NCBI GenBank assembly: GCA_027488735.1
Contig: JAIYBB010000005.1
Coordinates: forward strand, 186,001-250,000
Reading direction: 5' to 3'
DNA: 64,000 bases
Origin: Comamonadaceae bacterium
GTDB taxonomy: Bacteria > Pseudomonadota > Gammaproteobacteria > Burkholderiales > Burkholderiaceae_C
Shown here in pieces: positions 1 through 64,000 of this stretch (positions within the stretch are counted from its first letter, which is position 1; each line of letters opens with the position of its first letter). The position numbers and the translations under genes are program-made. The notes beneath the pieces were generated by a model. It was not told the DNA's origin. It was given only the letters and a program-made list of their open reading frames with translations, and did not search any database.

Positions 1-2
1 TG

Positions 3-599
3 CGCGCCAATGTGGTGCCGCGTTTGCAAGGCAGCTTTTTCACCGTCGACTTGTTGCGTGCCAAAGCAACTTTTGAAAACGTGCCGTGGGTCAGACAGGC
101 GGTGGTGCAACGCGAGTTTCCCAACCGTTTGCGCGTAGAAATTCTCGAGCACGAACCGGTGGCTTATTGGGGCCCCGAAGCAGATTCACGGCTAGTGAAC
201 AAACAAGGCCAAGTGTTCAGCGCTAACTTTGGTGAGTTGGACAACGAGAACCTGCCGCACCTGTCGGGACCAGACAGCGAATCAATTCGCGTGTTGCAAA
301 TGTTCAATGCCTTGGGGCCTGTGTTCACCCAAATGCAATTGAACATGGGCGCGCTGGAATTGACAGCCAGAGGCAGCTGGCGCGCACGTTTTAAAAACGG
401 AGCGCTCATTGAACTTGGCAGAGGCAGTGAACAAGAAGTGATGGCGCGTGTGCAACGTCTGACGCAAACACTGGCGCAAGTCAGCCAGCGTTATGGCCGT
501 CAGACGCAGTCGTTGGAGTCTGCAGATTTGCGTTATGTGAATGGCTATGCGTTGCGCTTGCGCGGTGTCAGCACATTGGATTCAACAGCAACAAGGTAA
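3..599 (+). CDS. ftsQ: Cell division protein FtsQ, C-terminal part (5' end outside window)
   Basis: FtsQ is the bitopic inner-membrane divisome protein that links FtsA/FtsZ to FtsB, FtsL and the septal synthases. The reading frame is open from the window edge, so the start codon, cytoplasmic tail and membrane helix are missing. The visible part begins in the POTRA region: VPWVRQAVVQREFPNRL is the usual POTRA end, followed by the FtsQ-type beta domain (EHEPVAYWG, then NKQGQVF, and late GRGSEQEVMARVQRL). It ends 16 bp before ftsA in the normal ftsQ-ftsA-ftsZ order, which supports the call as much as the sequence does. GTG codons at 12 and 15 are in frame but internal to the domain and should not be taken as starts. 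Confidence 0.93.
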   Translation, partial: RANVVPRLQGSFFTVDLLRAKATFENVPWVRQAVVQREFPNRLRVEILEHEPVAYWGPEADSRLVNKQGQVFSANFGELDNENLPHLSGPDSESIRVLQMFNALGPVFTQMQLNMGALELTARGSWRARFKNGALIELGRGSEQEVMARVQRLTQTLAQVSQRYGRQTQSLESADLRYVNGYALRLRGVSTLDSTATR

Positions 600-615
600 G
601 TAAAAAGAGGTTCGC

Positions 616-1845
616 ATGGCTAAAGAATACAAAGACTTGGTCGTAGGTTTGGACATCGGAACCAGCAAAGTGATGGTGGTGGTGGCCGAGGTATTGCCCG
701 GTGCCGAACTCAAGCTCGCTGGTTTTGGCATTGCCCCGAGCAGCGGACTCAAGCGCGGTGTCGTGGTCAATATCGACGCTACCGTGCAAAGCATACAAAT
801 GGCTTTGAAAGAAGCCGAGTTGATGGCGGATTGCAAGATCACGCGTGTGTACACCGGCATCACGGGCAGCCACATCAGAGGCATGAATTCGCATGGCATG
901 GTGGCGGTCAAAGACCGCGAGGTCACCGCTGCCGATGTGGCGCGTGTGGTCGAAACCGCCAAAGCCGTCAATATCTCCAACGACCAGCGCTTGCTGCTGG
1001 TGGAGCCGCAGGAATTCATCATTGACGGGCAAGATGTCAAGGAGCCGATTGGCATGAGCGGTATCCGCTTGGAAGCCAAAGTGCATATCGTCACCGGCGC
1101 ACAAAGCGCCGCAGAAAACATCATCAAATGTGTGCGCAGATGCGGCTTGGATGTCGAGCAACTCATGCTCAATCCGCTCGCGTCCAGCTATTCCGTTTTA
1201 ACTGCTGACGAAAAAGAACTCGGCGTCGCCTTGGTAGACATTGGCGCGGGCAGCACCGATATCGCCATCTTCACGGGTGGCGCCATCAGACACACGGCGG
1301 TCATTCCCATCGCTGGCGACTTGATCACCAGCGACATCGCCATGGCGTTACGCACACCCACCAAGGACGCAGAAGAAATCAAAGTTGAATCGGGTTACGC
1401 CAAACAGTTGTTGGCCGACCCCAATATCCAAGTGGAAGTGCCGGGTCTGGGCGACCGCGGTCCGCGCATGCTCAGCCGTCAGGCGTTGGCAGGAGTGATC
1501 GAGCCGCGTGTCGAAGAAATTTACGCCTTGGTGCAACAGGTCTTGCGTGAATCCGGGTTTGAAGAAGTATTGTCGTCAGGCATTGTGCTGACCGGCGGCA
1601 GCGCCATGATGCCCGGCATGATCGAGCTCGGAGAAGACATCTTTTTGAAAGCGGTGCGCCGTGGCGTGCCGCGTTACAGCAGCGCGTTGTCGGACATGGT
1701 GTCGCACCCGCGTGCGGCCACCGTGATGGGTTTGCTGGAAGAAGCAAGGCTTGCACGGTTGCGTGGTTTTCGCGTGGCGCAAAAAAACGGTTCGGTCAAG
1801 ACCGCCATGGGGCGTGTCAAAGACTGGTTAGTGGGGACCTTCTGA
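616..1845 (+). CDS. ftsA: Cell division protein FtsA
   Basis: FtsA is the actin-like ATPase that tethers FtsZ filaments to the membrane and recruits later divisome proteins. The 409 residues are close to the usual length. Actin-fold phosphate loops are visible as GLDIGTSKV (about residues 11-19) and DIGAGSTDIA (about 206-216), with VLTGGSAMMPG near residue 320 as the adenosine motif. The C-terminus (RVKDWLVGTF) is the short amphipathic membrane-targeting helix. An AGAGG-type ribosome site lies just before the ATG. It follows ftsQ by 16 bp and precedes ftsZ by 162 bp. Confidence 0.97.
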   Translation: MAKEYKDLVVGLDIGTSKVMVVVAEVLPGAELKLAGFGIAPSSGLKRGVVVNIDATVQSIQMALKEAELMADCKITRVYTGITGSHIRGMNSHGMVAVKDREVTAADVARVVETAKAVNISNDQRLLLVEPQEFIIDGQDVKEPIGMSGIRLEAKVHIVTGAQSAAENIIKCVRRCGLDVEQLMLNPLASSYSVLTADEKELGVALVDIGAGSTDIAIFTGGAIRHTAVIPIAGDLITSDIAMALRTPTKDAEEIKVESGYAKQLLADPNIQVEVPGLGDRGPRMLSRQALAGVIEPRVEEIYALVQQVLRESGFEEVLSSGIVLTGGSAMMPGMIELGEDIFLKAVRRGVPRYSSALSDMVSHPRAATVMGLLEEARLARLRGFRVAQKNGSVKTAMGRVKDWLVGTF

Positions 1846-2007
1846 CCATGGACAACAACTATTTCACGGTATCGCTTTCATCCCGCCGCAGCAAATGCCG
1901 ACGATGGCGACCTTGTTCACGGGGGGCGCCACCAAGTTGAAAGATCACATATCCATTCAAAAAATACACACATTCAGGGCAACTGCAACACACATTCGGA
2001 GAGAACT

Positions 2008-3255
2008 ATGAAAATTGAAATGATGGAATCCAGCGAATTCAACCCAGAGACGCAAATTCGAGTGATCGGCGTCGGCGGCGGTGGCGGTAACGCGGTCGAA
2101 CACATGATCAGCAGCGGTGTGCGTGGCGTTGAATTCATATGTGCCAACACCGATGCGCAAGCCTTGAAAGTCAGCTCAGCGCACCGCGTTATTCAATTGG
2201 GTGACAACGGTTTGGGAGCAGGCAGCAAACCCGAGCGTGGTCAGGCCGCCGCTGAAGCTGCCATCGACAATATTCGCGAAGTGTTGCAAGGTGCCAATAT
2301 GGTGTTCATCACCGCAGGCATGGGCGGCGGCACCGGCACCGGGGCCGCACCTGTGGTGGCGCGGGTGGCTCGTGAAATGGGCATCCTCACCGTCGGCGTA
2401 GTGACCAAGCCTTTTGATTGGGAAGGTGGACGGCGCATGACCAATGCAGAAGCTGGTTTGGCCGAACTTGAGGCCAATGTGGACTCGCTGATTGTGGTGC
2501 TGAACGAAAAACTGCAAGAAGTGCTCGGCGACGATGTCAGCCAAGATCAAGCGTTTGCATTCGCCAATGATGTGCTGAAAAACTCGGTCGGTGGTATTGC
2601 TGAAATCATCAATGTAGAAGCCTTGGTGAACGTGGACTTTGAAGACGTGCGTACCGTCATGAGTGAGCAGGGCAAAGCGATGATGGGAACGGCCACTGCC
2701 AGCGGCCCAGACCGCGCTCGCATTGCTGCCGAACAAGCGGTGGCTTGCCCGCTGCTCGAGGGCGTGGATATGACCGGTGCAAAAGGTGTACTGGTGTTGA
2801 TCACGGCAGCCAAAGGTGCATTGAAATTGGCCGAATCACGCGAGGCCATGAACACCATTCGTGCCTTTGCTTCACCCGAAGCCCATGTGATTTACGGCAC
2901 AGCTTATGACGAAACCTTAGGAGACCAGATCCGTGTCACGGTGGTTGCCACCGGTTTGGCGCAACCCGGCCGTCGCATGGCCCCGCCTTTGTCTGTCATC
3001 CGAACAGGCACGGACAACGCGGTGTATGCCAACCCTGCCGATGTCATGCCAGTGGCCATATCGCCAACAGCGCATGCGGGCAGCGATGGCATCAACCGCG
3101 CTTCAATGGCACAAACCAGCAACGATGTGAATGTCAATGTGCCCAGTGTGTGGCGTACCAATCGCACGCAAGCCGCGGCCAAGGTTGACGCTTTATCGTC
3201 GGGCGGCATGGACAATTACGAAATCCCCGCGTTCTTGCGAAAACAGGCCGATTAA
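2008..3255 (+). CDS. ftsZ: Cell division GTPase FtsZ
   Basis: FtsZ is the tubulin homologue that polymerises into the Z-ring and treadmills to organise septal wall synthesis. The GTP-binding glycine-rich loop (GVGGGGGNAV, about residues 21-30), the tubulin signature GGGTGTG (about 106-112) and the T7 synergy loop (NVDFEDV) are all present. The extreme C-terminus NYEIPAFLRKQAD is the conserved peptide that binds FtsA and other partners. A variable Ala/Asn-rich linker of about 75 residues precedes it. The start has a strong GGAGAG ribosome site. The 162 bp upstream of ftsZ (1846-2007) hold no convincing gene; they probably carry its own promoter or leader. Confidence 0.98.
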   Translation: MKIEMMESSEFNPETQIRVIGVGGGGGNAVEHMISSGVRGVEFICANTDAQALKVSSAHRVIQLGDNGLGAGSKPERGQAAAEAAIDNIREVLQGANMVFITAGMGGGTGTGAAPVVARVAREMGILTVGVVTKPFDWEGGRRMTNAEAGLAELEANVDSLIVVLNEKLQEVLGDDVSQDQAFAFANDVLKNSVGGIAEIINVEALVNVDFEDVRTVMSEQGKAMMGTATASGPDRARIAAEQAVACPLLEGVDMTGAKGVLVLITAAKGALKLAESREAMNTIRAFASPEAHVIYGTAYDETLGDQIRVTVVATGLAQPGRRMAPPLSVIRTGTDNAVYANPADVMPVAISPTAHAGSDGINRASMAQTSNDVNVNVPSVWRTNRTQAAAKVDALSSGGMDNYEIPAFLRKQAD

Positions 3256-3264
3256 AATTCACTT

Positions 3265-4188
3265 GTGCTGAAACAAAGAACTTTACAAACCATGACCCGC
3301 GCCGTCGGCGTGGGCTTGCACAGCGGGCAACGTGTCGAGTTGACCTTGCGCCCTGCCGCGCCTGACACGGGTATTGTGTTCAGGCGCATTGACCTTGCGC
3401 AGCCGGTAGACATACCCGTTGGGGCCTTGTCGGTCACTGACACACGACTGGCTTCAACCATCGAAGCACACGGCGCCAAGGTGCACACGGTTGAGCATTT
3501 GATGTCTGCTTGCAGCGGTTTGGGTTTGGACAATTTGTATATTGACATCACCGCCGAAGAGGTGCCCATTCTTGACGGGTCGGCGTCTTCGTTTGTGTTC
3601 TTGTTGCAATCTGCAGGCATTGAATTGCAAAACGCCCCCAAGCGTTTCTTGCGCATCTTGCAAGAAGTCACTGTCAGCCAAGGCGAAGGGGATCAAAAAA
3701 AATGGGCCAGCCTTTATCCGCACCACGGATTTAAGCTGAGTTTTGAAATCGATTTCAAACACCCTGCGGTGGACACCACGGGCCAATCGGTCACTTTTGA
3801 CATGGACACGGGGCACTACAGCCGTGACATTGCCAGAGCCCGCACTTTTGGATTTACCCGGGATGTGGAGTGCATGCGATCTCACGGCTTGGCCTTGGGC
3901 GGCGGGTTGGACAACGCCATCGTCATGGACGACTACAAGGTGCTCAACAGCGATGGCCTTCGTTACGACGATGAATTCGTCAAGCACAAAATTCTGGATG
4001 CCATGGGCGACTTGTACTTGCTGGGCAAACCCATGCTGGGTCATTACCGCGCATTTCGATCCGGACACGCATTGAACAACTTGCTGTTGCGTGAACTCCT
4101 AAGCCGCTCCTATGCTTACGAATGGGTCAGCTTTGACGACGAACGCTTGGCCCCTAAGGGCTTGGCGCAACTTTCCCCCGCTTGGTAA
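3265..4188 (+). CDS. lpxC: UDP-3-O-acyl-N-acetylglucosamine deacetylase LpxC
   Basis: LpxC catalyses the committed step of lipid A synthesis, deacetylating UDP-3-O-acyl-GlcNAc with a zinc ion in the cytoplasm. At 307 residues it matches the family (about 305). Zinc ligands appear in VEHLMSA (His about 78) and HKILDAMGD (His about 241, Asp about 245); the catalytic His lies in SGHALNN (about 268). The start is a GTG giving [21 protein letters not shown]-like residues, which align with the family N-terminus. It sits 9 bp after ftsZ, as in many proteobacterial dcw clusters, and converges on ruvC with a 10 bp gap. Confidence 0.97.
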
Positions 4189-4198
4189 CTAACCCGGT

Positions 4199-4747
4199 TT
4201 AACCGCCACGACCGCCGCGCAACATACCGCTGGCTTTGGCGCGGCCCATGCCGGCTAGGGCCATCAGCGCCATGCCACGCGATGCATGCGCATGGGTGAT
4301 GGCAAGCCCCAAGGCATCTGCGGCATCTGCGCCGGGCAGTGAAGGCAAAAGCAACAAGCGCTTGACCATTTCCTGTACCTGCGCCTTGGCTGCCTTGCCG
4401 TGGCCTGCGACAGCTTTCTTCATCTGCAATGCGGTGTATTCGGCCACTGGCAGCGACATATGCGAGAGTGCCGCTAAACAAGCCCCACGGGCCTGACCAA
4501 GCAACAAAGTCGATTGCGGATTCACATTCACAAACACGATTTCAATGGCAGCAGTTTGCGGTTGGTAGCGTTTTGTCACTTCGCAAATGCCTTCAAACAG
4601 CACACCAACGCGGGCAGTCAAATCGGAACGCGGCAAATGCGTGGTGGTGATGGTGCCGCTGGCAACATAGTCCAATTTCCCATGGGCCCAATGCACCACG
4701 CCAAAGCCGGTGGTTTGCAAGCCAGGGTCAATGCCCAAAATATTCAT
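4199..4747 (-). CDS. ruvC: Holliday junction resolvase RuvC
   Basis: RuvC is the dimeric endonuclease that cuts Holliday junctions in the RuvABC pathway. The acidic catalytic set is visible: Asp7 in ILGIDPGLQ, Glu69 in AIEIVFVN, and Asp141/Asp144 in [16 protein letters not shown] and LQMKKAVAG are also typical. It has 182 residues, slightly longer than the E. coli protein because of a Gly/Arg-rich tail. Its ATG overlaps the mtgA stop (ATGA), so it is translationally coupled as the last gene of a minus-strand operon. ruvA and ruvB are not in the window. Confidence 0.96.
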
Positions 4748-5490
4748 GGCAATACCGCGGAAGACATGCGGCCTTGGATGACTTGGGCGCGCTCTGCCAA
4801 GTAAGGCGATTGAGGCAACTTTTCAAAATACTTGGGTCGTGGCAGCATGACCGCCAAGCGCGCCGATTGCCAAGGATTGAGTTGCGATGCTGGCTTTGAA
4901 AAATAATGCTGTGCAGCTGCTTGCGCACCAAACACGCCTTTGCCCCATTCCACATGGTTGAGGTAAATCTCAAGGATGCGTTGTTTGCTGAGAAAAGTCT
5001 CCAGCGCCAAAGTGATCAAGAGCTCTTGGCCTTTGCGTAAAAAATTACGTTCACCTGAGAGAAACAGGTTTTTCGCCAGTTGCTGGGTGATCGTCGAGCC
5101 ACCCACTACCTTGGGAGCTTTGCCTTTGCTGCTCGAGCGGATTTGTGCTTTTTCGTTGCGCATCCAAGCCCTTTCAATGGCTTGCCATTGCACACCATCA
5201 TGGCTGGCAAACAGGTCGTCTTCGGCGGCAATCACGGCACGGCCCAAAGAAGAATGGATGCGAGAAGCGGGAACCCATTGCTGACGCCAGCGAAAGCGAT
5301 TGTCAGACTTGAGCAGTTGCACGATTTGTGAGCGTTCAAAGGCCGACGATTGGGGGTCGACAAATCGCATCATCGCTACTCGGGCTACAAAATAGAGTTG
5401 CAATCCAAGAAATGCCAACACCATCAACAACAACCAGCGGCGAAACAACTGGCCTCTGCTGAACCGTGTTCTGGGCGCTGCATGGCTCAT
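4744..5490 (-). CDS. mtgA: Monofunctional biosynthetic peptidoglycan transglycosylase MtgA
   Basis: MtgA is a GT51 glycosyltransferase that polymerises lipid II into glycan strands without a transpeptidase domain. One N-terminal membrane helix (about residues 18-36) is followed by GT51 motifs: [12 protein letters not shown] with the presumed catalytic Glu90, [19 protein letters not shown] and [10 protein letters not shown]. Length (248) is normal. It is coupled by 4 bp overlaps both to the upstream TonB-like gene and to downstream ruvC. Confidence 0.96.
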
Positions 5491-6332
5491 GGCTCTGGTG
5501 ACTCCGCTTGGACCGTTTGGTTGCTTTTGAAGGTGTAGCGCGACACCATGGCCAATTGGTCAAATTCTTTTTTCATGGCATGGGTAAACACCCCAAATGG
5601 CCCAGCACTTGCAGCAATATTTAAAGCCGCGCGGTCAAGCGCTGCAATGCCCGAGCTTTTGAGGATTTGTGTGGCCAACACGCGCCCTTGGGCATTGACA
5701 GTCAGCACCATGGTGAGGCTGCCATAAAGTTTTTCGCCATTGGCTTGCGGAAAAAAGCGCGTACCGCGTTCTTCAATCAAACGGCGCATGTGGTTTTGGT
5801 ACACCGCAAAACTCACTTCACGGGTTGCGGGACTGACGTAGCGCGTGCGGGGTCTGGCGTTTTGTTCTGCAATGCGGCGTTCAATTTCAGCCAACATGTC
5901 CAGCAACTGCCGCTGTCGTTGTGCCTGCTCAGCGGCTTGCGAAGAAGTTTGGGGTTGAACGGCTGAATTGACCGCGATTTGTTGTTTGATGCTGGCCAAG
6001 AGCGCGGTTTGTTGCTGCTTCATTTGCTGCAACTTGGCTTGGTTGGCATCATCTGCCAGCCCGACCTGCGATTTTTCCGACAAGGGCAAGGGTGATTGGG
6101 TGCGGCCGGTTGAGGCCTCACCGCCGCCTTGTAAATTGGCCTGCGCCAGAGCTTGCGGCTTAAGCGTGGGCGGGCCTTCGCTGCGGCCATTCACCAAAAT
6201 AATGTCCAGTGGACTTTGTGTCATCAACCGGTCAAAGCCTTGCGGGTCTGCGAATTTGAAGGCCAACAAACTGGCATGCAAACCCACTGACAAAGTGATG
6301 GCGATTTGCATGGGTGTGATCTGCAACGGCAT
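5487..6332 (-). CDS. TonB-family C-terminal domain protein
   Basis: This protein has an N-terminal membrane helix (IAITLSVGLHASLLAFKF), a long Gln/Ala-rich linker with coiled-coil character (about residues 85-170), and a C-terminal TonB-like fold (YGSLTMVLTVNAQGRVLATQILKSSG, then LDRAALNIA). This is the architecture of proteins that span the periplasm and touch outer-membrane partners. No exbB/exbD are adjacent, so energy transduction is uncertain, and an envelope-structural role beside mtgA is equally possible. The ATG at 6332 is preferred; an in-frame GTG at 6341 overlaps the upstream stop and would add three residues. Downstream it overlaps mtgA by 4 bp. Confidence 0.8.
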   Translation of the reverse strand: MPLQITPMQIAITLSVGLHASLLAFKFADPQGFDRLMTQSPLDIILVNGRSEGPPTLKPQALAQANLQGGGEASTGRTQSPLPLSEKSQVGLADDANQAKLQQMKQQQTALLASIKQQIAVNSAVQPQTSSQAAEQAQRQRQLLDMLAEIERRIAEQNARPRTRYVSPATREVSFAVYQNHMRRLIEERGTRFFPQANGEKLYGSLTMVLTVNAQGRVLATQILKSSGIAALDRAALNIAASAGPFGVFTHAMKKEFDQLAMVSRYTFKSNQTVQAESPEP

Positions 6333-6337
6333 AGGGA

Positions 6338-8413
6338 TCACATGGCTGCGTCAGGGGCAGTTTCGCCCGGGGTGCTGGCATCGCTGGCGGCGTCTTCCAT
6401 GTCCAAGGCGATGGCGATCGGGCCGACTGCATCGTCGTCTTCAGCGTTGTCTTCTTCCGGGGCAGACACCGTGTCCAGCAGGCTGATAAATGTGGCTTTG
6501 ACATCCAATGCCATGGTGTCAACCTGTCCGAGTTTGACCCGCACCAAAGCGCCACGCTCGAGCGCCGGTGCACCGGCTACGCTCAGCACCAACGGTAAAT
6601 TGACAGCTCTCACCAAAGGGGGTTCGCCGGGGAAGGCCTTGATCACTGAAGCGTCAATTTCTTCCAATTGGTGTTGCTGTAGGTACTTGAGTGTCCAGTA
6701 CCTCTCCATGGTGGCTTGGTGCGTGTTGTAGGCGCTGTAGGCATCTTCAAACGCAGACACGATAGACATCAGGTTGGCATCTTTCGGTTTGAACGGCGCC
6801 ACCAGTGCCGCTGTGTTGCCATGTTGCACGCAGGCTACCAACTGCCATTGGTTGACCAGATCGGTGTAGCGGCGCAGCGGTGAAGTGCTCCATGCATAAC
6901 ACGGCACACCTATACCTGCATGTGGCAGCGCACGCGTGCCCATGCGTACTTTCACGCCTGGCGCCATGCTGGCTTGGCTGCGGTAGAGACCTGGCACGCC
7001 CAAGTCGGCCAGCCACTGCCCCCAAGTGCTGTTGGCCAAAATCATGGCCTCTGCAACGATCAGGTCAAGGGCGGCCCCGCGTGGGCGGATGCTCAGGTGC
7101 ACCGTTTCATCGCCAACGGGTCCATGTGCGGGCACGCCGTTGAGTTTGAAATTGAAATCCGGCCGGTTGAACTGCTCGGGTTTACCACGCACTTGTTCCC
7201 GCATGGCTTTGAGCTGCTTGGCCAGTTTGTGCATGAAGGACAGCGCAGCGCGGGGCAGACCTTGGTCCAGCAGTGGGTCCGGGTGCTGAAAGTCTGCATC
7301 GGTGAGCCACTGCTCGGTAACCACATGGTCGAGTTTGTCGTGCCGCAAATTTGCTTGAATAGGAACTTGCTCCAGTCGCGTGGTGGTGTGTTCAATGGCC
7401 AGCGTGTCTTCGTTGAAACTGACATACAAAGAAAGCGCAGGACAAGCCCGCCCTTCGTCCAAGGTGTAGGTTTGCACGACGCTGTCTGGCAACATGGTGA
7501 TTTTGTGGCCGGGCATGTAGACGGTGGACAAGCGCTGCCGCGCCAGTTGGTCCAAAGCGTCGCCCGGTTGCAGCGCCAACGCAGGTGCAGCAATGTGTAT
7601 GCCCAGCACCACGGTGCCACTGCCCAAGCCTTGTACGGATAACGCGTCATCGATTTCGGTGGTTTGCGAATCGTCAATCGAATAGGCCGCCACATCAGCG
7701 AGTGGCAAGTTTTGTGGCAAGGCGGGTGCTTGCAACGCAGGAAATCCGGTGCCCTTAGGGAAATGGTCAAACAAAAACCGTTGCCAATGAAAGTCATACG
7801 GACTTTTGACTGCACCAGCTTTTTGCAGCAAGGTCAGGGGCGCTTGCTGGCTTTGCTTGGCAGCCAACACCACGGCTTTGTATTCGGCTGAATTTTTGTC
7901 CGGCTTGAACAAAATTTTGTAGAGCTGTGCTTGTATCGGCGCAGGGCAATTGCCTTCAATCAATTGCTGCGCCCAGGATTCCATGAGTTCTTGCAGCGCT
8001 TTTTTCTTTTCAATAGCCGCCAATGCTTGCGCGATGATGTCAGCCGAGGCTTTTTTGAAGTGTCCTTTGCCGGCACGGCGGAAATAATGCGGCGCCGCGG
8101 TCAGTTTGAGCAGGCAGGAGACTTGCTCAGTCAAACTGGCTTTGTCGCTGAAATATTCACGGGCAAGGTCGGCGAATGAAAATTCGTCAGGCGGCGCAAA
8201 TTCCCAGGCCAGCTCTAATTCAATGCTGTCAGCGGTGACAGCCGCCTCGCGCAGCAAATCGACAGGCGCGGGTTTTTCAAACCGCAACAATACTTGGGCC
8301 GCTTTGACCTTCACGCGCTTGCCGGATTCAAGCTCTATTTGGGCGGATGTGTCGGTGTCGGACAGCACGCGACCGCTGTGGAGTTTGCCGGCTTCTTCGA
8401 ACAATGCATACAT
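6338..8413 (-). CDS. RNB-domain exoribonuclease (RNase II/R-like)
   Basis: This is a predicted 3'-5' exoribonuclease of the RNase II superfamily. The diagnostic RNB motif DDSQTTEIDDAL (about residues 247-258 from the chosen start) carries the metal-binding aspartates; LYRSQASM and SPLRRYTDLVNQ are also characteristic. A small basic N-terminal beta domain precedes a long helical stretch, unlike canonical RNase R, and the C-terminus is acidic rather than a clear S1 domain. The start is taken at MYALFEEAG; the open frame extends to 8482 but would then overlap the divergent rodA start. It heads the RNB/TonB-like/mtgA/ruvC operon. Confidence 0.85.
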   Translation of the reverse strand: MYALFEEAGKLHSGRVLSDTDTSAQIELESGKRVKVKAAQVLLRFEKPAPVDLLREAAVTADSIELELAWEFAPPDEFSFADLAREYFSDKASLTEQVSCLLKLTAAPHYFRRAGKGHFKKASADIIAQALAAIEKKKALQELMESWAQQLIEGNCPAPIQAQLYKILFKPDKNSAEYKAVVLAAKQSQQAPLTLLQKAGAVKSPYDFHWQRFLFDHFPKGTGFPALQAPALPQNLPLADVAAYSIDDSQTTEIDDALSVQGLGSGTVVLGIHIAAPALALQPGDALDQLARQRLSTVYMPGHKITMLPDSVVQTYTLDEGRACPALSLYVSFNEDTLAIEHTTTRLEQVPIQANLRHDKLDHVVTEQWLTDADFQHPDPLLDQGLPRAALSFMHKLAKQLKAMREQVRGKPEQFNRPDFNFKLNGVPAHGPVGDETVHLSIRPRGAALDLIVAEAMILANSTWGQWLADLGVPGLYRSQASMAPGVKVRMGTRALPHAGIGVPCYAWSTSPLRRYTDLVNQWQLVACVQHGNTAALVAPFKPKDANLMSIVSAFEDAYSAYNTHQATMERYWTLKYLQQHQLEEIDASVIKAFPGEPPLVRAVNLPLVLSVAGAPALERGALVRVKLGQVDTMALDVKATFISLLDTVSAPEEDNAEDDDAVGPIAIALDMEDAASDASTPGETAPDAAM

Positions 8414-8480
8414 GGCTGCAATTGTCACATGCGGGGCGAGCATGCAGCCGGGTGAAGTGGAATAGGTTGATAATTCCGGC

Positions 8481-9635
8481 ATGGCTCTGAGTTTTGAAAA
8501 ACCCTATGTATGGCGACAATTCACGCATGTCTTGCGTGGCTTTGATGGACAGTTGACGCTGGCGGTTACTTTGTTGGCTGTCGCTGGTTTGATCACCATG
8601 TTTGGCTCTGGTTATGCAAGCGGCATACGCTTTTGGGACCATGCCAGAAATCTTGCACTGGCTTTTTGCATCATGTTTGTGGTGGCCCAAATTCCGCCGC
8701 AGCGCTTGATGACTTTCGCGGTGCCCATTTATACCGTTGGACTTGCGCTCTTGGTCGCCGTGGCCTTGTTCGGTTTGACCAAAAACGGCGCGCGCCGCTG
8801 GCTCAATATTGGTATCGTGATTCAACCCAGTGAAATCATGAAGATCGGCTTGCCTTTGATGCTGGCTTGGTGGTTTCAAAAGCGCGAAGGGCAGTTGCGT
8901 CCGTTAGATTTTTTGGTGGCGACTGTTTTGTTGGTCATGCCAGTGGCTTTGATCGCCCGACAACCTGACATGGGTACCGCCATTTTGGTGATGTCCGCAG
9001 GTGTATATGTGTTGTACTTCGCCGGATTGGGCTGGAAGTGGATCATCCCGCCTATCCTCATCGGGTTGATTGCCATTGCCTTGTTGGTTGTATTTGAGCC
9101 CATGCTTTGCGCCGATGGAGTCAAGTGGCACATGTTCAGAGAATACCAACGGCAGCGGGTGTGTACCTTGCTAGACCCTTGGCGCGACCCACTGGGCAAA
9201 GGCTTTCACATCATCCAAGGCATGATTGCCATTGGCTCTGGTGGTTTCTTTGGCAAAGGCTTCATGCAGGGCACGCAAACCCACCTGGACTTCATTCCAG
9301 AGCGCACTACCGATTTTATTTTTGCGGCTTACGGCGAAGAATTCGGTTTGCTGGGCAATTTGTGTTTGATCGCCGGCTTTGTGTTTTTGGTGTTCCGTGG
9401 CTTGGCCATTGCACTTGAAGGCCCCACATTGTTTGCCCGCTTATTGGCAGGCAGTGTGACCTTGATTTTCTTCACCTACGCATTCGTCAACATGGGCATG
9501 GTCAGCGGCATACTTCCCGTTGTGGGCGTGCCCTTGCCTTTCATCAGTTATGGCGGGACAGCCATGGTCACGCTAGGTTTGGGCATGGGTATTTTGCTGT
9601 CCATTGCCAAAGCCAAACAGTTGGTGCAATCATGA
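8481..9635 (+). CDS. rodA: Rod shape-determining SEDS glycosyltransferase RodA
   Basis: RodA (MrdB) is the polytopic SEDS-family peptidoglycan polymerase of the elongasome. About ten hydrophobic helices are visible in 384 residues. SEDS hallmarks include PSEIMKIGLPL, RQPDMGTAIL with the conserved Asp, PERTTDFIFAAYGEEFG and the terminal PFISYGGTAM. Its usual PBP2 partner mrdA is not within the window. No good Shine-Dalgarno precedes the ATG; a GATAAT hexamer at 8469-8474 ends 6 bp before it, so a leaderless transcript is possible. The stop overlaps the next gene by 4 bp. Confidence 0.95.
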   Translation: MALSFEKPYVWRQFTHVLRGFDGQLTLAVTLLAVAGLITMFGSGYASGIRFWDHARNLALAFCIMFVVAQIPPQRLMTFAVPIYTVGLALLVAVALFGLTKNGARRWLNIGIVIQPSEIMKIGLPLMLAWWFQKREGQLRPLDFLVATVLLVMPVALIARQPDMGTAILVMSAGVYVLYFAGLGWKWIIPPILIGLIAIALLVVFEPMLCADGVKWHMFREYQRQRVCTLLDPWRDPLGKGFHIIQGMIAIGSGGFFGKGFMQGTQTHLDFIPERTTDFIFAAYGEEFGLLGNLCLIAGFVFLVFRGLAIALEGPTLFARLLAGSVTLIFFTYAFVNMGMVSGILPVVGVPLPFISYGGTAMVTLGLGMGILLSIAKAKQLVQS

Positions 9636-10516
9636 GTAAAAAAATAGGCATAGTCGGTACGGGAAACATGGGTGGCGGAATGGCCAAACGCTTATTGGAT
9701 GTGGGTTGGCCGGTGTTTGTGCATGACCTAGATGCCACCAAGCAAGCAGCCTTGCAAACCGCAGGTGCTCAAGCTTGCGCGCATGCGGCAGCGCTGGCGC
9801 AAGCCGCTGAAGTGGTTATCGTGTGCGTGATTGATGCTGTTCAAGTGCAGCAGGTTTTCGACGGCGCTGAGGGCTTGCTGGCAGGTTTGACAGCCGGTCA
9901 AACAGTGGTCATGTGTCCCACCATCGCCCCCGCTGACACAGAACACTTTGCCCAGCAATTGCAGGCCATCGGCGTGCACATGGTGGACGCCCCCATGAGC
10001 GGCGGGCCGATACGCGCCGCCAACGGCACCATGAGCCTGATGCTCGCTGCACCTGAAGTGGTACTGGCAGAGCAAGAAGAATTGCTGCACACCTTGTCTG
10101 ACAAATGCGTTGTCATCAGTCACCGTGTCGGCGATGGTGCCAGAGTCAAACTGGTCAACAACCTGCTCGCTGGCATCAACCTGGTAGGCGCTTGCGAGGT
10201 CATGGTGCTGGCCGAAAAAATGGGCCTGGACAAGGAAAATACTTTGTCCTTGATCGAGCGTTCCAGCGGCCAGAACTGGATAGGCACTGACCGCTTGCGC
10301 CGAGTGTTGGCAGGAGACACCACCATAGGTTCGCACATGCGGTTGTTGGCCAAGGACACCCGTTTGGCCATGGCCTCTGCTCAACAGGTGGGCTATGCGG
10401 GCTGGTTGGGTGAGTCCGCTGCCAAAGCCTTTGCCATGGCTTGCGAGCAAGGCATGACCGACATGGATGACAGCAACATGCTGGCCTTTATCCGCCAGGC
10501 CGCCGACCGCCCCTAA
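9632..10516 (+). CDS. NAD(P)-dependent oxidoreductase, 3-hydroxyisobutyrate dehydrogenase family
   Basis: This soluble beta-hydroxyacid dehydrogenase has an N-terminal Rossmann fold (GIVGTGNMGGGMAKRL, residues 6-21), the substrate motif DAPMSGG (119-125) and the catalytic-lysine helix GARVKLVNNLL (Lys about 173). The family includes 3-hydroxyisobutyrate, tartronate semialdehyde and glyoxylate/succinic semialdehyde reductases; the sequence alone does not decide the substrate. It is translationally coupled to rodA by a 4 bp overlap, though no functional link is evident. Confidence 0.85.
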   Translation: MSKKIGIVGTGNMGGGMAKRLLDVGWPVFVHDLDATKQAALQTAGAQACAHAAALAQAAEVVIVCVIDAVQVQQVFDGAEGLLAGLTAGQTVVMCPTIAPADTEHFAQQLQAIGVHMVDAPMSGGPIRAANGTMSLMLAAPEVVLAEQEELLHTLSDKCVVISHRVGDGARVKLVNNLLAGINLVGACEVMVLAEKMGLDKENTLSLIERSSGQNWIGTDRLRRVLAGDTTIGSHMRLLAKDTRLAMASAQQVGYAGWLGESAAKAFAMACEQGMTDMDDSNMLAFIRQAADRP

Positions 10517-10611
10517 GCTTGCCCTGCAAACTGCCGTCGGTCGGTTCCACACCGGTTGATGGCAATAACCTGATGCGCTCATGTCCAAACCACGGCTTCT
10601 ACAATGGTCGA

Positions 10612-12072
10612 ATGATTGCACATGAACCCACCCTCGAACGCTTAGCCATTGCCCAAAGCTTGTTGCTCACGCCTTACGGCTTGGACGAAAGCCACCTCAC
10701 TCAAGCACTGTCTGCCATCCGCGCGCACCGGATTGACGATGCGGATTTGTATTTCCAGTACACCCGCTCCGAGGGCTGGAGCTTGGAAGAGGGTATTGTC
10801 AAAACCGGTTCATTCAGTATCGACCAGGGCGTGGGCGTGCGCGCAGTCAGCGGCGAAAAAACCGCCTTTGCTTATTCGGACGATATCTCCATGGCTTCCC
10901 TGATGGACGCGGCGCACACCGTGCGCAGCATTGCCGCAGCGGGGAACACCGCCAGCACCAAAGTCCCGGGCAGACGCATCGCCAAGGCGCGCAGCCTCTA
11001 CCGCGACGACGACCCGATCGCCAGCTTAGACAGCACCGCCAAAGTCAATTTGCTCGAGCGCATCGAGCAACAAGCCCGCGCCAAAGACCCGCGCGTGGTG
11101 CAAGTCATGGCCGGCTTGGCCAGTGAATACGACGTGGTGCTGGTCGCGCGCGCCGACGGCACCTTGGCCGCCGATGTGCGCCCCTTGGTGCGTTTGTCAA
11201 TCAATGTGATCGTGGAAGAAAAAGGCCGCCGTGAAAGCGGTTCAGCAGGTGGCGGCGGTCGTTTCGGGTTGGCGCATTTCGATGCGGCTTGTTTGACACG
11301 CTATGTGGACGAAGCCGTCGGTGCAGCGCTGACCAATTTGCAGGCGCAAGCTGCGCCTGCGGGCGAAATGACCGTGGTGCTGGGCTCGGGCTGGCCCGGC
11401 ATTTTGTTGCACGAAGCCATAGGACACGGTTTGGAAGGCGACTTCAACCGCAAAGGCTCGAGCGCATTCAGCGGAAAAATCGGCCAACGGGTCGCTGCCA
11501 AAGGTGTCACCGTGCTCGACGATGGCACCATTGCCGATCGCCGTGGTTCACTCAATGTGGACGATGAAGGCAATGCCAGCCAGCGCAATGTGCTGATTGA
11601 AGACGGTATTTTGAGAGCCTATATCCAAGACAGCATGAACGCACGCTTGATGGGCGTGGCGCCTACTGGCAACGGCAGACGCGAAAGCTACGCCCATGTG
11701 CCCATGCCGCGCATGACCAACACTTATATGTTGGGCGGTGACAAGCACCCGGAAGAAATCGTCGCCAGCATCAAAAAAGGTTTGTACGCCACCAATTTCG
11801 GCGGCGGCCAGGTGGACATCACTTCGGGCAAGTTTGTGTTTTCCGCCAGCCAGGCTTACTGGGTGGAAAAAGGAAAAATCCAATACCCGGTCAAAGGCGC
11901 GACCTTGGTCGGCAATGGCCCTGACTCTTTGACCCGCGTGAGCATGATCGGCAACGACATGGCTCTAGACCCGGGTGTCGGTACCTGCGGCAAAGAAGGC
12001 CAAAGTGTGCCGGTAGGTGTGGGTCAACCCACTCTGCGTATCGACGGATTGACGGTAGGCGGCACAGCTTGA
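10612..12072 (+). CDS. tldD: Metalloprotease TldD
   Basis: TldD, with TldE/PmbA, forms a zinc protease that degrades unfolded or modified peptides in the cytoplasm. The zinc motif HEAIGHG (about residues 267-273) is the HExxxH signature of TldD. Other conserved segments include YFQYTRSEGWSLEEG near the N-terminus and GKEGQSVPVG at the end. The ATG at 10612 gives 486 residues, close to the usual 481; the open frame continues upstream to 10519, but the extra residues do not resemble the family. No pmbA/tldE partner is in this window. Confidence 0.94.
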   Translation: MIAHEPTLERLAIAQSLLLTPYGLDESHLTQALSAIRAHRIDDADLYFQYTRSEGWSLEEGIVKTGSFSIDQGVGVRAVSGEKTAFAYSDDISMASLMDAAHTVRSIAAAGNTASTKVPGRRIAKARSLYRDDDPIASLDSTAKVNLLERIEQQARAKDPRVVQVMAGLASEYDVVLVARADGTLAADVRPLVRLSINVIVEEKGRRESGSAGGGGRFGLAHFDAACLTRYVDEAVGAALTNLQAQAAPAGEMTVVLGSGWPGILLHEAIGHGLEGDFNRKGSSAFSGKIGQRVAAKGVTVLDDGTIADRRGSLNVDDEGNASQRNVLIEDGILRAYIQDSMNARLMGVAPTGNGRRESYAHVPMPRMTNTYMLGGDKHPEEIVASIKKGLYATNFGGGQVDITSGKFVFSASQAYWVEKGKIQYPVKGATLVGNGPDSLTRVSMIGNDMALDPGVGTCGKEGQSVPVGVGQPTLRIDGLTVGGTA

Positions 12073-12099
12073 AACCGGTGCTGTTGGCTGTGCTACATT
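12069..12099 (+). promoter_or_regulatory. Candidate sigma-70 promoter for the aroG leader
   Basis: TTGAAA (12069-12074) overlaps the tldD stop and is followed, after a 19 bp spacer, by TACATT (12094-12099), preceded by TGC as an extended -10. Transcription would begin around 12106-12107, at or next to the ATG of the Phe/Tyr-rich leader peptide. The spacer is longer than optimal, so this is a prediction only; read-through from tldD is the alternative. Confidence 0.45.
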
Positions 12100-12106
12100 T
12101 CAAGCT

Positions 12107-12175
12107 ATGAATTCAGCGCTTTTTCACTTTGCTTATTTTTATGTCTCACGCTCCAACGGCGGTCGAGAGGTCTGA
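12107..12175 (+). CDS. Phe/Tyr-rich leader peptide of the DAHP synthase gene
   Basis: This is a 22-codon reading frame with ATG at 12107 and TGA at 12173-12175. Residues 5-12 read LFHFAYFY: three Phe and two Tyr codons within seven codons (6-12), the products of the pathway whose first enzyme is encoded downstream. The stop codon falls immediately after the segment that would form the antiterminator. This matches a classical transcription-attenuation leader peptide such as PheL, though this peptide is not one I recognise. No clear Shine-Dalgarno is present; the predicted transcript start coincides with the ATG, so leaderless translation is plausible. Confidence 0.78.
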   Translation: MNSALFHFAYFYVSRSNGGREV

Positions 12176-12212
12176 AAGCAAACAAAGCTCTGAACTCCCC
12201 AACCTACCGCCG
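12157..12212 (+). promoter_or_regulatory. Predicted antiterminator helix of the aroG attenuator
   Basis: CGGCGGT (12157-12163) is fully complementary to ACCGCCG (12206-12212), and AGGT (12168-12171) to ACCT (12202-12205). Forming this helix consumes the 5' arm of the terminator. The 5' arm begins 15 bases after the last Tyr codon (12140-12142), just outside the footprint of a ribosome stalled there, and ends 1 base before the leader stop, so a ribosome at the stop would mask it. This geometry is what attenuation requires. Confidence 0.7.
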
Positions 12213-12232
12213 AACTCCGGCGGTTTTTTTTT
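12206..12232 (+). terminator. Intrinsic terminator/attenuator upstream of aroG
   Basis: CCGCCG (12207-12212), loop AACTC, CGGCGG (12218-12223), then nine T residues (12224-12232), with an additional A-T closing pair. It lies 50 bp upstream of the aroG ATG and 31 bases after the leader-peptide stop. It could also serve as the tldD terminator, but the competing upstream helix and leader peptide favour an attenuator. Confidence 0.85.
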
Positions 12233-12282
12233 GTTCCCAAATTTGTCATTCATAAACAGTTGCAGCCTTCCAGGAGTCTTCC

Positions 12283-13401
12283 ATGAAATCCCATCCCAAA
12301 GATGCTTATGCACCGATCGATGACCAGACCAGCCAGACCGACGACCAACGCATCAAGGACATCACCGTGCTGCCGCCACCCGAACATTTGATCCGCTTTT
12401 TTCCGATTGCTGGAACCGCTGTTGAAAAATTGATCAGCCAGACACGCCAGCGCATCGCCAAAATCATGGCCGGTAAAGACGACCGCTTGCTGGTGGTCAT
12501 GGGCCCTTGTTCTATCCACGACCCTGCGGCGGCGCTGGACTATGCGCGCCGTTTGAAAGCCGAGCGCGAAAAATACAAAGACACATTGGAAATCGTCATG
12601 CGCGTGTACTTTGAGAAACCGCGCACCACGGTTGGCTGGAAAGGCTTGATCAACGATCCTTACCTTGACGAGAGTTTCCGCATTGACGAAGGCCTGCGCA
12701 TCGCACGCCAATTGCTGATTGAAATCAACCGCACCGGCGTTCCCGCAGGCAGCGAATTTTTAGATGTGATTTCTCCTCAATACATAGGCGACCTGATCAG
12801 CTGGGGCGCTATTGGTGCCCGCACCACTGAGAGCCAAGTACACCGCGAATTGGCCTCAGGTTTGTCCGCACCGATCGGCTTTAAAAACGGTACCGATGGC
12901 AACATCAAAATCGCAACCGACGCGATACAAGCTGCGTCACGCGGCCACCATTTTTTGTCGGTGCATAAAAACGGTCAGGTGGCGATTGTGCAAACCCAAG
13001 GCAACCCGGATTGCCACGTGATTTTGCGCGGCGGCAAAGCGCCGAACTATGACGCCGCCAGCGTGTCATCAGCTTGCAAAGAGCTGGAAGCCGCCAAATT
13101 GCCAGCCACATTGATGGTCGACTGCAGCCACGCCAACAGCAGCAAACAACACGAACGCCAATTGGTGGTGGCCAAAGACATTGCCGCTCAATTGGCCGGT
13201 GGTTCGCACCAGGTGTTCGGTGTCATGGTGGAAAGCCATTTGCAGCCAGGCGCGCAAAAATTCACGCCCGGCAAAGACAAGGTCGAGGGCTTGGTCTACG
13301 GCCAAAGCATCACCGACGCCTGCCTGTCATGGGACGATTCGCTGGAAGTGCTGAAGGTGTTGGACGAAGGCATCAAGGCGCGTCGCAAAGCGAAGAAATA
13401 A
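12283..13401 (+). CDS. aroG: 3-deoxy-7-phosphoheptulonate synthase (DAHP synthase, class I)
   Basis: DAHP synthase condenses phosphoenolpyruvate with erythrose 4-phosphate, the first step of the shikimate pathway. The 372 residues align along their whole length with AroF/AroG/AroH-type enzymes: VMGPCSIHDP, VYFEKPRTTVGWKG, SWGAIGARTTESQ, GFKNGTDGN, HVILRGGKAPNY, MVDCSHANSSKQ and SITDACLSW. The segment QTQGNPDCHVILRGG resembles Tyr-sensitive AroF more than AroG, while other stretches resemble AroG, so feedback specificity is not settled; the symbol is used generically. An AGGAG ribosome site lies 6 bases before the ATG. Upstream is a predicted Phe/Tyr attenuator; downstream is an intrinsic terminator. 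Confidence 0.95.
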   Translation: MKSHPKDAYAPIDDQTSQTDDQRIKDITVLPPPEHLIRFFPIAGTAVEKLISQTRQRIAKIMAGKDDRLLVVMGPCSIHDPAAALDYARRLKAEREKYKDTLEIVMRVYFEKPRTTVGWKGLINDPYLDESFRIDEGLRIARQLLIEINRTGVPAGSEFLDVISPQYIGDLISWGAIGARTTESQVHRELASGLSAPIGFKNGTDGNIKIATDAIQAASRGHHFLSVHKNGQVAIVQTQGNPDCHVILRGGKAPNYDAASVSSACKELEAAKLPATLMVDCSHANSSKQHERQLVVAKDIAAQLAGGSHQVFGVMVESHLQPGAQKFTPGKDKVEGLVYGQSITDACLSWDDSLEVLKVLDEGIKARRKAKK

Positions 13402-13413
13402 GCCTTCTCATGA

Positions 13414-13443
13414 AAACGGACTGCCTGGCAGTCCGTTTTTTTT
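13414..13443 (+). terminator. Intrinsic terminator after aroG
   Basis: ACGGACTG (13416-13423), loop CCTGG, CAGTCCGT (13429-13436), followed by an uninterrupted T run to 13443. It begins 13 bp after the aroG stop. The AAAA just before the stem gives modest activity in the opposite direction for convergent mpl. Confidence 0.92.
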
Positions 13444-13467
13444 CATCAGTCCATCTCTGATGATTTT

Positions 13468-14874
13468 TCAGTGCTTGAGCGCATCCAGCAGTTGTTGGTG
13501 TATGCCGCCAAAGCCGCCGTTGCTCATGCACACAATTTGATCGCCGGGTCGTGCAGCGGCCTTGACCTGTGACACCAGCGTCGCGATGTTGTCTGCCACG
13601 CTGGCGCGCGCGCCCATGGGCGCGAGTGCTTCAGGCGCATTCCAATCTAGACCGGCGGTGTGGCAAAACGCCAGATCGGCCTGCTCAAGGCTCCAAGGCA
13701 GCTGCGATTTCATGGCGCCGAGTTTCATGGTGTTGCTGCGCGGCTCGAACACTGCCAGTATGCGGGCTTGACCCACGCTGCGTCGCAGTCCGTCCAAGGT
13801 GGTTCGAATGGCGGTCGGGTGATGGGCGAAATCGTCAAATACGTTGATGGCTTGCGCGCCGCTGCCTATGCTGCCGCGCAACTCCATGCGGCGGCGTACA
13901 TTCTCAAAATGTCCCAAAGCATCAGCCGCTTGTGCCGGCGTCACGCCCACATGCGCTGCTGCGGCAATGGCCGCTAAGGCGTTCATTTGGTTGTGCACGC
14001 CGGTCAAGCCCCAACGAACCTGAGCCACTGGCTTGCCGGATTGAAGCACTTCGAAATCATGCGGCTCGCCCTGCGCCTGCCATTCACCGCCTTGGCCGAA
14101 ACCGGCGACTGTGCTCCAGTGCCCCATGCCCAATACGCGCTGCAAACTCTCTTGTTCGGCGTTCACCACCAGACAGCCGCTGCCCGGCACGGTGCGCACC
14201 AAGTGGTGAAACTGGCGCTCGATGGCTGCGAGGTTGTCAAAAATATCCGCGTGGTCAAACTCTAAGTTGTTCAACACGGCGGTGCGCGGGCGGTAATGCA
14301 CAAACTTGCTGCGCTTGTCGAAAAACGCGGTGTCGTATTCGTCGGCTTCAATCACAAACAATGGTCTGGTTTGTCCTGTAGCCAGTTGCCCCAAGCGCGC
14401 CGACACGCCGAAATTCAGTGGCACGCCGCCGATCAAAAACCCCGGCGTCAAACCGGCTTGGTCCAGTATCCAACTCAGCATGGCCGTGGTGGTGGTTTTG
14501 CCGTGCGTACCGGCCATGGCCAGCACATGCCGGGTTTGGCCGGGCGCGTGCAGCACATGGTCGCTCAGCCATTGCGGGCCGCTGGTATAGGGAAGACCGG
14601 CTTCCAAAACCACTTCCATCAACGGGTAACGGGGTGAGCCGTCAGCACTTCTGGCGCGTGACACCACATTGCCGACCACAAACATGTCCGGCTTCAAGCT
14701 CAACTGCTCGGCGCTGTAGCCCTCGATCAATTCAATGCCCAAAGCGCGCAACTGGTCGCTCATCGGAGGGTAAACGCCGGTGTCGCAACCGGTGACCCGG
14801 TGACCGGCTTCGCGGGCCAAGGCGGCCAGACCGCCCATGAAGGTGCCGCAAATGCCTAATATATGTATATGCAT
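13468..14874 (-). CDS. mpl: UDP-N-acetylmuramate:L-alanyl-gamma-D-glutamyl-meso-diaminopimelate ligase Mpl
   Basis: Mpl recycles murein tripeptide by ligating it to UDP-MurNAc, using ATP, in the cytoplasm. The N-terminus MHIHILGICGTFMGG and the Mur-ligase P-loop AGTHGKTTTT (about residues 121-130) are diagnostic; VIEADEYDTAFFDKRSKF and NVFDDFAHHPTA are further Mpl/Mur signatures. The start at 14874 gives 468 residues (E. coli 457); the open frame runs to 14949 without family similarity. AmpD, another recycling enzyme, is also in the window at 25.8-26.3 kb, although not linked. Confidence 0.94.
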   Translation of the reverse strand: MHIHILGICGTFMGGLAALAREAGHRVTGCDTGVYPPMSDQLRALGIELIEGYSAEQLSLKPDMFVVGNVVSRARSADGSPRYPLMEVVLEAGLPYTSGPQWLSDHVLHAPGQTRHVLAMAGTHGKTTTTAMLSWILDQAGLTPGFLIGGVPLNFGVSARLGQLATGQTRPLFVIEADEYDTAFFDKRSKFVHYRPRTAVLNNLEFDHADIFDNLAAIERQFHHLVRTVPGSGCLVVNAEQESLQRVLGMGHWSTVAGFGQGGEWQAQGEPHDFEVLQSGKPVAQVRWGLTGVHNQMNALAAIAAAAHVGVTPAQAADALGHFENVRRRMELRGSIGSGAQAINVFDDFAHHPTAIRTTLDGLRRSVGQARILAVFEPRSNTMKLGAMKSQLPWSLEQADLAFCHTAGLDWNAPEALAPMGARASVADNIATLVSQVKAAARPGDQIVCMSNGGFGGIHQQLLDALKH

Positions 14875-14964
14875 GGAGGTGCATTGTAGAAGTCGCAGGT
14901 GGACAGGCTTTGCCAAGCCCTGAGAACCGCTGAGGTCTTGCCGGATCAAGTCACAATCCAGGTC

Positions 14965-15558
14965 ATGACAAGCGATACCGCACAGGAAATTGCCGCCACT
15001 GCCGCCCGCTTGGTGGTGGAAGAGGGCATGGAATTTGGGCCTGCCAAGCGCCGGGCTGTGCGCGAACTTGGTTTATCCCCGCGCCAGGCATTGCCGGACA
15101 ACGACTTGCTGGAGCGTGAAGTTTTTGACTATGTGCAATTGTTTTGTGCTGAAACCCAACCGCAAGAATTGTTGGCCTTGCGTCAATTGGCCCTGACTTG
15201 GATGCGGCGTTTGGAGGAATTCCGACCCCATTTGAGCGGTGCCGTCTGGCGCGGAACCGCTACGCGTTTATCGGATATTTACATTCAATTGTTTTGCGAT
15301 GACAGCAAACAAGCCGAATTGCAACTGCTGGACAAAGGGGTGCGCTTTGAGGTCAGCTCGGTCAGCGGTTTTCAAGGCGAGACGGTGGACGCACTCAGCA
15401 TACACAGCCGCTGCCCGGTATTGAATGAAGACATTGGTGTGCACCTGATGGTGTATGACTATGACGATTTGCGCGGCGCGCTGCTGCCTGACAGCCGTGG
15501 CAAGCCTATGCGTGGGGATATAGATGGATTGCAGCGCTTGGTGGACAATGCCGCATGA
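14965..15558 (+). CDS. Conserved protein of unknown function
   Basis: I do not recognise the 197-residue product with certainty. It is soluble and mostly helical in the N-terminal 90 residues (EEGMEFGPAKRRAVRELG, then LLEREVFDYVQLF), followed by an alpha/beta part with RLSDIYIQLFCDDSKQAEL and a Tyr/Asp-rich VYDYDDLRGAL. A nucleotide-binding or nucleotidyltransferase-like fold is possible but not shown by any clear motif. ATG at 14965 follows an AGG ribosome site; an upstream in-frame start at 14899 would overlap the divergent mpl region. It overlaps the next gene by 4 bp, so the two are co-translated. Confidence 0.75.
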   Translation: MTSDTAQEIAATAARLVVEEGMEFGPAKRRAVRELGLSPRQALPDNDLLEREVFDYVQLFCAETQPQELLALRQLALTWMRRLEEFRPHLSGAVWRGTATRLSDIYIQLFCDDSKQAELQLLDKGVRFEVSSVSGFQGETVDALSIHSRCPVLNEDIGVHLMVYDYDDLRGALLPDSRGKPMRGDIDGLQRLVDNAA

Positions 15559-16097
15559 CCCAAGATATTGAAAAACCAAGCAACCTTAGCCAAAGCAGGC
15601 GCAGCTTTGTGGCTGTGGCCGCAGGTGCCTTGGCCGCTGGGCTGGGAGCGGCCTGGTGGCGCAGCCAGTCACAGCAACTGCCGCCGGCCATGATGGATGC
15701 CTTGTGGAGCGCGGAGTTTGAGAGGCCAGATGGCTCGCCTTTGAAACTGGTGGATTTCAAAAACCGTCCGCTGGTGATTAATTTTTGGGCGACTTGGTGT
15801 ACCCCATGCGTGGAAGAAATGCCTTTATTGAACACCTTCTTTCAAGAAAATGCAGCTAAAAACTGGCAAGTCTTGGGATTGGCTATCGATCAGCCGAGCG
15901 CTGTCAAGCGGTTTTTAACCCAGTACCCGGTAGAATATGCCATCGGTATGGCTGGCTTGAATGGCACGAAGCTCATGACCGCATTGGGCAACCAACAAGG
16001 CGGCTTACCGTTTACTTTAGTGATAGATTCACAGGGTGGGTTGTTACAGCGCAAACTTGGTAAACTGTCAGACAGCGATATTCGTTCCTGGACCTGA
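15555..16097 (+). CDS. TlpA-like thioredoxin-fold protein with Tat-type signal
   Basis: This is a membrane-anchored or exported thiol-disulfide protein. The N-terminus carries SRRSFVAVAAGALAAG, a twin-arginine motif followed by a hydrophobic stretch (residues 14-35). The thioredoxin domain has NFWATWCTPCVEEMP with the redox pair Cys82/Cys85 and the cis-Pro segment GGLPFTLVID. At 180 residues it fits the TlpA/ResA family, which reduces periplasmic proteins such as apocytochromes. It overlaps the upstream conserved gene by 4 bp and lies 88 bp before accB. Confidence 0.88.
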   Translation: MTQDIEKPSNLSQSRRSFVAVAAGALAAGLGAAWWRSQSQQLPPAMMDALWSAEFERPDGSPLKLVDFKNRPLVINFWATWCTPCVEEMPLLNTFFQENAAKNWQVLGLAIDQPSAVKRFLTQYPVEYAIGMAGLNGTKLMTALGNQQGGLPFTLVIDSQGGLLQRKLGKLSDSDIRSWT

Positions 16098-16121
16098 AGC
16101 CAGATTCCGTTTGTGTGGCGC

Positions 16122-16151
16122 TAGACCATTGTTTTGAAAATGGTGTAAATT
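16122..16151 (+). promoter_or_regulatory. Possible promoter upstream of accB
   Basis: TAGACC (16122-16127) and TAAATT (16146-16151), 18 bp apart, resemble -35/-10 boxes 35 bp before the accB ATG. The spacer contains an imperfect inverted repeat, ACCATT (16125-16130) and AATGGT (16139-16144). Weak prediction; the AT-rich 16140-16185 stretch is the main contextual support. Confidence 0.35.
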
Positions 16152-16185
16152 AGCAGCTTATTAACAGCAATTCACTGTAAGTTAT

Positions 16186-16650
16186 ATGGATTTAAGAAAA
16201 CTTAAAACTTTGATCGACTTGGTCTCCGAGTCCAATGTGTCGGAACTTGAAATCACCGAAGCCGAGGGCAAGGTTCGTATTGTCAAAGGTCCGGTTGGCG
16301 CGCCTGTGGCCCTGGCCGCGCCCGTGATGGTGGCGGCACCAGTGCCTGGCGCTTCAGCGGATGGATCGGCAGCAACACCTGCAACGCCCGCCGCTGCAGA
16401 ACCGGCCGCCATCAGCGGTCATATCGTCAAGTCGCCCATGGTGGGCACGTTTTACACAGCATCCAGTCCGGAAGCCAAGCCCTTTGTCCAAGTGGGCAGT
16501 GTCATCAATGAAGGCGACACCATTTGCATCATTGAAGCCATGAAAATCCTCAATGAAATCGAGGCGGACAAAAGCGGAACAGTCACGCGCATCATGGTGG
16601 TCAACGGCCAGGCTGTCGAGTACGGTCAATCTCTTTTCATCATCGAGTGA
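16186..16650 (+). CDS. accB: Acetyl-CoA carboxylase biotin carboxyl carrier protein
   Basis: BCCP carries the biotin that shuttles CO2 from biotin carboxylase to the carboxyltransferase in fatty acid synthesis. The C-terminal biotinyl domain has EAMKILNEI with the biotinylated Lys120, preceded by the characteristic [18 protein letters not shown] thumb-type segment. The N-terminal [12 protein letters not shown] helix and an Ala/Pro-rich linker complete a normal 154-residue BCCP. It is 9 bp upstream of accC, the standard accBC operon. Confidence 0.97.
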
Positions 16651-16659
16651 TCCCCGTAC

Positions 16660-18009
16660 ATGTTTAAAAAGATTCTGATCGCCAACCGGGGCGAAATAGC
16701 ACTTCGCATTCAGCGCGCCTGTAAAGAACTCGGTGTCGAAGCTGTGGTGGTCTATTCCGAAGCCGACCGTGAAGCCAAATATGTCAAGTTAGCCGAAGAG
16801 GCGGTGTGTATTGGACCGGCGGCTTCCGCTCAAAGTTACCTGAATATGCCGGCCATTATTTCGGCGGCAGAAGTCACGGATGCCCAAGCCATTCATCCCG
16901 GTTACGGCTTTCTGAGCGAAAACGCCGACTTTGCCGAGCGGGTTGAAAAAAGCGGCTTTGTTTTTATTGGGCCTACACCTGAATCCATCCGCATGATGGG
17001 CGACAAGGTGTCTGCCAAGCAAGCCATGATCAAAGCGGGCGTGCCCTGTGTGCCCGGTTCAGACGGTGAACTGCCAGACGATCCAGCGCAAATACGCCGA
17101 ATTGGCAAAGCGGTCGGTTACCCGGTCATCATCAAAGCCGCAGGCGGCGGTGGCGGTCGCGGTATGCGGGTCGTGCACAACGAAGCGGCCTTGATCCATG
17201 CAGTGCAAACCACCAAAGCCGAAGCAGGTGCTGCGTTTGGCAATCCTGCGGTTTACATGGAAAAGTTTTTGCAAAACCCCCGGCATATTGAAATTCAAAT
17301 ACTGGCGGATAACTTCAAAAACGCCATTTACTTGGGCGAGCGCGATTGCTCCATGCAGCGCCGTCACCAAAAAGTGATCGAAGAAGCGCCGGCGCCCGGC
17401 ATTGCCCGCAAGTTGATTGAACGCATCGGTGAGCGCTGTGTCGCGGCCTGCAAAAAAATGGGTTATCGCGGCGCGGGTACGTTTGAGTTTTTGTATGAAA
17501 ACGGCGAGTTCTATTTCATTGAGATGAACACCCGCGTGCAAGTTGAGCATCCGGTGACCGAATTCATCACTGGTGTCGATATCGTCAAAACCCAAATCAT
17601 GACCGCCTCCGGCATGAAACTGCCTTACACACAGCGGCAGATCGAAATCAAAGGCCACGCGATTGAATGCCGTGTGAATGCCGAGGACCCTTTCAAGTTC
17701 ACACCTTCCCCTGGACGCATCACCATGTGGCATCCGCCGGGCGGACCCGGCGTGCGGGTGGATTCGCATGTGTACACCAATTATTTTGTGCCTTCAAACT
17801 ACGATTCGATGATTGGCAAAATCATTGTGCATGGCGACACGCGAGAACACGCACTCGCTCGCATGCGCACGGCTTTGGGCGAGACCGTGGTGGAAGGCAT
17901 CAGCACCAACATCGCTTTACACAGAGTGTTGATGGATGACCCTGGCTTCATCAGCGGCGGTACCAATATCCATTACTTGGAAGAATGGCTGGCGGTTCGT
18001 CAATCCTGA
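16660..18009 (+). CDS. accC: Acetyl-CoA carboxylase biotin carboxylase subunit
   Basis: AccC uses ATP and bicarbonate to carboxylate biotin on AccB. The sequence starts [16 protein letters not shown], contains the ATP-grasp glycine loop [14 protein letters not shown] (about residues 159-172), [13 protein letters not shown], the catalytic [14 protein letters not shown] region (about 288-301) and the C-terminal [15 protein letters not shown]. Length (449) is exact for the family. The stop codon overlaps the prmA ATG (TGATG), suggesting coupling. Confidence 0.98.
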
Positions 18010-18893
18010 TGGTTGAGTTGCGATTGCATTGTCCGCAAGACCAGGTGGACACCATCAGCGAAGCACTGATGGCTTTGGATGCGCTCAGTGTGTCCGTTGA
18101 AGACGCTGATGCACACACTGACCAAGAACATGCATTGTTCGGTGAGCCCGGCATGCCACCGCCTGCCGCTGGCTGGCTTCGTTCTCACGTCATTGCTTTA
18201 TTTGCCGATGAGGCTTCAGCACAAGAGGCCGGGCAGTTGCTCGCGCTGCAAGCCTTTTTTGAAAACAGCAGTTTGCAAGGCATCACTGAGGTGCCCGAGC
18301 AGGACTGGGTGCGTTTGACGCAATCACAGTTTGAGCCGGTTCCCATCACCGACACATTTTGGGTGGTGCCCAGTTGGCACCAAGCCCCCGCACAAGCGCA
18401 ATGGGTATTGCGATTGGACCCCGGTTTGGCATTTGGCACTGGCACGCACCCGACCACGCGCATGTGTTTGCGTTGGATTGCCATGCATCCGCCCACAGAT
18501 CAACGTGTTTTGGATTATGGTTGCGGCTCCGGCATATTGGCCATTGGTGCTGCCATGGTGGGTGCGTCTCATGTGGATGCTGTCGATATCGACCCTGATG
18601 CCGTCAAAGCCACTTTGGCAAACGCCCATGACAACCAAGTCAAGATCAACACAGGTTTGCCTGAATTGGCGCAGGGCACTTACCCGCTGGTGGTGGCCAA
18701 CATATTAGCTGCACCTTTGAAAGTGCTGGCGCCTTTGTTGTGTGCCCATGTGTCCTTGGGCGGCCAGTTGCTTTTGGCAGGAATTTTGACGCGCCAGACC
18801 GAAGAGATCCAAGCGGCCTACCAACCTTACTTGGCTTTGCAAGTAGCGGACGAACTCGACGGTTGGGTGCTGATGCACGGCCAGCGTGACTGA
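18009..18893 (+). CDS. prmA: Ribosomal protein L11 methyltransferase PrmA
   Basis: PrmA trimethylates ribosomal protein L11 with S-adenosylmethionine. The family motif LDPGLAFGTGTHPTT, the SAM-binding loop VLDYGCGSGILAIGA and the catalytic-region VVANILAAPL are present. The ATG at 18009 overlaps the accC stop and gives 294 residues, matching E. coli PrmA (293). An in-frame ATG at 17985 lies inside accC and is less likely. accC-prmA adjacency is common in Burkholderiales. Confidence 0.95.
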   Translation: MVELRLHCPQDQVDTISEALMALDALSVSVEDADAHTDQEHALFGEPGMPPPAAGWLRSHVIALFADEASAQEAGQLLALQAFFENSSLQGITEVPEQDWVRLTQSQFEPVPITDTFWVVPSWHQAPAQAQWVLRLDPGLAFGTGTHPTTRMCLRWIAMHPPTDQRVLDYGCGSGILAIGAAMVGASHVDAVDIDPDAVKATLANAHDNQVKINTGLPELAQGTYPLVVANILAAPLKVLAPLLCAHVSLGGQLLLAGILTRQTEEIQAAYQPYLALQVADELDGWVLMHGQRD

Positions 18894-18922
18894 CGTTTCA
18901 ACAGATCTACGGCTTTAAACCC

Positions 18923-19606
18923 ATGGCTTTTGTGACCCTTTGCCCCCAATGCCAAACCGGCTTTTCGGTGCAGCCCGACCATTTCAGCACAGCCGATGGA
19001 TGGGTCAGATGCGGCCAATGTGCCCATGTGTTTCCGCTTGACCAGCATTTGTTTGAAATGGATGACCCCCGGCCTGTGCCAGAACTGGTGCAGCCTTTGT
19101 CGCGCCCAGTTGCTTTGACCGACAGTCAACAACTGCCGCCCGAACCTCAGCATGGGTGGGCGGGTTATGTGCTGGCGCTGCTGGTTTTGGTTTTTATCTT
19201 GCAGTGGGCGGTTCACCAACGCCATGCCATTGCGGGCCGTGTACCTGAATTACATCCCGTCATGCAGTGGTTGTGTCAACCGTTTTCTTGTGATGTGTAT
19301 TTGCCCATGGACCCAAACCAAGTCTCGCTGGAGTCCAGTCGATTCAAACGTGTCGAGCCAGATACATTTGTGTTTGAAGGGGTTGTGAAAAACTTGGGCG
19401 ATTCGCTGTTGTCGCCGCCAGCTTTGGAGCTGACCTTGAACTCAGAAGGCAGCGATGTGGTGCGCACAATCATCACGCCCACAGAGCTCGGACTGAACGA
19501 GCCTTTGCGTCCGCGCGGTAACCATGCATTTTTTGTCAGCTTTAGACTAGACCCGTCTTTGTCCCCGACAATCGACGGTTTCAAAGCATTGCTTTTTTAC
19601 CCTTAA
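18923..19606 (+). CDS. Zinc-ribbon, DUF3426 membrane protein
   Basis: An N-terminal zinc ribbon (CPQC at residues 7-10, CGQC at 30-33; MJ0042-type) is followed by a Pro-rich linker, a single transmembrane helix (about 79-98) and a periplasmic C-terminal domain of the DUF3426 type (RFKRVEPDTFVFEGVVKNLG, then LRPRGNHAFFVSFRLDP). The function of the family is unknown; a regulatory or envelope role is a guess. Gene order prmA-DUF3426 supports a betaproteobacterial origin. Confidence 0.88.
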   Translation: MAFVTLCPQCQTGFSVQPDHFSTADGWVRCGQCAHVFPLDQHLFEMDDPRPVPELVQPLSRPVALTDSQQLPPEPQHGWAGYVLALLVLVFILQWAVHQRHAIAGRVPELHPVMQWLCQPFSCDVYLPMDPNQVSLESSRFKRVEPDTFVFEGVVKNLGDSLLSPPALELTLNSEGSDVVRTIITPTELGLNEPLRPRGNHAFFVSFRLDPSLSPTIDGFKALLFYP

Positions 19607-19628
19607 ATTTTTTGAATTGGATATAGCC

Positions 19629-20513
19629 ATGGCAGTTGTGATTTGTGGATCGTTGGCCTTTGACACCATCATGCATTTTGAAGGTCGATTCAAAGAGCAA
19701 ATATTGCCAGAGCAATTGCATATTTTGAATGTGTCATTTTTGGTGCCACGTCTGCAACGAGAGTTCGGGGGGTGTGCAGGCAATATTGCCTATGGTTTGA
19801 AATTACTCGGCGGGCAACCGCTGCCGATGGCTACTTTGGGTAACGACGGTGAAAGCTATTTCAACCGACTCAAGCACTTGGGTATCGCTACCGATTTTGT
19901 GAAAATGGTCGCCGACGATTACACCGCGCAAGCCATGATCATGACCGATTTGGATAACAACCAAATCACGGCCTTTCACCCTGGGGCCATGATGCAAGCG
20001 CATATCACGCAGGTGCAAAAGCGCGCCGACATCAGCTTGGGCATTGTCTCCCCCGACGGCCGCGATGCCATGCTGCAGCATGCCGAGCAATTTGCGGCTG
20101 CAGGCATTCCGTTTGTGTTTGACCCAGGACAAGGCTTGCCTATGTTTGATGGCGAAACACTTCGCCATTTCATCGAACTCTCGACCTGGGTGACTGTCAA
20201 CGATTACGAAGGAAAAATGTTGTCAGACCGTACCGGTTGGGACAGCGCTGAAATTTCATCCAAGGTCAAAGGCTTGGTGGTGACCTTGGGCGCAAAAGGT
20301 TGCGAGGTCTGGTTGCAAGGCCATATGCAATGGGTGCAACCCGTGAAAGCTGAGGCGGTGGTGGACCCTACCGGTTGCGGTGACGCTTGGCGCAGTGCTT
20401 TGTTATTTGGACTTGACCAAGGTTGGGACTTACTGCGTTGTGCCGAATTGGGTAACCGGGTCGGTGCCCGAAAAATTGCGACACGCGGGCCTCAAAATTA
20501 CACGTTGACATAA
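19629..20513 (+). CDS. PfkB-family carbohydrate/nucleoside kinase
   Basis: This is a ribokinase-superfamily kinase. The N-terminal glycine pair region GGCAGNIAYGLKLLGG binds sugar, and the C-terminal signature DPTGCGDAW (residues 246-254) carries the catalytic Asp252. Bacterial proteins of this subtype are often annotated as adenosine kinase, but the substrate cannot be read from sequence. The ATG at 19629 is chosen over an in-frame TTG at 19617. It follows the DUF3426 gene by 22 bp and converges on the histone-like gene. Confidence 0.86.
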   Translation: MAVVICGSLAFDTIMHFEGRFKEQILPEQLHILNVSFLVPRLQREFGGCAGNIAYGLKLLGGQPLPMATLGNDGESYFNRLKHLGIATDFVKMVADDYTAQAMIMTDLDNNQITAFHPGAMMQAHITQVQKRADISLGIVSPDGRDAMLQHAEQFAAAGIPFVFDPGQGLPMFDGETLRHFIELSTWVTVNDYEGKMLSDRTGWDSAEISSKVKGLVVTLGAKGCEVWLQGHMQWVQPVKAEAVVDPTGCGDAWRSALLFGLDQGWDLLRCAELGNRVGARKIATRGPQNYTLT

Positions 20514-20543
20514 AAAAACCCGGTGCGATCAGACACCGGGTTG
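20511..20543 (-). terminator. Intrinsic terminator for the H1-like gene
   Basis: AACCCGGTG (20517-20525) and CACCGGGTT (20534-20542) form a perfect 9 bp stem with an 8-base loop. On the minus strand it is followed by a run of T (complement of the A run at 20512-20518), so it mainly ends the minus-strand histone-like transcript, 23 bp after its stop. On the plus strand it may also slow transcription past the PfkB gene. Confidence 0.88.
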
Positions 20544-20565
20544 TAGGCAAACATCAAACACCTTT

Positions 20566-21084
20566 TCAGGGCTTGGTGGCCGTAGGAAACGGCCAAGCTG
20601 CTTGAGGGTTTAAAGTGGTTTGTGCCACGTGTGCAACCGCTTGTACTGCGGGGCTTGCCTGCGGTTTTTTGACCGCTGGCTTGGCCGCAGGCTTAGCGGC
20701 CGGCTTGGTTGCCGGCTTCTTGGTTGCTGGTGTGCTACTTGTTACTTTTTTTTTAGCAGCAGGTTTTTTGGCAGCAGGCTTTTTAGCTGCTGCTTTTTTG
20801 GCTGCGGGCTTTTTAGCTGCTGCTTTTTTGGCTGCGGGCTTTTTGGCTGCTGCTTTTTTAGCTGCTGCTTTTTTCGCTGCGGGCTTTTTAGCTGCTGCTT
20901 TTTTAGCAACAGGCTTTTTAGCTGCTACTTTTTTAGCAACAGGCTTTTTGGCTGCAGGCTTTTTCTTGGCTGCGGGCTTTTTAGCTGCTACTTTTTTAGC
21001 GACAGGTTTCTTGGCGGCAGCTTTTTTAGCGGCCGGTTTTTTTGCTGCTGGTTTTTTTGCAGCGGATTTTTTTGCAGTTGCCAT
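20566..21084 (-). CDS. Histone H1-like, lysine/alanine-rich DNA-binding protein
   Basis: The 172-residue product is nearly all Ala, Lys and Pro, built from [10 protein letters not shown] and VAKK units repeated through residues 1-115, then a less regular [12 protein letters not shown] region and a short non-basic C-terminus. Such proteins mimic the C-terminal domain of eukaryotic histone H1, bind DNA non-specifically and compact the nucleoid. A strong AGGAG ribosome site precedes the ATG. Upstream, three GATC tetranucleotides lie within 20 bp (21100-21120). The internal DNA repeats make the length prone to slippage between strains. Confidence 0.88.
20756..21069. repeat. Degenerate tandem repeats inside the H1-like gene
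   Basis: Units of 15 and 30 bp encoding [10 protein letters not shown] pentapeptides repeat across this stretch; the block at about 20790-20885 contains near-identical 30 bp copies. All stay in frame, so copy number changes would alter protein length without a frameshift. Confidence 0.85.
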
Positions 21085-21153
21085 TAGATACTCTCCTAGA
21101 TCAAGATCTTAGATCGTTGGTTCAAAAACACTTGGTCTTTGCAGCTCAAGTGA

Positions 21154-21187
21154 TTCATGGTGCTGAACCGTGGTTCAACACCATGAA
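21154..21187. repeat. 34 bp inverted repeat between nrdB and the H1-like gene
   Basis: TTCATGGTG-C-TGAACC, a GT centre, then GGTTCA-A-CACCATGAA: 15 complementary pairs per arm with one C/A mismatch. It lies 87 bp downstream of the nrdB stop and 70 bp upstream of the H1-like ATG on the same strand. No T run follows on either strand, so it is not a standard intrinsic terminator. It could be a protein-binding palindrome, an RNA-stabilising hairpin or a rho-independent variant. Confidence 0.7.
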
Positions 21188-21273
21188 CGGGGGGTGTTCC
21201 TGACCCACAAAAAACATCTGTCGACTGTGAAAGATGTGGTGTGCAGGGGGAACAAAAAAAGGTCATGTCAGTT

Positions 21274-22482
21274 TCAATCCCAAGACAGTGCGCCGCCGGT
21301 CTGGTACTCGATCACGCGGGTCTCAAAAAAGTTACGTTCTTTTTTCAGGTCGATCATTTCGCTCATCCAGGGAAATGGATTTTCCTCGTGGGGGAACAAC
21401 GCGTCCAAGCCGATTTGTGTGGCGCGACGGTTGGCGATGTAGCGCAAGTAACCTTTGAACATGGAAGCATTCATGCCGAGCACGCCGCGTGGCATGGTGT
21501 CTTCAGCATAACGGTATTCCAACTCAACGGCTTTGTGAAACAGCTCGATGATCTCTGCTTTGAGCTCGGCCGTCCACAGGTGGGGATTTTCTAACTTGAT
21601 CTGGTTGATCAGGTCGATGCCAAAGTTGCAGTGCATAGACTCATCACGCAAGATGTACTGGTACTGTTCTGCAGCGCCCGTCATTTTGTTTTGACGCCCC
21701 AATGCCAGGATTTGGGTAAAGCCGACATAGAAGAACAAACCTTCCATGAGGCAAGCAAACACGATCAAGGACTTCAGCAGCGTTTGGTCGGTTTCAACCG
21801 TGCCAGTGTGGAAGTGGGGGTCCATGATGGCTTCAATGAATGGAATCAGGAACTCATCTTTGTCGCGGATGGAAGTTACTTCTTGGTAAGCATTGAAGAT
21901 TTCGCTTTCGTCCAAGCCCAGCGATTCGACGATGTACTGGTAAGCGTGGGTGTGAATGGCTTCTTCAAAAGCTTGGCGCAAAAGGAACTGACGGCATTCC
22001 GGCGCGGTAATGTGGCGGTAAGTGCCCAGCACGATATTGTTGGCAGCGAGTGAATCGGCAGTGACAAAAAAACCAAGATTACGCTTGATGATGCGGCGCT
22101 CGTCATCTGTCAGACCGTTCGGGTCTTTCCACAGCGCGATGTCACGCGTCATGTTGACTTCTTGCGGCATCCAGTGGTTTGCGCAAGTGGCTAAATATTT
22201 TTCCCAAGCCCATTTGTATTTGAACGGCACCAATTGGTTGACATCGGTTTGTCCGTTGATGATGCGCTTGTCTGCAGCATTAACGCGGTGCCCCGTCTGG
22301 GCAGGAGCAGATGTGAAGGCTCGCGATGCAGAGGATGTGTCTGGAAGTACAGCGCCGTCGTTGAGGATGCGAGAGGCGGGCACTGAAGCAGGGGAGGGTG
22401 ACGCAGTCAGGTGACTGTTGAAGTCACCCATGGGGGCCGCGACGGGCGATGTGGGTTTGGCTTCTTCTTCCCAGGTCAACAT
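21274..22482 (-). CDS. nrdB: Ribonucleotide reductase class Ia, beta subunit NrdB
   Basis: NrdB houses the di-iron tyrosyl radical for ribonucleotide reduction. By alignment with the E. coli enzyme, [11 protein letters not shown] supplies the metal ligands Glu174 and His177 and the radical Tyr181; an upstream ligand is Asp143 in FVTADSLA, and later ligands lie in the ACLMEGLFF and [10 protein letters not shown] stretches. The C-terminal tail that docks on NrdA is present. The first 65-70 residues are an extra Ser/Ala/Pro-rich segment before the conserved start ([19 protein letters not shown]). It lies 132 bp downstream of nrdA on the same strand; that gap shows no gene. Confidence 0.95.
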
Positions 22483-22614
22483 ATTGGTAATTCCATTCTT
22501 TGGATTATGGGTGCATGCTTGTGAAACGCAAAGGATTCATTCACAACTGCGAGGAAATTTGTTGTTGAATTGCAATTGATGCGAGCGCTGGCAAAAAAGC
22601 AGCGCTCGATTTTG

Positions 22615-25530
22615 TCACTGACATGCTTCGCAGGTAGGGTCATCGACGCCGCAAAATTTGACGTCAGTGGCCGGTGAAGCCGACAGAATTTGTGAACGCG
22701 CGGCAGCAGCTGCAAGTTCCATGGCACTCAAACCAGAGCCGCCGCCAGAGGAAACCGCGTTGTGCGAGCCTGCCTGTACGGTGGATTTTTCGATTTGCGT
22801 GGCGCTGGTGGTGCGCAAATAGTAAGTTGTTTTGAGGCCGCGCAGCCAAGCGAGTTTGTAGGTCTCGTCGAGTTTTTTGCCAGAGGCACCTGCCATGTAG
22901 ATGTTGAGTGACTGTGCTTGGTCAATCCATTTTTGACGGCGCGCAGCTGCCTCAACCAACCAGTGTGTTTCCACTTCAAAGGCGGTGGCATACATGTCTT
23001 TGAGGTCTTGCGGCACGCGGTCGATGGGGCGCAATGAGCCGTCGAAATGCTTGAGGTCCATGACCATGACATCGTCCCACAGGCCCAGACGTTTGAGGTC
23101 ACGCACCAAATAGGAGTTGATGATGGTGAATTCACCGGACAAATTGGACTTGACTGACAGGTTGCCAAAGCAGGGTTCGATGGAAGCATCCACCCCGACG
23201 ATGTTGGAGATGGTGGCCGTAGGCGCAATCGCCACGCAATTGGAATTGCGCATGCCATCGGTAGCGATCTTGCGGCGCAAGGCATCCCAGTCGAGCGTGG
23301 CGCTGCGGTCTACTTCGATGTAACCACCGCGTGATTTTTCCAGCAAATTCAGGGTGTCCAAAGGCAAAATGCCTTGGTCCCACAATGAGCCTTTGTAGGT
23401 GGAATAGCGGCCGCGTTCACGCGCCAGTTCGGTGGAAGCCCAGTAGGCGTAGTAGCAAATGGCTTCCATCGATTTGTCAGCGAATTCAACGGCAGCTTGT
23501 GAAGCGTATGGAATATGTTGCTCGTACAAACTGTCTTGGAACGCCATGATGCCCAAACCCACTGGGCGGTGACGCAGGTTGGAGTCCCGGGCTTTTTTGA
23601 CAGCGTAATAGTTGATGTCAATCACGTTGTCGAGCATACGCATCGCTGTGTTGATGGTTTTCTTGAGTTTGTCGTGATCTAACTCTTGGCCTTGCGGGCC
23701 TTGCTTAAGGTGACGCACCAAATTGACCGAACCCAGGTTACACACTGCGGTTTCTGTGTCGCTGGTGTTTAAAGTGATTTCTGTGCACAGGTTGGAAGAG
23801 TGCACCACGCCTGAATGTTGCTGCGGAGAGCGCACATTGCAAGCGTCCTTGAAAGTGATCCAAGGATGGCCGGTTTCAAACAACATGGTCAGCATCCTGC
23901 GCCACAAGTCGGTGGCTTGCACTGTCTTGCTGGGCTTGATCAAGCCTTGGCGTGCTTGTGCTTCGTAGGCGGTATAGGCTTTTTCAAACTCTGAACCGAA
24001 TTTGTCATGCAAATCAGGCGTGTTGGAAGGGGAGAACAAAGTCCACTCGCCTTTTTCCATGACGCGACGCATGAACAGGTCTGGGATCCAGTTGGCTGTG
24101 TTCATGTCGTGTGTGCGTCGACGGTCGTCGCCTGTGTTTTTGCGCAGCTCTAAAAATTCTTCAATGTCCAAATGCCAAGTTTCAAGGTAGGTGCAGACTG
24201 CACCTTTGCGCTTGCCGCCTTGGTTGACAGCCACCGCTGTGTCGTTGACGACTTTGAGGAAAGGCACCACGCCTTGTGATTCGCCGTTGGTGCCTTTGAT
24301 GTGACTGCCCAAGGCGCGCACACGCGTCCAGTCATTGCCCAAGCCACCAGCGAATTTCGAGAGCAGCGCGTTTTCTTTGATGGATTCGTAAATGCCGTCC
24401 AAGTCGTCCGGCACGGTTGTCAGGTAACAACTGGAGAGTTGCGGACGGGTGGTGCCGCTGTTGAACAGCGTAGGCGTACTCGACATGAAGTCAAAAGATG
24501 ACAGAATTTCGTAAAACTCGATCGCACGTTCTTCGCGATTGACTTCATTGAGTGACAAACCCATGGCGACACGCATGAAAAACGACTGTGGCAATTCGAT
24601 GCGTTGTTTACGCACGTGCAAAAAGTAACGGTCGTACAAGGTTTGCAAGCCGAGGTAGTCGAACTGGAAGTCACGCTCTGGCTTGAGGGCTTTGGCCAAA
24701 CGGGATAAGTCAAATTGCAGCAAGCGGGCGTCGAGTAAATCGTTTTCCACACCTTTTTTCATGAAGTCAGCGAAGGTACGCTGGTAATGCCCAGCCATTT
24801 CGGCGTGGGTGGCTTCATGGCCCAAAACTTCTTTGGTGATGGAATACATCAGCAAGCGTGCGGTGGCAAAAGTGTAGCCCGGTTCTTTTTCAATCATTGT
24901 TCTGGCGGCCAGCACCGAAGCTTTGTGCACCTCTTCCATTGGAATGCCGTCATACAGGTTGCGCATGGTTTCGGTCAGGATAGGTGCAGCCGTGACATCT
25001 GCGCCAAGGTTTTCGCAGGCGGCTTCAATCAGTTGTTGCAAACGCTGGGTGTCAAGCACCACGCGTTCGCCGTCAACGATGACATGCAATTGCGGACCGG
25101 TATTGATAGTGGTTTCTTTGTGGGCGGCGCGTTCTTGGCTGCGGCGTTCGCGATAGAGCACATAAGCACGCGCCACTTCGTGGTGACTGCCGCGCATCAA
25201 ACCAAGTTCGACTTGGTCTTGCACATCTTCAATATGAAAGGTTCCGCCGCCTGGGCGTGAACGCATCAGAGCGCGTGTCACCGCTTGCGTCAATTGGTCA
25301 ACGGTTTCGCGCACGCTGGAGGAGGCGGCGCCTTGGGTGCCGTGTACCGCCAAAAACGCCTTCATCATGGCCACCGCAATTTTGGCGGGCTCGAAAGGCA
25401 CCACTGCGCCATTTCTGCGGATGATTTGGTACTGGCTTAATGAAGACAACAATGCTGACTGCGCAGCACCTGTGGTATCTGTGGTTTTGACAAAGGGGTT
25501 GACATTCGTCGGGCTTGTTGCAATTTGCAT
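22615..25530 (-). CDS. nrdA: Ribonucleoside-diphosphate reductase alpha subunit NrdA
   Basis: NrdA is the catalytic and allosteric subunit that reduces ribonucleoside diphosphates. An N-terminal ATP-cone (about residues 37-130, beginning IIRRNGAVVPFEPAKI) precedes the ten-stranded barrel. Active-site segments SSNLCTEITLNT and YLTTVPDD are visible, and the C-terminal redox pair is CEAC (residues 967-970). At 971 residues it is longer than the E. coli protein (761), as in many betaproteobacteria with an N-terminal extension. It is presumably repressed by NrdR through two boxes 95-142 bp upstream. Confidence 0.96.
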   Translation of the reverse strand: MQIATSPTNVNPFVKTTDTTGAAQSALLSSLSQYQIIRRNGAVVPFEPAKIAVAMMKAFLAVHGTQGAASSSVRETVDQLTQAVTRALMRSRPGGGTFHIEDVQDQVELGLMRGSHHEVARAYVLYRERRSQERAAHKETTINTGPQLHVIVDGERVVLDTQRLQQLIEAACENLGADVTAAPILTETMRNLYDGIPMEEVHKASVLAARTMIEKEPGYTFATARLLMYSITKEVLGHEATHAEMAGHYQRTFADFMKKGVENDLLDARLLQFDLSRLAKALKPERDFQFDYLGLQTLYDRYFLHVRKQRIELPQSFFMRVAMGLSLNEVNREERAIEFYEILSSFDFMSSTPTLFNSGTTRPQLSSCYLTTVPDDLDGIYESIKENALLSKFAGGLGNDWTRVRALGSHIKGTNGESQGVVPFLKVVNDTAVAVNQGGKRKGAVCTYLETWHLDIEEFLELRKNTGDDRRRTHDMNTANWIPDLFMRRVMEKGEWTLFSPSNTPDLHDKFGSEFEKAYTAYEAQARQGLIKPSKTVQATDLWRRMLTMLFETGHPWITFKDACNVRSPQQHSGVVHSSNLCTEITLNTSDTETAVCNLGSVNLVRHLKQGPQGQELDHDKLKKTINTAMRMLDNVIDINYYAVKKARDSNLRHRPVGLGIMAFQDSLYEQHIPYASQAAVEFADKSMEAICYYAYWASTELARERGRYSTYKGSLWDQGILPLDTLNLLEKSRGGYIEVDRSATLDWDALRRKIATDGMRNSNCVAIAPTATISNIVGVDASIEPCFGNLSVKSNLSGEFTIINSYLVRDLKRLGLWDDVMVMDLKHFDGSLRPIDRVPQDLKDMYATAFEVETHWLVEAAARRQKWIDQAQSLNIYMAGASGKKLDETYKLAWLRGLKTTYYLRTTSATQIEKSTVQAGSHNAVSSGGGSGLSAMELAAAAARSQILSASPATDVKFCGVDDPTCEACQ

Positions 25531-25624
25531 CTTTTTGTAATCCTGTGGGGCGTGAATGCTTTTGGTAACTTCTTATTTTTTTGTGTGCGCAGGCATGGAG
25601 CGCAAGCGCAAATGTGCACAGCCC

Positions 25625-25640
25625 ACACTATATATGGGGT
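25625..25640. promoter_or_regulatory. NrdR box 1 upstream of nrdA
   Basis: ACACTATATATGGGGT resembles the 16 bp NrdR consensus, with a well-conserved left half and TATAT centre. It lies 95-110 bp before the nrdA ATG on the promoter side. Its start is 32 bp (three helical turns) from that of box 2. Confidence 0.8.
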
Positions 25641-25656
25641 GGCAACTCTTTTCAAC

Positions 25657-25672
25657 ACACTACACGTAGTGT
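25657..25672. promoter_or_regulatory. NrdR box 2 upstream of nrdA
   Basis: ACACTACACGTAGTGT is a near-perfect palindrome matching the NrdR box. With box 1 it forms the typical pair on the same helix face, implying repression of nrdAB by NrdR with dATP/ATP. nrdR itself is not in the window. Confidence 0.85.
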
Positions 25673-25754
25673 TTGATGCTTTTTTTGAAAATTTCTCGCG
25701 CGGTGATTCTTTTTATAGCAATTTGCTGTATTTAGATTTAATCTGAGTGCAAAT

Positions 25755-26342
25755 TTAGCGAATAGATTCTTCGCATGCGCTGAAAAAATGGTCGGGCCAC
25801 CCGAGACTTTGTTGCAAAAAACGCCAAGAAAATCTCTTGCCAGGATCTTTTTTTCTGTCTGGTGCGATGTGCTCGTGTCCTGCTATGTGTTGAAGCGGGT
25901 ATTGCTGAGCAATCATGGGTAGCAGTGCAATCAAACTTTCGTATTGTTCTTGTGTGAACGCATCGCCTTCCAGTCCTTCGAGTTCGATGCCAATGGAAAA
26001 GTCGTTGCATTGCGTACGGCCCGCATGCGTCGATGCACCCGCGTGCCATGCACGGTCATCGCAACTGACAAATTGCAGCAACTCGCCGCCTCGGCGAATG
26101 TAGAAATGCGATGACACTTTGATGTCTCGCAGTGATTCGAAATAAGGATGCTCAGAGGTTTGCAAACAGTTGGTGAAAAACGCCTGCACTTGGTTGCCGC
26201 CGTAAACACCGGGAGGCAGGCTGATGGAATGGATCACCACCAAATCGATGTCTGTGTTGACAGGGCGTGGTCCGAAATTTGGCGAAGCCAAGGCATGTGC
26301 AAAGCGGTACCAACCTTGCTGCCACATAGGCTGTGGGCTCAT
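25755..26342 (-). CDS. ampD: 1,6-anhydro-N-acetylmuramyl-L-alanine amidase AmpD
   Basis: AmpD is the cytoplasmic zinc amidase that cleaves stem peptide from anhydro-muropeptides during cell wall recycling and thereby tunes AmpR signalling. Zinc ligand regions are visible as LVVIHSISLPP, CDDRAWHAG (as SCDDRAWHAGAS) and AGHEHIAPDRKKDPGKRF; NDFSIGIELEG is also typical. It has 195 residues, normal for the family. Its ATG overlaps the stop of the upstream small Cys-rich gene by 4 bp. The 224 bp between it and nrdA contain the NrdR boxes. Confidence 0.95.
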   Translation of the reverse strand: MSPQPMWQQGWYRFAHALASPNFGPRPVNTDIDLVVIHSISLPPGVYGGNQVQAFFTNCLQTSEHPYFESLRDIKVSSHFYIRRGGELLQFVSCDDRAWHAGASTHAGRTQCNDFSIGIELEGLEGDAFTQEQYESLIALLPMIAQQYPLQHIAGHEHIAPDRKKDPGKRFSWRFLQQSLGWPDHFFSACEESIR

Positions 26343-26566
26343 GCCTTAGGTTCTGCCAGTTGACGGTGCGCCTCACTGCAGTACGGCATGTCCCCAGCAA
26401 TGACGGCCTCTTTTTGTGGCAGGTGCAAACCGCAATGCGCACAGCGCACCATGGGCTGGAGTCCGTTGTCAGAACTGCCAGATGACGCAGGCGGTTTGGC
26501 GGGCCGACTGAGTTTGATCCACCAGATCACACCGAACACAATGCCGAGCAATATCAGGTATTTCAT
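26339..26566 (-). CDS. Small membrane-anchored Cys-rich protein (PP0621-like)
   Basis: This is a 75-residue protein: an N-terminal membrane helix (MKYLILLGIVFGVIWWIKL), a short Ser/Pro linker, then a treble-clef-like metal site CAHCG (about residues 42-46) and YCSEAH (about 62-67). It resembles small PP0621-family proteins of unknown function. Its ATG overlaps the stop of the ccsA-like gene and its stop overlaps the ampD start, so all three are translated as a unit. The longer in-frame reading upstream lies inside the ccsA-like gene and is not used. Confidence 0.82.
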   Translation of the reverse strand: MKYLILLGIVFGVIWWIKLSRPAKPPASSGSSDNGLQPMVRCAHCGLHLPQKEAVIAGDMPYCSEAHRQLAEPKA

Positions 26567-27375
26567 ATGCTGCGTCCCAAAAATACCTCGGTGACAAAGC
26601 GCGAGCCGGCATATGACAAAAACAACATCAGCGCGCCGGTGTAGAGCGTGCGAATAGCCAAAGCGCCACGCCAGCCACGGTATTTGCGTCCCCACATCAG
26701 CACCAAGAAGACCAGCCATGCCAATAGCGCGAAAAGCGTTTTGTGGTCCAAGCGATAGGCTTTGTCCGGTTCGTTGAGTTGCTCGCCAAACAACCATCCG
26801 GCCAATAAAGTGGCGCTGAGTAAGGTAAAGCCGATGTTGACAAAGCGAAAAGTCAGGCGTTCGAGCGTCAACAACGGCAGCCCGGTGGGATCAGCCGCAC
26901 CCAAACGGATTTGCCGCTCAGCGCGGCTCATCAAGCTGGCATGCACGACTGCTGCAGCAAACAGCGCGTACGAAGCCATGCCAAGCATCCAGTGAAACGG
27001 CAACCATGCCGATGACGTGCTGTGCAAAGCATGGCCAGGAAACACCAAAGGCAAGATGACGGCCACCATGCCCACGCCAGACATCAGCCAACGGGTTTGC
27101 ATTTGTGGAAACCAATGGTGCTCCAAGGTGTAGACCAACAACACCAGCCAAGCGGTGGCCGACAAAGCCGGCGCAAAACCAAATCGTGCCAAGCCGTCCT
27201 CAGAGGGAATCAAACTGGCAATGACACTCAATCCATGAACCAATGAAATCAGCCACAGGTAATTGCGGCTTTGTTGGGCAGACAAACGCCCACCGAACAG
27301 CGCGCCGAGTGCGTAAGCCATGGCGGCGACCAGGCCCCAGACCAGGCTGAATTGGGATGCGCTCAATACAATCAT
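26563..27375 (-). CDS. CcsA/YpjD-like cytochrome c assembly family membrane protein
   Basis: This is a 270-residue polytopic protein with about eight hydrophobic helices. The segment FHWMLGMASYALFAAAVVHASLM and the C-terminal HKTLFALLAWLVFLVLMWGRKYRGWRG carry the His/Trp pattern of the CcsA/CcmC heme-handling superfamily. YpjD/CorE-type members sit next to ffh in many proteobacteria, as here (divergent, about 73 bp apart). Their exact role is not established; heme delivery or metal homeostasis are suggestions. Confidence 0.85.
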   Translation of the reverse strand: MIVLSASQFSLVWGLVAAMAYALGALFGGRLSAQQSRNYLWLISLVHGLSVIASLIPSEDGLARFGFAPALSATAWLVLLVYTLEHHWFPQMQTRWLMSGVGMVAVILPLVFPGHALHSTSSAWLPFHWMLGMASYALFAAAVVHASLMSRAERQIRLGAADPTGLPLLTLERLTFRFVNIGFTLLSATLLAGWLFGEQLNEPDKAYRLDHKTLFALLAWLVFLVLMWGRKYRGWRGALAIRTLYTGALMLFLSYAGSRFVTEVFLGRSI

Positions 27376-27448
27376 GTGAACAGTTTAGCGGGTCATTCAG
27401 AACTTGTAGGATGACACCGTAGGTTCCCCACCTTTTAAGGCATTGCAG

Positions 27449-28822
27449 ATGGCAAATACATTGAGCGAAAAATTGTCGCGCATGGTCCGACAAATCAGCG
27501 GACAAGCTCGCATCACAGAATCCAATGTGGCTGACATGCTGCGCGAAGTGCGCATGGCATTGCTCGAAGCCGACGTGGCGCTGCCCGTGGTGCGCGATTT
27601 CATTGCCAGGGTCAAAGACAAGGCGCTGGGACAGGAAGTCATCGGCTCGCTGACACCCGGTCAAGTGCTGGTGAGTATTGTTCAGCGCGAACTCAGCGCG
27701 ACCATGGGCGAAGGTGTCGCTGACATCAATTTGGCGGCGCAGCCGCCCGCCGTGATTTTGATGGCGGGTTTGCAAGGCGCAGGAAAAACCACCACCACAG
27801 CCAAACTCGCCAAGCATCTGATCACCAAGCGAAAGAAAAAAGTGTTGACCGTGTCGGCTGACGTTTACCGTCCGGCCGCCATCGAGCAATTAAAAAGCGT
27901 GACTGCGCAAGCGGGCGCTGAGTGGTTTCCCAGTGACCCATCACAAAAACCTGTAGACATTGTGTTGGCTGCGTTGGACTATGCGCGCAAACATTATGTG
28001 GATGTGCTGCTGGTGGACACCGCAGGTCGCTTGGCCATCGATGAAGCTTTGATGAACGAGATCAAGGCTTTGCATGCAGCGGTGAATCCGGTCGAGACTT
28101 TGTTTGTCGTCGACGCCATGCTCGGACAAGACGCCATCAACACCGCCAAGGCTTTCAAAGATGCCTTGCCATTGACCGGCATCGTGCTGACCAAAACCGA
28201 TGGCGATTCACGCGGCGGCGCGGCTTTGTCGGTGCGGCAAATTACCGGCGCGCCGATCAAATTTGCGGGTACCAGCGAAAAAATTGATGGGCTCGAAGCC
28301 TTTGACGCCGAGCGTCATGCCGGTCGCATGCTCGGCATGGGTGACATCGTGGCGCTGGTCGAGCAAGTCACCGCCAATGTGGACATGGAAGCCGCGCAAA
28401 AAATGGCGGCCAAGTTGAAAAGCGGCGACGGTTTCGATTTGAATGATTTCTTGTCGCAAATTCAGCAGATGAAGCAAATGGGCGGCTTATCGAGTCTGAT
28501 GGACAAAATGCCCGGGCAAATGGCGGCCAAAGCCAAGGATGTGGATATCAACCGCGCCGAAAAAGAAATGGTGAAAAAGCAAGGCATCATCCACAGCATG
28601 ACGCCCCGCGAACGCGCCAAGCCTGACATCATCAAAGCCACTCGCAAGCGTCGTATCGCCACTGGCGCTGGCGTTCAGGTGCAAGATGTGAACCGGTTGC
28701 TCAACGAATTCAATCAAATGCAAGACATGATGAAAAAAATGCGCGGCGGCGGCTTGATGAAGATGATGAAAAAGCTAGGCGGCATGAAAGGCATGGGCGG
28801 GTTTCCCGGCATGCCGCGTTGA
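27449..28822 (+). CDS. ffh: Signal recognition particle protein Ffh
   Basis: Ffh binds 4.5S RNA and signal peptides and targets nascent membrane proteins to FtsY. The GTPase P-loop GLQGAGKTTT (about residues 107-116), DTAGR, and TKTDGDSRGG motifs are intact, and the Met-rich M domain follows (MKQMGGLSSLMDKMPGQ, then MQDMMKKMRGGGLMKMMKK). ATG at 27449 with TAAGG upstream gives 457 residues. It converges on the carbonic anhydrase gene with a 1 bp gap. Confidence 0.97.
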   Translation: MANTLSEKLSRMVRQISGQARITESNVADMLREVRMALLEADVALPVVRDFIARVKDKALGQEVIGSLTPGQVLVSIVQRELSATMGEGVADINLAAQPPAVILMAGLQGAGKTTTTAKLAKHLITKRKKKVLTVSADVYRPAAIEQLKSVTAQAGAEWFPSDPSQKPVDIVLAALDYARKHYVDVLLVDTAGRLAIDEALMNEIKALHAAVNPVETLFVVDAMLGQDAINTAKAFKDALPLTGIVLTKTDGDSRGGAALSVRQITGAPIKFAGTSEKIDGLEAFDAERHAGRMLGMGDIVALVEQVTANVDMEAAQKMAAKLKSGDGFDLNDFLSQIQQMKQMGGLSSLMDKMPGQMAAKAKDVDINRAEKEMVKKQGIIHSMTPRERAKPDIIKATRKRRIATGAGVQVQDVNRLLNEFNQMQDMMKKMRGGGLMKMMKKLGGMKGMGGFPGMPR

Positions 28823-28823
28823 T

Positions 28824-30050
28824 TTAACCGCCGGCGTTGATTTTTCTGCCGTTGAGGCTTTGCACAGGACGCGCATTGAGCTTGAACGGAAATTTAGCCA
28901 CTTGGTCTTTGGACACATCCACCGGTTTTTTCAGGATGTAGAACTGCACACCCTCGGTACATGGCGGCGTGGTCAAAGAACCTTCATAGTTATAAAAACC
29001 AAGTTCTTTGGGCAACATGCCGGCGGGGTTGAAGCTGACTTTCTGCGGCACAAATTCTTCGCCTTCTTTGGGCGGCAAATTGGCCCACAAAGTTTTGATC
29101 GCGGCGTTGTCTTTGCCTTCGTTCAGCAACACACCGATGACAGCGAGTTTGCCGTCTTTGCTTTTGTGCACAAAGTGCGCGACCATGGCGGCGTTTTTGC
29201 CGTCGACTTGTTCTTCAGACGGGCGGTGGAAGTGGAATTGCAGCAAGTCATAGCTTTCCTTGTTGATGGTCAGCGTGCTGCCAGGTTCGAGATTGACTTG
29301 GATCGTGTGGCCGTTGTTGAGTATTTTCAGAGGGCCTTCTTTGTAGTCCACGCTCAACACGTCTTTGGATTTTTCAAACGGCCCAATGATGTTCAAAGGC
29401 GATTGTTTTTTACCAGTACCGCACACAGGAAAGTTGCTGCCCCAGTGTTCGGGACCGTTATCGCCTTCATAGCCCCAATGGACATCGTGTGCTTTCCCGT
29501 CTTTTTTGGCCGCGCTGTCTTTGCCTTCTTGGCCTTGTTTTTCAGGGGATTTTTTGCAATCCGAGAGCACGGTGACCTTTTGTCCCGCAGCTGCCAGCGC
29601 ATTTTGCGCCGCACATACGGTTTGCAATCGGTTGCCCCATTCAGCCATTTCTAAGGCTTTTTGGAAGGCAGCAATCGTGCCCTCGTCTTGCGCACCTTTG
29701 GTCAGCAAGCGAATGGAAGCCATGCCGACTTGGCGCTCTGGGCTCAAAGCTTTTTGCGCTTTGTAAAGCAATTCCATGTCTTGCAACACAACGCCATTGG
29801 AGAACGCTGCTTTGAGTGCATCCAGCTCTTGCGAACTGGTATTTGTCTCAGCAGACAGCTCTTGTGCAAGTGGCTCGGCTTCTTGCATTTTTTCCAAGGC
29901 TTCGTTGGTTTCGCCAAGTTGCTCGGTCAATTCACCGACCTCTGTCACCAAATGTTTTTTGGCCGAGTAGTTCATGTATGCCAAAGTTGAGGCGGCAACA
30001 AGGCTCACACCCAACAGAATTTCCAAGATCAAGCGCAGGTATTTTTTCAT
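28824..30050 (-). CDS. Membrane-anchored alpha-carbonic anhydrase with coiled-coil extension
   Basis: The C-terminal half (about residues 188-408) is an alpha-class carbonic anhydrase: HWGYEGDNGPEHWG, KQSPLNI, the zinc ligands His273 and His275 in QFHFHRPSE, a third in AHFVH (His292), and SLTTPPCTEGV with the active-site Thr. The N-terminal 185 residues are unusual: a membrane helix (6-25), a Glu/Gln-rich coiled coil (36-80) and a Lys-rich linker (166-186). The enzyme would be tethered to the inner membrane facing the periplasm, hydrating CO2 there. It is single-gene and convergent with ffh; the 182 bp upstream show no gene. Confidence 0.9.
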   Translation of the reverse strand: MKKYLRLILEILLGVSLVAASTLAYMNYSAKKHLVTEVGELTEQLGETNEALEKMQEAEPLAQELSAETNTSSQELDALKAAFSNGVVLQDMELLYKAQKALSPERQVGMASIRLLTKGAQDEGTIAAFQKALEMAEWGNRLQTVCAAQNALAAAGQKVTVLSDCKKSPEKQGQEGKDSAAKKDGKAHDVHWGYEGDNGPEHWGSNFPVCGTGKKQSPLNIIGPFEKSKDVLSVDYKEGPLKILNNGHTIQVNLEPGSTLTINKESYDLLQFHFHRPSEEQVDGKNAAMVAHFVHKSKDGKLAVIGVLLNEGKDNAAIKTLWANLPPKEGEEFVPQKVSFNPAGMLPKELGFYNYEGSLTTPPCTEGVQFYILKKPVDVSKDQVAKFPFKLNARPVQSLNGRKINAGG

Positions 30051-30232
30051 GACAGCTTTAACGAAAAAAACAAAGAGAAGCAGTGTCCATGGTTAGTAAA
30101 CACCGTAAGTAGCGATGGTATCGGCTCGGAACAACCCAGCCTTTAGCCTTTGCGCTTCAAATGGATTCTTTCGAATTAGTTTTCGCCAACTATCTTCACA
30201 AAGCAGAAAAAAATTGAGGCAAGAGCGGCGCT

Positions 30233-30616
30233 TTATCCCTGCACAAACACGGTCACGAGTTCTTCCTCGCCGACTTGCCGGCTCCAGTGCCCATGCACTT
30301 GGCTGTCAAATACCGCCTCAGGCGGCAACAAATCAGCAGAATAGAAATGTTCGCCAGCTTTGAACACTTTGGACGAGCCGTCTTGCAAACCGATCTCCAT
30401 CGTGCCTTGCAAAATAAACACCCATTGCGCCTGGGTGCTCACATGAAACTGGCTGCGAAAACCCACAGGGCTTTTGCGCAATTGCAAACCAACGGCGGGT
30501 AACACAGCGCTCAGGCGCGATTGAGGTGTACCTTGGTCAAGCGCCAATTCTTCCTCGCGAAAGCGTGCGCGCCCATCTGTGTCGGTGAATAAAACAGTGC
30601 GTGTGAATGTGTGCAT
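30233..30616 (-). CDS. Cupin-domain protein
   Basis: This is a small 127-residue single cupin. The two cupin motifs read roughly FHVSTQAQWVFILQGTMEIG and FKAGEHFYSADLLPPEAVF. Some metal-binding His positions are replaced (Gln/Trp in motif 1), so metal binding is uncertain. No operon partner; divergent from miaB with a 97 bp gap. Confidence 0.75.
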   Translation of the reverse strand: MHTFTRTVLFTDTDGRARFREEELALDQGTPQSRLSAVLPAVGLQLRKSPVGFRSQFHVSTQAQWVFILQGTMEIGLQDGSSKVFKAGEHFYSADLLPPEAVFDSQVHGHWSRQVGEEELVTVFVQG

Positions 30617-30713
30617 GCAGCCATCATAAACAAGCCACTCGATACAATCGCGGCTTCTTCAACAGCCTCTGGATCTACACCATGACCCGCTGCAACTCTC
30701 TCAAGGCTTTGCC

Positions 30714-32051
30714 ATGAGCCGCAAAGTCTTCATCAAAACCTTCGGCTGCCAAATGAACGAGTACGACTCGGACAAGATGGCCGATGTACTGGGCGCCGCC
30801 CAAGGCTACGAACAAACCACCGACATTGACCAAGCCGATCTGGTGGTGTTCAACACCTGTTCGGTGCGCGAAAAAGCCCAGGAGAAAGTGTTCTCCGATT
30901 TGGGCCGTGTGCGGCACTTGAAGAAAAAAGGCGTGCAAATTGCTGTTGGTGGTTGTGTGGCCAGCCAAGAGGGCGCGGCCATCATCGCGCGCGCGCCGTT
31001 TGTGGATGTGGTGTTCGGCCCGCAAACTTTGCACCGCTTGCCCGAGTTGTTGAACCAACGAAATGCCTTGAACAAACCGCAGGTTGACATCAGTTTTCCC
31101 GAGATAGAAAAGTTTGACCATTTGCCGCCTGCGCGTGTTGATGGTGCATCCGCGTTTGTGTCCATCATGGAAGGCTGCTCTAAATATTGCAGCTACTGCG
31201 TGGTGCCTTACACGCGCGGTGAAGAAATCAACCGCCCGCTAGACGATGTGTTGACCGAGGTCGCCGGTTTGTGCGCACAGGGTGTGAAAGAAATCACGCT
31301 GCTCGGCCAGAACGTGAATGCCTACAGAGGCAGCATGGGCGGCACATCGGAAATTGCAGACTTTGCACTGTTGATTGAATACATCGCAGAAATTCCCGGC
31401 GTCCAGCGCATCCGCTACACCACCAGCCATCCGAACGAGTTCACGCAGCGCTTGGTCGATGTGTATGCCAAAGTGCCGCAACTGGTGAGCCATTTGCATT
31501 TGCCAGTGCAACACGGCAGCGACCGCATACTCATGGCCATGAAACGCGGCTACACCGCCATGGAATACAAAAGCACGATCAGAAAACTGCGTACCGTGCG
31601 TCCTGACATTTCCATGAGCTCGGATTTCATCGTCGGTTTTCCCGGCGAGACCGAGGAAGACTTTGACAAGCTCATGAAGTTGATCACCGACATCGGCTTT
31701 GACGCTTCCTTCAGTTTCATCTTCAGTCCGCGCCCGGGCACACCGGCGGCCAATTTGGCCGACGACACACCGCATGAAGTCAAGCTCAAACGCTTGCAGC
31801 ATTTGCAAGCCACGGTGGAAGACAACGTCAGACGCATCAGCGAAAGCCGCATGGGAACAGTGCAACGCATTTTGGTGGAAGGGCCGTCGCGCAAAAGCGC
31901 CGCCGAGCTAATGGGCCGCACCGAGTGCAACCGCATCGTCAACTTTGATGGCGGGCCGCAGTCAGCCCGCTTGGTCGGTCAGATGATTGATGTGCGCATC
32001 ACCCAAGCCTTGCCGCATTCACTGCGCGGCGAGTTGGTGTTGTCGGAATAA
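30714..32051 (+). CDS. miaB: tRNA-2-methylthio-N6-dimethylallyladenosine synthase MiaB
   Basis: MiaB is a radical-SAM methylthiotransferase acting on A37 of tRNAs that read UNN codons. The N-terminal UPF0004 domain has three conserved Cys ([27 protein letters not shown]); the radical-SAM cluster is [15 protein letters not shown] (about residues 158-165 for the cysteines); a TRAM domain ends the 445-residue protein. It converges on fliN; the 62 bp between them hold only a weak AGCGC/GCGCT hairpin. Confidence 0.96.
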
Positions 32052-32113
32052 AAAACCAAGCCGCAACGCCAATCACTTGTATGCAAAAGACGGGTGTGTT
32101 TCAGCGCCAGCGC

Positions 32114-32464
32114 TTACAGTGATTTCAAACGGTCGGTAGACGGCACCACACGAGTCAAGCGCACGCCGTAGCGGTCATTGACCAGCACCACCTCGCCTTG
32201 CGCCACCACCGTGTCGTTGACCAACAAGTCAAGCGGTTCGCCGGCAATGCGGTCGAGTTCTACCACGCTGCCTTGGGTCAGGCGCATCAAGTCTTTGATC
32301 TTGATGCTGGTGCGGCCGACTTCAATAGACAAGTTGACAGAAATATTTTGCAGCACTTCAGGGTTGATATTGCCTGGCTGTGACACATGAAACTCCTCCG
32401 AGGTCGGCGGCATGCCGCTGGACTCAGGTTCTTGGTCTTGGGGTTCAGTGGTGGTGTCGTTCAT
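32114..32464 (-). CDS. fliN: Flagellar motor switch protein FliN
   Basis: FliN forms the lower C-ring and binds FliH during export. The C-terminal SpoA domain is clear: VNLSIEVGRTSIKIKDLMRL, then GSVVELDRIAGEPLDLLVN and VLVNDRYGVRLT. The acidic, variable N-terminus is about 35 residues; total 116. It is the last gene of the fliK-fliL-fliM-fliN operon; fliO/P/Q/R, which often follow, are absent. Confidence 0.96.
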   Translation of the reverse strand: MNDTTTEPQDQEPESSGMPPTSEEFHVSQPGNINPEVLQNISVNLSIEVGRTSIKIKDLMRLTQGSVVELDRIAGEPLDLLVNDTVVAQGEVVLVNDRYGVRLTRVVPSTDRLKSL

Positions 32465-32481
32465 AGGAGTTTCCTGCCTTC

Positions 32482-33480
32482 TTAATTCTGTCCGGGGACA
32501 ATTTGTTTTTCAATCCGCACAGCCACATTTGAGCCGCGGGTACCGATATTGACCCCGAAAGAGGGCACGTCATTGGCCAAGAATTGCGCCAATTCGGGTT
32601 TCTTGAAGAACAGCATGTCGCCTTCCTTCATGGTTTGCAAATGGTGCAAGGTTGTTTTGACATGACCCATGGTGACTTTGATGTCTATTTGCGAATCACC
32701 GACAGCAACTGCCAAATCTTCACGCCAGACTTTGTCGGACTCTTCATTGCCGTCGCCTGAGGCCACACGGTTGCGCAATAAATCGCGCATGGGCTTGAGC
32801 GTGGCATAGGGATAGACCAAATCGATAAAACCGCGCCCGCCAGATGCCGTGGCTTCTGCCTCAAATCGGCTCAGAACCACCAAGTCATTTTCATCAGCGA
32901 TTTGTGCGAACTGGGGGTTGATCTCTGAGCTGACTTGCTCGCAATCGATTTCCAGCACCGGCCCCCACGCCTCTTTGAGCGAGCGGAAAAATACTTCCAA
33001 AATGATGTGAATGATGCGGGTTTCTGTCGCGGTGAACAAACGACCCGGGGGCAAATCTGACACGCCTTTGCCGAATCCGCCAAAAAAACTGTCGAGTGAA
33101 CTGAACACCACATTCGGGTCAATGATGATCACCGAATTGCCGCGCATCGGATTGATGCGAATGGTGTTGACCGACAAGGGCGCTTTGAGCATGGCGAGGT
33201 AATCGCCAAACTTCATGATTTGCACACGCGTCGGGTTGACACGTGGCGTGGTGCGAAGCACTTCCAGCAAACCCAGGCGGAACATGCGGATAAAGCGTTC
33301 GTTGATCATGTCGATCGACGACACATTCACACCCAGGCTGCTGTTTTCGCTGGCCAGGTCGTGCTTGCGCACCCGCACCCCGGTATTGAAACCGGTGTCC
33401 GATTCAAGAGAACCGTCTTTCAGCCCTTCAGAGAGGGCAGACAGTTCTTCCGGACTGAGTAAGTTTTGACGAGTTGCCAT
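32482..33480 (-). CDS. fliM: Flagellar motor switch protein FliM
   Basis: FliM is the C-ring protein that receives phospho-CheY. The N-terminal CheY-binding peptide is LLSPEELSALSEG (residues 7-19), followed by the middle domain (INERFIRMFRLGLLEVLR; GNSVIIIDPNVVFSSLDSFFGG; TATETRIIHIILE) and a C-terminal SpoA domain (VGDSQIDIKVTMGHVKTTL). Length (332) is normal. It lies 17 bp upstream of fliN. Confidence 0.97.
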   Translation of the reverse strand: MATRQNLLSPEELSALSEGLKDGSLESDTGFNTGVRVRKHDLASENSSLGVNVSSIDMINERFIRMFRLGLLEVLRTTPRVNPTRVQIMKFGDYLAMLKAPLSVNTIRINPMRGNSVIIIDPNVVFSSLDSFFGGFGKGVSDLPPGRLFTATETRIIHIILEVFFRSLKEAWGPVLEIDCEQVSSEINPQFAQIADENDLVVLSRFEAEATASGGRGFIDLVYPYATLKPMRDLLRNRVASGDGNEESDKVWREDLAVAVGDSQIDIKVTMGHVKTTLHHLQTMKEGDMLFFKKPELAQFLANDVPSFGVNIGTRGSNVAVRIEKQIVPGQN

Positions 33481-33486
33481 GGGCCT

Positions 33487-34074
33487 TTACTGCATGACAA
33501 AGGAGGTGAACATGACTTCTTCGACGCCGCCGAAGTCTTCGTATTCTTCGAGCAATGCGTTCATGATGTCTTTGAGCTTGACGGCCAATTCCTTGCGGAA
33601 TTCAGGCTTGCTGGCTTCAGCTTCAGTGGTTTGACGCATCAAGTCCAACATGGCTGAGCGCAAAGCAAATTCATGCTTTTTGATGTTGTCAAACACGCGC
33701 GAGTCGTAATGCGTCATGATCGCGATTTGCACCACCATGACTTTTTTCGAGCCGGTGATGTTGGTCATCAATTCTTTTTCAACTTGAAAATAGTTTTTCT
33801 CGAAACGTGTTGCTTCGGGGGCTTCTTTTTTCAGTTTGGAAGGTGCCTCGTCTTTGGCTTTGGTGGCCGCTGCCTCGAGTTCTTCGAGTTTGTCCATGGC
33901 GGCCAATTCGGCTTTTTTCTCGTAGTAACCGGAAAAATACAAGGTACCAAAAGCGATGCCCACCATCAAAACGATGGACAACACAGCGATACCAACAATC
34001 AACAAAATCGGTTTTTTCTTTTTCGGCTCTTCCGAACCAGATTCGGCTTCGGGTTGAGGTGCAGCGGTTGCCAT
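33487..34074 (-). CDS. fliL: Flagellar basal body-associated protein FliL
   Basis: FliL is a single-pass inner-membrane protein that surrounds the stator and raises motor torque. One helix (ILLIVGIAVLSIVLMVGIAFG) follows a Glu/Lys-rich cytoplasmic tail; the periplasmic domain has the stomatin/SPFH-like end LMTNITGSKKVMVVQIAIMTHYD...EVMFTSFVMQ. A Lys/Glu/Ala-rich linker follows the helix. AGGAG precedes the ATG. Length 195. Confidence 0.93.
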   Translation of the reverse strand: MATAAPQPEAESGSEEPKKKKPILLIVGIAVLSIVLMVGIAFGTLYFSGYYEKKAELAAMDKLEELEAAATKAKDEAPSKLKKEAPEATRFEKNYFQVEKELMTNITGSKKVMVVQIAIMTHYDSRVFDNIKKHEFALRSAMLDLMRQTTEAEASKPEFRKELAVKLKDIMNALLEEYEDFGGVEEVMFTSFVMQ

Positions 34075-34099
34075 GGGAATCTCCTATTTAACTGAATGT

Positions 34100-35806
34100 T
34101 CAGGCGTAACTGTCAAATTGTGAACGCTCGTCACGCCGAGATGCTTTATCTCCAGCAATTTTCAGGCCAGATTCATCCGACAGTTTCTCACGATTATCGT
34201 TACCTTGGGTGAATTTGCCAGATCTCGCAGATTGTCCTTGCGTCCCTTGGCCTTGGGCTTGACCTTGGGCCACATACACGGACGCATTGTTCATGCCTAA
34301 ATCGGCCAGCGCGTCCTTCAGGCGTTGGCTGCCGTTTTGCAGCAAGTTTTCGGTCAAATGGGTGTCCGACTGAAAGTGGGCGCTCAGTTTTCCATCACGC
34401 ATTTCCAATTGAACATCGACCAAGCCCAGGCTGGCGGGTTTGAGCGCGAACTTCATCTTCCATTCGCCGGCATTGAGTTTTTCATGCATGCGAGCGGCCA
34501 ATTCGGTGGTCAGTTTTTGGCTCAATTTGTCAAAGGTTTGCGCCATGTCCGTGTGGTTTGCAAAGACTGGGGTGGCAGGTGCTTGGGCTGCGTTGGAGCG
34601 GTTGGCCAATGGGGACAGCGGTGTCGCGTTCACGTCCTTGCCCAAAGCGGGCAGGCTGTCAAATGTTGAGAGGGTATCGAATTCTTGTTTCAAGGCTTCG
34701 ATGTCTTCAGCGCGCAATTGCGTGTCCATCATGGACAACACAGCAAGCGTGCTGGCCGGTGAGGAATTTCCCGCTGTGAGCTGTGCCTGGGCGCTGCCTA
34801 ATTGAATCTGCAGGTTGTCCATTTTGCCCAGCAGGTCTTGTGCGTCTGTTGTTAAAGCAGGGGCTTGGGCTTGCAAAGTTTGGAAGTCTGCCGTGCTGAC
34901 AGGGCCGTCCATGGCAAGCGGCAAGCCGCTGCTGGCCAAGGCTTGGGCGCTGAATGCCATCGATTTACCGCTGGCCACAGCATTCGCCTCGGCATTCAAG
35001 CCAAGGCCCAGCATGTGTTGGGTGGACAGATTGTTGCCGGCCAGTTTGGCTGCCGCTGCATTGGCTGCGGATTCACCGAACAAGGTTTTCACTTGGTTCG
35101 GGTCCAAGCCCATGGCCAACGCGAAATCGGCCACGCTTTGTTCGCTGGCGGCGGCGTTGGCCGTGGTGATGATTTGCAATTTGTCGCTGACCGCGATGGT
35201 GGTGAGCGTCTCATTGTGTGCGGCCAAGCCATTCGCCTGGTCGCTATCGGCGGTCAGTTCGGTGCTCTGGCCTGTACTGCCATTGAGGGCGGCTTGCATT
35301 TGATCCGACACGGTTTGCGCCGTCGCTGCAGCATCTGCGGTCTGCTGATCTGCCGCGAGCTGGGCCTGTTGCTGGCTGATTTGCGCTTCTTTGGAATCTT
35401 GGATGCGGTCTCGCGCCTGCCGATCCGAGACTTCTTTATCGCTCTCGGTACGGTCATTGCTTTTATCTGCCTGCGCGGCCTTGGCCGCTGCCTGGCGTTG
35501 TTGTTGGGTCTTGTGGGCGTTGGCAGCCAACGGTTTGTCTTGGCCAGATTCGTCGGCAGGCTTGTCTTTGTTCAACCTGGCGTCGTTTTTCGCATTGGGC
35601 GGTGGCAAAGCCTTGTCTAAAGCGGCAAAAGTTGGCCGCTGTCCGTGCTTGAGCGACTGAACTTGGTTGTGCAGATAACTGGCGAAGTCGGCGCCCGTCA
35701 AAGTCTCAGATTTGAAGCGCGCAGCTTCGTTGCCAGAGACAGAAGTCTCAGCCACTTTGTTATTTGGGTGGTTGACCTGGGGTGGGTTCAATGCAGATAA
35801 GTTCAT
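34100..35806 (-). CDS. fliK: Flagellar hook-length control protein FliK
   Basis: FliK is a secreted molecular ruler that stops hook growth and switches FlhB export specificity. The 568 residues are Gln/Ala/Ser-rich with little predicted structure up to about residue 430, then the conserved C-terminal Flg_hook domain (LTTELAARMHEKLNAGEWKM, FALKPASLGLVDVQLEM, FQSDTHLTENLLQNG). A Gln/Gly-rich tail follows. It is much longer than E. coli FliK (about 375-405), which fits the very large hook protein encoded at 54 kb only loosely. It heads fliKLMN; a degenerate sigma-54 promoter lies upstream. Confidence 0.92.
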   Translation of the reverse strand: MNLSALNPPQVNHPNNKVAETSVSGNEAARFKSETLTGADFASYLHNQVQSLKHGQRPTFAALDKALPPPNAKNDARLNKDKPADESGQDKPLAANAHKTQQQRQAAAKAAQADKSNDRTESDKEVSDRQARDRIQDSKEAQISQQQAQLAADQQTADAAATAQTVSDQMQAALNGSTGQSTELTADSDQANGLAAHNETLTTIAVSDKLQIITTANAAASEQSVADFALAMGLDPNQVKTLFGESAANAAAAKLAGNNLSTQHMLGLGLNAEANAVASGKSMAFSAQALASSGLPLAMDGPVSTADFQTLQAQAPALTTDAQDLLGKMDNLQIQLGSAQAQLTAGNSSPASTLAVLSMMDTQLRAEDIEALKQEFDTLSTFDSLPALGKDVNATPLSPLANRSNAAQAPATPVFANHTDMAQTFDKLSQKLTTELAARMHEKLNAGEWKMKFALKPASLGLVDVQLEMRDGKLSAHFQSDTHLTENLLQNGSQRLKDALADLGMNNASVYVAQGQAQGQGTQGQSARSGKFTQGNDNREKLSDESGLKIAGDKASRRDERSQFDSYA

Positions 35807-35843
35807 ATCCGTTCAGTGGTTTCTTTGAAGATAGCTTCTACTA

Positions 35844-35859
35844 AGCAAGAACCGTGACT
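35844..35859 (-). promoter_or_regulatory. Degenerate sigma-54 promoter candidate for fliK
   Basis: On the minus strand AGTCACGGTTCTTGCT matches the -12 TTGCW and the CACGG part of the -24 element, but GG at -24 is GT. The spacing is correct, and the predicted start is about 27 bases before fliK ATG. It lies back-to-back with the flhA promoter. Confidence 0.45.
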
Positions 35860-35930
35860 GGAAATAGCTTGCCGCTGACAGTACAAACTGCCGCAAGCTG
35901 GGGAGGGCTGAATCAAGGCTTAAGCAGAGT

Positions 35931-35946
35931 TGGCACACCCATTGCT
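35931..35946 (+). promoter_or_regulatory. Sigma-54 (-24/-12) promoter of the flhA operon
   Basis: TGGCACACCCATTGCT is an exact match to the TGGCAC-N5-TTGCW consensus. Expected start is near 35957, 65 bp before the flhA ATG. The upstream 35807-35930 region would hold activator sites. Confidence 0.9.
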
Positions 35947-36021
35947 TCACTTGCTCGATGGTTCTGAAAAAACCAGAAAAAATTGAATTCTTAACGTTTC
36001 AAAAACAAGAGAAAAGCCACA

Positions 36022-38124
36022 ATGAGCACTTTGAGCCTGTCAACGATTCGACAGAACTTGGCCAAGTTTGACTACACCGGTCTGGGCATTCCCGTCCTGG
36101 TGTTGTTGATCATGGCCATGTTGGTGCTGCCATTGCCTGCACTTTTATTAGATTTTTTATTTACTTTCAACATCATCATCAGCTTGGTGATCATCATGAT
36201 CGCCATCAACACCCGCAAACCGCTGGAATTCTCGTCATTCCCTACCGTGTTGTTGTTTGCCACCATGCTGCGCTTGGCATTGAACGTCGCGTCCACCCGA
36301 ATCATTTTGGTGGAAGGGCATACCGGCCATGAAGCCGCGGGCAAAGTGGTGGCGGCCTTTGGCGAATTTGTGATCGGTGGAAATTATGTGGTGGGCTTCA
36401 TCATCTTTGCGATTTTGATGATCATCAACTTTATTGTGGTGACCAAAGGTGCGGGCCGCGTATCCGAAGTGAACGCACGATTCACCTTGGACGCCATGCC
36501 TGGCAAACAAATGTCTATCGATGCCGACTTGAACGCCGGCGTGATCGACCAAGCCACCGCCAAGAAACGCCGCGAAGAGCTGGCCCAAGAGTCAGATTTC
36601 TTTGGTGCCATGGACGGTGCTTCTAAATTTGTCAGCGGCGACGCCATTGCCGGCCTGTTGATTCTGTTGATCAACCTGATCGGCGGCTTGGCCATTGGTG
36701 TGGTTCAGCATGATCTGCCTGTGGCTGAAGCGGGCAAAATTTATACATTGCTGACCATCGGTGACGGCTTGGTGGCGCAAATTCCATCCTTGCTGTTGTC
36801 ATTGGCCACCGCCATCATCGTCACGCGAGTCACCACGAGTGAATCAATTACCGAGCAAGCCGGTTCGCAATTGGCCAATCCGTCTGCGTTGTTTATATCG
36901 GCCATTATTTTGGTCATATTGGGACTGGTGCCCGGCATGCCGCATTTGATGTTCATCAGCTTGGCTGCTGCCACCGCGGGGCTGGGCTTGTTGGTGATTA
37001 AGAGCGAGGTTGAAGAAGAAGCCACGCAAGAAGCCGTGGCGCAAGCCGCCGCTACATCCGAAGCCACCAAAGATTTGGACTGGGACGATGTCGACCAGGT
37101 CGATTTGATCGGCTTGGAAATTGGCTATGGCCTGATTCCCTTGGTCAACCCTGAAACCGGCGGTGAATTGATGAGCCGTGTCAAAGGAGTGCGCAAAAAA
37201 TTGTCGGCAGAGTTGGGCTTTTTGGTGCAACCGGTGCGTATTCGCGATGACTTGAACATCGACCCCGACAGCTACAACATCGTGCTCAAAGGCGTGGTGC
37301 GTGGCAAGGGCGAGATCAAAGTCGGTCGTGAACTGGCGATCAATCCCGGACAGGTGTATGGCGAATTACAAGGCACGCCGACACGCGAACCGGCGTTTGG
37401 CCTCGAGGCTGTGTGGATCGAACCCTCGCAACGCGATGTGGCGCGCACGCTGGGTTACACCGTGGTTGACGCCAGCACCGCCATTGCAACTCATTTGAAC
37501 AAAGTCTTGCGTGAGAACTCGGCAGATTTGTTGAGCCATGATGAAGTGCAGCAATTGCTTGACAAGCTGTCGGCCAAATCGCCGAAATTGGTCGAAGAAC
37601 TCGTGCCGGGCAAACTCAGCCTGGGCGTGGTCACCCGCGTGTTGCAGCAGTTGCTGGGCGAGGGCGTGTCCATCCGCGACATGCGCTCGATTGTGGAAAC
37701 TTTGACAGAAGCCGCTGCCCGCAGCACCGACCCCGAACAACTCGCTGCCTCTGTGCGCCCCAAACTCGGTCGCATGATCATGCAAGCGCTGGTGGATGAA
37801 TCGAACAATTTGTCTGTGATGACACTCGAGCCCAGCCTGGAACAACTTTTGCATAACGTATTGCAACAAAGCCAGCCCGGCCAGCCGGTGGTGCTGGAAC
37901 CCAATTTGGCAGAAAACCTGTTCAATTCATTGCGCCAAGGCTCACGCGCGATGGAAGAAGAAGGACATTCGGCAGTCTTGGTGGTGTCGCCACTGATTCG
38001 CGGCTGGTTGTCCAAAGCGGTGCGATTCCGTGTGAACGATTTGACCGTGCTGTCATACAGCGAAATTCCTGATGACCAGGCTGTCAAGGTGATTCACACA
38101 GTGAATGCCCTGAACCGGACTTGA
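36022..38124 (+). CDS. flhA: Flagellar type III export protein FlhA
   Basis: FlhA is the nonameric export-gate protein. The N-terminal half has about eight membrane helices and the FHIPEP signature region (EFSSFPTVLLFATMLRLALN; VVTKGAGRVSEVNARFTLDAMPGKQM with the conserved Asp). The C-terminal cytosolic domain (about 360-700) binds substrate-chaperone complexes. Length 700 is standard. It begins a long plus-strand operon with flhF, flhG, fliA. flhB is not adjacent and no full-length flhB is in the window. Confidence 0.97.
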   Translation: MSTLSLSTIRQNLAKFDYTGLGIPVLVLLIMAMLVLPLPALLLDFLFTFNIIISLVIIMIAINTRKPLEFSSFPTVLLFATMLRLALNVASTRIILVEGHTGHEAAGKVVAAFGEFVIGGNYVVGFIIFAILMIINFIVVTKGAGRVSEVNARFTLDAMPGKQMSIDADLNAGVIDQATAKKRREELAQESDFFGAMDGASKFVSGDAIAGLLILLINLIGGLAIGVVQHDLPVAEAGKIYTLLTIGDGLVAQIPSLLLSLATAIIVTRVTTSESITEQAGSQLANPSALFISAIILVILGLVPGMPHLMFISLAAATAGLGLLVIKSEVEEEATQEAVAQAAATSEATKDLDWDDVDQVDLIGLEIGYGLIPLVNPETGGELMSRVKGVRKKLSAELGFLVQPVRIRDDLNIDPDSYNIVLKGVVRGKGEIKVGRELAINPGQVYGELQGTPTREPAFGLEAVWIEPSQRDVARTLGYTVVDASTAIATHLNKVLRENSADLLSHDEVQQLLDKLSAKSPKLVEELVPGKLSLGVVTRVLQQLLGEGVSIRDMRSIVETLTEAAARSTDPEQLAASVRPKLGRMIMQALVDESNNLSVMTLEPSLEQLLHNVLQQSQPGQPVVLEPNLAENLFNSLRQGSRAMEEEGHSAVLVVSPLIRGWLSKAVRFRVNDLTVLSYSEIPDDQAVKVIHTVNALNRT

Positions 38125-38157
38125 TTGATATAAAAACACTGACCTGCGAGAAACACC

Positions 38158-39609
38158 ATGGAACTCAAAAGAATTCTGGCACGCGACACCCGAGCCGCTA
38201 ACGAAAAGGCCGTGGCTTTGTATGGACCTGACGTGCTCGTCATCTCCAGCAGCAAAGTCCGCGGGCAAACCGAATTGATCGTGGCTGTGGACGTGGCACC
38301 TTTGGACGCAGAAACGGCGATTGCAGAAACCTTTGTGCCGACCGAAAAAACATATGTGTTGTCAGACAAACCAGTGCCGGATGAGTCACCTGCTAGCTTT
38401 GGCCAAGTGCTGGACGACACCATAGGTCGCCAAAAACGCCAAGGCAAACCTGCCAAAGCCTCTTCCTCCGATGGATTTGTGCCAGCGGCCCAATTGAAAA
38501 CCCAAGTGGCCAAAGAGGCGACAGTGGAGCCATCCCATGTCGCCGCGACAGACAAAGTCGCAGCAGTCGCCGCCATCCCAACGCCTGCGTTGGCGGTGGA
38601 TACCGTGGCGGCCGAAAAATTGCTGGCCGCGCAAGAAGAACGCGACAAGATGCGCAGCCGCGAAATTGTCGACATGGTGCGCGAAGAGCTGGCCGTGTTG
38701 CGCAAAGAATTCAAACTCAGCCAGCAAATGGCTTGGCAAGGAGCTGGCCTGTCCCGCAATTTGCATCCGCTTCGCAATGCACTGCAAGAAGCCGCCATCC
38801 CTGTGGCATTGCGGGCTTTGTTGATCGACAGCATCCAAAGCTTTGAAGAGGTCGAACCGGCACTCGAAGAAATTCGCCGTCAGTTGTGCCACTCCATGCA
38901 ACAAACCCATGTGTCTGTGACAGACACAGGCATCCATGTGTTGGCGGGACCCTCAGGTTCAGGCAAATCTTTGATGGTGGCACGCATGGCGCAACAAGCC
39001 AGTGTCAGCCTCGGCAGCGAACAAGTGGCGGTGATCAGTTTCAGCGACCAACGCGCCGGTGCGTGGAACCAAACCCAGTTGCTCAGCGCACAGTCTGGTG
39101 TGGATTGCTTTCGCGCCACCAACATCACCATGTTGAAACTGCTGTTGGAAGAACACGGTCACCGCAAATGCATCGTGATTGACACCCCGGGTGTGCAAAT
39201 GGCGGAGCGCGTGGCGGAAATTGCTGGCATTGCAGCCAGTGCACAGTTCCATGTGGTTGTGCCTGCAGATGCTTCGCAATCACTGTTGCGCCGCTTGCTC
39301 TCCACGCAAGGCATACAGTGGCAAAGTCTGATGGTCAGCAAACTCGATGAAGCCACACAACCGTGGTCACTCATTCAAGTGCTCACCGAAGGCCATGTCG
39401 GCGTCAGCCATGTCAGCCGAGGTGAGCGCGCAGGTGACTGCAGCCGTCAATTGCATGCAGAAGAACTGGTCGGTCTTGCACTGACACAGTTGACTGCCTA
39501 TCAAATCGACAGCACACAAGAAGATTTTCGCAGCACCATGGCCATGGCATCTGCCAGAATCAGCCGATTGGCGGCACAGCACACAGGGGTAACGCATGAG
39601 CAAGCTTAA
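38158..39609 (+). CDS. flhF: Flagellar placement GTPase FlhF
   Basis: FlhF is an SRP-type GTPase that positions polar flagella. The N-terminus MELKRILARDTRAA and a long acidic/Ala-rich B region (residues 60-200) precede the NG domain: G1 GPSGSGKS (264-271), DTPGV, and the G4-like SKLDEATQ. Length 483 is usual. Its stop overlaps flhG by 14 bp. The pair flhF-flhG argues for a polar flagellar pattern. Confidence 0.95.
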   Translation: MELKRILARDTRAANEKAVALYGPDVLVISSSKVRGQTELIVAVDVAPLDAETAIAETFVPTEKTYVLSDKPVPDESPASFGQVLDDTIGRQKRQGKPAKASSSDGFVPAAQLKTQVAKEATVEPSHVAATDKVAAVAAIPTPALAVDTVAAEKLLAAQEERDKMRSREIVDMVREELAVLRKEFKLSQQMAWQGAGLSRNLHPLRNALQEAAIPVALRALLIDSIQSFEEVEPALEEIRRQLCHSMQQTHVSVTDTGIHVLAGPSGSGKSLMVARMAQQASVSLGSEQVAVISFSDQRAGAWNQTQLLSAQSGVDCFRATNITMLKLLLEEHGHRKCIVIDTPGVQMAERVAEIAGIAASAQFHVVVPADASQSLLRRLLSTQGIQWQSLMVSKLDEATQPWSLIQVLTEGHVGVSHVSRGERAGDCSRQLHAEELVGLALTQLTAYQIDSTQEDFRSTMAMASARISRLAAQHTGVTHEQA

Positions 39610-40420
39610 AACCACCGAGGTCATCGGCATTGCCAGCGGCAAGGGCGGGGTCGGCAAAACCACTGTGGCGATCAACCTCTCCGTGGCGTTGGCGCAGCGT
39701 GGCCATGATGTCATGTTGTTTGACGCCGATCTGGGTTTGGCCAATGCGCAAATTGCATTGGGTGCACGCGCCGAATACAACCTCAGCCATTTTTTGGCGG
39801 GTCAAAAAACGCTGGAAGAAATCACACTCAAAACCCGCCAAGGCATACAACTCATTCCCGGCGCATCAGGCATGCAAGAGTTGGCCGCACTCAGCCACAT
39901 ACAGGCGGCCAGTATCGTGCAAGCGTTCAGCAATTTGGGCAAAAGTGTTGACTACCTGATTGTTGACGTCGCCGCTGGTATTTCACCTTCCGTGCTGGCA
40001 TTTTTGTCCGCTTGCCACCGTCGCTTTGTGGTGGTGCAGGATGATCCCTCTTCTATTGCAGATGCGTACGGCACGATCAAAGTGATGTCGCAGGAAATGC
40101 AATTGGACGAGATTTATTTGATACCTAATTTGGTCGACACACAAACGCAAGGTTGGAAGCTCTATCAGCGTTTGAACGATGTCTGCATGCGTTTTCTGAA
40201 TGAATCCATCCACTACCTCACGGCCATCGAGCGCGATGAAATGGTGCTGGCTGCGCTCAAAAAATACCAATCGGTCATGGAGTTGGCACCCGGTACCGCT
40301 GCTGCCCGCGACTTTCGCAGACTGGCTGAGTTATGCACTCAGCTCAGGCCTATCGATCACCCGTCAGGTGGTTTGCAATTTTTCATGGAGCGCCTGCTGA
40401 AAAGCAGTGCGGATCAGTGA
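39596..40420 (+). CDS. flhG: Flagellar number regulator FlhG (FleN, MinD-like ATPase)
   Basis: FlhG is a ParA/MinD-family ATPase that limits flagellar number and, in polar flagellates, antagonises the FleQ-type activator. The deviant Walker A is SGKGGVGKTT (residues 14-23), with FDADLGLANAQIALG and LIVDVAAGISPSVL as switch regions. It has 274 residues. It overlaps flhF upstream and fliA downstream (TGATG), so flhF-flhG-fliA are coupled. Confidence 0.94.
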   Translation: MSKLKTTEVIGIASGKGGVGKTTVAINLSVALAQRGHDVMLFDADLGLANAQIALGARAEYNLSHFLAGQKTLEEITLKTRQGIQLIPGASGMQELAALSHIQAASIVQAFSNLGKSVDYLIVDVAAGISPSVLAFLSACHRRFVVVQDDPSSIADAYGTIKVMSQEMQLDEIYLIPNLVDTQTQGWKLYQRLNDVCMRFLNESIHYLTAIERDEMVLAALKKYQSVMELAPGTAAARDFRRLAELCTQLRPIDHPSGGLQFFMERLLKSSADQ

Positions 40421-41172
40421 TGCGTACTTTGACCCCCATGCAGATGTACAGCCAGGGCAGGCCGCAAGGCGAGGAACTGGTGCTCAACCATTTAGGCTTG
40501 GTCAAGCGTGTGGCTTTGCACTTGAAAGCACGCGTTCCTGCCTACATGGAACTGGATGAACTGATTCAGGTCGGCATGATGGGCTTGCTAGAAGCTTCTC
40601 GTGTATTTGACGCCACCAAAGGCGTGGACTTTGAAAACTTTGCCCACAGCCGTGTACGCGGTGCCATGCTGGACGAGGTCAGACGCTTGTCGTTCTTGCC
40701 GCGCTCGGCCGTGGCGTTCAACAAAACCCACAACGAAACCTTGCATGCCTTGTCAGCTGAACTGGGCCGCGCGCCTACCCAAGCTGAAATTGCAGAGTAC
40801 ATGGGCAAGGACTTGGAAGATTTCCAAAAGGAACGTGGCAAGGCCCGTCGTTTTGAAACCTATTCGCTGGAAGTGGTCACCGAAGAAGTCATGAGCATTG
40901 CCGATGACGCCTCGCACCAACCGGATGTGATGGTAGAGGAAGCTGAATTCATGCAAGCCGTGACAGATGCGATTGGCCAATTGCCAGAGCGCGAGCAACT
41001 GGTGATGCAACTTTATTACGTCGAAGAATTGAATTTGAAAGAAATTGGAGAAGTGCTTGAAGTCAGCGAATCCCGCGTCAGCCAAATTTTGTCTGCCGTG
41101 GTGAAAAAATTGCGCGGCACTTTGCAAGTGGATGATCAACCCTCGGCCAGAGCGGGCAGGAGGACGGCATGA
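40420..41172 (+). CDS. fliA: Flagellar sigma factor FliA (sigma-28)
   Basis: FliA directs RNA polymerase to late flagellar genes. Region 2 (LVLNHLGLVKRVALHLKARVP; LIQVGMMGLLEASRVFD; FENFAHSRVRGAMLDEVR), region 3 and region 4 (EREQLVMQLYYVEELNLKEIGEVLEVSESRVSQI) are complete in 250 residues. The ATG overlaps the flhG stop. The anti-sigma factor FlgM is encoded at 50 kb in the same island. No clear sigma-28 promoter was recognised within the window. Confidence 0.96.
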   Translation: MRTLTPMQMYSQGRPQGEELVLNHLGLVKRVALHLKARVPAYMELDELIQVGMMGLLEASRVFDATKGVDFENFAHSRVRGAMLDEVRRLSFLPRSAVAFNKTHNETLHALSAELGRAPTQAEIAEYMGKDLEDFQKERGKARRFETYSLEVVTEEVMSIADDASHQPDVMVEEAEFMQAVTDAIGQLPEREQLVMQLYYVEELNLKEIGEVLEVSESRVSQILSAVVKKLRGTLQVDDQPSARAGRRTA

Positions 41173-41921
41173 ACAGCTTCTTCCAACTTTTCTTTGCCTG
41201 GGGTTTGTTGCTGGTATTCATCCTGGTGCTCTACATCATCGACAAGGTCAATGTGATTTACCAAAGCTATGCCAAGCCTGATATGCCGCAAACCTATAAC
41301 GACGGTTTGTTTGGCGAGTTGTCCGGCAAAAGCCTGTGGGACGCCATGAGCGGCATTCCGGTGCCGGGCGTCGATGCCAAATTTGTGGGCACCCTCAAAC
41401 CACATTACGAACCCGTGTTGCGCCAGCATATTGAACAAGTGTTCATGGAAGGTTACAAACATGGCAAAGCTGGCACCGCTGGCGTGCCGACCAACAACCG
41501 CATGATTCCCACCCCGCGTGGTTCCTTGGAGTCATGGTTACCGATGCACCATTTGGCCAGTATTTACCAGGCGGGCGTGGACTTTGCCAAAGGTAATGCA
41601 GACGATGTGTTGCGCATTCAGCAATCCTTAGACCAAGTCACCGCCATGATTTATGCGCGCATTGGTGTGGGTTTGAACGAGGCCTATTCAGCGACTTTGC
41701 TGATACACCCTGAAGGTGAGGACAACCCAGAGTTGCCACCGGTGGAAGAGGTCTTTGCCGCCGCTGAAGTGCCGACTGAACCGGCCCTCACACATGAACC
41801 GATGGTGCTGCAACCTGATTTGTCGGGCTTGCAAACAGCTCAGCCAGCCAGCCCTGTGGCGGCGATGGCGAGCCCTGTTTCTTCTGAACAAACAGAAGAA
41901 GCCAAACCTATTCCCGCTTGA
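41169..41921 (+). CDS. Unrecognised membrane-anchored protein in the flhAFG-fliA operon
   Basis: I do not recognise this 250-residue protein. It has one N-terminal membrane helix (residues 4-25, FFQLFFAWGLLLVFILVLYIID) and a predicted helical domain (about 60-190) with a conserved-looking core: LKPHYEPVLRQHIEQVFMEG, NRMIPTPRGSLESWLPMHH and IARIGVG-type residues; the last 50 are Pro/Ala/Glu-rich. It overlaps fliA by 4 bp, so it is made with the flagellar regulators and precedes fliS. A role in flagellar assembly, placement or regulation is inferred only from position. Confidence 0.75.
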   Translation: MNSFFQLFFAWGLLLVFILVLYIIDKVNVIYQSYAKPDMPQTYNDGLFGELSGKSLWDAMSGIPVPGVDAKFVGTLKPHYEPVLRQHIEQVFMEGYKHGKAGTAGVPTNNRMIPTPRGSLESWLPMHHLASIYQAGVDFAKGNADDVLRIQQSLDQVTAMIYARIGVGLNEAYSATLLIHPEGEDNPELPPVEEVFAAAEVPTEPALTHEPMVLQPDLSGLQTAQPASPVAAMASPVSSEQTEEAKPIPA

Positions 41922-42012
41922 GCGTCGCATGCAATTTCACACAAACTCTCAAGTTAGCTCCCATGGCTCCGAATCATTCATTGTCAAAGATTGATTAACT
42001 GGAGCCAATGCA

Positions 42013-42435
42013 ATGAGAGCCAATCACCGTGCCATCGAATCCTACGGACAAGTCAAGGTCAGTACCGGCGTGTCCAAGGCCAGCAGTGTTGAACTGATTC
42101 AAATGCTGTTTGACGGACTGATTGAAAGCATGTCCGCCGCCAAAGGCCATATTCAGCACAACAACATCTCGGAAAAATCCAAAGCGATTGCCCGTGCCAG
42201 CCGCATCGTGCTGGGCTTGCAAGGTGCGTTGGACTTTGAAAAAGGCGGCGAGTTGGCCAAAAATTTGGACGAACTTTATAACTATGTGACACGTCGGTTG
42301 TTACACGTTAATGCTAGAAATGATTTGCAAGCCTTGGAAGAAATCTATGGCTTGATGATTGAAATTCGCAGTGCATGGGAGTCTGTGCCTGAGTTGATCC
42401 CACGCCCGCAGCAAGCGAGCATGGCAGTGAATTGA
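42013..42435 (+). CDS. fliS: Flagellin export chaperone FliS
   Basis: FliS binds the flagellin C-terminus to prevent premature polymerisation. The helical bundle pattern is characteristic: AIESYGQVKVSTGVSKASSVELIQMLFDGLIESM, IARASRIVLGLQGALDFEKGGELAKNLDELYNYVTRRL. It has 140 residues. GGAG precedes the ATG. Flagellin and FliD genes are not in this window. Confidence 0.92.
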   Translation: MRANHRAIESYGQVKVSTGVSKASSVELIQMLFDGLIESMSAAKGHIQHNNISEKSKAIARASRIVLGLQGALDFEKGGELAKNLDELYNYVTRRLLHVNARNDLQALEEIYGLMIEIRSAWESVPELIPRPQQASMAVN

Positions 42436-42500
42436 AAACACGATGCATCGCATTGGGTACTGTTTTTCGAGTACTCTCAGGGCATCGGATCTGAAGCGAT

Positions 42501-42516
42501 GGGGTCGTTTGACCCC
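42501..42516 (+). repeat. Short GC hairpin between fliS and motA
   Basis: GGGGTC, loop GTTT, GACCCC forms a perfect 6 bp hairpin followed by GTTTGCTTT, 27 bp before motA. It may partly terminate or stabilise transcripts between fliS and motA; the trailing T run is interrupted, so full termination is doubtful. Confidence 0.5.
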
Positions 42517-42542
42517 GTTTGCTTTAACAGTGGAGTAAGAAC

Positions 42543-43403
42543 ATGGCAGCAATAGGTCTGGTAGTTTTGATGATCGCGGTGTTCGGCGTTTTCGTCGCGC
42601 ACGGTGGCGATTTGACGCCGGTGATCAAGGCCGCGCCTTGGGAATTTGCACAAATTTTCGGTGCGGCACTGGCCGCGGCCATGATTGGCAACAGCAAAGC
42701 CGGTGTCGGTGCAGGCTTTGGTGCTGTGAGCAAAGTATTCAAAGGCCCCAAGTACCACAAGGAAGATTACCTCGCGGTGATTTTGGTGGTGTCCAAGATA
42801 TTGAAAACGCTCAAAGCCGAAGGCGCAGTGGCTCTGGAGCCTCATATTGAAAATCCCGAGTCCAGCGCGATTTTTGCCGAATACCCACCCATCCTCCACG
42901 ACCACGCATTGCTGGACATGATTTGCGACACCATCCGATTGATGGTGGTGTCATCAGGCAACTTGAGCCCCTATGCGGTGGAAGACGTGATGACGGCCTC
43001 TATCAAAAACCACCACCACCACGAAATGATGAACCAAGCCTTTTGGGCGGGTATGGAAGGCGCGTTGCCTGCGCTAGGCATTGTGGCTTGCGTGTTGGGT
43101 GTGGTGAAAACCATGGGTGCGATTGACCAACCTCCTCCAGTGCTGGGTGCCTTGATTGGTTCAGCGTTGGTGGGTACGTTCATGGGTGTGTTGTTGGCTT
43201 ACGGTGTGGCGGGTCCTTTTGCTATTCGTATCGGACAGGTCATCGAAGAAGACACAGAAATTTTGAAATGCGTGCAGCAACTCATCGTTGCCAATTTGCA
43301 TGGCCACCCCATGCCACTGGTGATTGAGGCTGCCAGGTCGGTGATCAATCACCATAACAAGCCCTCGTTTGGCGAAATTTTTGACGGCATGCGAGGCAAA
43401 TAA
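42543..43403 (+). CDS. motA: Flagellar stator protein MotA
   Basis: MotA forms the pentameric proton-channel ring. Four hydrophobic helices are visible, with a large cytoplasmic loop (FKGPKYHKEDYLAVILVVSKILKTLKAEG), the helix containing QAFWAGMEGALPALGIVACVLGVVKTMG, and the final GTFMGVLLAYGVAGPFA. It has 286 residues, and GGAG lies upstream. It is 2 bp before motB, the usual arrangement. Confidence 0.96.
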   Translation: MAAIGLVVLMIAVFGVFVAHGGDLTPVIKAAPWEFAQIFGAALAAAMIGNSKAGVGAGFGAVSKVFKGPKYHKEDYLAVILVVSKILKTLKAEGAVALEPHIENPESSAIFAEYPPILHDHALLDMICDTIRLMVVSSGNLSPYAVEDVMTASIKNHHHHEMMNQAFWAGMEGALPALGIVACVLGVVKTMGAIDQPPPVLGALIGSALVGTFMGVLLAYGVAGPFAIRIGQVIEEDTEILKCVQQLIVANLHGHPMPLVIEAARSVINHHNKPSFGEIFDGMRGK

Positions 43404-43405
43404 AC

Positions 43406-44446
43406 ATGGCCGACGAGCAAGCCAAGCCGGTGGCGGAGGTCGATCCCGACGCGCCGCCCACGGATACGCCACCCGAAACGCCGGCAGAAGCGCCTGCGTC
43501 AGAAGCGCTCGCGCCGGTCATCATCATCAAAAAAATGCCCGACGGGCATGGTGGTGCCCACGGCGGTGCTTGGAAGATTGCGCTGGCCGACATGATGACC
43601 GCCATGATGGCGTTCTTCTTGTTGATGTGGTTGCTGGGTGCGTCCAATGCCGACCAACGCAAAAGCATTGCCGACTATTTCAAACCCACCTCACACAGTT
43701 TGACGCCAGTGGGTCAATTGGCTGGTTCTAATGGTGTGTTGGGTGGTCGCTCCATCATCGACCCGGATGCGTTTCCTTATGCGATGCGTCAAACCGGTTT
43801 GCTCGAACGACTGACCCCCAGGTCTGAGGGCGGTCCCAATCCTGACACCGACCCTGGTCCTGAAAATGAAAATGAAGCCAAGGACCCAAGCTCTGGCAAG
43901 AGCGAAGGCGGTAACGACCCTGACAAGCTGACCCAGGCGGAGAAAAAAGAAATTGCCGAGCAGCAGGACAAAGAAAATTTTGAAAAGCTGGAAAAAGACA
44001 TCAAGGAAAAGCTGTCCGAGAACAAGAGGTTCGAACAGATCAAAGACCAGGTGTCGATCACGCGGGACAAAGAAGGTTTGCGCATCGAGATCATCGACAA
44101 AGCCGATTTCGCCATGTTCCCAAGCGCTGGTGTGGGCATGCAAGGCAATGCTGCGGCGTTGATTGGTGAAGTCGCCGCGTCACTGGCTGACATGCCCAAC
44201 AAGGTGGCGATACGTGGCCACACCGATGCCGTGCCTTTCCAAAATCCGCAGGGCAAGAACAACTGGTCCTTGTCGGCCGAACGCGCAGAGGTCACCCGAC
44301 AACTGTTGCAGAAAAAAGGCATCAAGGAAGAACGCTTCACCCGCATCGAGGGCGTGGCTGACACCGATCCGTTCAACCCGAAAGACAAGTTCGATCCGCG
44401 TAACCGCCGCATGAGTATCACGGTGTTGAACCAAGATCCGCAGTAA
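43406..44446 (+). CDS. motB: Flagellar stator protein MotB
   Basis: MotB completes the stator: the membrane helix ADMMTAMMAFFLLMWLL carries the proton-binding Asp62, and the OmpA-like domain (about residues 235-342: IRGHTDAVPF, NWSLSAERAEVTRQLL, NRRMSITVLN) anchors to peptidoglycan. An acidic Pro-rich N-terminal extension adds about 30 residues relative to E. coli (Asp32), and a highly charged linker (about 130-200) separates helix and OmpA domain. Total 346. Confidence 0.95.
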   Translation: MADEQAKPVAEVDPDAPPTDTPPETPAEAPASEALAPVIIIKKMPDGHGGAHGGAWKIALADMMTAMMAFFLLMWLLGASNADQRKSIADYFKPTSHSLTPVGQLAGSNGVLGGRSIIDPDAFPYAMRQTGLLERLTPRSEGGPNPDTDPGPENENEAKDPSSGKSEGGNDPDKLTQAEKKEIAEQQDKENFEKLEKDIKEKLSENKRFEQIKDQVSITRDKEGLRIEIIDKADFAMFPSAGVGMQGNAAALIGEVAASLADMPNKVAIRGHTDAVPFQNPQGKNNWSLSAERAEVTRQLLQKKGIKEERFTRIEGVADTDPFNPKDKFDPRNRRMSITVLNQDPQ

Positions 44447-44451
44447 TTTAT

Positions 44452-44495
44452 TTAAAAGGTGTCACATCGCGTGAAAGCGTGATGTGACCTTTTAA
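44452..44495. terminator. Bidirectional terminator between motB and the sigma-54 regulator
   Basis: TTAAAAG and GTCACATC (44452-44468) pair with GATGTGAC and CTTTTAA (44481-44495), with an inner GCG/CGT extension and a GAAA-type loop. T/A-rich flanks on both sides fit termination of motB (plus) and of the convergent regulator gene (minus). Confidence 0.88.
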
Positions 44496-44530
44496 TTTAA
44501 CAACGCTGATTAACTAAAAACGCTGAAAAG

Positions 44531-45655
44531 TTAAGCGGTACGCAATTCGTATTTGTTGATTTTTTCAATCAACGTGGTGCGCTGTAAGTTCAGCAATTTG
44601 GCGGTACGCGACACATTGCCTTGTGAGCGTTCCAGCGCTTGCTCGATGATGTTGCGTTCAATCTCAGCCAAGCGGTCTTTCAGCGACATGCCCTCGGCTG
44701 GCAGATGCGGCATGCCTTGTGCCAGCATGATGATGCTTTCTATGTCGTTGTCCTGCGGCTCAGGTTGGTCCACCAATGGGTTCGAAGCGTCGGCGGCTTG
44801 CATCTCCGCCAACACCTCAGGCGGCATGTTCATTTCCTGCATGGTCGCCGGGCCGCTGCGCTCGAGCAACTCGGCTTGAATAGGCACCAATGCTTTGGGC
44901 AATAAATTGGAGGGTATGGCACGCAAGTCCAATTCCTGTCCCGCATAGAGTGTGCTGAAGCGGTCGATCAGGTTGCACAACTCGCGCACATTGCCAGGCC
45001 ATGGGTAGTCCATCAAGGCTTGCAAAAATTCGGTAGAAAAACGCACGGCTTGCGTATGGTTGAGTTTGTAATGGCTGGCGTAAAAACGCAGCAACTCTGG
45101 AATGTCTTCTTTGCGCTCGCGCAACGGCGGTGTGACCACAGGCAAGACATTAAGCCGATAGTACAAATCTTCGCGAAAACGACCCGCTTGTATTTCTGCT
45201 TCTAAGTCACGGTGTGTGGCGGCAATGACACGAACATCGATCGGTACTTGCCGAGTGGCACCCACCGGATCGATCAAGCGCTCTTGCAATACGCGCAGTA
45301 ATTTGACTTGCATGTCCAATGACATGTCACCAATCTCATCCAAAAAGATGGTGCCGCCATGTGCCAATTCGAAGCGCCCGATGCGATCCGCCACCGCGCC
45401 TGTGAACGAACCTTTGCGGTGACCGAAGAGTTCACTTTCGAGTAACTCTTTAGGGATGGCTGAGCAGTTAATGGGTACAAAAGCGCTGCCTGCACGGTCA
45501 GACTGTTCGTGCAATGAGCGGGCTAATAGTTCTTTTCCTGTGCCACTTTCACCGGTGATCAACACGGTGGCATTGGAGTTGGCGATGGTCGATACCAAGC
45601 GGCGCAAGGCTTGCGCAATAGGGCTGGTACCGATGAAAAAGGATTGCGACTTCAT
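44531..45655 (-). CDS. Sigma-54-dependent activator (FleQ/FlrC-like AAA+ protein lacking a receiver domain)
   Basis: This protein consists of an AAA+ enhancer-binding core and a Fis-type DNA-binding domain only. From ATG 45655 (374 residues): Walker A GESGTGKE (35-42), GSFTGA (82-87) in place of canonical GAFTGA, Walker B GGTIFLDE (100-107), the arginine-finger region, and C-terminal HTH (ALERSQGNVSRTAKLLNLQRTT). No receiver or FleQ N-terminal domain is visible, even if the frame is extended upstream to the GTG at 45814 (adds 53 residues, no recognised domain). In a flagellar island with sigma-54 promoters it is the obvious candidate master activator. Confidence 0.9.
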   Translation of the reverse strand: MKSQSFFIGTSPIAQALRRLVSTIANSNATVLITGESGTGKELLARSLHEQSDRAGSAFVPINCSAIPKELLESELFGHRKGSFTGAVADRIGRFELAHGGTIFLDEIGDMSLDMQVKLLRVLQERLIDPVGATRQVPIDVRVIAATHRDLEAEIQAGRFREDLYYRLNVLPVVTPPLRERKEDIPELLRFYASHYKLNHTQAVRFSTEFLQALMDYPWPGNVRELCNLIDRFSTLYAGQELDLRAIPSNLLPKALVPIQAELLERSGPATMQEMNMPPEVLAEMQAADASNPLVDQPEPQDNDIESIIMLAQGMPHLPAEGMSLKDRLAEIERNIIEQALERSQGNVSRTAKLLNLQRTTLIEKINKYELRTA

Positions 45656-45831
45656 GCGTGGGGGATTGTCGCTGATGTCATAGCGCTGGCAAGTCGCCAA
45701 AAGTATTCGACCCACAGGGATTTGTTTTTTAAAGAAGACGCCCAAGCGGTCGATACTTTGCATGTACCCCATGAAACAACTGTGCCTGGATGAGCCGGTC
45801 ACCGATTGCTTCACACAAAGAGGAATTCACC

Positions 45832-46374
45832 ATGTTTTACCGTTTGACTTTAACGCTGGTTGCGATGGCTTCATTGACAGCTTGTGAATCCATTCGCCCC
45901 TATGCAGCAGCACCTGCACCCGTGGTGACCGTGGCCACAGCGGCACCGGCAGCTGCCCCCAGAACCATGCAGGCCGCTTCTGAGCCATCGCCCGCTTCGA
46001 TGATCACACCGATGCTCGAGCGCAAAGAAACCATGGTGGCCACTGGTTATGCGGTCATCAGCATTCAAAACCATAAGAACGCTGCGCAACAACGCTTGCT
46101 CGCTATCCGCGCTTCCAAGCTTGATGCCTACAGAGCATTGACCGAACAGGTGTATGGCCAGCAATTGGACGCCACCACCACTGTGGCTGACATGACCGTG
46201 TTGAACGACACCTTTCGCACACGCGTGGAAGGTGTGATTTATGGTGCCACCTTGGTGAGCATCACGCCGGTGGGAGACGATACCTACGAAACCACTTTGT
46301 CTTTGGACCGCAATGCGGTGCAAGACTTGCGCATGCTGTATTTGACGCAAGTGGCTTCACGCAGCAACCGCTGA
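45832..46374 (+). CDS. flgP: FlgP-like flagellar outer-membrane lipoprotein (LPP20 family)
   Basis: A lipoprotein signal with lipobox LTAC (Cys18) and an LPP20/FlgP-like domain: AQQRLLAIRASKLDAYRALTEQVYG followed by VEGVIYGATLVSITPVGDD. In Vibrio, FlgP with FlgO and FlgT builds the H-ring outside the LP-ring. 180 residues. AGGAATT ribosome site upstream. It starts a run with flgT and a LysM-like gene, divergent from the sigma-54 activator. The 176 bp in between (45656-45831) hold only a poorly spaced sigma-54-like match. Confidence 0.82.
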   Translation: MFYRLTLTLVAMASLTACESIRPYAAAPAPVVTVATAAPAAAPRTMQAASEPSPASMITPMLERKETMVATGYAVISIQNHKNAAQQRLLAIRASKLDAYRALTEQVYGQQLDATTTVADMTVLNDTFRTRVEGVIYGATLVSITPVGDDTYETTLSLDRNAVQDLRMLYLTQVASRSNR

Positions 46375-46384
46375 TTGGCTTGAG

Positions 46385-47452
46385 ATGAAAACGGTGATGG
46401 ATTTGCGTTCATGTTTGCGTGGTCTGGGCTGGGTGTGCTGGAGCTTGGCCATGCCAGTCTTGGCCAACCCATTGACCCCGGAAGAGCGCTTGGACGCGAT
46501 CCGTCAAGCCCTGGTCAAACGCGCCATGGAGGGCCCCACAGAGGTCCGCGCGAGTTCCTTTATTGACGGCAGCGGTGTGCTCAGAGAATCCAGCAGTTTT
46601 GTGACCGGCATGGAAGTGCGCGGCGTGCGTGTGATGGCCTATGGCCGCGACATGGACCCACAAGACGCTGGCGGTATGGTGTTGGACAGCAGCAAACCCA
46701 TTCCCCCGAATGGCTGCAAAGCCTCCAAATCCCCGGTGTGGCACCAGATGACCTGGGAATTAATCAATGTGCCCATGCCCGTGGCTTACCAGTATGAAGC
46801 CCAGCAAGTGGAATTGCAGTTGCGAAAAATGGCCTTGTCGGCCTCACAACAATCGGGTGCGTGGCGTTTGAATGAACGCAAATATGTGAGCGACACCTAC
46901 GAGCGTTTGTTGGTCGGCCAAGGCGAACAACATGTGCCGTGGCAACTCAGGGTCAGCATCGTGCCGGGGCGCGACTCGGTGTACCTGTCAAAAACGTATG
47001 AGATTCGCTGGGAATTGGTTTCCCGCGTACAAGGCATGGCGCTTTACCAGTCCGAACAAAAAATCACCATCAACCAACCACAGTTGGTGTCTGCTACCAG
47101 TCGCCCGCTTGAAACCGCCGTGTTGGCGCAAATCCAAGCTGCGGTGCAGGTGTTGTCGCAGGGCATGGAACGTGTGTTGTCCTGCCGTGTCCCGCAGTTT
47201 GAGGTGTTGAAAATCCGCCAAGACAGCGTGCGCATTGCCGGGGGCAGTGGCAGTGGCTTGAAAGTCGGTGCCAGCGTGGTGTTGACTGACAAAGACCAGT
47301 TGCCGTCTCGTGCTCTAGAGCCTCGCGCCTTTGACAGCTTGGCCATGGGCGAAGTGGTGTCTGTCAGCGAATACGCCGCCGAAGTGAAGTTGAAAACTTC
47401 GGCCAAAATAACCAATCCATCCCAATGGATGGCTGTGCCTTACATGCCTTGA
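46385..47452 (+). CDS. flgT: FlgT-like flagellar H-ring protein
   Basis: A Sec signal peptide (cleavage near PVLA-NP, residue 27) precedes a domain beginning ERLDAIRQALVKRAMEGPTEVRASS and GMEVRGVRVMAYG, then a middle beta domain, and a C-terminal region GLKVGASVVLTDKD typical of FlgT_C. This is the three-domain layout of Vibrio FlgT, which stabilises the basal body and supports stator assembly. 355 residues. It lies 10 bp after flgP. No MotX/MotY-like genes are in the window. Confidence 0.72.
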   Translation: MKTVMDLRSCLRGLGWVCWSLAMPVLANPLTPEERLDAIRQALVKRAMEGPTEVRASSFIDGSGVLRESSSFVTGMEVRGVRVMAYGRDMDPQDAGGMVLDSSKPIPPNGCKASKSPVWHQMTWELINVPMPVAYQYEAQQVELQLRKMALSASQQSGAWRLNERKYVSDTYERLLVGQGEQHVPWQLRVSIVPGRDSVYLSKTYEIRWELVSRVQGMALYQSEQKITINQPQLVSATSRPLETAVLAQIQAAVQVLSQGMERVLSCRVPQFEVLKIRQDSVRIAGGSGSGLKVGASVVLTDKDQLPSRALEPRAFDSLAMGEVVSVSEYAAEVKLKTSAKITNPSQWMAVPYMP

Positions 47453-47471
47453 ATGGATCCAGGAGTTTTCT

Positions 47472-48167
47472 ATGTTGTTGTCTAAACGCTCACAGTTCAT
47501 GCTTGTGTTGTTGGTCGCTCTTCACGGATGGGCCGGCGCCAATGAATCAAGCAAGCAACCACCCTTGGAATTACCCAAGGCGCTGGCAGATGGCGAACCT
47601 GTGGCCATGGTGGAGAAAGCCAAGCCCGATCCAGTGAAAAAAGCCACGCCGAAATCCGAGGCAGTGACCAGTCGCGAAGTCAAGGCGGTGACCTTGCCTC
47701 CTGCAAAACCTGCGGCGGCAACACCGGTGGCTGCGGCGCGCGACTTGAGCGGCCTGCCAGAAATGACCAACTACACCACCCGCAAAGGTGACACGGTTGA
47801 AAAAATTCTGCAAAAGTTTTACCCGGCTTCGCCATTGCGTGCCGATGTGTTGCGCGACAGCCTGGTACAAAACAACCCCAAAGCCTTTCCCAAAGGTAAT
47901 GCGAAATCGCTGGTCATTGGCAGCAATGTGTCCTTGCCTGATCCCTTGGAGCTGAGCAAAAGACTGCTCTTGCCTGTGGTGTCGGCGGTGAACAAGTCCG
48001 ACAAACCCGACACGCCAAGCGCTGTGCCTCCTGCTGCGGTGGCTGTCGCGCCAGTGGCTCCCACACCGGCCAATCCCGGGACCGGTGGTGGCGCAGCCGC
48101 GCACAGTGCCGGTCACAATATGGCGATGCAAGACCCCCCCAAACGCCACTGGGTGCGTTACCCCTGA
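47472..48167 (+). CDS. Secreted LysM-like (FimV N-terminal-type) protein in the flgPT cluster
   Basis: A signal peptide (to about residue 23) is followed by a Lys/Pro/Ala-rich stretch, then a LysM-like module (about 95-165): NYTTRKGDTVEKILQKFYP, LVQNNPKAFPKGNAKSLVIGSNVSLP. This resembles the N-terminal part of FimV/TspA. The C-terminus is Pro/Ala/Gly-rich. It may bind peptidoglycan near the flagellar base; the link to FlgP/FlgT is positional. Confidence 0.7.
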   Translation: MLLSKRSQFMLVLLVALHGWAGANESSKQPPLELPKALADGEPVAMVEKAKPDPVKKATPKSEAVTSREVKAVTLPPAKPAAATPVAAARDLSGLPEMTNYTTRKGDTVEKILQKFYPASPLRADVLRDSLVQNNPKAFPKGNAKSLVIGSNVSLPDPLELSKRLLLPVVSAVNKSDKPDTPSAVPPAAVAVAPVAPTPANPGTGGGAAAHSAGHNMAMQDPPKRHWVRYP

Positions 48168-48206
48168 CACCGCGCCGACGCCGCTCGGCATGCAAGGATT
48201 TGCCCT

Positions 48207-49337
48207 ATGCTCGGCCCAGAGTCTGTATCAGCCAGCCCCCGTGTACCTGTGGTGCAAATGGATGTTCGAAGCCTGTGGGTGCAAACGCCTGTGGCTCAGC
48301 AACTGGGCTTGCGCGATGGTCAGATTGTGCAGGCCACTGCCGAGATACGCGATCAACGCGTGCGCTTGTGGCTCAAGGATTTTTTCTTTGAACTGCCCAA
48401 CGGCTGGGTACTCAAAGACGGTGACAAACCTTTTTTAAGGGCCAGCCAAAACGGCGGCAGTTGGGGGTTTTTGATTCAGTCGTACCCCAGCGGTCAAACC
48501 TCCAGCGCCACCCCGGCTTCTGCGGCGTTTGGCATCAACCCACCGCCCGTCTTAAGCCCGGTGCAGACATTGCCCAGCACCTCCTTGGGCTTGTTGTTGA
48601 CCCAAGCCAGCGGATTTGAAAGTTTCACCCGCATGCTCGCAGGGCTTGGCACGCGTAACTTGAGCGGCCAGGGTGAGTTCTCCGACATGGTCAAGCGTTT
48701 GTTGCAGCAACGCAGTTCGTTCGCGCAAATGAACCCCACGACACTCAAACGCTTGGTGTCTGGCCAAGCGCGCAGTGCCGAAAATTTGCTGGCGCAAGGC
48801 TTGCCCGCCGACAACGACCCCAAAGCCATCATCAAACAAATGTTGGCTTTGTTGCAGCAACAAACCGTCGAAGGTCTTGGCAAAAAAGACACCATCGAGC
48901 TGGAGCAAGCCGTGCGTGAGTTGGAATCAGCGCAGGCGCAGGCGGCACAAAAGTGGCTCAGTGGCGAATTGTCTTTGCATGTGGTGTTGCCGTTTATCGA
49001 CCACGAACCGGTGGATTTGCATTTTCAAAAACCAGCGCGTAAACCCAACCAAGAAGAGCAGCCATTGACGGTGGACATCCACTCGCGCAGTCGCACCTTG
49101 GGTGAAATTTGGCTCAACACCACCATCACCCAAGGCACAGGGGTGGATTTGGTGATGTGGGCATTGCGCAGTGACGTGGCGGGCCTGGCCAAACAACGCG
49201 CCACTGAGCTCGCCCTTGAACTTGGCGCAGCCGGTTTGAATTTGCAGTCGTTCCAGATTTTCAATGCGGCCCGACCTTTGGTGCGCGCCTCTGAAGCTTC
49301 CGGCAGTCGGGGCTCTGTCATCGATACCCAAGCGTGA
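48207..49337 (+). CDS. Second FliK-like protein (Flg_hook C-terminal domain)
   Basis: A 376-residue cytoplasmic protein. The N-terminal third has a beta-type segment (MDVRSLWVQTPVAQQLGLRDGQIVQATAEI), the middle is Ser/Gln/Leu-rich, and the C-terminal 110 residues resemble the FliK/FlgHook domain: LSLHVVLPFIDHEPVDLHFQ, LTVDIHSRSRTLGEIWLNTTI, ATELALELGAAGLNLQSFQIFNA. The canonical fliK is at 34 kb. This gene sits 13 bp before an FlhB C-terminal homologue, the partner of FliK-type proteins, suggesting they act together. Confidence 0.75.
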   Translation: MLGPESVSASPRVPVVQMDVRSLWVQTPVAQQLGLRDGQIVQATAEIRDQRVRLWLKDFFFELPNGWVLKDGDKPFLRASQNGGSWGFLIQSYPSGQTSSATPASAAFGINPPPVLSPVQTLPSTSLGLLLTQASGFESFTRMLAGLGTRNLSGQGEFSDMVKRLLQQRSSFAQMNPTTLKRLVSGQARSAENLLAQGLPADNDPKAIIKQMLALLQQQTVEGLGKKDTIELEQAVRELESAQAQAAQKWLSGELSLHVVLPFIDHEPVDLHFQKPARKPNQEEQPLTVDIHSRSRTLGEIWLNTTITQGTGVDLVMWALRSDVAGLAKQRATELALELGAAGLNLQSFQIFNAARPLVRASEASGSRGSVIDTQA

Positions 49338-49350
49338 GTACATAGCAGCC

Positions 49351-49665
49351 ATGAAATCGCCTTTTGAAGCCATTGCCCTTGAATATGGACAACGTAAAAC
49401 ACCGCGCGTGGTGGCCAAAGGGCAGGCCGAATTGGCGCATCGCATCATTCAAGAGGCCAAGCGCCAGGGCATTTATGTGGCCGAGGATCCGCAACTGTTG
49501 GCGTTGCTCAGCAAACTGGATGTGGGGGAAGAAATCACGCAAGACATGTACACCGCCGTGGCAGTGATTTTGTCTTGGGTGTATTGGCTCAAGGGCATGC
49601 AACCCGGCGACGAGCAAATGCCGCCCGCCGCGAAGACCGCGTCAAGCTTCGGTAAAGCCCCGTAG
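49351..49665 (+). CDS. Small FlhB C-terminal-domain homologue (FlhX-like)
   Basis: A 104-residue protein matching the FlhB cytoplasmic domain from just after the NPTH autocleavage site: AIALEYGQRKTPRVVAKGQAELAHRI, IYVAEDPQLLALLSKLDVGEEI, MYTAVAVILSWVYWL. The NPTH motif and all membrane helices are absent. Similar stand-alone FlhX/FhlB proteins can replace the cleaved FlhB fragment elsewhere. It follows the FliK-like gene by 13 bp and its 3' end overlaps the convergent flgN by 24 bp. Confidence 0.85.
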   Translation: MKSPFEAIALEYGQRKTPRVVAKGQAELAHRIIQEAKRQGIYVAEDPQLLALLSKLDVGEEITQDMYTAVAVILSWVYWLKGMQPGDEQMPPAAKTASSFGKAP

Positions 49666-50064
49666 GTGGCGTATGCGTTTGATTTGGCCCAGGCGGTCAT
49701 AAACCTCTACCGGGCTGGTGGCTTCGTTGACATTCAGGCTCTCGAGTGCGCCGCGAATGGCGTCGAGTTTGCGCATGATCAAAATTTCATTGCGACGGTG
49801 CATGTCACGGCACTCCAGCATGCGGGTGCGAAAGTCATTCCAATGCGTCCCTAGCTTGTCGGCATCGTTCAACTGAGTGACGCCGGTCAAACGCGTTAAT
49901 TCAGACAGCAAATGGTTTTTGCCGCTCAACAACGCTTCAAATTGGTCCAGGTCTTGGGCTTTGAGTGCTTCGAATTCGTGTTCAAGCAGTTCAGCCAGCT
50001 GATCTACCAGCGCATCAGCCTCTTGCAATGTTTTGGCTTCGTCAATGGCAATGGTGTCAGTCAT
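49642..50064 (-). CDS. flgN: Flagellar export chaperone FlgN-like
   Basis: A 140-residue, highly helical protein (DALVDQLAELLEHEFEALKAQDLDQFEALLSGKNHLLSEL) of FlgN type, the export chaperone for hook-filament junction proteins FlgK and FlgL. The call relies on the helical pattern and position directly after flgM. It is last in the flgA-flgM-flgN operon; its 3' end overlaps the FlhB-C-like gene. Confidence 0.85.
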   Translation of the reverse strand: MTDTIAIDEAKTLQEADALVDQLAELLEHEFEALKAQDLDQFEALLSGKNHLLSELTRLTGVTQLNDADKLGTHWNDFRTRMLECRDMHRRNEILIMRKLDAIRGALESLNVNEATSPVEVYDRLGQIKRIRHLRGFTEA

Positions 50065-50074
50065 GGTCAGCTTT

Positions 50075-50392
50075 TTAACCTTGGATCAGTTTTTCGAGGG
50101 AGACAAAGTTTTCGGCAATGCGACGCGGGTTGACCGGGTAGTTGCCTTGTTGCAGCGCGGCCTTGATGGAATCGACTTTGGCGCGGTCGAAATCGGGCTT
50201 GGCGTCGATGCGTTCCTTGACATTGCTCAGATTCACGGTGTCACTTCCTTGCGTACGCGCAGGCGCTTTGGTTTCTTGGACGTTGTCGGCTTGAGCAGGG
50301 GCAGTTTTTCTGTCCAGCTTTTCCAACGTGGTGCGGTTCGCCGCAGCAGCACTGGATAACCGGTTTTGGTTGTTAGAAATAGGATCAGACAT
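50075..50392 (-). CDS. flgM: Anti-sigma-28 factor FlgM
   Basis: FlgM binds FliA until the hook is finished and is then exported. The C-terminal half shows the family pattern: DTVNLSNVKERIDAKPDFDRAKVDSIKAALQQGNYPVNPRRIAENFVSLE, shown here in parts; DTVNLS and the GNYPVNPRRIA segment are most diagnostic. 105 residues. It lies 10 bp before flgN and 134 bp after flgA. Confidence 0.93.
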   Translation of the reverse strand: MSDPISNNQNRLSSAAAANRTTLEKLDRKTAPAQADNVQETKAPARTQGSDTVNLSNVKERIDAKPDFDRAKVDSIKAALQQGNYPVNPRRIAENFVSLEKLIQG

Positions 50393-50526
50393 GTGGTTTC
50401 CTTGTGTTCAAACGAGAGTACAAAACTTTTGACTCGACATCGTTGGTATCGACTTGAGCCTTTTTTTCTTGAGGACTTTTATTAAAAAACTTTCAAAAGC
50501 TGTTAAATGAGCCATTTGGTATTCCT

Positions 50527-51300
50527 TTAAAGCCCACGAGCCATGTTCATGCCAGTGACCACTGCTGTCAATGATCGACCTGATTCGGGGTTTTTCAAGC
50601 GAATTTGCTCGCCAAGCAAGCCGTCTTGCTGGGCTTCGGCTTTGACCGTGATCAAAAAGCCTTTGCCTTCGCCGCCTACCGCCACCGTCACTTGTTGGCC
50701 GCGACGCACCATGGTCGTGGGTTTCAAGTCTTGCATTTTGAGCGGGGTGTTGGCCGGCAGGTCACGCAGCAACTCCGTGTTGACCAATTCCCGCTCATCG
50801 CTGACAAATCGGGTTTCATGGGCCGGCACAGTGATTTCGGTGTTTTTGAACATACCTGGCTGGACCGTGGTGCCGCGTTTGATGGATTGGGTAGACACCC
50901 ATACCAGTCTGGTGACCGCATTGGTTTGTGAGGCGTTGGCGAATTGCGCGCCAAGACCGGTCTTGACCTGCACCATTACAAAATGTTGCCACACCGGTTC
51001 GGCACAGCGGGCGCGCACGCTTTGCTTGTTGCCATAAGGCTGGTCGAACACGATGTCTTGCTTGCATGCTTGCATTTTGATGCGACTGTCCATGGGCTGG
51101 ATGGTGACCAAGCCCGCTTCGAGTTTGTAGGTGTCCATGACAAATTGCTTGGCACCTTGCTCAACCGCAGCCCAACCCGGGTTGGCTACCGGCACGTTTT
51201 GCGCGTCGGCTTGTTGCCACACCGTGCCGAGCAAGGCAGCGGCACAAGCCAAGGCGATCAGCCCGGGTTTTTGACCTGTTTGAAAAGTTCGGCACAGCAT
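50527..51300 (-). CDS. flgA: Flagellar P-ring chaperone FlgA
   Basis: FlgA is a periplasmic chaperone for P-ring (FlgI) assembly. A signal peptide (to about residue 34, ending ADA-QN) precedes the SAF-containing C-terminal region: LVWVSTQSIKRGTTVQPGMF, LLRDLPANTPLKMQDLKP and VRRGQQVTVAVGGEGKGF. ATG at 51300 follows GGAG; an in-frame TTG at 51318 is less likely. A sigma-54 promoter match is 63-78 bp upstream. Confidence 0.9.
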   Translation of the reverse strand: MLCRTFQTGQKPGLIALACAAALLGTVWQQADAQNVPVANPGWAAVEQGAKQFVMDTYKLEAGLVTIQPMDSRIKMQACKQDIVFDQPYGNKQSVRARCAEPVWQHFVMVQVKTGLGAQFANASQTNAVTRLVWVSTQSIKRGTTVQPGMFKNTEITVPAHETRFVSDERELVNTELLRDLPANTPLKMQDLKPTTMVRRGQQVTVAVGGEGKGFLITVKAEAQQDGLLGEQIRLKNPESGRSLTAVVTGMNMARGL

Positions 51301-51362
51301 TTGCAAGATGGTCTCCAAGAGTGTGAAAGTTTTGACGTTTTTGGCGTCAGTCTCATACCCGA

Positions 51363-51378
51363 AGCAATTTCAATGCCA
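51363..51378 (-). promoter_or_regulatory. Sigma-54 promoter of flgA-flgM-flgN
   Basis: The minus strand reads TGGCATTGAAATTGCT, matching TGGCAC-N5-TTGCW with one change (C to T). Predicted start is near 51352, about 52 bases before flgA ATG. Confidence 0.85.
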
Positions 51379-51405
51379 ACCATTTTTCAACTTGCTGAGC
51401 GCCAT

Positions 51406-52563
51406 ATGAACTTCAATATCGATTCCAAAGCACTCGTCAAAACCAATTTTTCAACACCAAATACGTCATCCATGACGGCCAAGCAAACGGTGGAGGCCAA
51501 CATCGCGCGCATCGGTTTTGCCCAAACCTTGGCGCAGTTGCAAACCCGAAACAGTGTCAATTCATCGACGATTCTCAATCCCCAAGTGCCCAGCGTGGCC
51601 GTCAAAGAAGGCGACACCTTGACCGGCATTGTGAAAAATCACATGCAAGCGCTGGGCAAAACGGTGTCACACAACGAATCTGCGCGTCTGGCCCAAGACA
51701 TTGCCCGCGCCAACGGACTGGCCAACCCAGACCGGATTTTCCCGGGTCAGCGCTTGAATTTGTCGGCGTTGAGCCCTGAATTGGCCAGACCCGACGCCAA
51801 ACTCGCCACTGCCCAAACAGCCTTGTCCCCGAAGGCGACCGCCCAGCCCAATGCCTTGTCCATGTTGCGCCAAGCGCCAGCGCATTTCAACCAACACCAC
51901 CCGGTGCTGCAAAAAACCTTGGACCGTGCCGTCGCCAAAGGCTTTATTCCTGCAGAAGACAGGCAAAAGGTGTTTGACAAGATATTGACGATGTCGCGCA
52001 CCTATCAGTTTGCACCGGACGACTTTGCCCGCCTGACCTTGATGGAAAGTGACGGCATGAACCCCAAAGCAACCAATAGCCGTTGCCACGGCATCATCCA
52101 GTTCTGTGATGGCCCGGACCGGGGCGCAGCCAGCGCCGGTTTTGGCAGCAATCCCAAAGCCATTTTGGGCCACAGCGTGTTCGAGCAACTAGATATGGTG
52201 TCCAAGTATTTCGATGAAACCGGTTTACGCAATGGTGGCCCCACCAGCTTGGATGATTTGTACCTGACCGTGCTCACCCCGGCCGCACGCCGCGAAAAAG
52301 CACCGGACGCCAGTTTGAACATTGCGGGCACGCAAGCACAGCATCTGTATGTCAACCGCGACAAGACCGCGCCCATTACCCGCAACTCGATCATGCAAGG
52401 CCTTTACCAAAATGCCTTGGAGCGCTTGGGCAAGCACGAGTCTTCGATGCTGGCGCAAAACACGCCAGCAGCAGCCAGCAGTTTGCCTACACCGGCTAAT
52501 GCCATGAGCCGGGCGCAGGCCTTGCGCATCGGTGCTTATTTGAACCAAGACTATGTTCGGTAA
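51406..52563 (+). CDS. LysM and lytic-transglycosylase-like protein next to the flg operon
   Basis: The N-terminus (MNFNIDSKALVK) has no signal peptide. A LysM-like domain (about residues 64-120: VKEGDTLTGIVKNHM ... FPGQRLNL) is followed by a goose-lysozyme/SLT-like core (about 200-330) with the probable catalytic Glu214 in LTLMESDGMNPKAT and GIIQFCDGPDRG. FlgJ in this cluster lacks a hydrolase domain, so this protein may open peptidoglycan for rod passage, perhaps exported by the flagellar system. ATG 51406 is chosen; an upstream in-frame ATG at 51373 falls in the flgA promoter. Confidence 0.75.
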   Translation: MNFNIDSKALVKTNFSTPNTSSMTAKQTVEANIARIGFAQTLAQLQTRNSVNSSTILNPQVPSVAVKEGDTLTGIVKNHMQALGKTVSHNESARLAQDIARANGLANPDRIFPGQRLNLSALSPELARPDAKLATAQTALSPKATAQPNALSMLRQAPAHFNQHHPVLQKTLDRAVAKGFIPAEDRQKVFDKILTMSRTYQFAPDDFARLTLMESDGMNPKATNSRCHGIIQFCDGPDRGAASAGFGSNPKAILGHSVFEQLDMVSKYFDETGLRNGGPTSLDDLYLTVLTPAARREKAPDASLNIAGTQAQHLYVNRDKTAPITRNSIMQGLYQNALERLGKHESSMLAQNTPAAASSLPTPANAMSRAQALRIGAYLNQDYVR

Positions 52564-52667
52564 AAAAGCGGGTGCCAGCGGCAATGGATGGCCGAGGCAC
52601 TGCGGCTGCGGTCAAGTCTTGCCGCCCTGAGCCAAACCCGTGCACACAAAACCTGAGACAGTTTGGG

Positions 52668-52683
52668 TGGCACACAAATTGCA
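52668..52683 (+). promoter_or_regulatory. Sigma-54 (-24/-12) promoter of the flgB operon
   Basis: TGGCACACAAATTGCA is a full match to the TGGCAC-N5-TTGCW consensus, 78 bp before the flgB ATG, with a predicted start near 52694. Confidence 0.92.
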
Positions 52684-52760
52684 CGTATCGACCGGAGGTG
52701 TCTCAACTTGAGCACCAAGTGTCGTGAAAACGGCGGTAACAACTACCAGGGAGATGTGTG

Positions 52761-53144
52761 ATGAACTTATTCAACGGAGCATTTGGCATCCATGAGCGTG
52801 CCTTAGGCGTTCGCAGCCAGCGCCTGGAAGTGTTGTCACGCAATATCGCCAACGCCGACACCCCTAATTACAAAGCCGAAGAGCTGGACTTCAAAGCCAT
52901 GCTCAAAGAAACCAGTCGCGAATACATATCCGCTACGCATTCCAAGCATTACGCCGCTTTGGAAGAGCAAGCAGATGACGGCAAGCGTTTTCGCGTGCCG
53001 TTCAACAGTTCTTTTGACGGTAACACCGTAGAGATCAGTGTCGAGCAGGCCCAGTTTGGTCAAGCCGCCGCTGAATACCAAACCACATTGAATTTTTTGG
53101 AAAGCCGCATTGGCGGCATCCGCAAAGCTTTGAAAGGGGAGTGA
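52761..53144 (+). CDS. flgB: Flagellar basal-body rod protein FlgB
   Basis: FlgB is the proximal rod subunit. The flg_bb_rod N-terminus is clear (LEVLSRNIANADTPNYKAEELDF), with the C-terminal AAEYQTTLNFLESRIGGIRKALKGE. 127 residues. ATG at 52761 with GGGAG; an in-frame GTG lies one codon earlier. First gene of the flgBCDEFGHIJK operon. Confidence 0.95.
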   Translation: MNLFNGAFGIHERALGVRSQRLEVLSRNIANADTPNYKAEELDFKAMLKETSREYISATHSKHYAALEEQADDGKRFRVPFNSSFDGNTVEISVEQAQFGQAAAEYQTTLNFLESRIGGIRKALKGE

Positions 53145-53150
53145 TAGACC

Positions 53151-53579
53151 ATGAGAACACTTGACAGTGTGTTTGGCATCGCCGGCACCGCCCTCAATTC
53201 CCAACTGGTGCGCATGAACACCACCGCGTCTAACTTGGCCAACGCATCAACCGTGGCCAAAACCGAGGGCGAAGCATTTCGCGCCAAACGCCCGGTGTTC
53301 AAAGCCTTGGTCAAAGACGAATTCACCAACGCCGGCTTTCCTTATTTGGGCGGCGTGAAAGTGGACCAAGTGGTGGACGACCCCACACCGATTCGCAGTA
53401 TTTACGACCCGGGCAACCCCTCAGCCGATGAAAAAGGCTATGTGTTTTTGTCCAATGTGAACGAGATGCAAGAAATGGTCGAAATGATGGCCGCTTCACG
53501 CTCTTACCAAAACAACGTTGAAGTGGTGAACACCGCCCGTCAATTGATGATGCGCACCCTTGAAATCACCAAAACCTGA
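53151..53579 (+). CDS. flgC: Flagellar basal-body rod protein FlgC
   Basis: FlgC is a proximal rod subunit. Rod-family ends: LNSQLVRMNTTASNLANASTVA and EMQEMVEMMAASRSYQNNVEVVNTARQLMMRTLEI. 142 residues, 6 bp after flgB. Confidence 0.96.
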   Translation: MRTLDSVFGIAGTALNSQLVRMNTTASNLANASTVAKTEGEAFRAKRPVFKALVKDEFTNAGFPYLGGVKVDQVVDDPTPIRSIYDPGNPSADEKGYVFLSNVNEMQEMVEMMAASRSYQNNVEVVNTARQLMMRTLEITKT

Positions 53580-53598
53580 CCCTAGAAAGTAAATCGAC

Positions 53599-54297
53599 AT
53601 GGCCACCCCCACCGCAGCCAAAGCACCTTTGCCAAGTGGCATCGTTAGCTATGAAGACTACATCGCGAAGAACAAAGTCAAAGCGCCGTCCAACACCATG
53701 GACCAAGGCGCATTTTTGACCTTATTCACCACGCAATTGAAAAACCAAAACCCCTTGGACCCGGTGAAAAACGAAGCCTTCGTGGCGCAGTTGGCGCAGT
53801 TCTCGCAACTTGAAGCCACCAGCGCCATGAAGAACAGCATGGAGACCATGGTCAAGAGCTTGGAAGGCGACAAGATGCTGGCCGGTGCCGCCATGATTGG
53901 TCGCCGCGTGGCAGTGCCCAACGGCCCGCTGATTTTGTTGGGCGGTCAACCTGTCGAGGCCAATGTCGATCTGACCACCGGTGCGGACGGCGTGCAAATG
54001 AAGGTCTTTGATGAAAAAGGTCAGTTGGTACGCAAGCAAATTTTCGGTGCACAGCCCATCGGCCCTATGCGATTGAGCTGGGACGGCTACAGCGACAGTG
54101 GTGCGGCCATGCCAGACGGCAGCTACACCATGCAGGTGTTGGCCAGCAGCATGGGCAAGGCCCTGCAACCCACGGTCAACACTTTGTCTACGGTGCGCAG
54201 CGTGTCCAACGCCGGCACGGGCGACAACACCTGGTTATTGGAGGTCGATGGCGGCAAGAGCGTCAACATGGCCGATGTCAAGCGCATTGCTTACTGA
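53599..54297 (+). CDS. flgD: Hook cap/assembly protein FlgD
   Basis: FlgD caps the growing hook and sets FlgE polymerisation. The N-terminal export/cap region FLTLFTTQLKNQNPLDPVKNEAFVAQLAQFSQLE is diagnostic; the FLGD Ig-like and TudorC domains follow (LVRKQIFGAQPIGPMRLSWDGYSDSGAAMPDG). 232 residues. Located directly before flgE. Confidence 0.95.
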   Translation: MATPTAAKAPLPSGIVSYEDYIAKNKVKAPSNTMDQGAFLTLFTTQLKNQNPLDPVKNEAFVAQLAQFSQLEATSAMKNSMETMVKSLEGDKMLAGAAMIGRRVAVPNGPLILLGGQPVEANVDLTTGADGVQMKVFDEKGQLVRKQIFGAQPIGPMRLSWDGYSDSGAAMPDGSYTMQVLASSMGKALQPTVNTLSTVRSVSNAGTGDNTWLLEVDGGKSVNMADVKRIAY

Positions 54298-54332
54298 TCA
54301 AACCCACACAGCACATACAACGGAGTTAACAC

Positions 54333-57300
54333 ATGTCATTTTTTACCTCACTCACCGGTTTGAATGCGGCCACCGCGCAATTGGGCGTGACATCCAACAA
54401 CATTGCCAACGCGAGTACCGTGGGTTTCAAGCGCAGTCGCGCCGACTTCGGCGACATTTTTGCAACATCTCCTTTGCAAAAAGCCACATCAACCATCGGT
54501 CAAGGTGTGTCGCTCAAACGCGTGACGCAAGAGTTTGGTCAGGGCAATATGAACTTCTCGTCCAACACCTTGGACTTGGCGATTTCCGGTGACGGTTTTT
54601 TCCCGCTCAAATCAGCTGACGGATTCCAAGACATCTTCACGCGTAACGGCTCGTTCATGATGAACGACCAGTACAACGTGGTGAACTCGGCCGGTCAGCG
54701 TTTGATGGCGGCGTCGGTTGACTCGACCGGCAAAGCCAATTTGAACGACTTGAACGTGTTGACCATTCCGCAAAAAACCACCGGCATGGCCAAGGAAACT
54801 TCACTGGTGCAATTGGGCTTGAACTTTCCGGCCGATGCACAAGTGGTGACCAAATCCTTCAACCGCAACGACCCCGCCTCTTACAACAAGAGCACAGCGT
54901 TGACGGTGTATGACAAGGGCGGTAACGGTTACTTGGCCACGGTGTATTACGCCAAAACTCAAAATGCGAGTCAGGCGGACCCGAACAACAAATGGCAAAC
55001 CTATGTGTATGTGGGTGAAACTTTGGTGGCAGCTGCATTGCAACAAGCCACAGACACCACTGGCGAGCCTTTGTATGTGAATAAATACGGTCAACTCAAG
55101 CCTGAAAGTGAAGTGGGCGATTTGTTGGTCAACGCAAAAACACAAAAGTTTTCACTCAACCAGTTGACCGATTTGCGCAATTCTGAACCAGCAACGGTCA
55201 GTGGCGGCAAGGCCCCCCGGCTGAGCACATTGGAAGGTATTGATTTCAGTGTGCTGCAGCCTTCGCAGTTGAAAGACCTGTTTCAAATCGAAGTCGACGG
55301 TTCGGGCGAGGTTTCCGTCGGTTTAGATCATTTGGCCGGTACGAACTTGCCGGCATTGTCAGGAACAGAGATTGCCAAGGAATTTACCAATGTCTTGAAC
55401 CGTAAATTTGGTGACGAGCGCTTCTTTAACTTCGCCGGACAACAAACTTTCCAAATCACTGCCTCGAACGCGGATGGCACCTTGATTCAAAACCGCACCA
55501 TCCAATTGGATGCGGATGACATGACTTACGAGCAGGTGACTGACAAGATCAACAGCCAGTTAAGCGGCAGCAGCAATGTGTTGTCTAACGTGAGCTTTGC
55601 CAAAACGCCACCATCGCCTGAAGAATTCAGAGGCTACACCCTGACCATCGATGGCGTCGAGGTTTCCAACCGAATTGACCTTGGCACCACGCTCAGCACC
55701 AAGCCCATGGAAGATTTGACGACCAAATTGCAAACCCGTATCCAACTCGACTTGCAACAACGCTTGGGCTATACGGCTGAAGCTGCGAGCAAGGTGACCG
55801 TGAATGTGCAAAACGGTAACGAGGTACGTATCAATGATGCCAATGGCGGCACCATTTCTGATTTTTCATTGAGCAGTATCAGTGCAGGCTCAAAAAATAT
55901 CATTGCCAACCAAAAGCATTTGACCGGTGTTGACGCTTTGGAATTGGGTGACTACGACAACATGGTGCTGGAGATCAGCAGCAGCAGAGGCAGCGACACA
56001 GTGACCTTGGACCTGACCGACACCGATCCAAGCGACTTGAATGTGCTGGCGCAAGAATTACAAGACAAAACCCAAGCCAAGTTGATTGAATTGGGATGGA
56101 GCACTTTTGAAGCCTCACAAGTCACTATTTCAGAAGACCCAGATGTAGCTGGCAAACTGATCGTCAGTGACATCGGCGGGCATGAAATTCAATCGTTTTC
56201 TTTGACACCCAGAAGCACGGGTGCGACACCTTTCCCGACAGCCCCTGTGCTGGTCAGTGGTGAATCCACTATCACGTTGGCGGGTGTTGATTTTGGCGCT
56301 GAACCTGTGGACGCTGAAAGCTTGCTGAGCCATTTCTCCAGCTTGAAATTCACCACGACCGATGCCACTGGTTCCTTGACCAGCACCATTGCATTGAATG
56401 CAGCGTCGTTCCCAAGCTTGACCGGTGTCGACCCAATTCCCAGCTACCTCACATTTGACCCGACCAATACAGAGCACATGGATTTGCTGGCAACAGACAT
56501 ACAAACCTTGCTGCAAGCCACCGCCAAGGGCGCCACCACTTCAGTGGCCTGGGACTCCAATACCAACGCTTTCACTGTGACCGACACCAGCGGCAACTTC
56601 ATGAGTGAATTGACGCTGACTGCAGACACCGATGATTACCCGACTTTGACCAAAGGTGGCAGCACGGTTCAAGTGGACGTCGTGACCGACAACGACGGCA
56701 ATGTGATCACGCCCAGTTCTTACACCCTCTCCAACGTCAGTTTCCCTTTGGGCACGACACCGACAGGCACCGAGTTCAATTCGTTTGACTTCAGTTTGGA
56801 AGATGGCACCTCATTGACCAATGTGGCCTTGGAAGACCTGACCTTGTCGAGCACGCCGATCAACGATCTGGCCATCCGCTTGCAAGAAAAAATCCGTGCG
56901 GCTTTGAATGCGGAAGACCCTGATGTGTATGACACCGACCGTGTCAACAAAATCACGGTGTCTGTGATCAACGGCAAAGATTTGAAAATCATTGATGCCA
57001 GCGGCGTGACAAACATCACCGGTTTTTCACTGAACGCCGCATCCGCGACCGCCTCTACGGTGTCAGTGGGTGGTAAAAATTTCGCCATCAGCAAGTTACC
57101 TACCGAGAACATGGTCAAAGCAAACTATGACCCTGTAACGCAAAAATTCAATTTCGAACCCGTGTTGGGCAACAGCATCACCTTGTCGGGCTTGAACAAC
57201 CAAATGGGCATCACCACACCGCTGACACAAGAAGTCGGCAGTGACATGTTGAGCATTTCTGGTTCGCCATCCATCACCAATAACTACATCCGTCCCATCA

Positions 57301-58547
57301 AGCTGCAACGCTATGGCATGAAGGTGGAATACGACACGGTGAATGAAAAGTTCATTTTCAAATCGGGCACCACAGGCGACTCCTCCAGCATCAAAATCAG
57401 CAACCCCAACACTTTCGCCTCAGAACGTCTGGGTATTGCGGCCGATGGCAACTATGAAGTCAAGCCTTCCATCATGGCGGTTCGTGGTATTGAATCTAAG
57501 CCTGCGGTTATGTTGGGTTCACCTTTGGGTATCAACGCCAACAACAACTTCAGCGTCAACTTGACCAACAACAAATTTGTGGTGTCGGTAGATGATGTCA
57601 AAGGCACGGTGTATTTGGAACCCAAAGAAACCTACACCATCGATTCTTTTGTGCAAGCTTTGCAAAACGGCATCAATCGCTTGGCCGGACCGCCTGACCA
57701 ACATGGCTTGACCGGTTCCATGGTGTCTGGTGTCAAAGTCGCGTACGACAAAGCCACCAACGGTTTGACGTTCACTACGGGCACGGCTTCGACCAACTCA
57801 TTTATCAAGGTGTCGGGTGACAGCCAGTGGGGCTTGGCCAACGTAGAAGGCGGCCGCGGCAATACCTCGACCTGGATCAAACCCACGCAATACACCCAAA
57901 CCGTCAATGGTGTGGAAGTGGCCATGTACATCGACGAATTCGGCAAAGAAACATTCAGCCCAGATGGCTTTAAGAACTTGCCAGAGTGGTCACCGATTTT
58001 CTTGGAAAAAGGCGAACTGACCTTTGACACATCCGGTAACTTGGTGTCACCCAAACAAGGTTCACAACTCGACACCGTGTTCTTGCCAGACGGTAAGGGC
58101 GCATTGACGATCAATATCAACTACTCCAAATCCACCCAGTTTTCATCGCCTTACGCGGTGTTGTCACAGTCGCAAGACGGTGCACCCGAAGGTGATTTGG
58201 TGGGCTTGTCTATCGGCGACGATGGTTTGGTCAACGCCTCTTATTCAAACGGGGCGCAGAAATCGCTGGGCAAAGTGGTGTTGGTGAACTTCTCCAATCC
58301 CACCGGTTTGCGCCAGATTGGTGACACCAGTTATTACAAATCGGCCACATCAGGTGCTGCCAAGTACGGTGAGGCCGGTTCAGCAGGTTTCGGTACGGTG
58401 CGCTCCGGTGCGACAGAACGGGCCAACGTGGACTTGACGCAAGAACTGGTCGACTTGATCACCGAGCAGCGGAACTTCCAGGCCAATGCCAAAGCGATTG
58501 AGACCAGCACCACCATGACCCAATCCATTATTCAAATCAGGGCGTAA
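54333..58547 (+). CDS. flgE: Flagellar hook protein FlgE, very large modular form
   Basis: FlgE builds the hook. The ends are canonical: N-terminal FTSLTGLNAATAQLGVTSNNIANASTVGFKRS region and C-terminal LVDLITEQRNFQANAKAIETSTTMTQSIIQIR. At 1404 residues it is three times the E. coli length (402). The extra mass lies between the D1 arms: residues about 370-515, 520-630, 640-765 and 795-905 each end in a similar IxDxxG.I..FSL/LTL unit and contain LQ-K/R helices and beta strands, so the segments look like divergent copies of one module. No Cys is evident. ORF is uninterrupted. Longest gene in the window; flgF follows by 22 bp. Confidence 0.95.
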   Translation: MSFFTSLTGLNAATAQLGVTSNNIANASTVGFKRSRADFGDIFATSPLQKATSTIGQGVSLKRVTQEFGQGNMNFSSNTLDLAISGDGFFPLKSADGFQDIFTRNGSFMMNDQYNVVNSAGQRLMAASVDSTGKANLNDLNVLTIPQKTTGMAKETSLVQLGLNFPADAQVVTKSFNRNDPASYNKSTALTVYDKGGNGYLATVYYAKTQNASQADPNNKWQTYVYVGETLVAAALQQATDTTGEPLYVNKYGQLKPESEVGDLLVNAKTQKFSLNQLTDLRNSEPATVSGGKAPRLSTLEGIDFSVLQPSQLKDLFQIEVDGSGEVSVGLDHLAGTNLPALSGTEIAKEFTNVLNRKFGDERFFNFAGQQTFQITASNADGTLIQNRTIQLDADDMTYEQVTDKINSQLSGSSNVLSNVSFAKTPPSPEEFRGYTLTIDGVEVSNRIDLGTTLSTKPMEDLTTKLQTRIQLDLQQRLGYTAEAASKVTVNVQNGNEVRINDANGGTISDFSLSSISAGSKNIIANQKHLTGVDALELGDYDNMVLEISSSRGSDTVTLDLTDTDPSDLNVLAQELQDKTQAKLIELGWSTFEASQVTISEDPDVAGKLIVSDIGGHEIQSFSLTPRSTGATPFPTAPVLVSGESTITLAGVDFGAEPVDAESLLSHFSSLKFTTTDATGSLTSTIALNAASFPSLTGVDPIPSYLTFDPTNTEHMDLLATDIQTLLQATAKGATTSVAWDSNTNAFTVTDTSGNFMSELTLTADTDDYPTLTKGGSTVQVDVVTDNDGNVITPSSYTLSNVSFPLGTTPTGTEFNSFDFSLEDGTSLTNVALEDLTLSSTPINDLAIRLQEKIRAALNAEDPDVYDTDRVNKITVSVINGKDLKIIDASGVTNITGFSLNAASATASTVSVGGKNFAISKLPTENMVKANYDPVTQKFNFEPVLGNSITLSGLNNQMGITTPLTQEVGSDMLSISGSPSITNNYIRPIKLQRYGMKVEYDTVNEKFIFKSGTTGDSSSIKISNPNTFASERLGIAADGNYEVKPSIMAVRGIESKPAVMLGSPLGINANNNFSVNLTNNKFVVSVDDVKGTVYLEPKETYTIDSFVQALQNGINRLAGPPDQHGLTGSMVSGVKVAYDKATNGLTFTTGTASTNSFIKVSGDSQWGLANVEGGRGNTSTWIKPTQYTQTVNGVEVAMYIDEFGKETFSPDGFKNLPEWSPIFLEKGELTFDTSGNLVSPKQGSQLDTVFLPDGKGALTININYSKSTQFSSPYAVLSQSQDGAPEGDLVGLSIGDDGLVNASYSNGAQKSLGKVVLVNFSNPTGLRQIGDTSYYKSATSGAAKYGEAGSAGFGTVRSGATERANVDLTQELVDLITEQRNFQANAKAIETSTTMTQSIIQIRA

Positions 58548-58569
58548 AGCCCCTCCTTAGAGAATCGAC

Positions 58570-59337
58570 ATGGAACGCCTAGCCTTTAATTCTTCTGCAG
58601 CAATCACTGAAATGCGTCTGGCTCGCCAGGTCTTGGCCAATGAAATGGCCAACATGACCACCACGGGCTTTAAGCGTTCTTTTGAAGTGTCCATGAAAGC
58701 GTTCAAAGCAGATGGCGGAGGGTTTGACTCCAGCTTCCAGCCGCAGGCCGCGCACATGGACTTCATCCAATTGAAGCCCGGTCCGTTGATTGCCACAGGC
58801 CGCGACCTAGACATCCATCTGAATGACCACACAGTGTTGGGGGTGCAAGCGCCCAACGGCGAGACGGCATTTACCCGCCGTGGTGATTTGCAAGTGTCGG
58901 TCGACGGCATCTTGCAAACCGGCAATGGCCACCCGGTCATGGGCGAGGGCAACACCCCGATCACGGTGTCGCCCGACCTGAAAGTCAATATTGCGGACGA
59001 CGGCGGCGTGTATGTCAGTAACCCGTCACAGCCGGGCATCCAAACCCAAGAATTGGTGGGCAATTTGATGCTGCGTGACGCCAGCGAAACCCCGCTCACA
59101 AGACGGGAAGACGGCTTATTTAAAGTGCACGACAAGCCATCTGGCTCAGATTTTGCTTCAGGTCCTATGAGGGTGTCAGTAATGTCACAGGCTTTGGAAG
59201 GCAGCAATGTCAATCCCCAAGAAGCCATGGTCAAACTGATCGAGCAGGCCCGCATGTTCGAGCAACAAGTGCGCATGGTGAAGTCCAGCCATGACAACGA
59301 CCAAGCCGGGGCCAGCATGATGAAGTTGAACGGCTGA
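58570..59337 (+). CDS. flgF: Flagellar basal-body rod protein FlgF
   Basis: FlgF is a proximal rod protein. Rod-type N-terminus EMRLARQVLANEMANMTTTGFKRSFEVSM, middle RDLDIHLNDHTVLGVQAPNGETAFTRRGDLQVS, and C-terminal SNVNPQEAMVKLIEQARMFEQQVRMVKSSHDNDQ. 255 residues, typical. It lies 22 bp after flgE and 49 bp before flgG. Confidence 0.94.
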   Translation: MERLAFNSSAAITEMRLARQVLANEMANMTTTGFKRSFEVSMKAFKADGGGFDSSFQPQAAHMDFIQLKPGPLIATGRDLDIHLNDHTVLGVQAPNGETAFTRRGDLQVSVDGILQTGNGHPVMGEGNTPITVSPDLKVNIADDGGVYVSNPSQPGIQTQELVGNLMLRDASETPLTRREDGLFKVHDKPSGSDFASGPMRVSVMSQALEGSNVNPQEAMVKLIEQARMFEQQVRMVKSSHDNDQAGASMMKLNG

Positions 59338-59386
59338 TGCAAGTTGACACAGACAGATTGAATATTTGAAGAACAGGGGTTAGACG

Positions 59387-60172
59387 ATGGATGCAGCTTT
59401 ATGGGTTTCCAAGACCGGCTTGGACGCGCAGCAGACGCGCATGAACGTCATTTCCAATAACTTGGCCAACGTATCGACCACGGGCTTCAAGCGCGACCGC
59501 GCGGTATTTGAAGATTTGCTCTACCAAAACATTCGCCAAGCAGGCGGGCAAACCACAGCCAACACGCAAGCGCCTACAGGCCTGATGCTGGGTACAGGTA
59601 CCAAAGTGGTGGCCACAGAAAAATTGCATATCCAAGGCAATTTGATCAACAGCCAAAACCCGCTCGACGTCGCCATCATGGGCGACGGTTTTTTCCAGAT
59701 TCAACAACAAGACGGCACCATCGCCTACACGCGCGACGGTGCGTTCAAGCTGACAGGCACGGGACAGCTGGTCACCTCGACCGGTTTTTTCCTCGAGCCC
59801 AACGTCACCATTCCCGGCAACGCATCTTCATTGACCATCGGCCGCGACGGCACGGTGTCCGTTGAACTGGTCGGCGGTCAAGGCCAGCAGGTGCTGGGTC
59901 AAATTCAGATCGCCAAGTTCATCAACCCGAGTGGCTTAAAGCCGCTGGGTAACAACTTGATGGCCGCTACCGCTGCCAGCGGTCCGGTGCAATTGTTGCA
60001 ACCGGGCACCGTGGGTGCGGGCGTGTTGAACCAAGGTTCGTTGGAAGCTTCCAACGTGAACGTGGTGGAAGAAATGGTCAACATGATCGAAACCCAACGT
60101 GCTTACGAAATCAACTCCAAATCGATCGAAGCGGTCGACGGCATGTTGAAGTATTTGAACCAAAACCTGTAA
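59387..60172 (+). CDS. flgG: Flagellar distal rod protein FlgG
   Basis: FlgG forms the distal rod. Motifs: LDAQQTRMNVISNNLANVSTTGFKRDRAVFEDLLYQ at the N-terminus and SLEASNVNVVEEMVNMIETQRAYEINSKSIEAVDGMLKYL at the end; 261 residues. It is 20 bp before flgH. Confidence 0.97.
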   Translation: MDAALWVSKTGLDAQQTRMNVISNNLANVSTTGFKRDRAVFEDLLYQNIRQAGGQTTANTQAPTGLMLGTGTKVVATEKLHIQGNLINSQNPLDVAIMGDGFFQIQQQDGTIAYTRDGAFKLTGTGQLVTSTGFFLEPNVTIPGNASSLTIGRDGTVSVELVGGQGQQVLGQIQIAKFINPSGLKPLGNNLMAATAASGPVQLLQPGTVGAGVLNQGSLEASNVNVVEEMVNMIETQRAYEINSKSIEAVDGMLKYLNQNL

Positions 60173-60192
60173 TCCAAAACTTCACTGACATC

Positions 60193-60876
60193 ATGAAAAA
60201 ATTCTTATCTTTAGTGGCTGTGGTGGTGGGATTGCAGGCGTGTGCCCAACCCGACCCCATGCTGCCCGCCTTGACTTCTTCACCGGACTTTGCGCCGGTG
60301 TACCCGTTGGTGCAAGACCAGACCAAACCTGCCACCGGTGGCATTTACGGCAATCGCCAAAGCGATGCTTGGTTCGGTCGCGGCCGTAATTACCAAGTCG
60401 GTGACTTGATCACGGTGATGTTGAATGAATCCACACAAGCCGCTCGCAGCCAAGGCACGGACATCAGCAAAGATGCCTCCAACACAGCCTTGCCCTCTGG
60501 CATCAGCAAATTCATTGCAGGCTCTACCAGTCCATTCAGTGGTGTTGATTTGAATTCTTCAACCACCAAAAGCACTGGCAAGGGCACGGCAGACCAACAG
60601 GCCAGCTTGACCGGCTCGATCACGGTCACGGTGATTGAAATTTTGGCCAATGGTAATTTGGTGGTGCGCGGAGAAAAGAAATTGGGTTTGTCTGAAGGCA
60701 CTGAAGTGATTCAAGTCGCCGGTGTGATTCGCCCGCAAGACGTCGGCCCCAATGGCACAGTGAATTCATTGCGCCTGGCCAATGCACAAATTTCCTACCG
60801 TGGTTCGGGTGACTTGGCGAGTGCCAGCAAGCCCGGCTGGGGCACCTCCGCCTTGATGAAATTCTGGCCCTTTTAA
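60193..60876 (+). CDS. flgH: Flagellar L-ring lipoprotein FlgH
   Basis: FlgH makes the outer-membrane L-ring. A lipoprotein signal ends in LQAC (Cys17). The L-ring domain has NRQSDAWFGRGRNYQVGDLITVMLNESTQAARS, LTGSITVTVIEILANGNLVVRGEKKL and VNSLRLANAQISYRGSGDL. 227 residues. 22 bp before flgI. Confidence 0.96.
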   Translation: MKKFLSLVAVVVGLQACAQPDPMLPALTSSPDFAPVYPLVQDQTKPATGGIYGNRQSDAWFGRGRNYQVGDLITVMLNESTQAARSQGTDISKDASNTALPSGISKFIAGSTSPFSGVDLNSSTTKSTGKGTADQQASLTGSITVTVIEILANGNLVVRGEKKLGLSEGTEVIQVAGVIRPQDVGPNGTVNSLRLANAQISYRGSGDLASASKPGWGTSALMKFWPF

Positions 60877-60898
60877 TGTTTCAACAGGTTGAACTGAC

Positions 60899-62032
60899 AT
60901 GACAAATTCGTGGTTGAAAGCAAGTTGTGTGATGCTGGCATGTGCACTGGCAACGCCGGTGTGGGCCGATCGCGTCAAAGATTTGGCCACCGTCGCTGCA
61001 CAGCGCTCCAACCAACTGATTGGTTTTGGATTGGTCGTGGGCTTGCAAGGCACCGGCGATGATGCGTCCGTGCCATTCACTACGCAAAGCATGAAAGCCA
61101 TGTTGGCGCAAATGGGTGTGCGCATTGACGGCCCGATGTCTGACTTTGAACAAGTCACATCAGCCAGCCGTATCGACATCAAAAATGCGGCAGCGGTGAT
61201 GGTCACGGCTGACTTGCCGGGTTTTGCCAAGCCGGGTCAACGCATTGACGTGAATATTTCGGCCATTGGCAAAGCCACCAATTTGCGTGGCGGTAACCTG
61301 ATCATGACTGCCATGCGCGGCGTGGACGGTGAAATTTATGCATTGGCGCAAGGCGCCCTGACCGCGACCGGCATAGACGCAGGTGCTGCAGGCTCAAAAG
61401 TGGCGATCGGCGTGCCCACAGCCGCACGAATTCCTGCGGGAGCCATTGTCGAGCGCACGGTCGAGACGCCATTCGAAAAAGCAGAGCATCTGATTTTGAA
61501 TTTGCGTGACAACGATTTCTCCACCAGCAGCGCCATGGTCGCTGCGATCAATTCAAAATTTGGTGGCGAGGTGGCGCAAGCCATCGACGGCACATCGATA
61601 TCGGTTCGAGCACCCCAAGACTTGAATCAACGCGTGTCATTCATGGGCATGTTGGAGAACATTGAAGTCACTCCCGCTGAACCAAATGCGCGCGTGGTCA
61701 TCAATTCACGCACCGGTACCGTGGTCATCAACCGCGCTGTGCGGGTCACGGCGGCTGCGGTGTCGCACGGCACGATTTCTGTGGCCATTACCGCCACCAA
61801 CGATGTGTCACAACCCAATGCACTCAGCCAGGGACAAACCACACCGGTGCAAAACGCCGATGTGGCGGTCACCGAGCCGAAAAATCCGATGTTCCTGTTC
61901 AAGCCCGGCGTAGACCTGCGTGAAATCGTGGATGCGGTCAATCAAATTGGCGCCACCCCTTCTTCCTTGATCGCGATTTTGGAAGCCTTGAAAAGCTCGG
62001 GCAGTTTGCGCGCAGAGCTCATCATCATTTGA
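60899..62032 (+). CDS. flgI: Flagellar P-ring protein FlgI
   Basis: FlgI forms the periplasmic P-ring, folded with help from FlgA. A Sec signal peptide (cleavage after PVWA, about residue 23) precedes DRVKDLATVAAQRSNQLIGFGLVVGLQGTGD. Further blocks: IDVNISAIGKATNLRGGNLIMTAM and the last RAELIII. 377 residues, normal. Confidence 0.97.
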   Translation: MTNSWLKASCVMLACALATPVWADRVKDLATVAAQRSNQLIGFGLVVGLQGTGDDASVPFTTQSMKAMLAQMGVRIDGPMSDFEQVTSASRIDIKNAAAVMVTADLPGFAKPGQRIDVNISAIGKATNLRGGNLIMTAMRGVDGEIYALAQGALTATGIDAGAAGSKVAIGVPTAARIPAGAIVERTVETPFEKAEHLILNLRDNDFSTSSAMVAAINSKFGGEVAQAIDGTSISVRAPQDLNQRVSFMGMLENIEVTPAEPNARVVINSRTGTVVINRAVRVTAAAVSHGTISVAITATNDVSQPNALSQGQTTPVQNADVAVTEPKNPMFLFKPGVDLREIVDAVNQIGATPSSLIAILEALKSSGSLRAELIII

Positions 62033-62042
62033 TGCATTGACC

Positions 62043-62567
62043 ATGGCTGATATCACCAACCCCTCCACTGTTGCGGCCAAGTCCTATTCGGACTTCGGCG
62101 CCTTGGGCGAATTGCGCGGCAAAGCCCAGCGCAATGAAAAGGGCGCATTGCGTGAATCAGCGGAGCAATTTGAAGCGCTGTTCATACAGATGATGCTCAA
62201 GTCCATGCGCGAAGCCAACGATGTGTTGAAAAGCGACATGTTCAAGTCCAATGCATTGGAAACTTTCCAAGGCATGTACGACAAAGAATTGTCCATGTCC
62301 ATGGCCAAACGCAACGCTTTAGGTTTTGCCGATGTGGTGGTCAAACAATTGAGCCAACAAGAATCTGCACCCAGCACAGCCGAGTTGCTGGCATTGCGCC
62401 AAAAAACAGGTGCCTTGCAAGCACCTGGCATGCCGCTGCACAAACCAGTGCTGCCCATGAGTTTGACGCCTGTGGAACAGCCGGCCATGCCTTTGCAGCG
62501 CCAGACCTTGAAGCCACTGCCCATGAACAAAACCATGCCTTTGGCACCCGTGAGGAATGAGCCATGA
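62043..62567 (+). CDS. flgJ: Flagellar rod-binding protein FlgJ (short form, no hydrolase domain)
   Basis: FlgJ normally caps the rod and carries a C-terminal peptidoglycan hydrolase. Here only the N-terminal rod-binding domain is present: SAEQFEALFIQMMLKSMREAND, then SNALETFQGMYDKELSMSMAKR. The C-terminal 60 residues are Pro/Met/Leu-rich and lack glucosaminidase motifs. 174 residues from ATG 62043. Overlaps flgK by 4 bp. The LysM-transglycosylase gene at 51.4 kb could replace the missing activity. Confidence 0.93.
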   Translation: MADITNPSTVAAKSYSDFGALGELRGKAQRNEKGALRESAEQFEALFIQMMLKSMREANDVLKSDMFKSNALETFQGMYDKELSMSMAKRNALGFADVVVKQLSQQESAPSTAELLALRQKTGALQAPGMPLHKPVLPMSLTPVEQPAMPLQRQTLKPLPMNKTMPLAPVRNEP

Positions 62568-64000
62568 GCAATATGCTGGGTATCAGCAGTACCGCCGTGG
62601 CCGCTTACCAACGCGCATTGGGCACGGTCAGTAACAACATTGCCAACGTCAGCACCGAAGGCTACTCCAGACAGCAGTCCACGCTGCAACAAAGTGCGCC
62701 GGCTAAGCACGCGAATATGTTCTTGGGCACGGGTGTGTTGTTCACCTCGGTCAAGCGCGCGTTTGACACGTTTGCCGAATCTAATTTGCGCAACAGCAAC
62801 ACCGACTTGGCGACGCAAGAACCCTTGGTGAATTACACCCAGCGTGTGATGGACATCATGGGCGACAAAAGCGTCGGCTTGAGCTCAGCACTTGACACCT
62901 TTTTTAATGCTGCACGCAGTTTGTCGGTAGACCCGGCCTCTACGGTGATGCGGACCAGTTTCATACGCGGCGCGGAAGGTGTGGGTTCACGGTTTGCCGA
63001 ATTGGCAGGGCAACTGTCATTGGTATCCACCGAAACACGTCAAGCCTTGGAGAGCGCGGGCAACCAAATCAACACCTTGACCGAACAATTGGCCTTGGTG
63101 AACCAACAGTTGACCAAGTCGCCAACATTGGAAGGGCAGTCGTCTGAATTGCTCGACCGCCGCGATTTGCTGTTGCGTCAGATTTCCGAATTTTCACGCA
63201 TCAAAACCAGCTTCACACCGAACGGCATTGTGTCTGTGAGTTTGGGAACCACCATGAAGCAAAGTTTGGTGGTCGATGGCTTGAAGTCACGCCCGATTGG
63301 CTTTGACCCCAACTCGATGAGTAAACTTGATTTGGTGCTCGACCCGTATGGCAACACCGAACCCTTGTCTGGTGCCAGTGGTGGCACCATGGGCGGTCTC
63401 AACACGTTCATCAGCCAGGTACTTGAACCCGCGCAAAAAGGTCTGGATTTTTTGGCGCAAAGTTTTGTCAATGAAGTCAATTTGATTCAACGCTCCGGCA
63501 TTGACGGCTATGGCCACCTTGGCGTGGATTTGCTGCGCATCGATGACAAGGCCGCGAGTGCTGCAGTGGGCATGCGGGTGTTGTTGCAAGACCCGTTGCG
63601 CATTACCACCGGCGGATTATTCAGGGTGACAGAAAACCCGAACAATGCCAGTGATGTCAGAGCGCGGGTCAGCTTTTTGGCCAGCACCATGCCGCTTGGC
63701 ATCAGCAACCCTTTGTTATCAAACAACCCATTCACCAACAATCCGCTGAAAGTGGAAGTAGGTGGTGGCCGCTTGTTTGCGCCTGTGACCACCGTGGCCG
63801 CGGGCATGGAAAACACTACCATTTATTTGGACAACGTCAAACCTGGCCAGCAGTTGCATGTGATGACGCGCGACGCCCGTCAATTGATTGGTGTGCCGTT
63901 GAGCGAGGATGAAAAATTCCAAATGCTCAACACAGACAATGGCTTCAATTCGGCACTGACATACAGCGATGCTTACCTGAACCAGTCGGGTGAAAAAGGC
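62564..64000 (+). CDS. flgK: Hook-filament junction protein FlgK (3' end outside window)
   Basis: FlgK (HAP1) is the first hook-filament junction protein. The N-terminus is typical: SNMLGISSTAVAAYQRALG followed by TVSNNIANVSTEGYSRQQ. The frame is open for 479 codons to the window edge; the C-terminal helix and stop codon are not seen. ATG overlaps the flgJ stop. Its chaperone FlgN is encoded in the flgA-flgM-flgN operon. Confidence 0.95.
   Translation, partial: MSNMLGISSTAVAAYQRALGTVSNNIANVSTEGYSRQQSTLQQSAPAKHANMFLGTGVLFTSVKRAFDTFAESNLRNSNTDLATQEPLVNYTQRVMDIMGDKSVGLSSALDTFFNAARSLSVDPASTVMRTSFIRGAEGVGSRFAELAGQLSLVSTETRQALESAGNQINTLTEQLALVNQQLTKSPTLEGQSSELLDRRDLLLRQISEFSRIKTSFTPNGIVSVSLGTTMKQSLVVDGLKSRPIGFDPNSMSKLDLVLDPYGNTEPLSGASGGTMGGLNTFISQVLEPAQKGLDFLAQSFVNEVNLIQRSGIDGYGHLGVDLLRIDDKAASAAVGMRVLLQDPLRITTGGLFRVTENPNNASDVRARVSFLASTMPLGISNPLLSNNPFTNNPLKVEVGGGRLFAPVTTVAAGMENTTIYLDNVKPGQQLHVMTRDARQLIGVPLSEDEKFQMLNTDNGFNSALTYSDAYLNQSGEKG

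Follow-up and report, generated by a model that had tools for sequence, protein, structure and literature searches.

The aroG gene of the window (the entire 64,000-nucleotide stretch of Comamonadaceae DNA analyzed here) is very probably governed by trp/phe-type attenuation, a ribosome-mediated control of transcription, and its product catalyzes the first, committed step in making aromatic amino acids. What we observe directly is a leader open reading frame (ORF) with its codons, the helices predicted for the RNA, the distance from promoter to start codon, the conservation of these features and the linked gene; from these we infer that the leader is translated, that ribosomes stall on it, that transcription terminates or reads through in response to amino acids, and where the transcript begins. 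As judged from sequence, the case rests mainly on conservation and not on the folding of a single sequence.

Leader, putative promoter and predicted competing helices in the window

All features described here lie on the forward strand. The leader peptide ORF (12107–12175) encodes MNSALFHFAYFYVSRSNGGREV in 22 codons, from an ATG at 12107–12109 to a TGA at 12173–12175, and has no Shine–Dalgarno site. Codons for the pathway products are clustered within this short ORF as F6-H-F8-A-Y10-F11-Y12 (12122–12142), with Phe and Tyr represented and no Trp; length, stop and residues agree with the initial annotation, which had proposed a complete Phe/Tyr attenuator at this site. The proposed regulated gene, aroG (12283–13401, with AGGAG at 12272–12276), encodes 3-deoxy-7-phosphoheptulonate (DAHP) synthase, an enzyme of the pathway that makes the leader-encoded amino acids, and begins 50 bases past the leader and an intrinsic terminator (12206–12232). 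No other DAHP synthase was found in the genome, which yielded one TIGR00034 match, one Bsub-type match below the cut-off and, in a profile search, no match to class II DAHP synthases.

The terminator, which lies between the leader ORF and the structural gene as expected of an attenuator, consists of the arms ACCGCCG/CGGCGGU (12206–12224) and a T run to 12232, with a predicted stability of −12.8 kcal/mol (z = −4.2 versus shuffles). The initial annotation had already described a terminator that shares its bases with an antiterminator. Region 3 (ACCGCCG, 12206–12212) is common to both structures, while region 4 (CGGCGGU and the T run, 12218–12232) provides the 3′ arm and tail of the terminator. 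Region 2 (CGGCGGU-CG-AGAG, 12157–12169), inside the leader ORF near its stop codon, is the 5′ arm of the antiterminator: in the predicted fold, the CGGCGGU of region 2 (12157–12163), 14 nt beyond the last base of the Tyr12 codon, is paired to region 3. The antiterminator segment was thus correctly recognized at the outset, with a partner (12202–12212) that was slightly too long, since 12202–12205 are unpaired in this fold. Region 1 (UCUC.CGCU, 12144–12152) is predicted to pair with region 2 if no ribosome is on top. On the single window sequence, the antiterminator is mildly better than shuffles (z = −1.5; 12/200 as good), but the fold of the leader alone does not beat them (z = −0.06; 89/200 as good).

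When a ribosome is imposed as a mask on the window RNA, the antiterminator forms with the ribosome stalled and is absent with the ribosome at the stop codon. The same holds for most relatives, with the antiterminator formed upon stalling in 129 of 155 leaders (26 fail this test) and absent at the stop in 142; these 155 were drawn from 166 leaders, as the hairpin finder missed 11, the window's own locus included. Without a ribosome, upstream pairing that includes the 1:2 helix is predicted to leave the terminator of the window free to form, but the antiterminator is absent in only 73/155 ribosome-free folds of relatives, so that termination is not a general ribosome-free default. For the full transcript with a stalled ribosome, the terminator is preferred at equilibrium (−23.0 kcal/mol versus −15.5 for the antiterminator while region 4 is still to be transcribed), and the switch would therefore have to act kinetically. 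Folding and conservation together predict an exclusive antiterminator that uses the 5′ arm of the terminator and is exposed on stalling.

Upstream of the leader, an extended −10 element, TGC-TACATT (12091–12099), ends 7 nt before the ATG, and a possible weak −35 element, TTGAAA (12069–12074, 19-nt spacer), can be read from the sequence with low confidence; a promoter scan listed no sigma-70-type site. Across relatives, a −10 box ends 6–8 nt before the start codon in 124/164 leaders (114 with TG), with this spacing found at 65/71 named loci, 26/27 genus loci and 33/66 order loci. A Shine–Dalgarno sequence (4-nt match) is absent in 159/164 leaders and, by the same crude test, at 127/164 aroG starts as well. 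The leader mRNA is probably leaderless, and the promoter spacing strengthens what had been a suspicion in the initial annotation.

Conservation of the probable attenuator among relatives

Of 108 retrieved loci, 106 were usable (L018 is cut off and L104 lacks aroG), and a leader with at least four Phe/Tyr/Trp codons and a terminator precedes aroG at 98 of them; the leader is absent at the other 8. A covariance model, R1, has matches in 147/150 family genomes and 124/126 genera, for which adjacency to aroG was checked at the previously retrieved loci and at L222–L224. In a sample of the order, R1 matches 74/300 genomes at 75 places, all of which adjoin aroG on the same strand, and the element is found at aroG in 35 of 119 aroG-bearing genomes of an order sample. 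Within the family the element is near-universal, and it is not an oddity of a single organism. Control of DAHP synthase in E. coli is usually ascribed to feedback inhibition and to repression by TyrR and TrpR; across the family studied here, aroG seems to be controlled as a rule by an RNA switch, which has a bearing on the engineering of aromatic production in these bacteria.

With a broadened model, R2, relatives of the aroG attenuator are seen in other orders and classes (27 phylum-level matches outside the order, of which 23 were examined). At E up to 0.01, R2 adds 12 genomes of the order, three of them with aroG (L205–L207). We did not count the other nine (L208–L216) as aroG attenuators: in four an aromatic leader precedes an unknown gene, in one it precedes a leuA-like gene, and four are unclear. 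A weak second R1 match in the window's own genome (C5, 22.5 bits) was likewise set aside, as it looks like an ordinary post-gene terminator, with no aromatic leader seen.

For each locus, we chose the short ORF richest in aromatic residues and kept it as the leader if it had at least four aromatics in 18 codons, giving 166 leaders (164 without duplicates and short upstream regions); this choice biases aromatic counts upward, including the median of 7 aromatic residues per selected leader. Below the filter fell one (L178) of the 69 order loci L112–L180, and at L219 the best ORF has only one aromatic. Trp is present in 95/166 leaders; the Phe/Tyr sensing originally proposed holds for the window leader, and family-wide it is better described as Phe/Tyr/Trp. 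Within the genus, comparison of the 23 leaders with 22 codons shows F6, F8 and F11 to be constant amid many variable codons, and the F6 codon shows synonymous change only. That the aromatic codons are kept, with only synonymous change at F6, implies that the leader is translated.

To assess the helices, we aligned the loci that passed a strict filter (93, reduced to 82 by removal of 11 in reverse orientation without a reference). The first alignment had 80 sequences (L019 and L046 out), and alignment A1 had 74 (also without L003, L008, L011, L054, L073 and L101). RNAalifold of the relatives recovers all three trp-type helices (1:2, 2:3 and 3:4), with good covariation in 1:2, weak covariation in 2:3 and little in the near-invariant 3:4. 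In the 1:2 helix, expected of a pause or protector structure, 94.5% of cells are paired, two-sided changes occur at 4/4 pairs, and 0/500 shuffles do as well; sliding the partners by +2 ties the covariation score (0.153), but only 69.9% of cells then pair. This helix is also supported on alignment A2, which comprises 90 chosen sources fitted to the R1 structure and is biased towards it. For the 2:3 helix, at least 7 contiguous pairs are found in 44/74 leaders versus 5.8% of random windows, but its covariation score is reached by 40/500 shuffles. The association of regions 3 and 2 on the tree involves only 6 changes (median p = 0.125), and a control with synonymous codons is modest (median quantile 0.16). 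At one position, G/A in region 3 matches C/U in region 4 and mostly also C/U in region 2 across 141 of the 166 leaders, the remainder being 10 without an exact terminator core and 15 without a GGCGG core. The RNA of region 2 is preserved even where it is read in another frame (TGGRE in some leaders, TAAGE or PKAVER in others), and region 2 is lost in one congener (L107). Relatives thus keep the reading frame, the aromatic codons and the competing helices, as the initial annotation would predict, whereas the covariation of the antiterminator is weak.

Proposed mechanism and alternative explanations

In the proposed mechanism, transcription is predicted to start at the leader AUG or within 1–2 bases of it, so that ribosomes would load on a leaderless 5′ end. 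When charged tRNA-Phe or tRNA-Tyr is scarce (tRNA-Trp too in many relatives), the ribosome would stall on the aromatic codons and mask region 1, leaving region 2 free to pair with region 3 as the antiterminator, and RNA polymerase would proceed into aroG. When charged tRNAs are plentiful, the ribosome would reach the stop codon and mask region 2, so that region 3 would pair with region 4 and transcription would terminate before aroG. The pathway would in this way probably be switched on by a shortage of aromatic amino acids.

A simpler account takes the hairpin as the terminator of the upstream tldD gene and the aromatic ORF as chance. The gene ends at 12072 in the window and lies upstream on the same strand at 98/165 leaders, but no tldD was detected in the 400–1400 nt upstream of the other 67; as leader and terminator are kept at these loci, the terminator is not merely that of tldD. 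Across genera, moreover, both the aromatic ORF and its spacing show conservation, and the promoter element stands before the leader in the 124 cases counted above. This account also sits poorly with 20 regions upstream of aroG, from the same order but without a model match, where scoring of ORFs gave no comparable ATG-started short ORF (none with more than three aromatics in nine residues) and three GTG- or TTG-started ORFs with four. We regard a tldD terminator as extremely unlikely.

It is very unlikely, too, that the leader is primarily a functional small protein, or the RNA a trans-acting sRNA, with cis control of aroG secondary. According to excerpts of PMC7298713, both the RNA left by termination at the Sinorhizobium meliloti trpL attenuator and the peptide encoded in its leader do act in trans; the element described here would give a leaderless RNA of about 125 nt, and within the genus its aromatic codons are preserved at the amino acid level. 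However, the C-terminal residues across relatives track RNA pairing and not the peptide, and every one of the order-level R1 matches is in cis with aroG. A ligand-binding riboswitch or T-box in place of ribosome stalling is scarcely conceivable: the region is a 5′ untranslated region with alternative folds, but no Rfam family, T-box or other riboswitch included, reaches its gathering score in the window, no aptamer-like conserved core is apparent by eye besides the ORF and three helices, and the pattern of aromatic codon conservation points to translation.

Comparison with known systems

The attenuator with ribosome stalling that we favor resembles several known leaders. A putative attenuator leader with Phe-Tyr-Phe precedes the DAHP synthase gene aroF of Corynebacterium glutamicum (PMC4046766, excerpts), a likeness by description only; that leader is actinobacterial, and three aromatics are named in it versus the median of 7 here. 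The uORFC-13-1 motif before aroF of Acholeplasma similarly has an upstream ORF with at least one Phe codon beside a terminator and a DAHP synthase gene, but its consensus includes a ribosome-binding site and, as described in the parts of PMC8632094 consulted, it is confined to Acholeplasma and environmental sequences. For E. coli aroF, attenuation of a DAHP synthase gene is mentioned as a hypothesis only in excerpts of PMC8632094 and PMC2659441. Among titles and the opening parts of abstracts, we found no report that describes such an element before aroG in beta- or alphaproteobacteria; the comparison of proteobacterial attenuators by Vitreschak (2004) may mention one.

A precedent for the start of the transcript is S. 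meliloti trpL (rnTrpL), whose leader mRNA begins at the AUG and is leaderless, yet acts as an attenuator (excerpts of PMC7298713 and PMC10117765); unlike the present element, it has Trp codons and controls trpE(G) and not a DAHP synthase gene. With the aroG leaders, one could study in a natural setting how the tight coupling that attenuation requires is sustained on leaderless mRNAs. A more tentative and rather doubtful reading is that one homologous, leaderless attenuator reading all three aromatics already governed entry into the shikimate pathway when the major Pseudomonadota classes diverged, or has spread with aroG, coupling DAHP synthase to aromatic-tRNA charging by way of leaderless initiation, its terminated RNA and its peptide perhaps also acting in trans as do S. 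meliloti rnTrpL and peTrpL.

The Rfam family RF01859 (Phe_leader; the pheL-pheA and pheS leaders) is alike in its Phe-rich leader ORF, competing hairpins and terminator, but it controls pheA or pheS, whereas the element here precedes aroG. Against RF01859, the window reaches 19.8 bits (E = 0.41; gathering threshold 55) and is not a member, and at E up to 0.5 none of 13 tested aroG leaders is listed. Searches with R2 also picked up three leaders of the RF01859 type, enterobacteria-like pheL-pheA and pheS leaders that match Phe_leader at 73.9–124.1 bits and served as unplanned positive controls; unlike the aroG leaders, these three have, by eye, no −10-like box 6–8 nt before the ATG. The kind of attenuator is thus known, the aroG leader family is absent from Rfam 15, and a covariance model for this family is now ready for use.

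An aromatic leader and a terminator precede aroG

Between the stop codon of tldD (12070-12072) and the DAHP synthase gene aroG (12283-13401) lies a leader ORF of 22 codons (ATG 12107-12109, TGA 12173-12175), which encodes MNSALFHFAYFYVSRSNGGREV with aromatic residues F6, F8, Y10, F11, and Y12. The ORF is followed on its 3′ side by an intrinsic terminator (12206-12232) with a stem of 7 bp, a loop of 5 nt, and a T run. The aroG product is a type I DAHP synthase and represents the single AroFGH-family match in the window genome (97.5% complete). Class II DAHP synthase has no match in this genome; the B. subtilis-type family has one, which scores 97 bits, under the cut-off of 267.75, and which we infer to be a related protein such as KdsA.

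To place this arrangement among relatives, we surveyed 80 named and 28 same-genus loci, 106 of which have aroG and usable upstream sequence. At 98/106 loci, aroG is preceded by a terminator and by a leader containing four or more aromatic codons (93 pass a strict filter, the remaining 5 have four aromatics); the other eight are four Polynucleobacter, two Cupriavidus, and the loci L075 and L078. The leaders, chosen for aromaticity, have a median of 7 aromatic residues in their first 18 codons, and four neighboring proteins of the window consist of 6.7% aromatic residues. In 20 control regions upstream of aroG without a model match, the best ATG-started short ORF has at most 3 aromatics per nine residues, and three GTG/TTG-started ORFs have 4 in nine.

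A covariance model trained on 74 leaders (R1) matches 147/150 genomes and 124/126 genera in the organism's own family, and 74/300 evenly drawn genomes and 45/134 genera across the Burkholderiales; some of the matched genomes may be close to training sequences. All 75 order-level places were fetched, and each has an adjoining aroG start on the same strand. The element ends between 28 nt inside and 91 nt before that start (median 9 nt before), as extrapolated from the N-terminus of the window's AroG. Among 150 genomes of the order, 119 have an AroFGH protein, and the element is found at aroG in 35 of these when locus listings are compared with searches for AroFGH and with a broadened model (R2). 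In two genomes, tandem AroFGH genes lie directly behind one attenuator (G058 C1:2636369-2638520 and G186 C1:2562495-2564623). One contig labeled Solimonas, a gammaproteobacterium, carries an attenuator of the same kind and an aroG 83% identical to that of the window (L024), by either transfer or contamination.

Pairing and the proposed switch

The predicted RNA has four regions: 1 (12144-12152), 2 (12157-12169), 3 (12206-12212), and 4 (12218-12232 including the T run). With a ribosome stalled at any aromatic codon of the window leader, RNA through region 3 would form the 2:3 antiterminator (predicted −15.5 kcal/mol for RNA up to region 3). A ribosome at the stop codon would cover region 2, such that the 3:4 terminator alone would form (−12.5 kcal/mol), and without a ribosome, upstream pairing that includes 1:2 would leave the terminator free. 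When relatives are folded with a ribosome mask, 129/155 leaders are predicted to form the antiterminator in the stalled state and 142/155 to lack it with the ribosome at the stop codon, with 11/166 leaders left unscored where the hairpin finder failed. In the full window transcript including region 4, equilibrium favors the terminator even with a stalled ribosome (−23.0 kcal/mol), and the choice would therefore have to fall during transcription. The ribosome-free fold lacks the antiterminator in only 73/155 relatives. In these models, both results go against a simple switch picture; equilibrium likewise favors the terminator in classical attenuators.

Over 80 leaders, RNAalifold yields 1:2 together with 3:4 for the full element, 2:3 once region 4 is removed, and 1:2 once regions 3 and 4 are removed. 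In an alignment of 74 leaders, 3:4 is paired in 99.0% of cells, with 5/8 pairs invariant and little covariation. Helix 1:2 is paired in 94.5%, with two-sided changes at 4/4 pairs and a covariation score reached by 0/500 shuffles; sliding the partners by +2 gives an equal score (0.153) but only 69.9% pairing. Helix 2:3 is paired in 80.3%, and its fixed columns show no convincing covariation (score reached by 40/500 shuffles), in part owing to a shift of register from lineage to lineage. The leader tail pairs with region 3 over 7 or more contiguous positions in 44/74 leaders vs 5.8% of random 30-nt windows from the same loci. At one variable position, a region 3 G coincides with a region 4 C in 97/99 cases and with a region 2 C or U in 79/99, while a region 3 A coincides with a region 4 U in 35/39 and a region 2 U in 23/39. 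On the aroG tree, region 3 changes only six times, with region 2 following in about four and never changing in the opposite direction, and this association is not significant (median p 0.125). A synonymous-codon null for 2:3 gives a modest signal (actual −14.8 vs mean −12.3 kcal/mol, median quantile 0.16).

Conservation within the leader and its start

The residues F6, F8, and F11 do not vary in the 23 same-genus leaders of 22 codons, where the F6 codon changes only synonymously and codons 2, 4, 5, 7, 12, and 13 are among the variable ones. The codons TCA (14), GGT (19), and GAG (21) are fixed in this set, while CGC (15) and CGA (20) are each unchanged in 22/23; all five form part of RNA regions 1 and 2. 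In some relatives, the region 2 RNA is retained in another reading frame (TGGRE vs TAAGE, PAEER, or PKAVER). Thus selection preserves the aromatic codons in the first half of the leader and the RNA in its second half. One congener (L107) keeps the aromatic codons and terminator and has lost region 2, with SRPTGPT replacing SR..GGREV; this natural variant should be poor in antitermination.

A TAnnnT −10 hexamer ends 6-8 nt before the start codon in 124/164 leaders (6 nt in 28, 7 nt in 74, 8 nt in 22), against a background of ~0.5 per position, and 114 leaders have a TG extension. This spacing occurs at 65/71 named, 26/27 genus, and 33/66 order loci. As transcription usually starts ~7 nt from the −10 element, the 5′ end is predicted to fall at the leader AUG. 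The 37/164 leaders outside a spacing of 5-9 nt may have a short 5′ UTR. No Shine-Dalgarno match of at least 4 nt is present in 159/164 leaders, a modest contrast because the same crude test finds a match at only 37/164 aroG starts.

Matches beyond the order and known attenuators

Within the class, R2 matches 7/370 genomes. Three belong to the organism's own family; in each of the other four, the match lies upstream of aroG. Within the phylum, it matches 45/299 genomes, 27 outside the order, of which we fetched 20. Seventeen precede a DAHP synthase-like ORF (6/17 confirmed by NCBIfam, the others read from sequence), 15 in other classes, which we infer to be Alphaproteobacteria, and 2 in the same class. 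By eye, many other-class leaders have a TATATG-like box 6-7 nt before the start. The remaining three precede pheA (two) or pheS (one) and match Rfam Phe_leader, a useful positive control for R2; the window itself scores 19.8 bits (cut-off 55).

Leaders of DAHP synthase genes are reported at aroF of C. glutamicum (PMC4046766) and Acholeplasma (PMC8632094), and a leaderless attenuator at S. meliloti trpL (PMC7298713, PMC10117765). Each property of the aroG attenuator has a precedent. We found no report of an aroG attenuator in beta- or alphaproteobacteria in the literature searched, which did not cover a 2004 comparison of proteobacterial attenuators, and within that literature this family appears not to have been described, nor its gene or its breadth. 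We therefore place it within a known kind of attenuator, as a new member.

Two other leader types were observed in the order. In four genomes of one genus (L208:611-764, L210, L211, and L212), a gene encoding a protein of ~206 aa is preceded by a strong terminator and a Phe/Tyr/Trp-rich leader (MITFSAVFNAYFYWYRSSRRLQGASLD type), together a possible aromatic attenuator of an uncharacterized gene. For the L208 protein, neither NCBIfam (E up to 1e-10) nor Pfam gives a significant match. At L213, a gene read from sequence as leuA-like follows a Leu-rich ORF (LFIAALLSLLLLSRLKD...) and a terminator, an arrangement that is probably a leucine attenuator.
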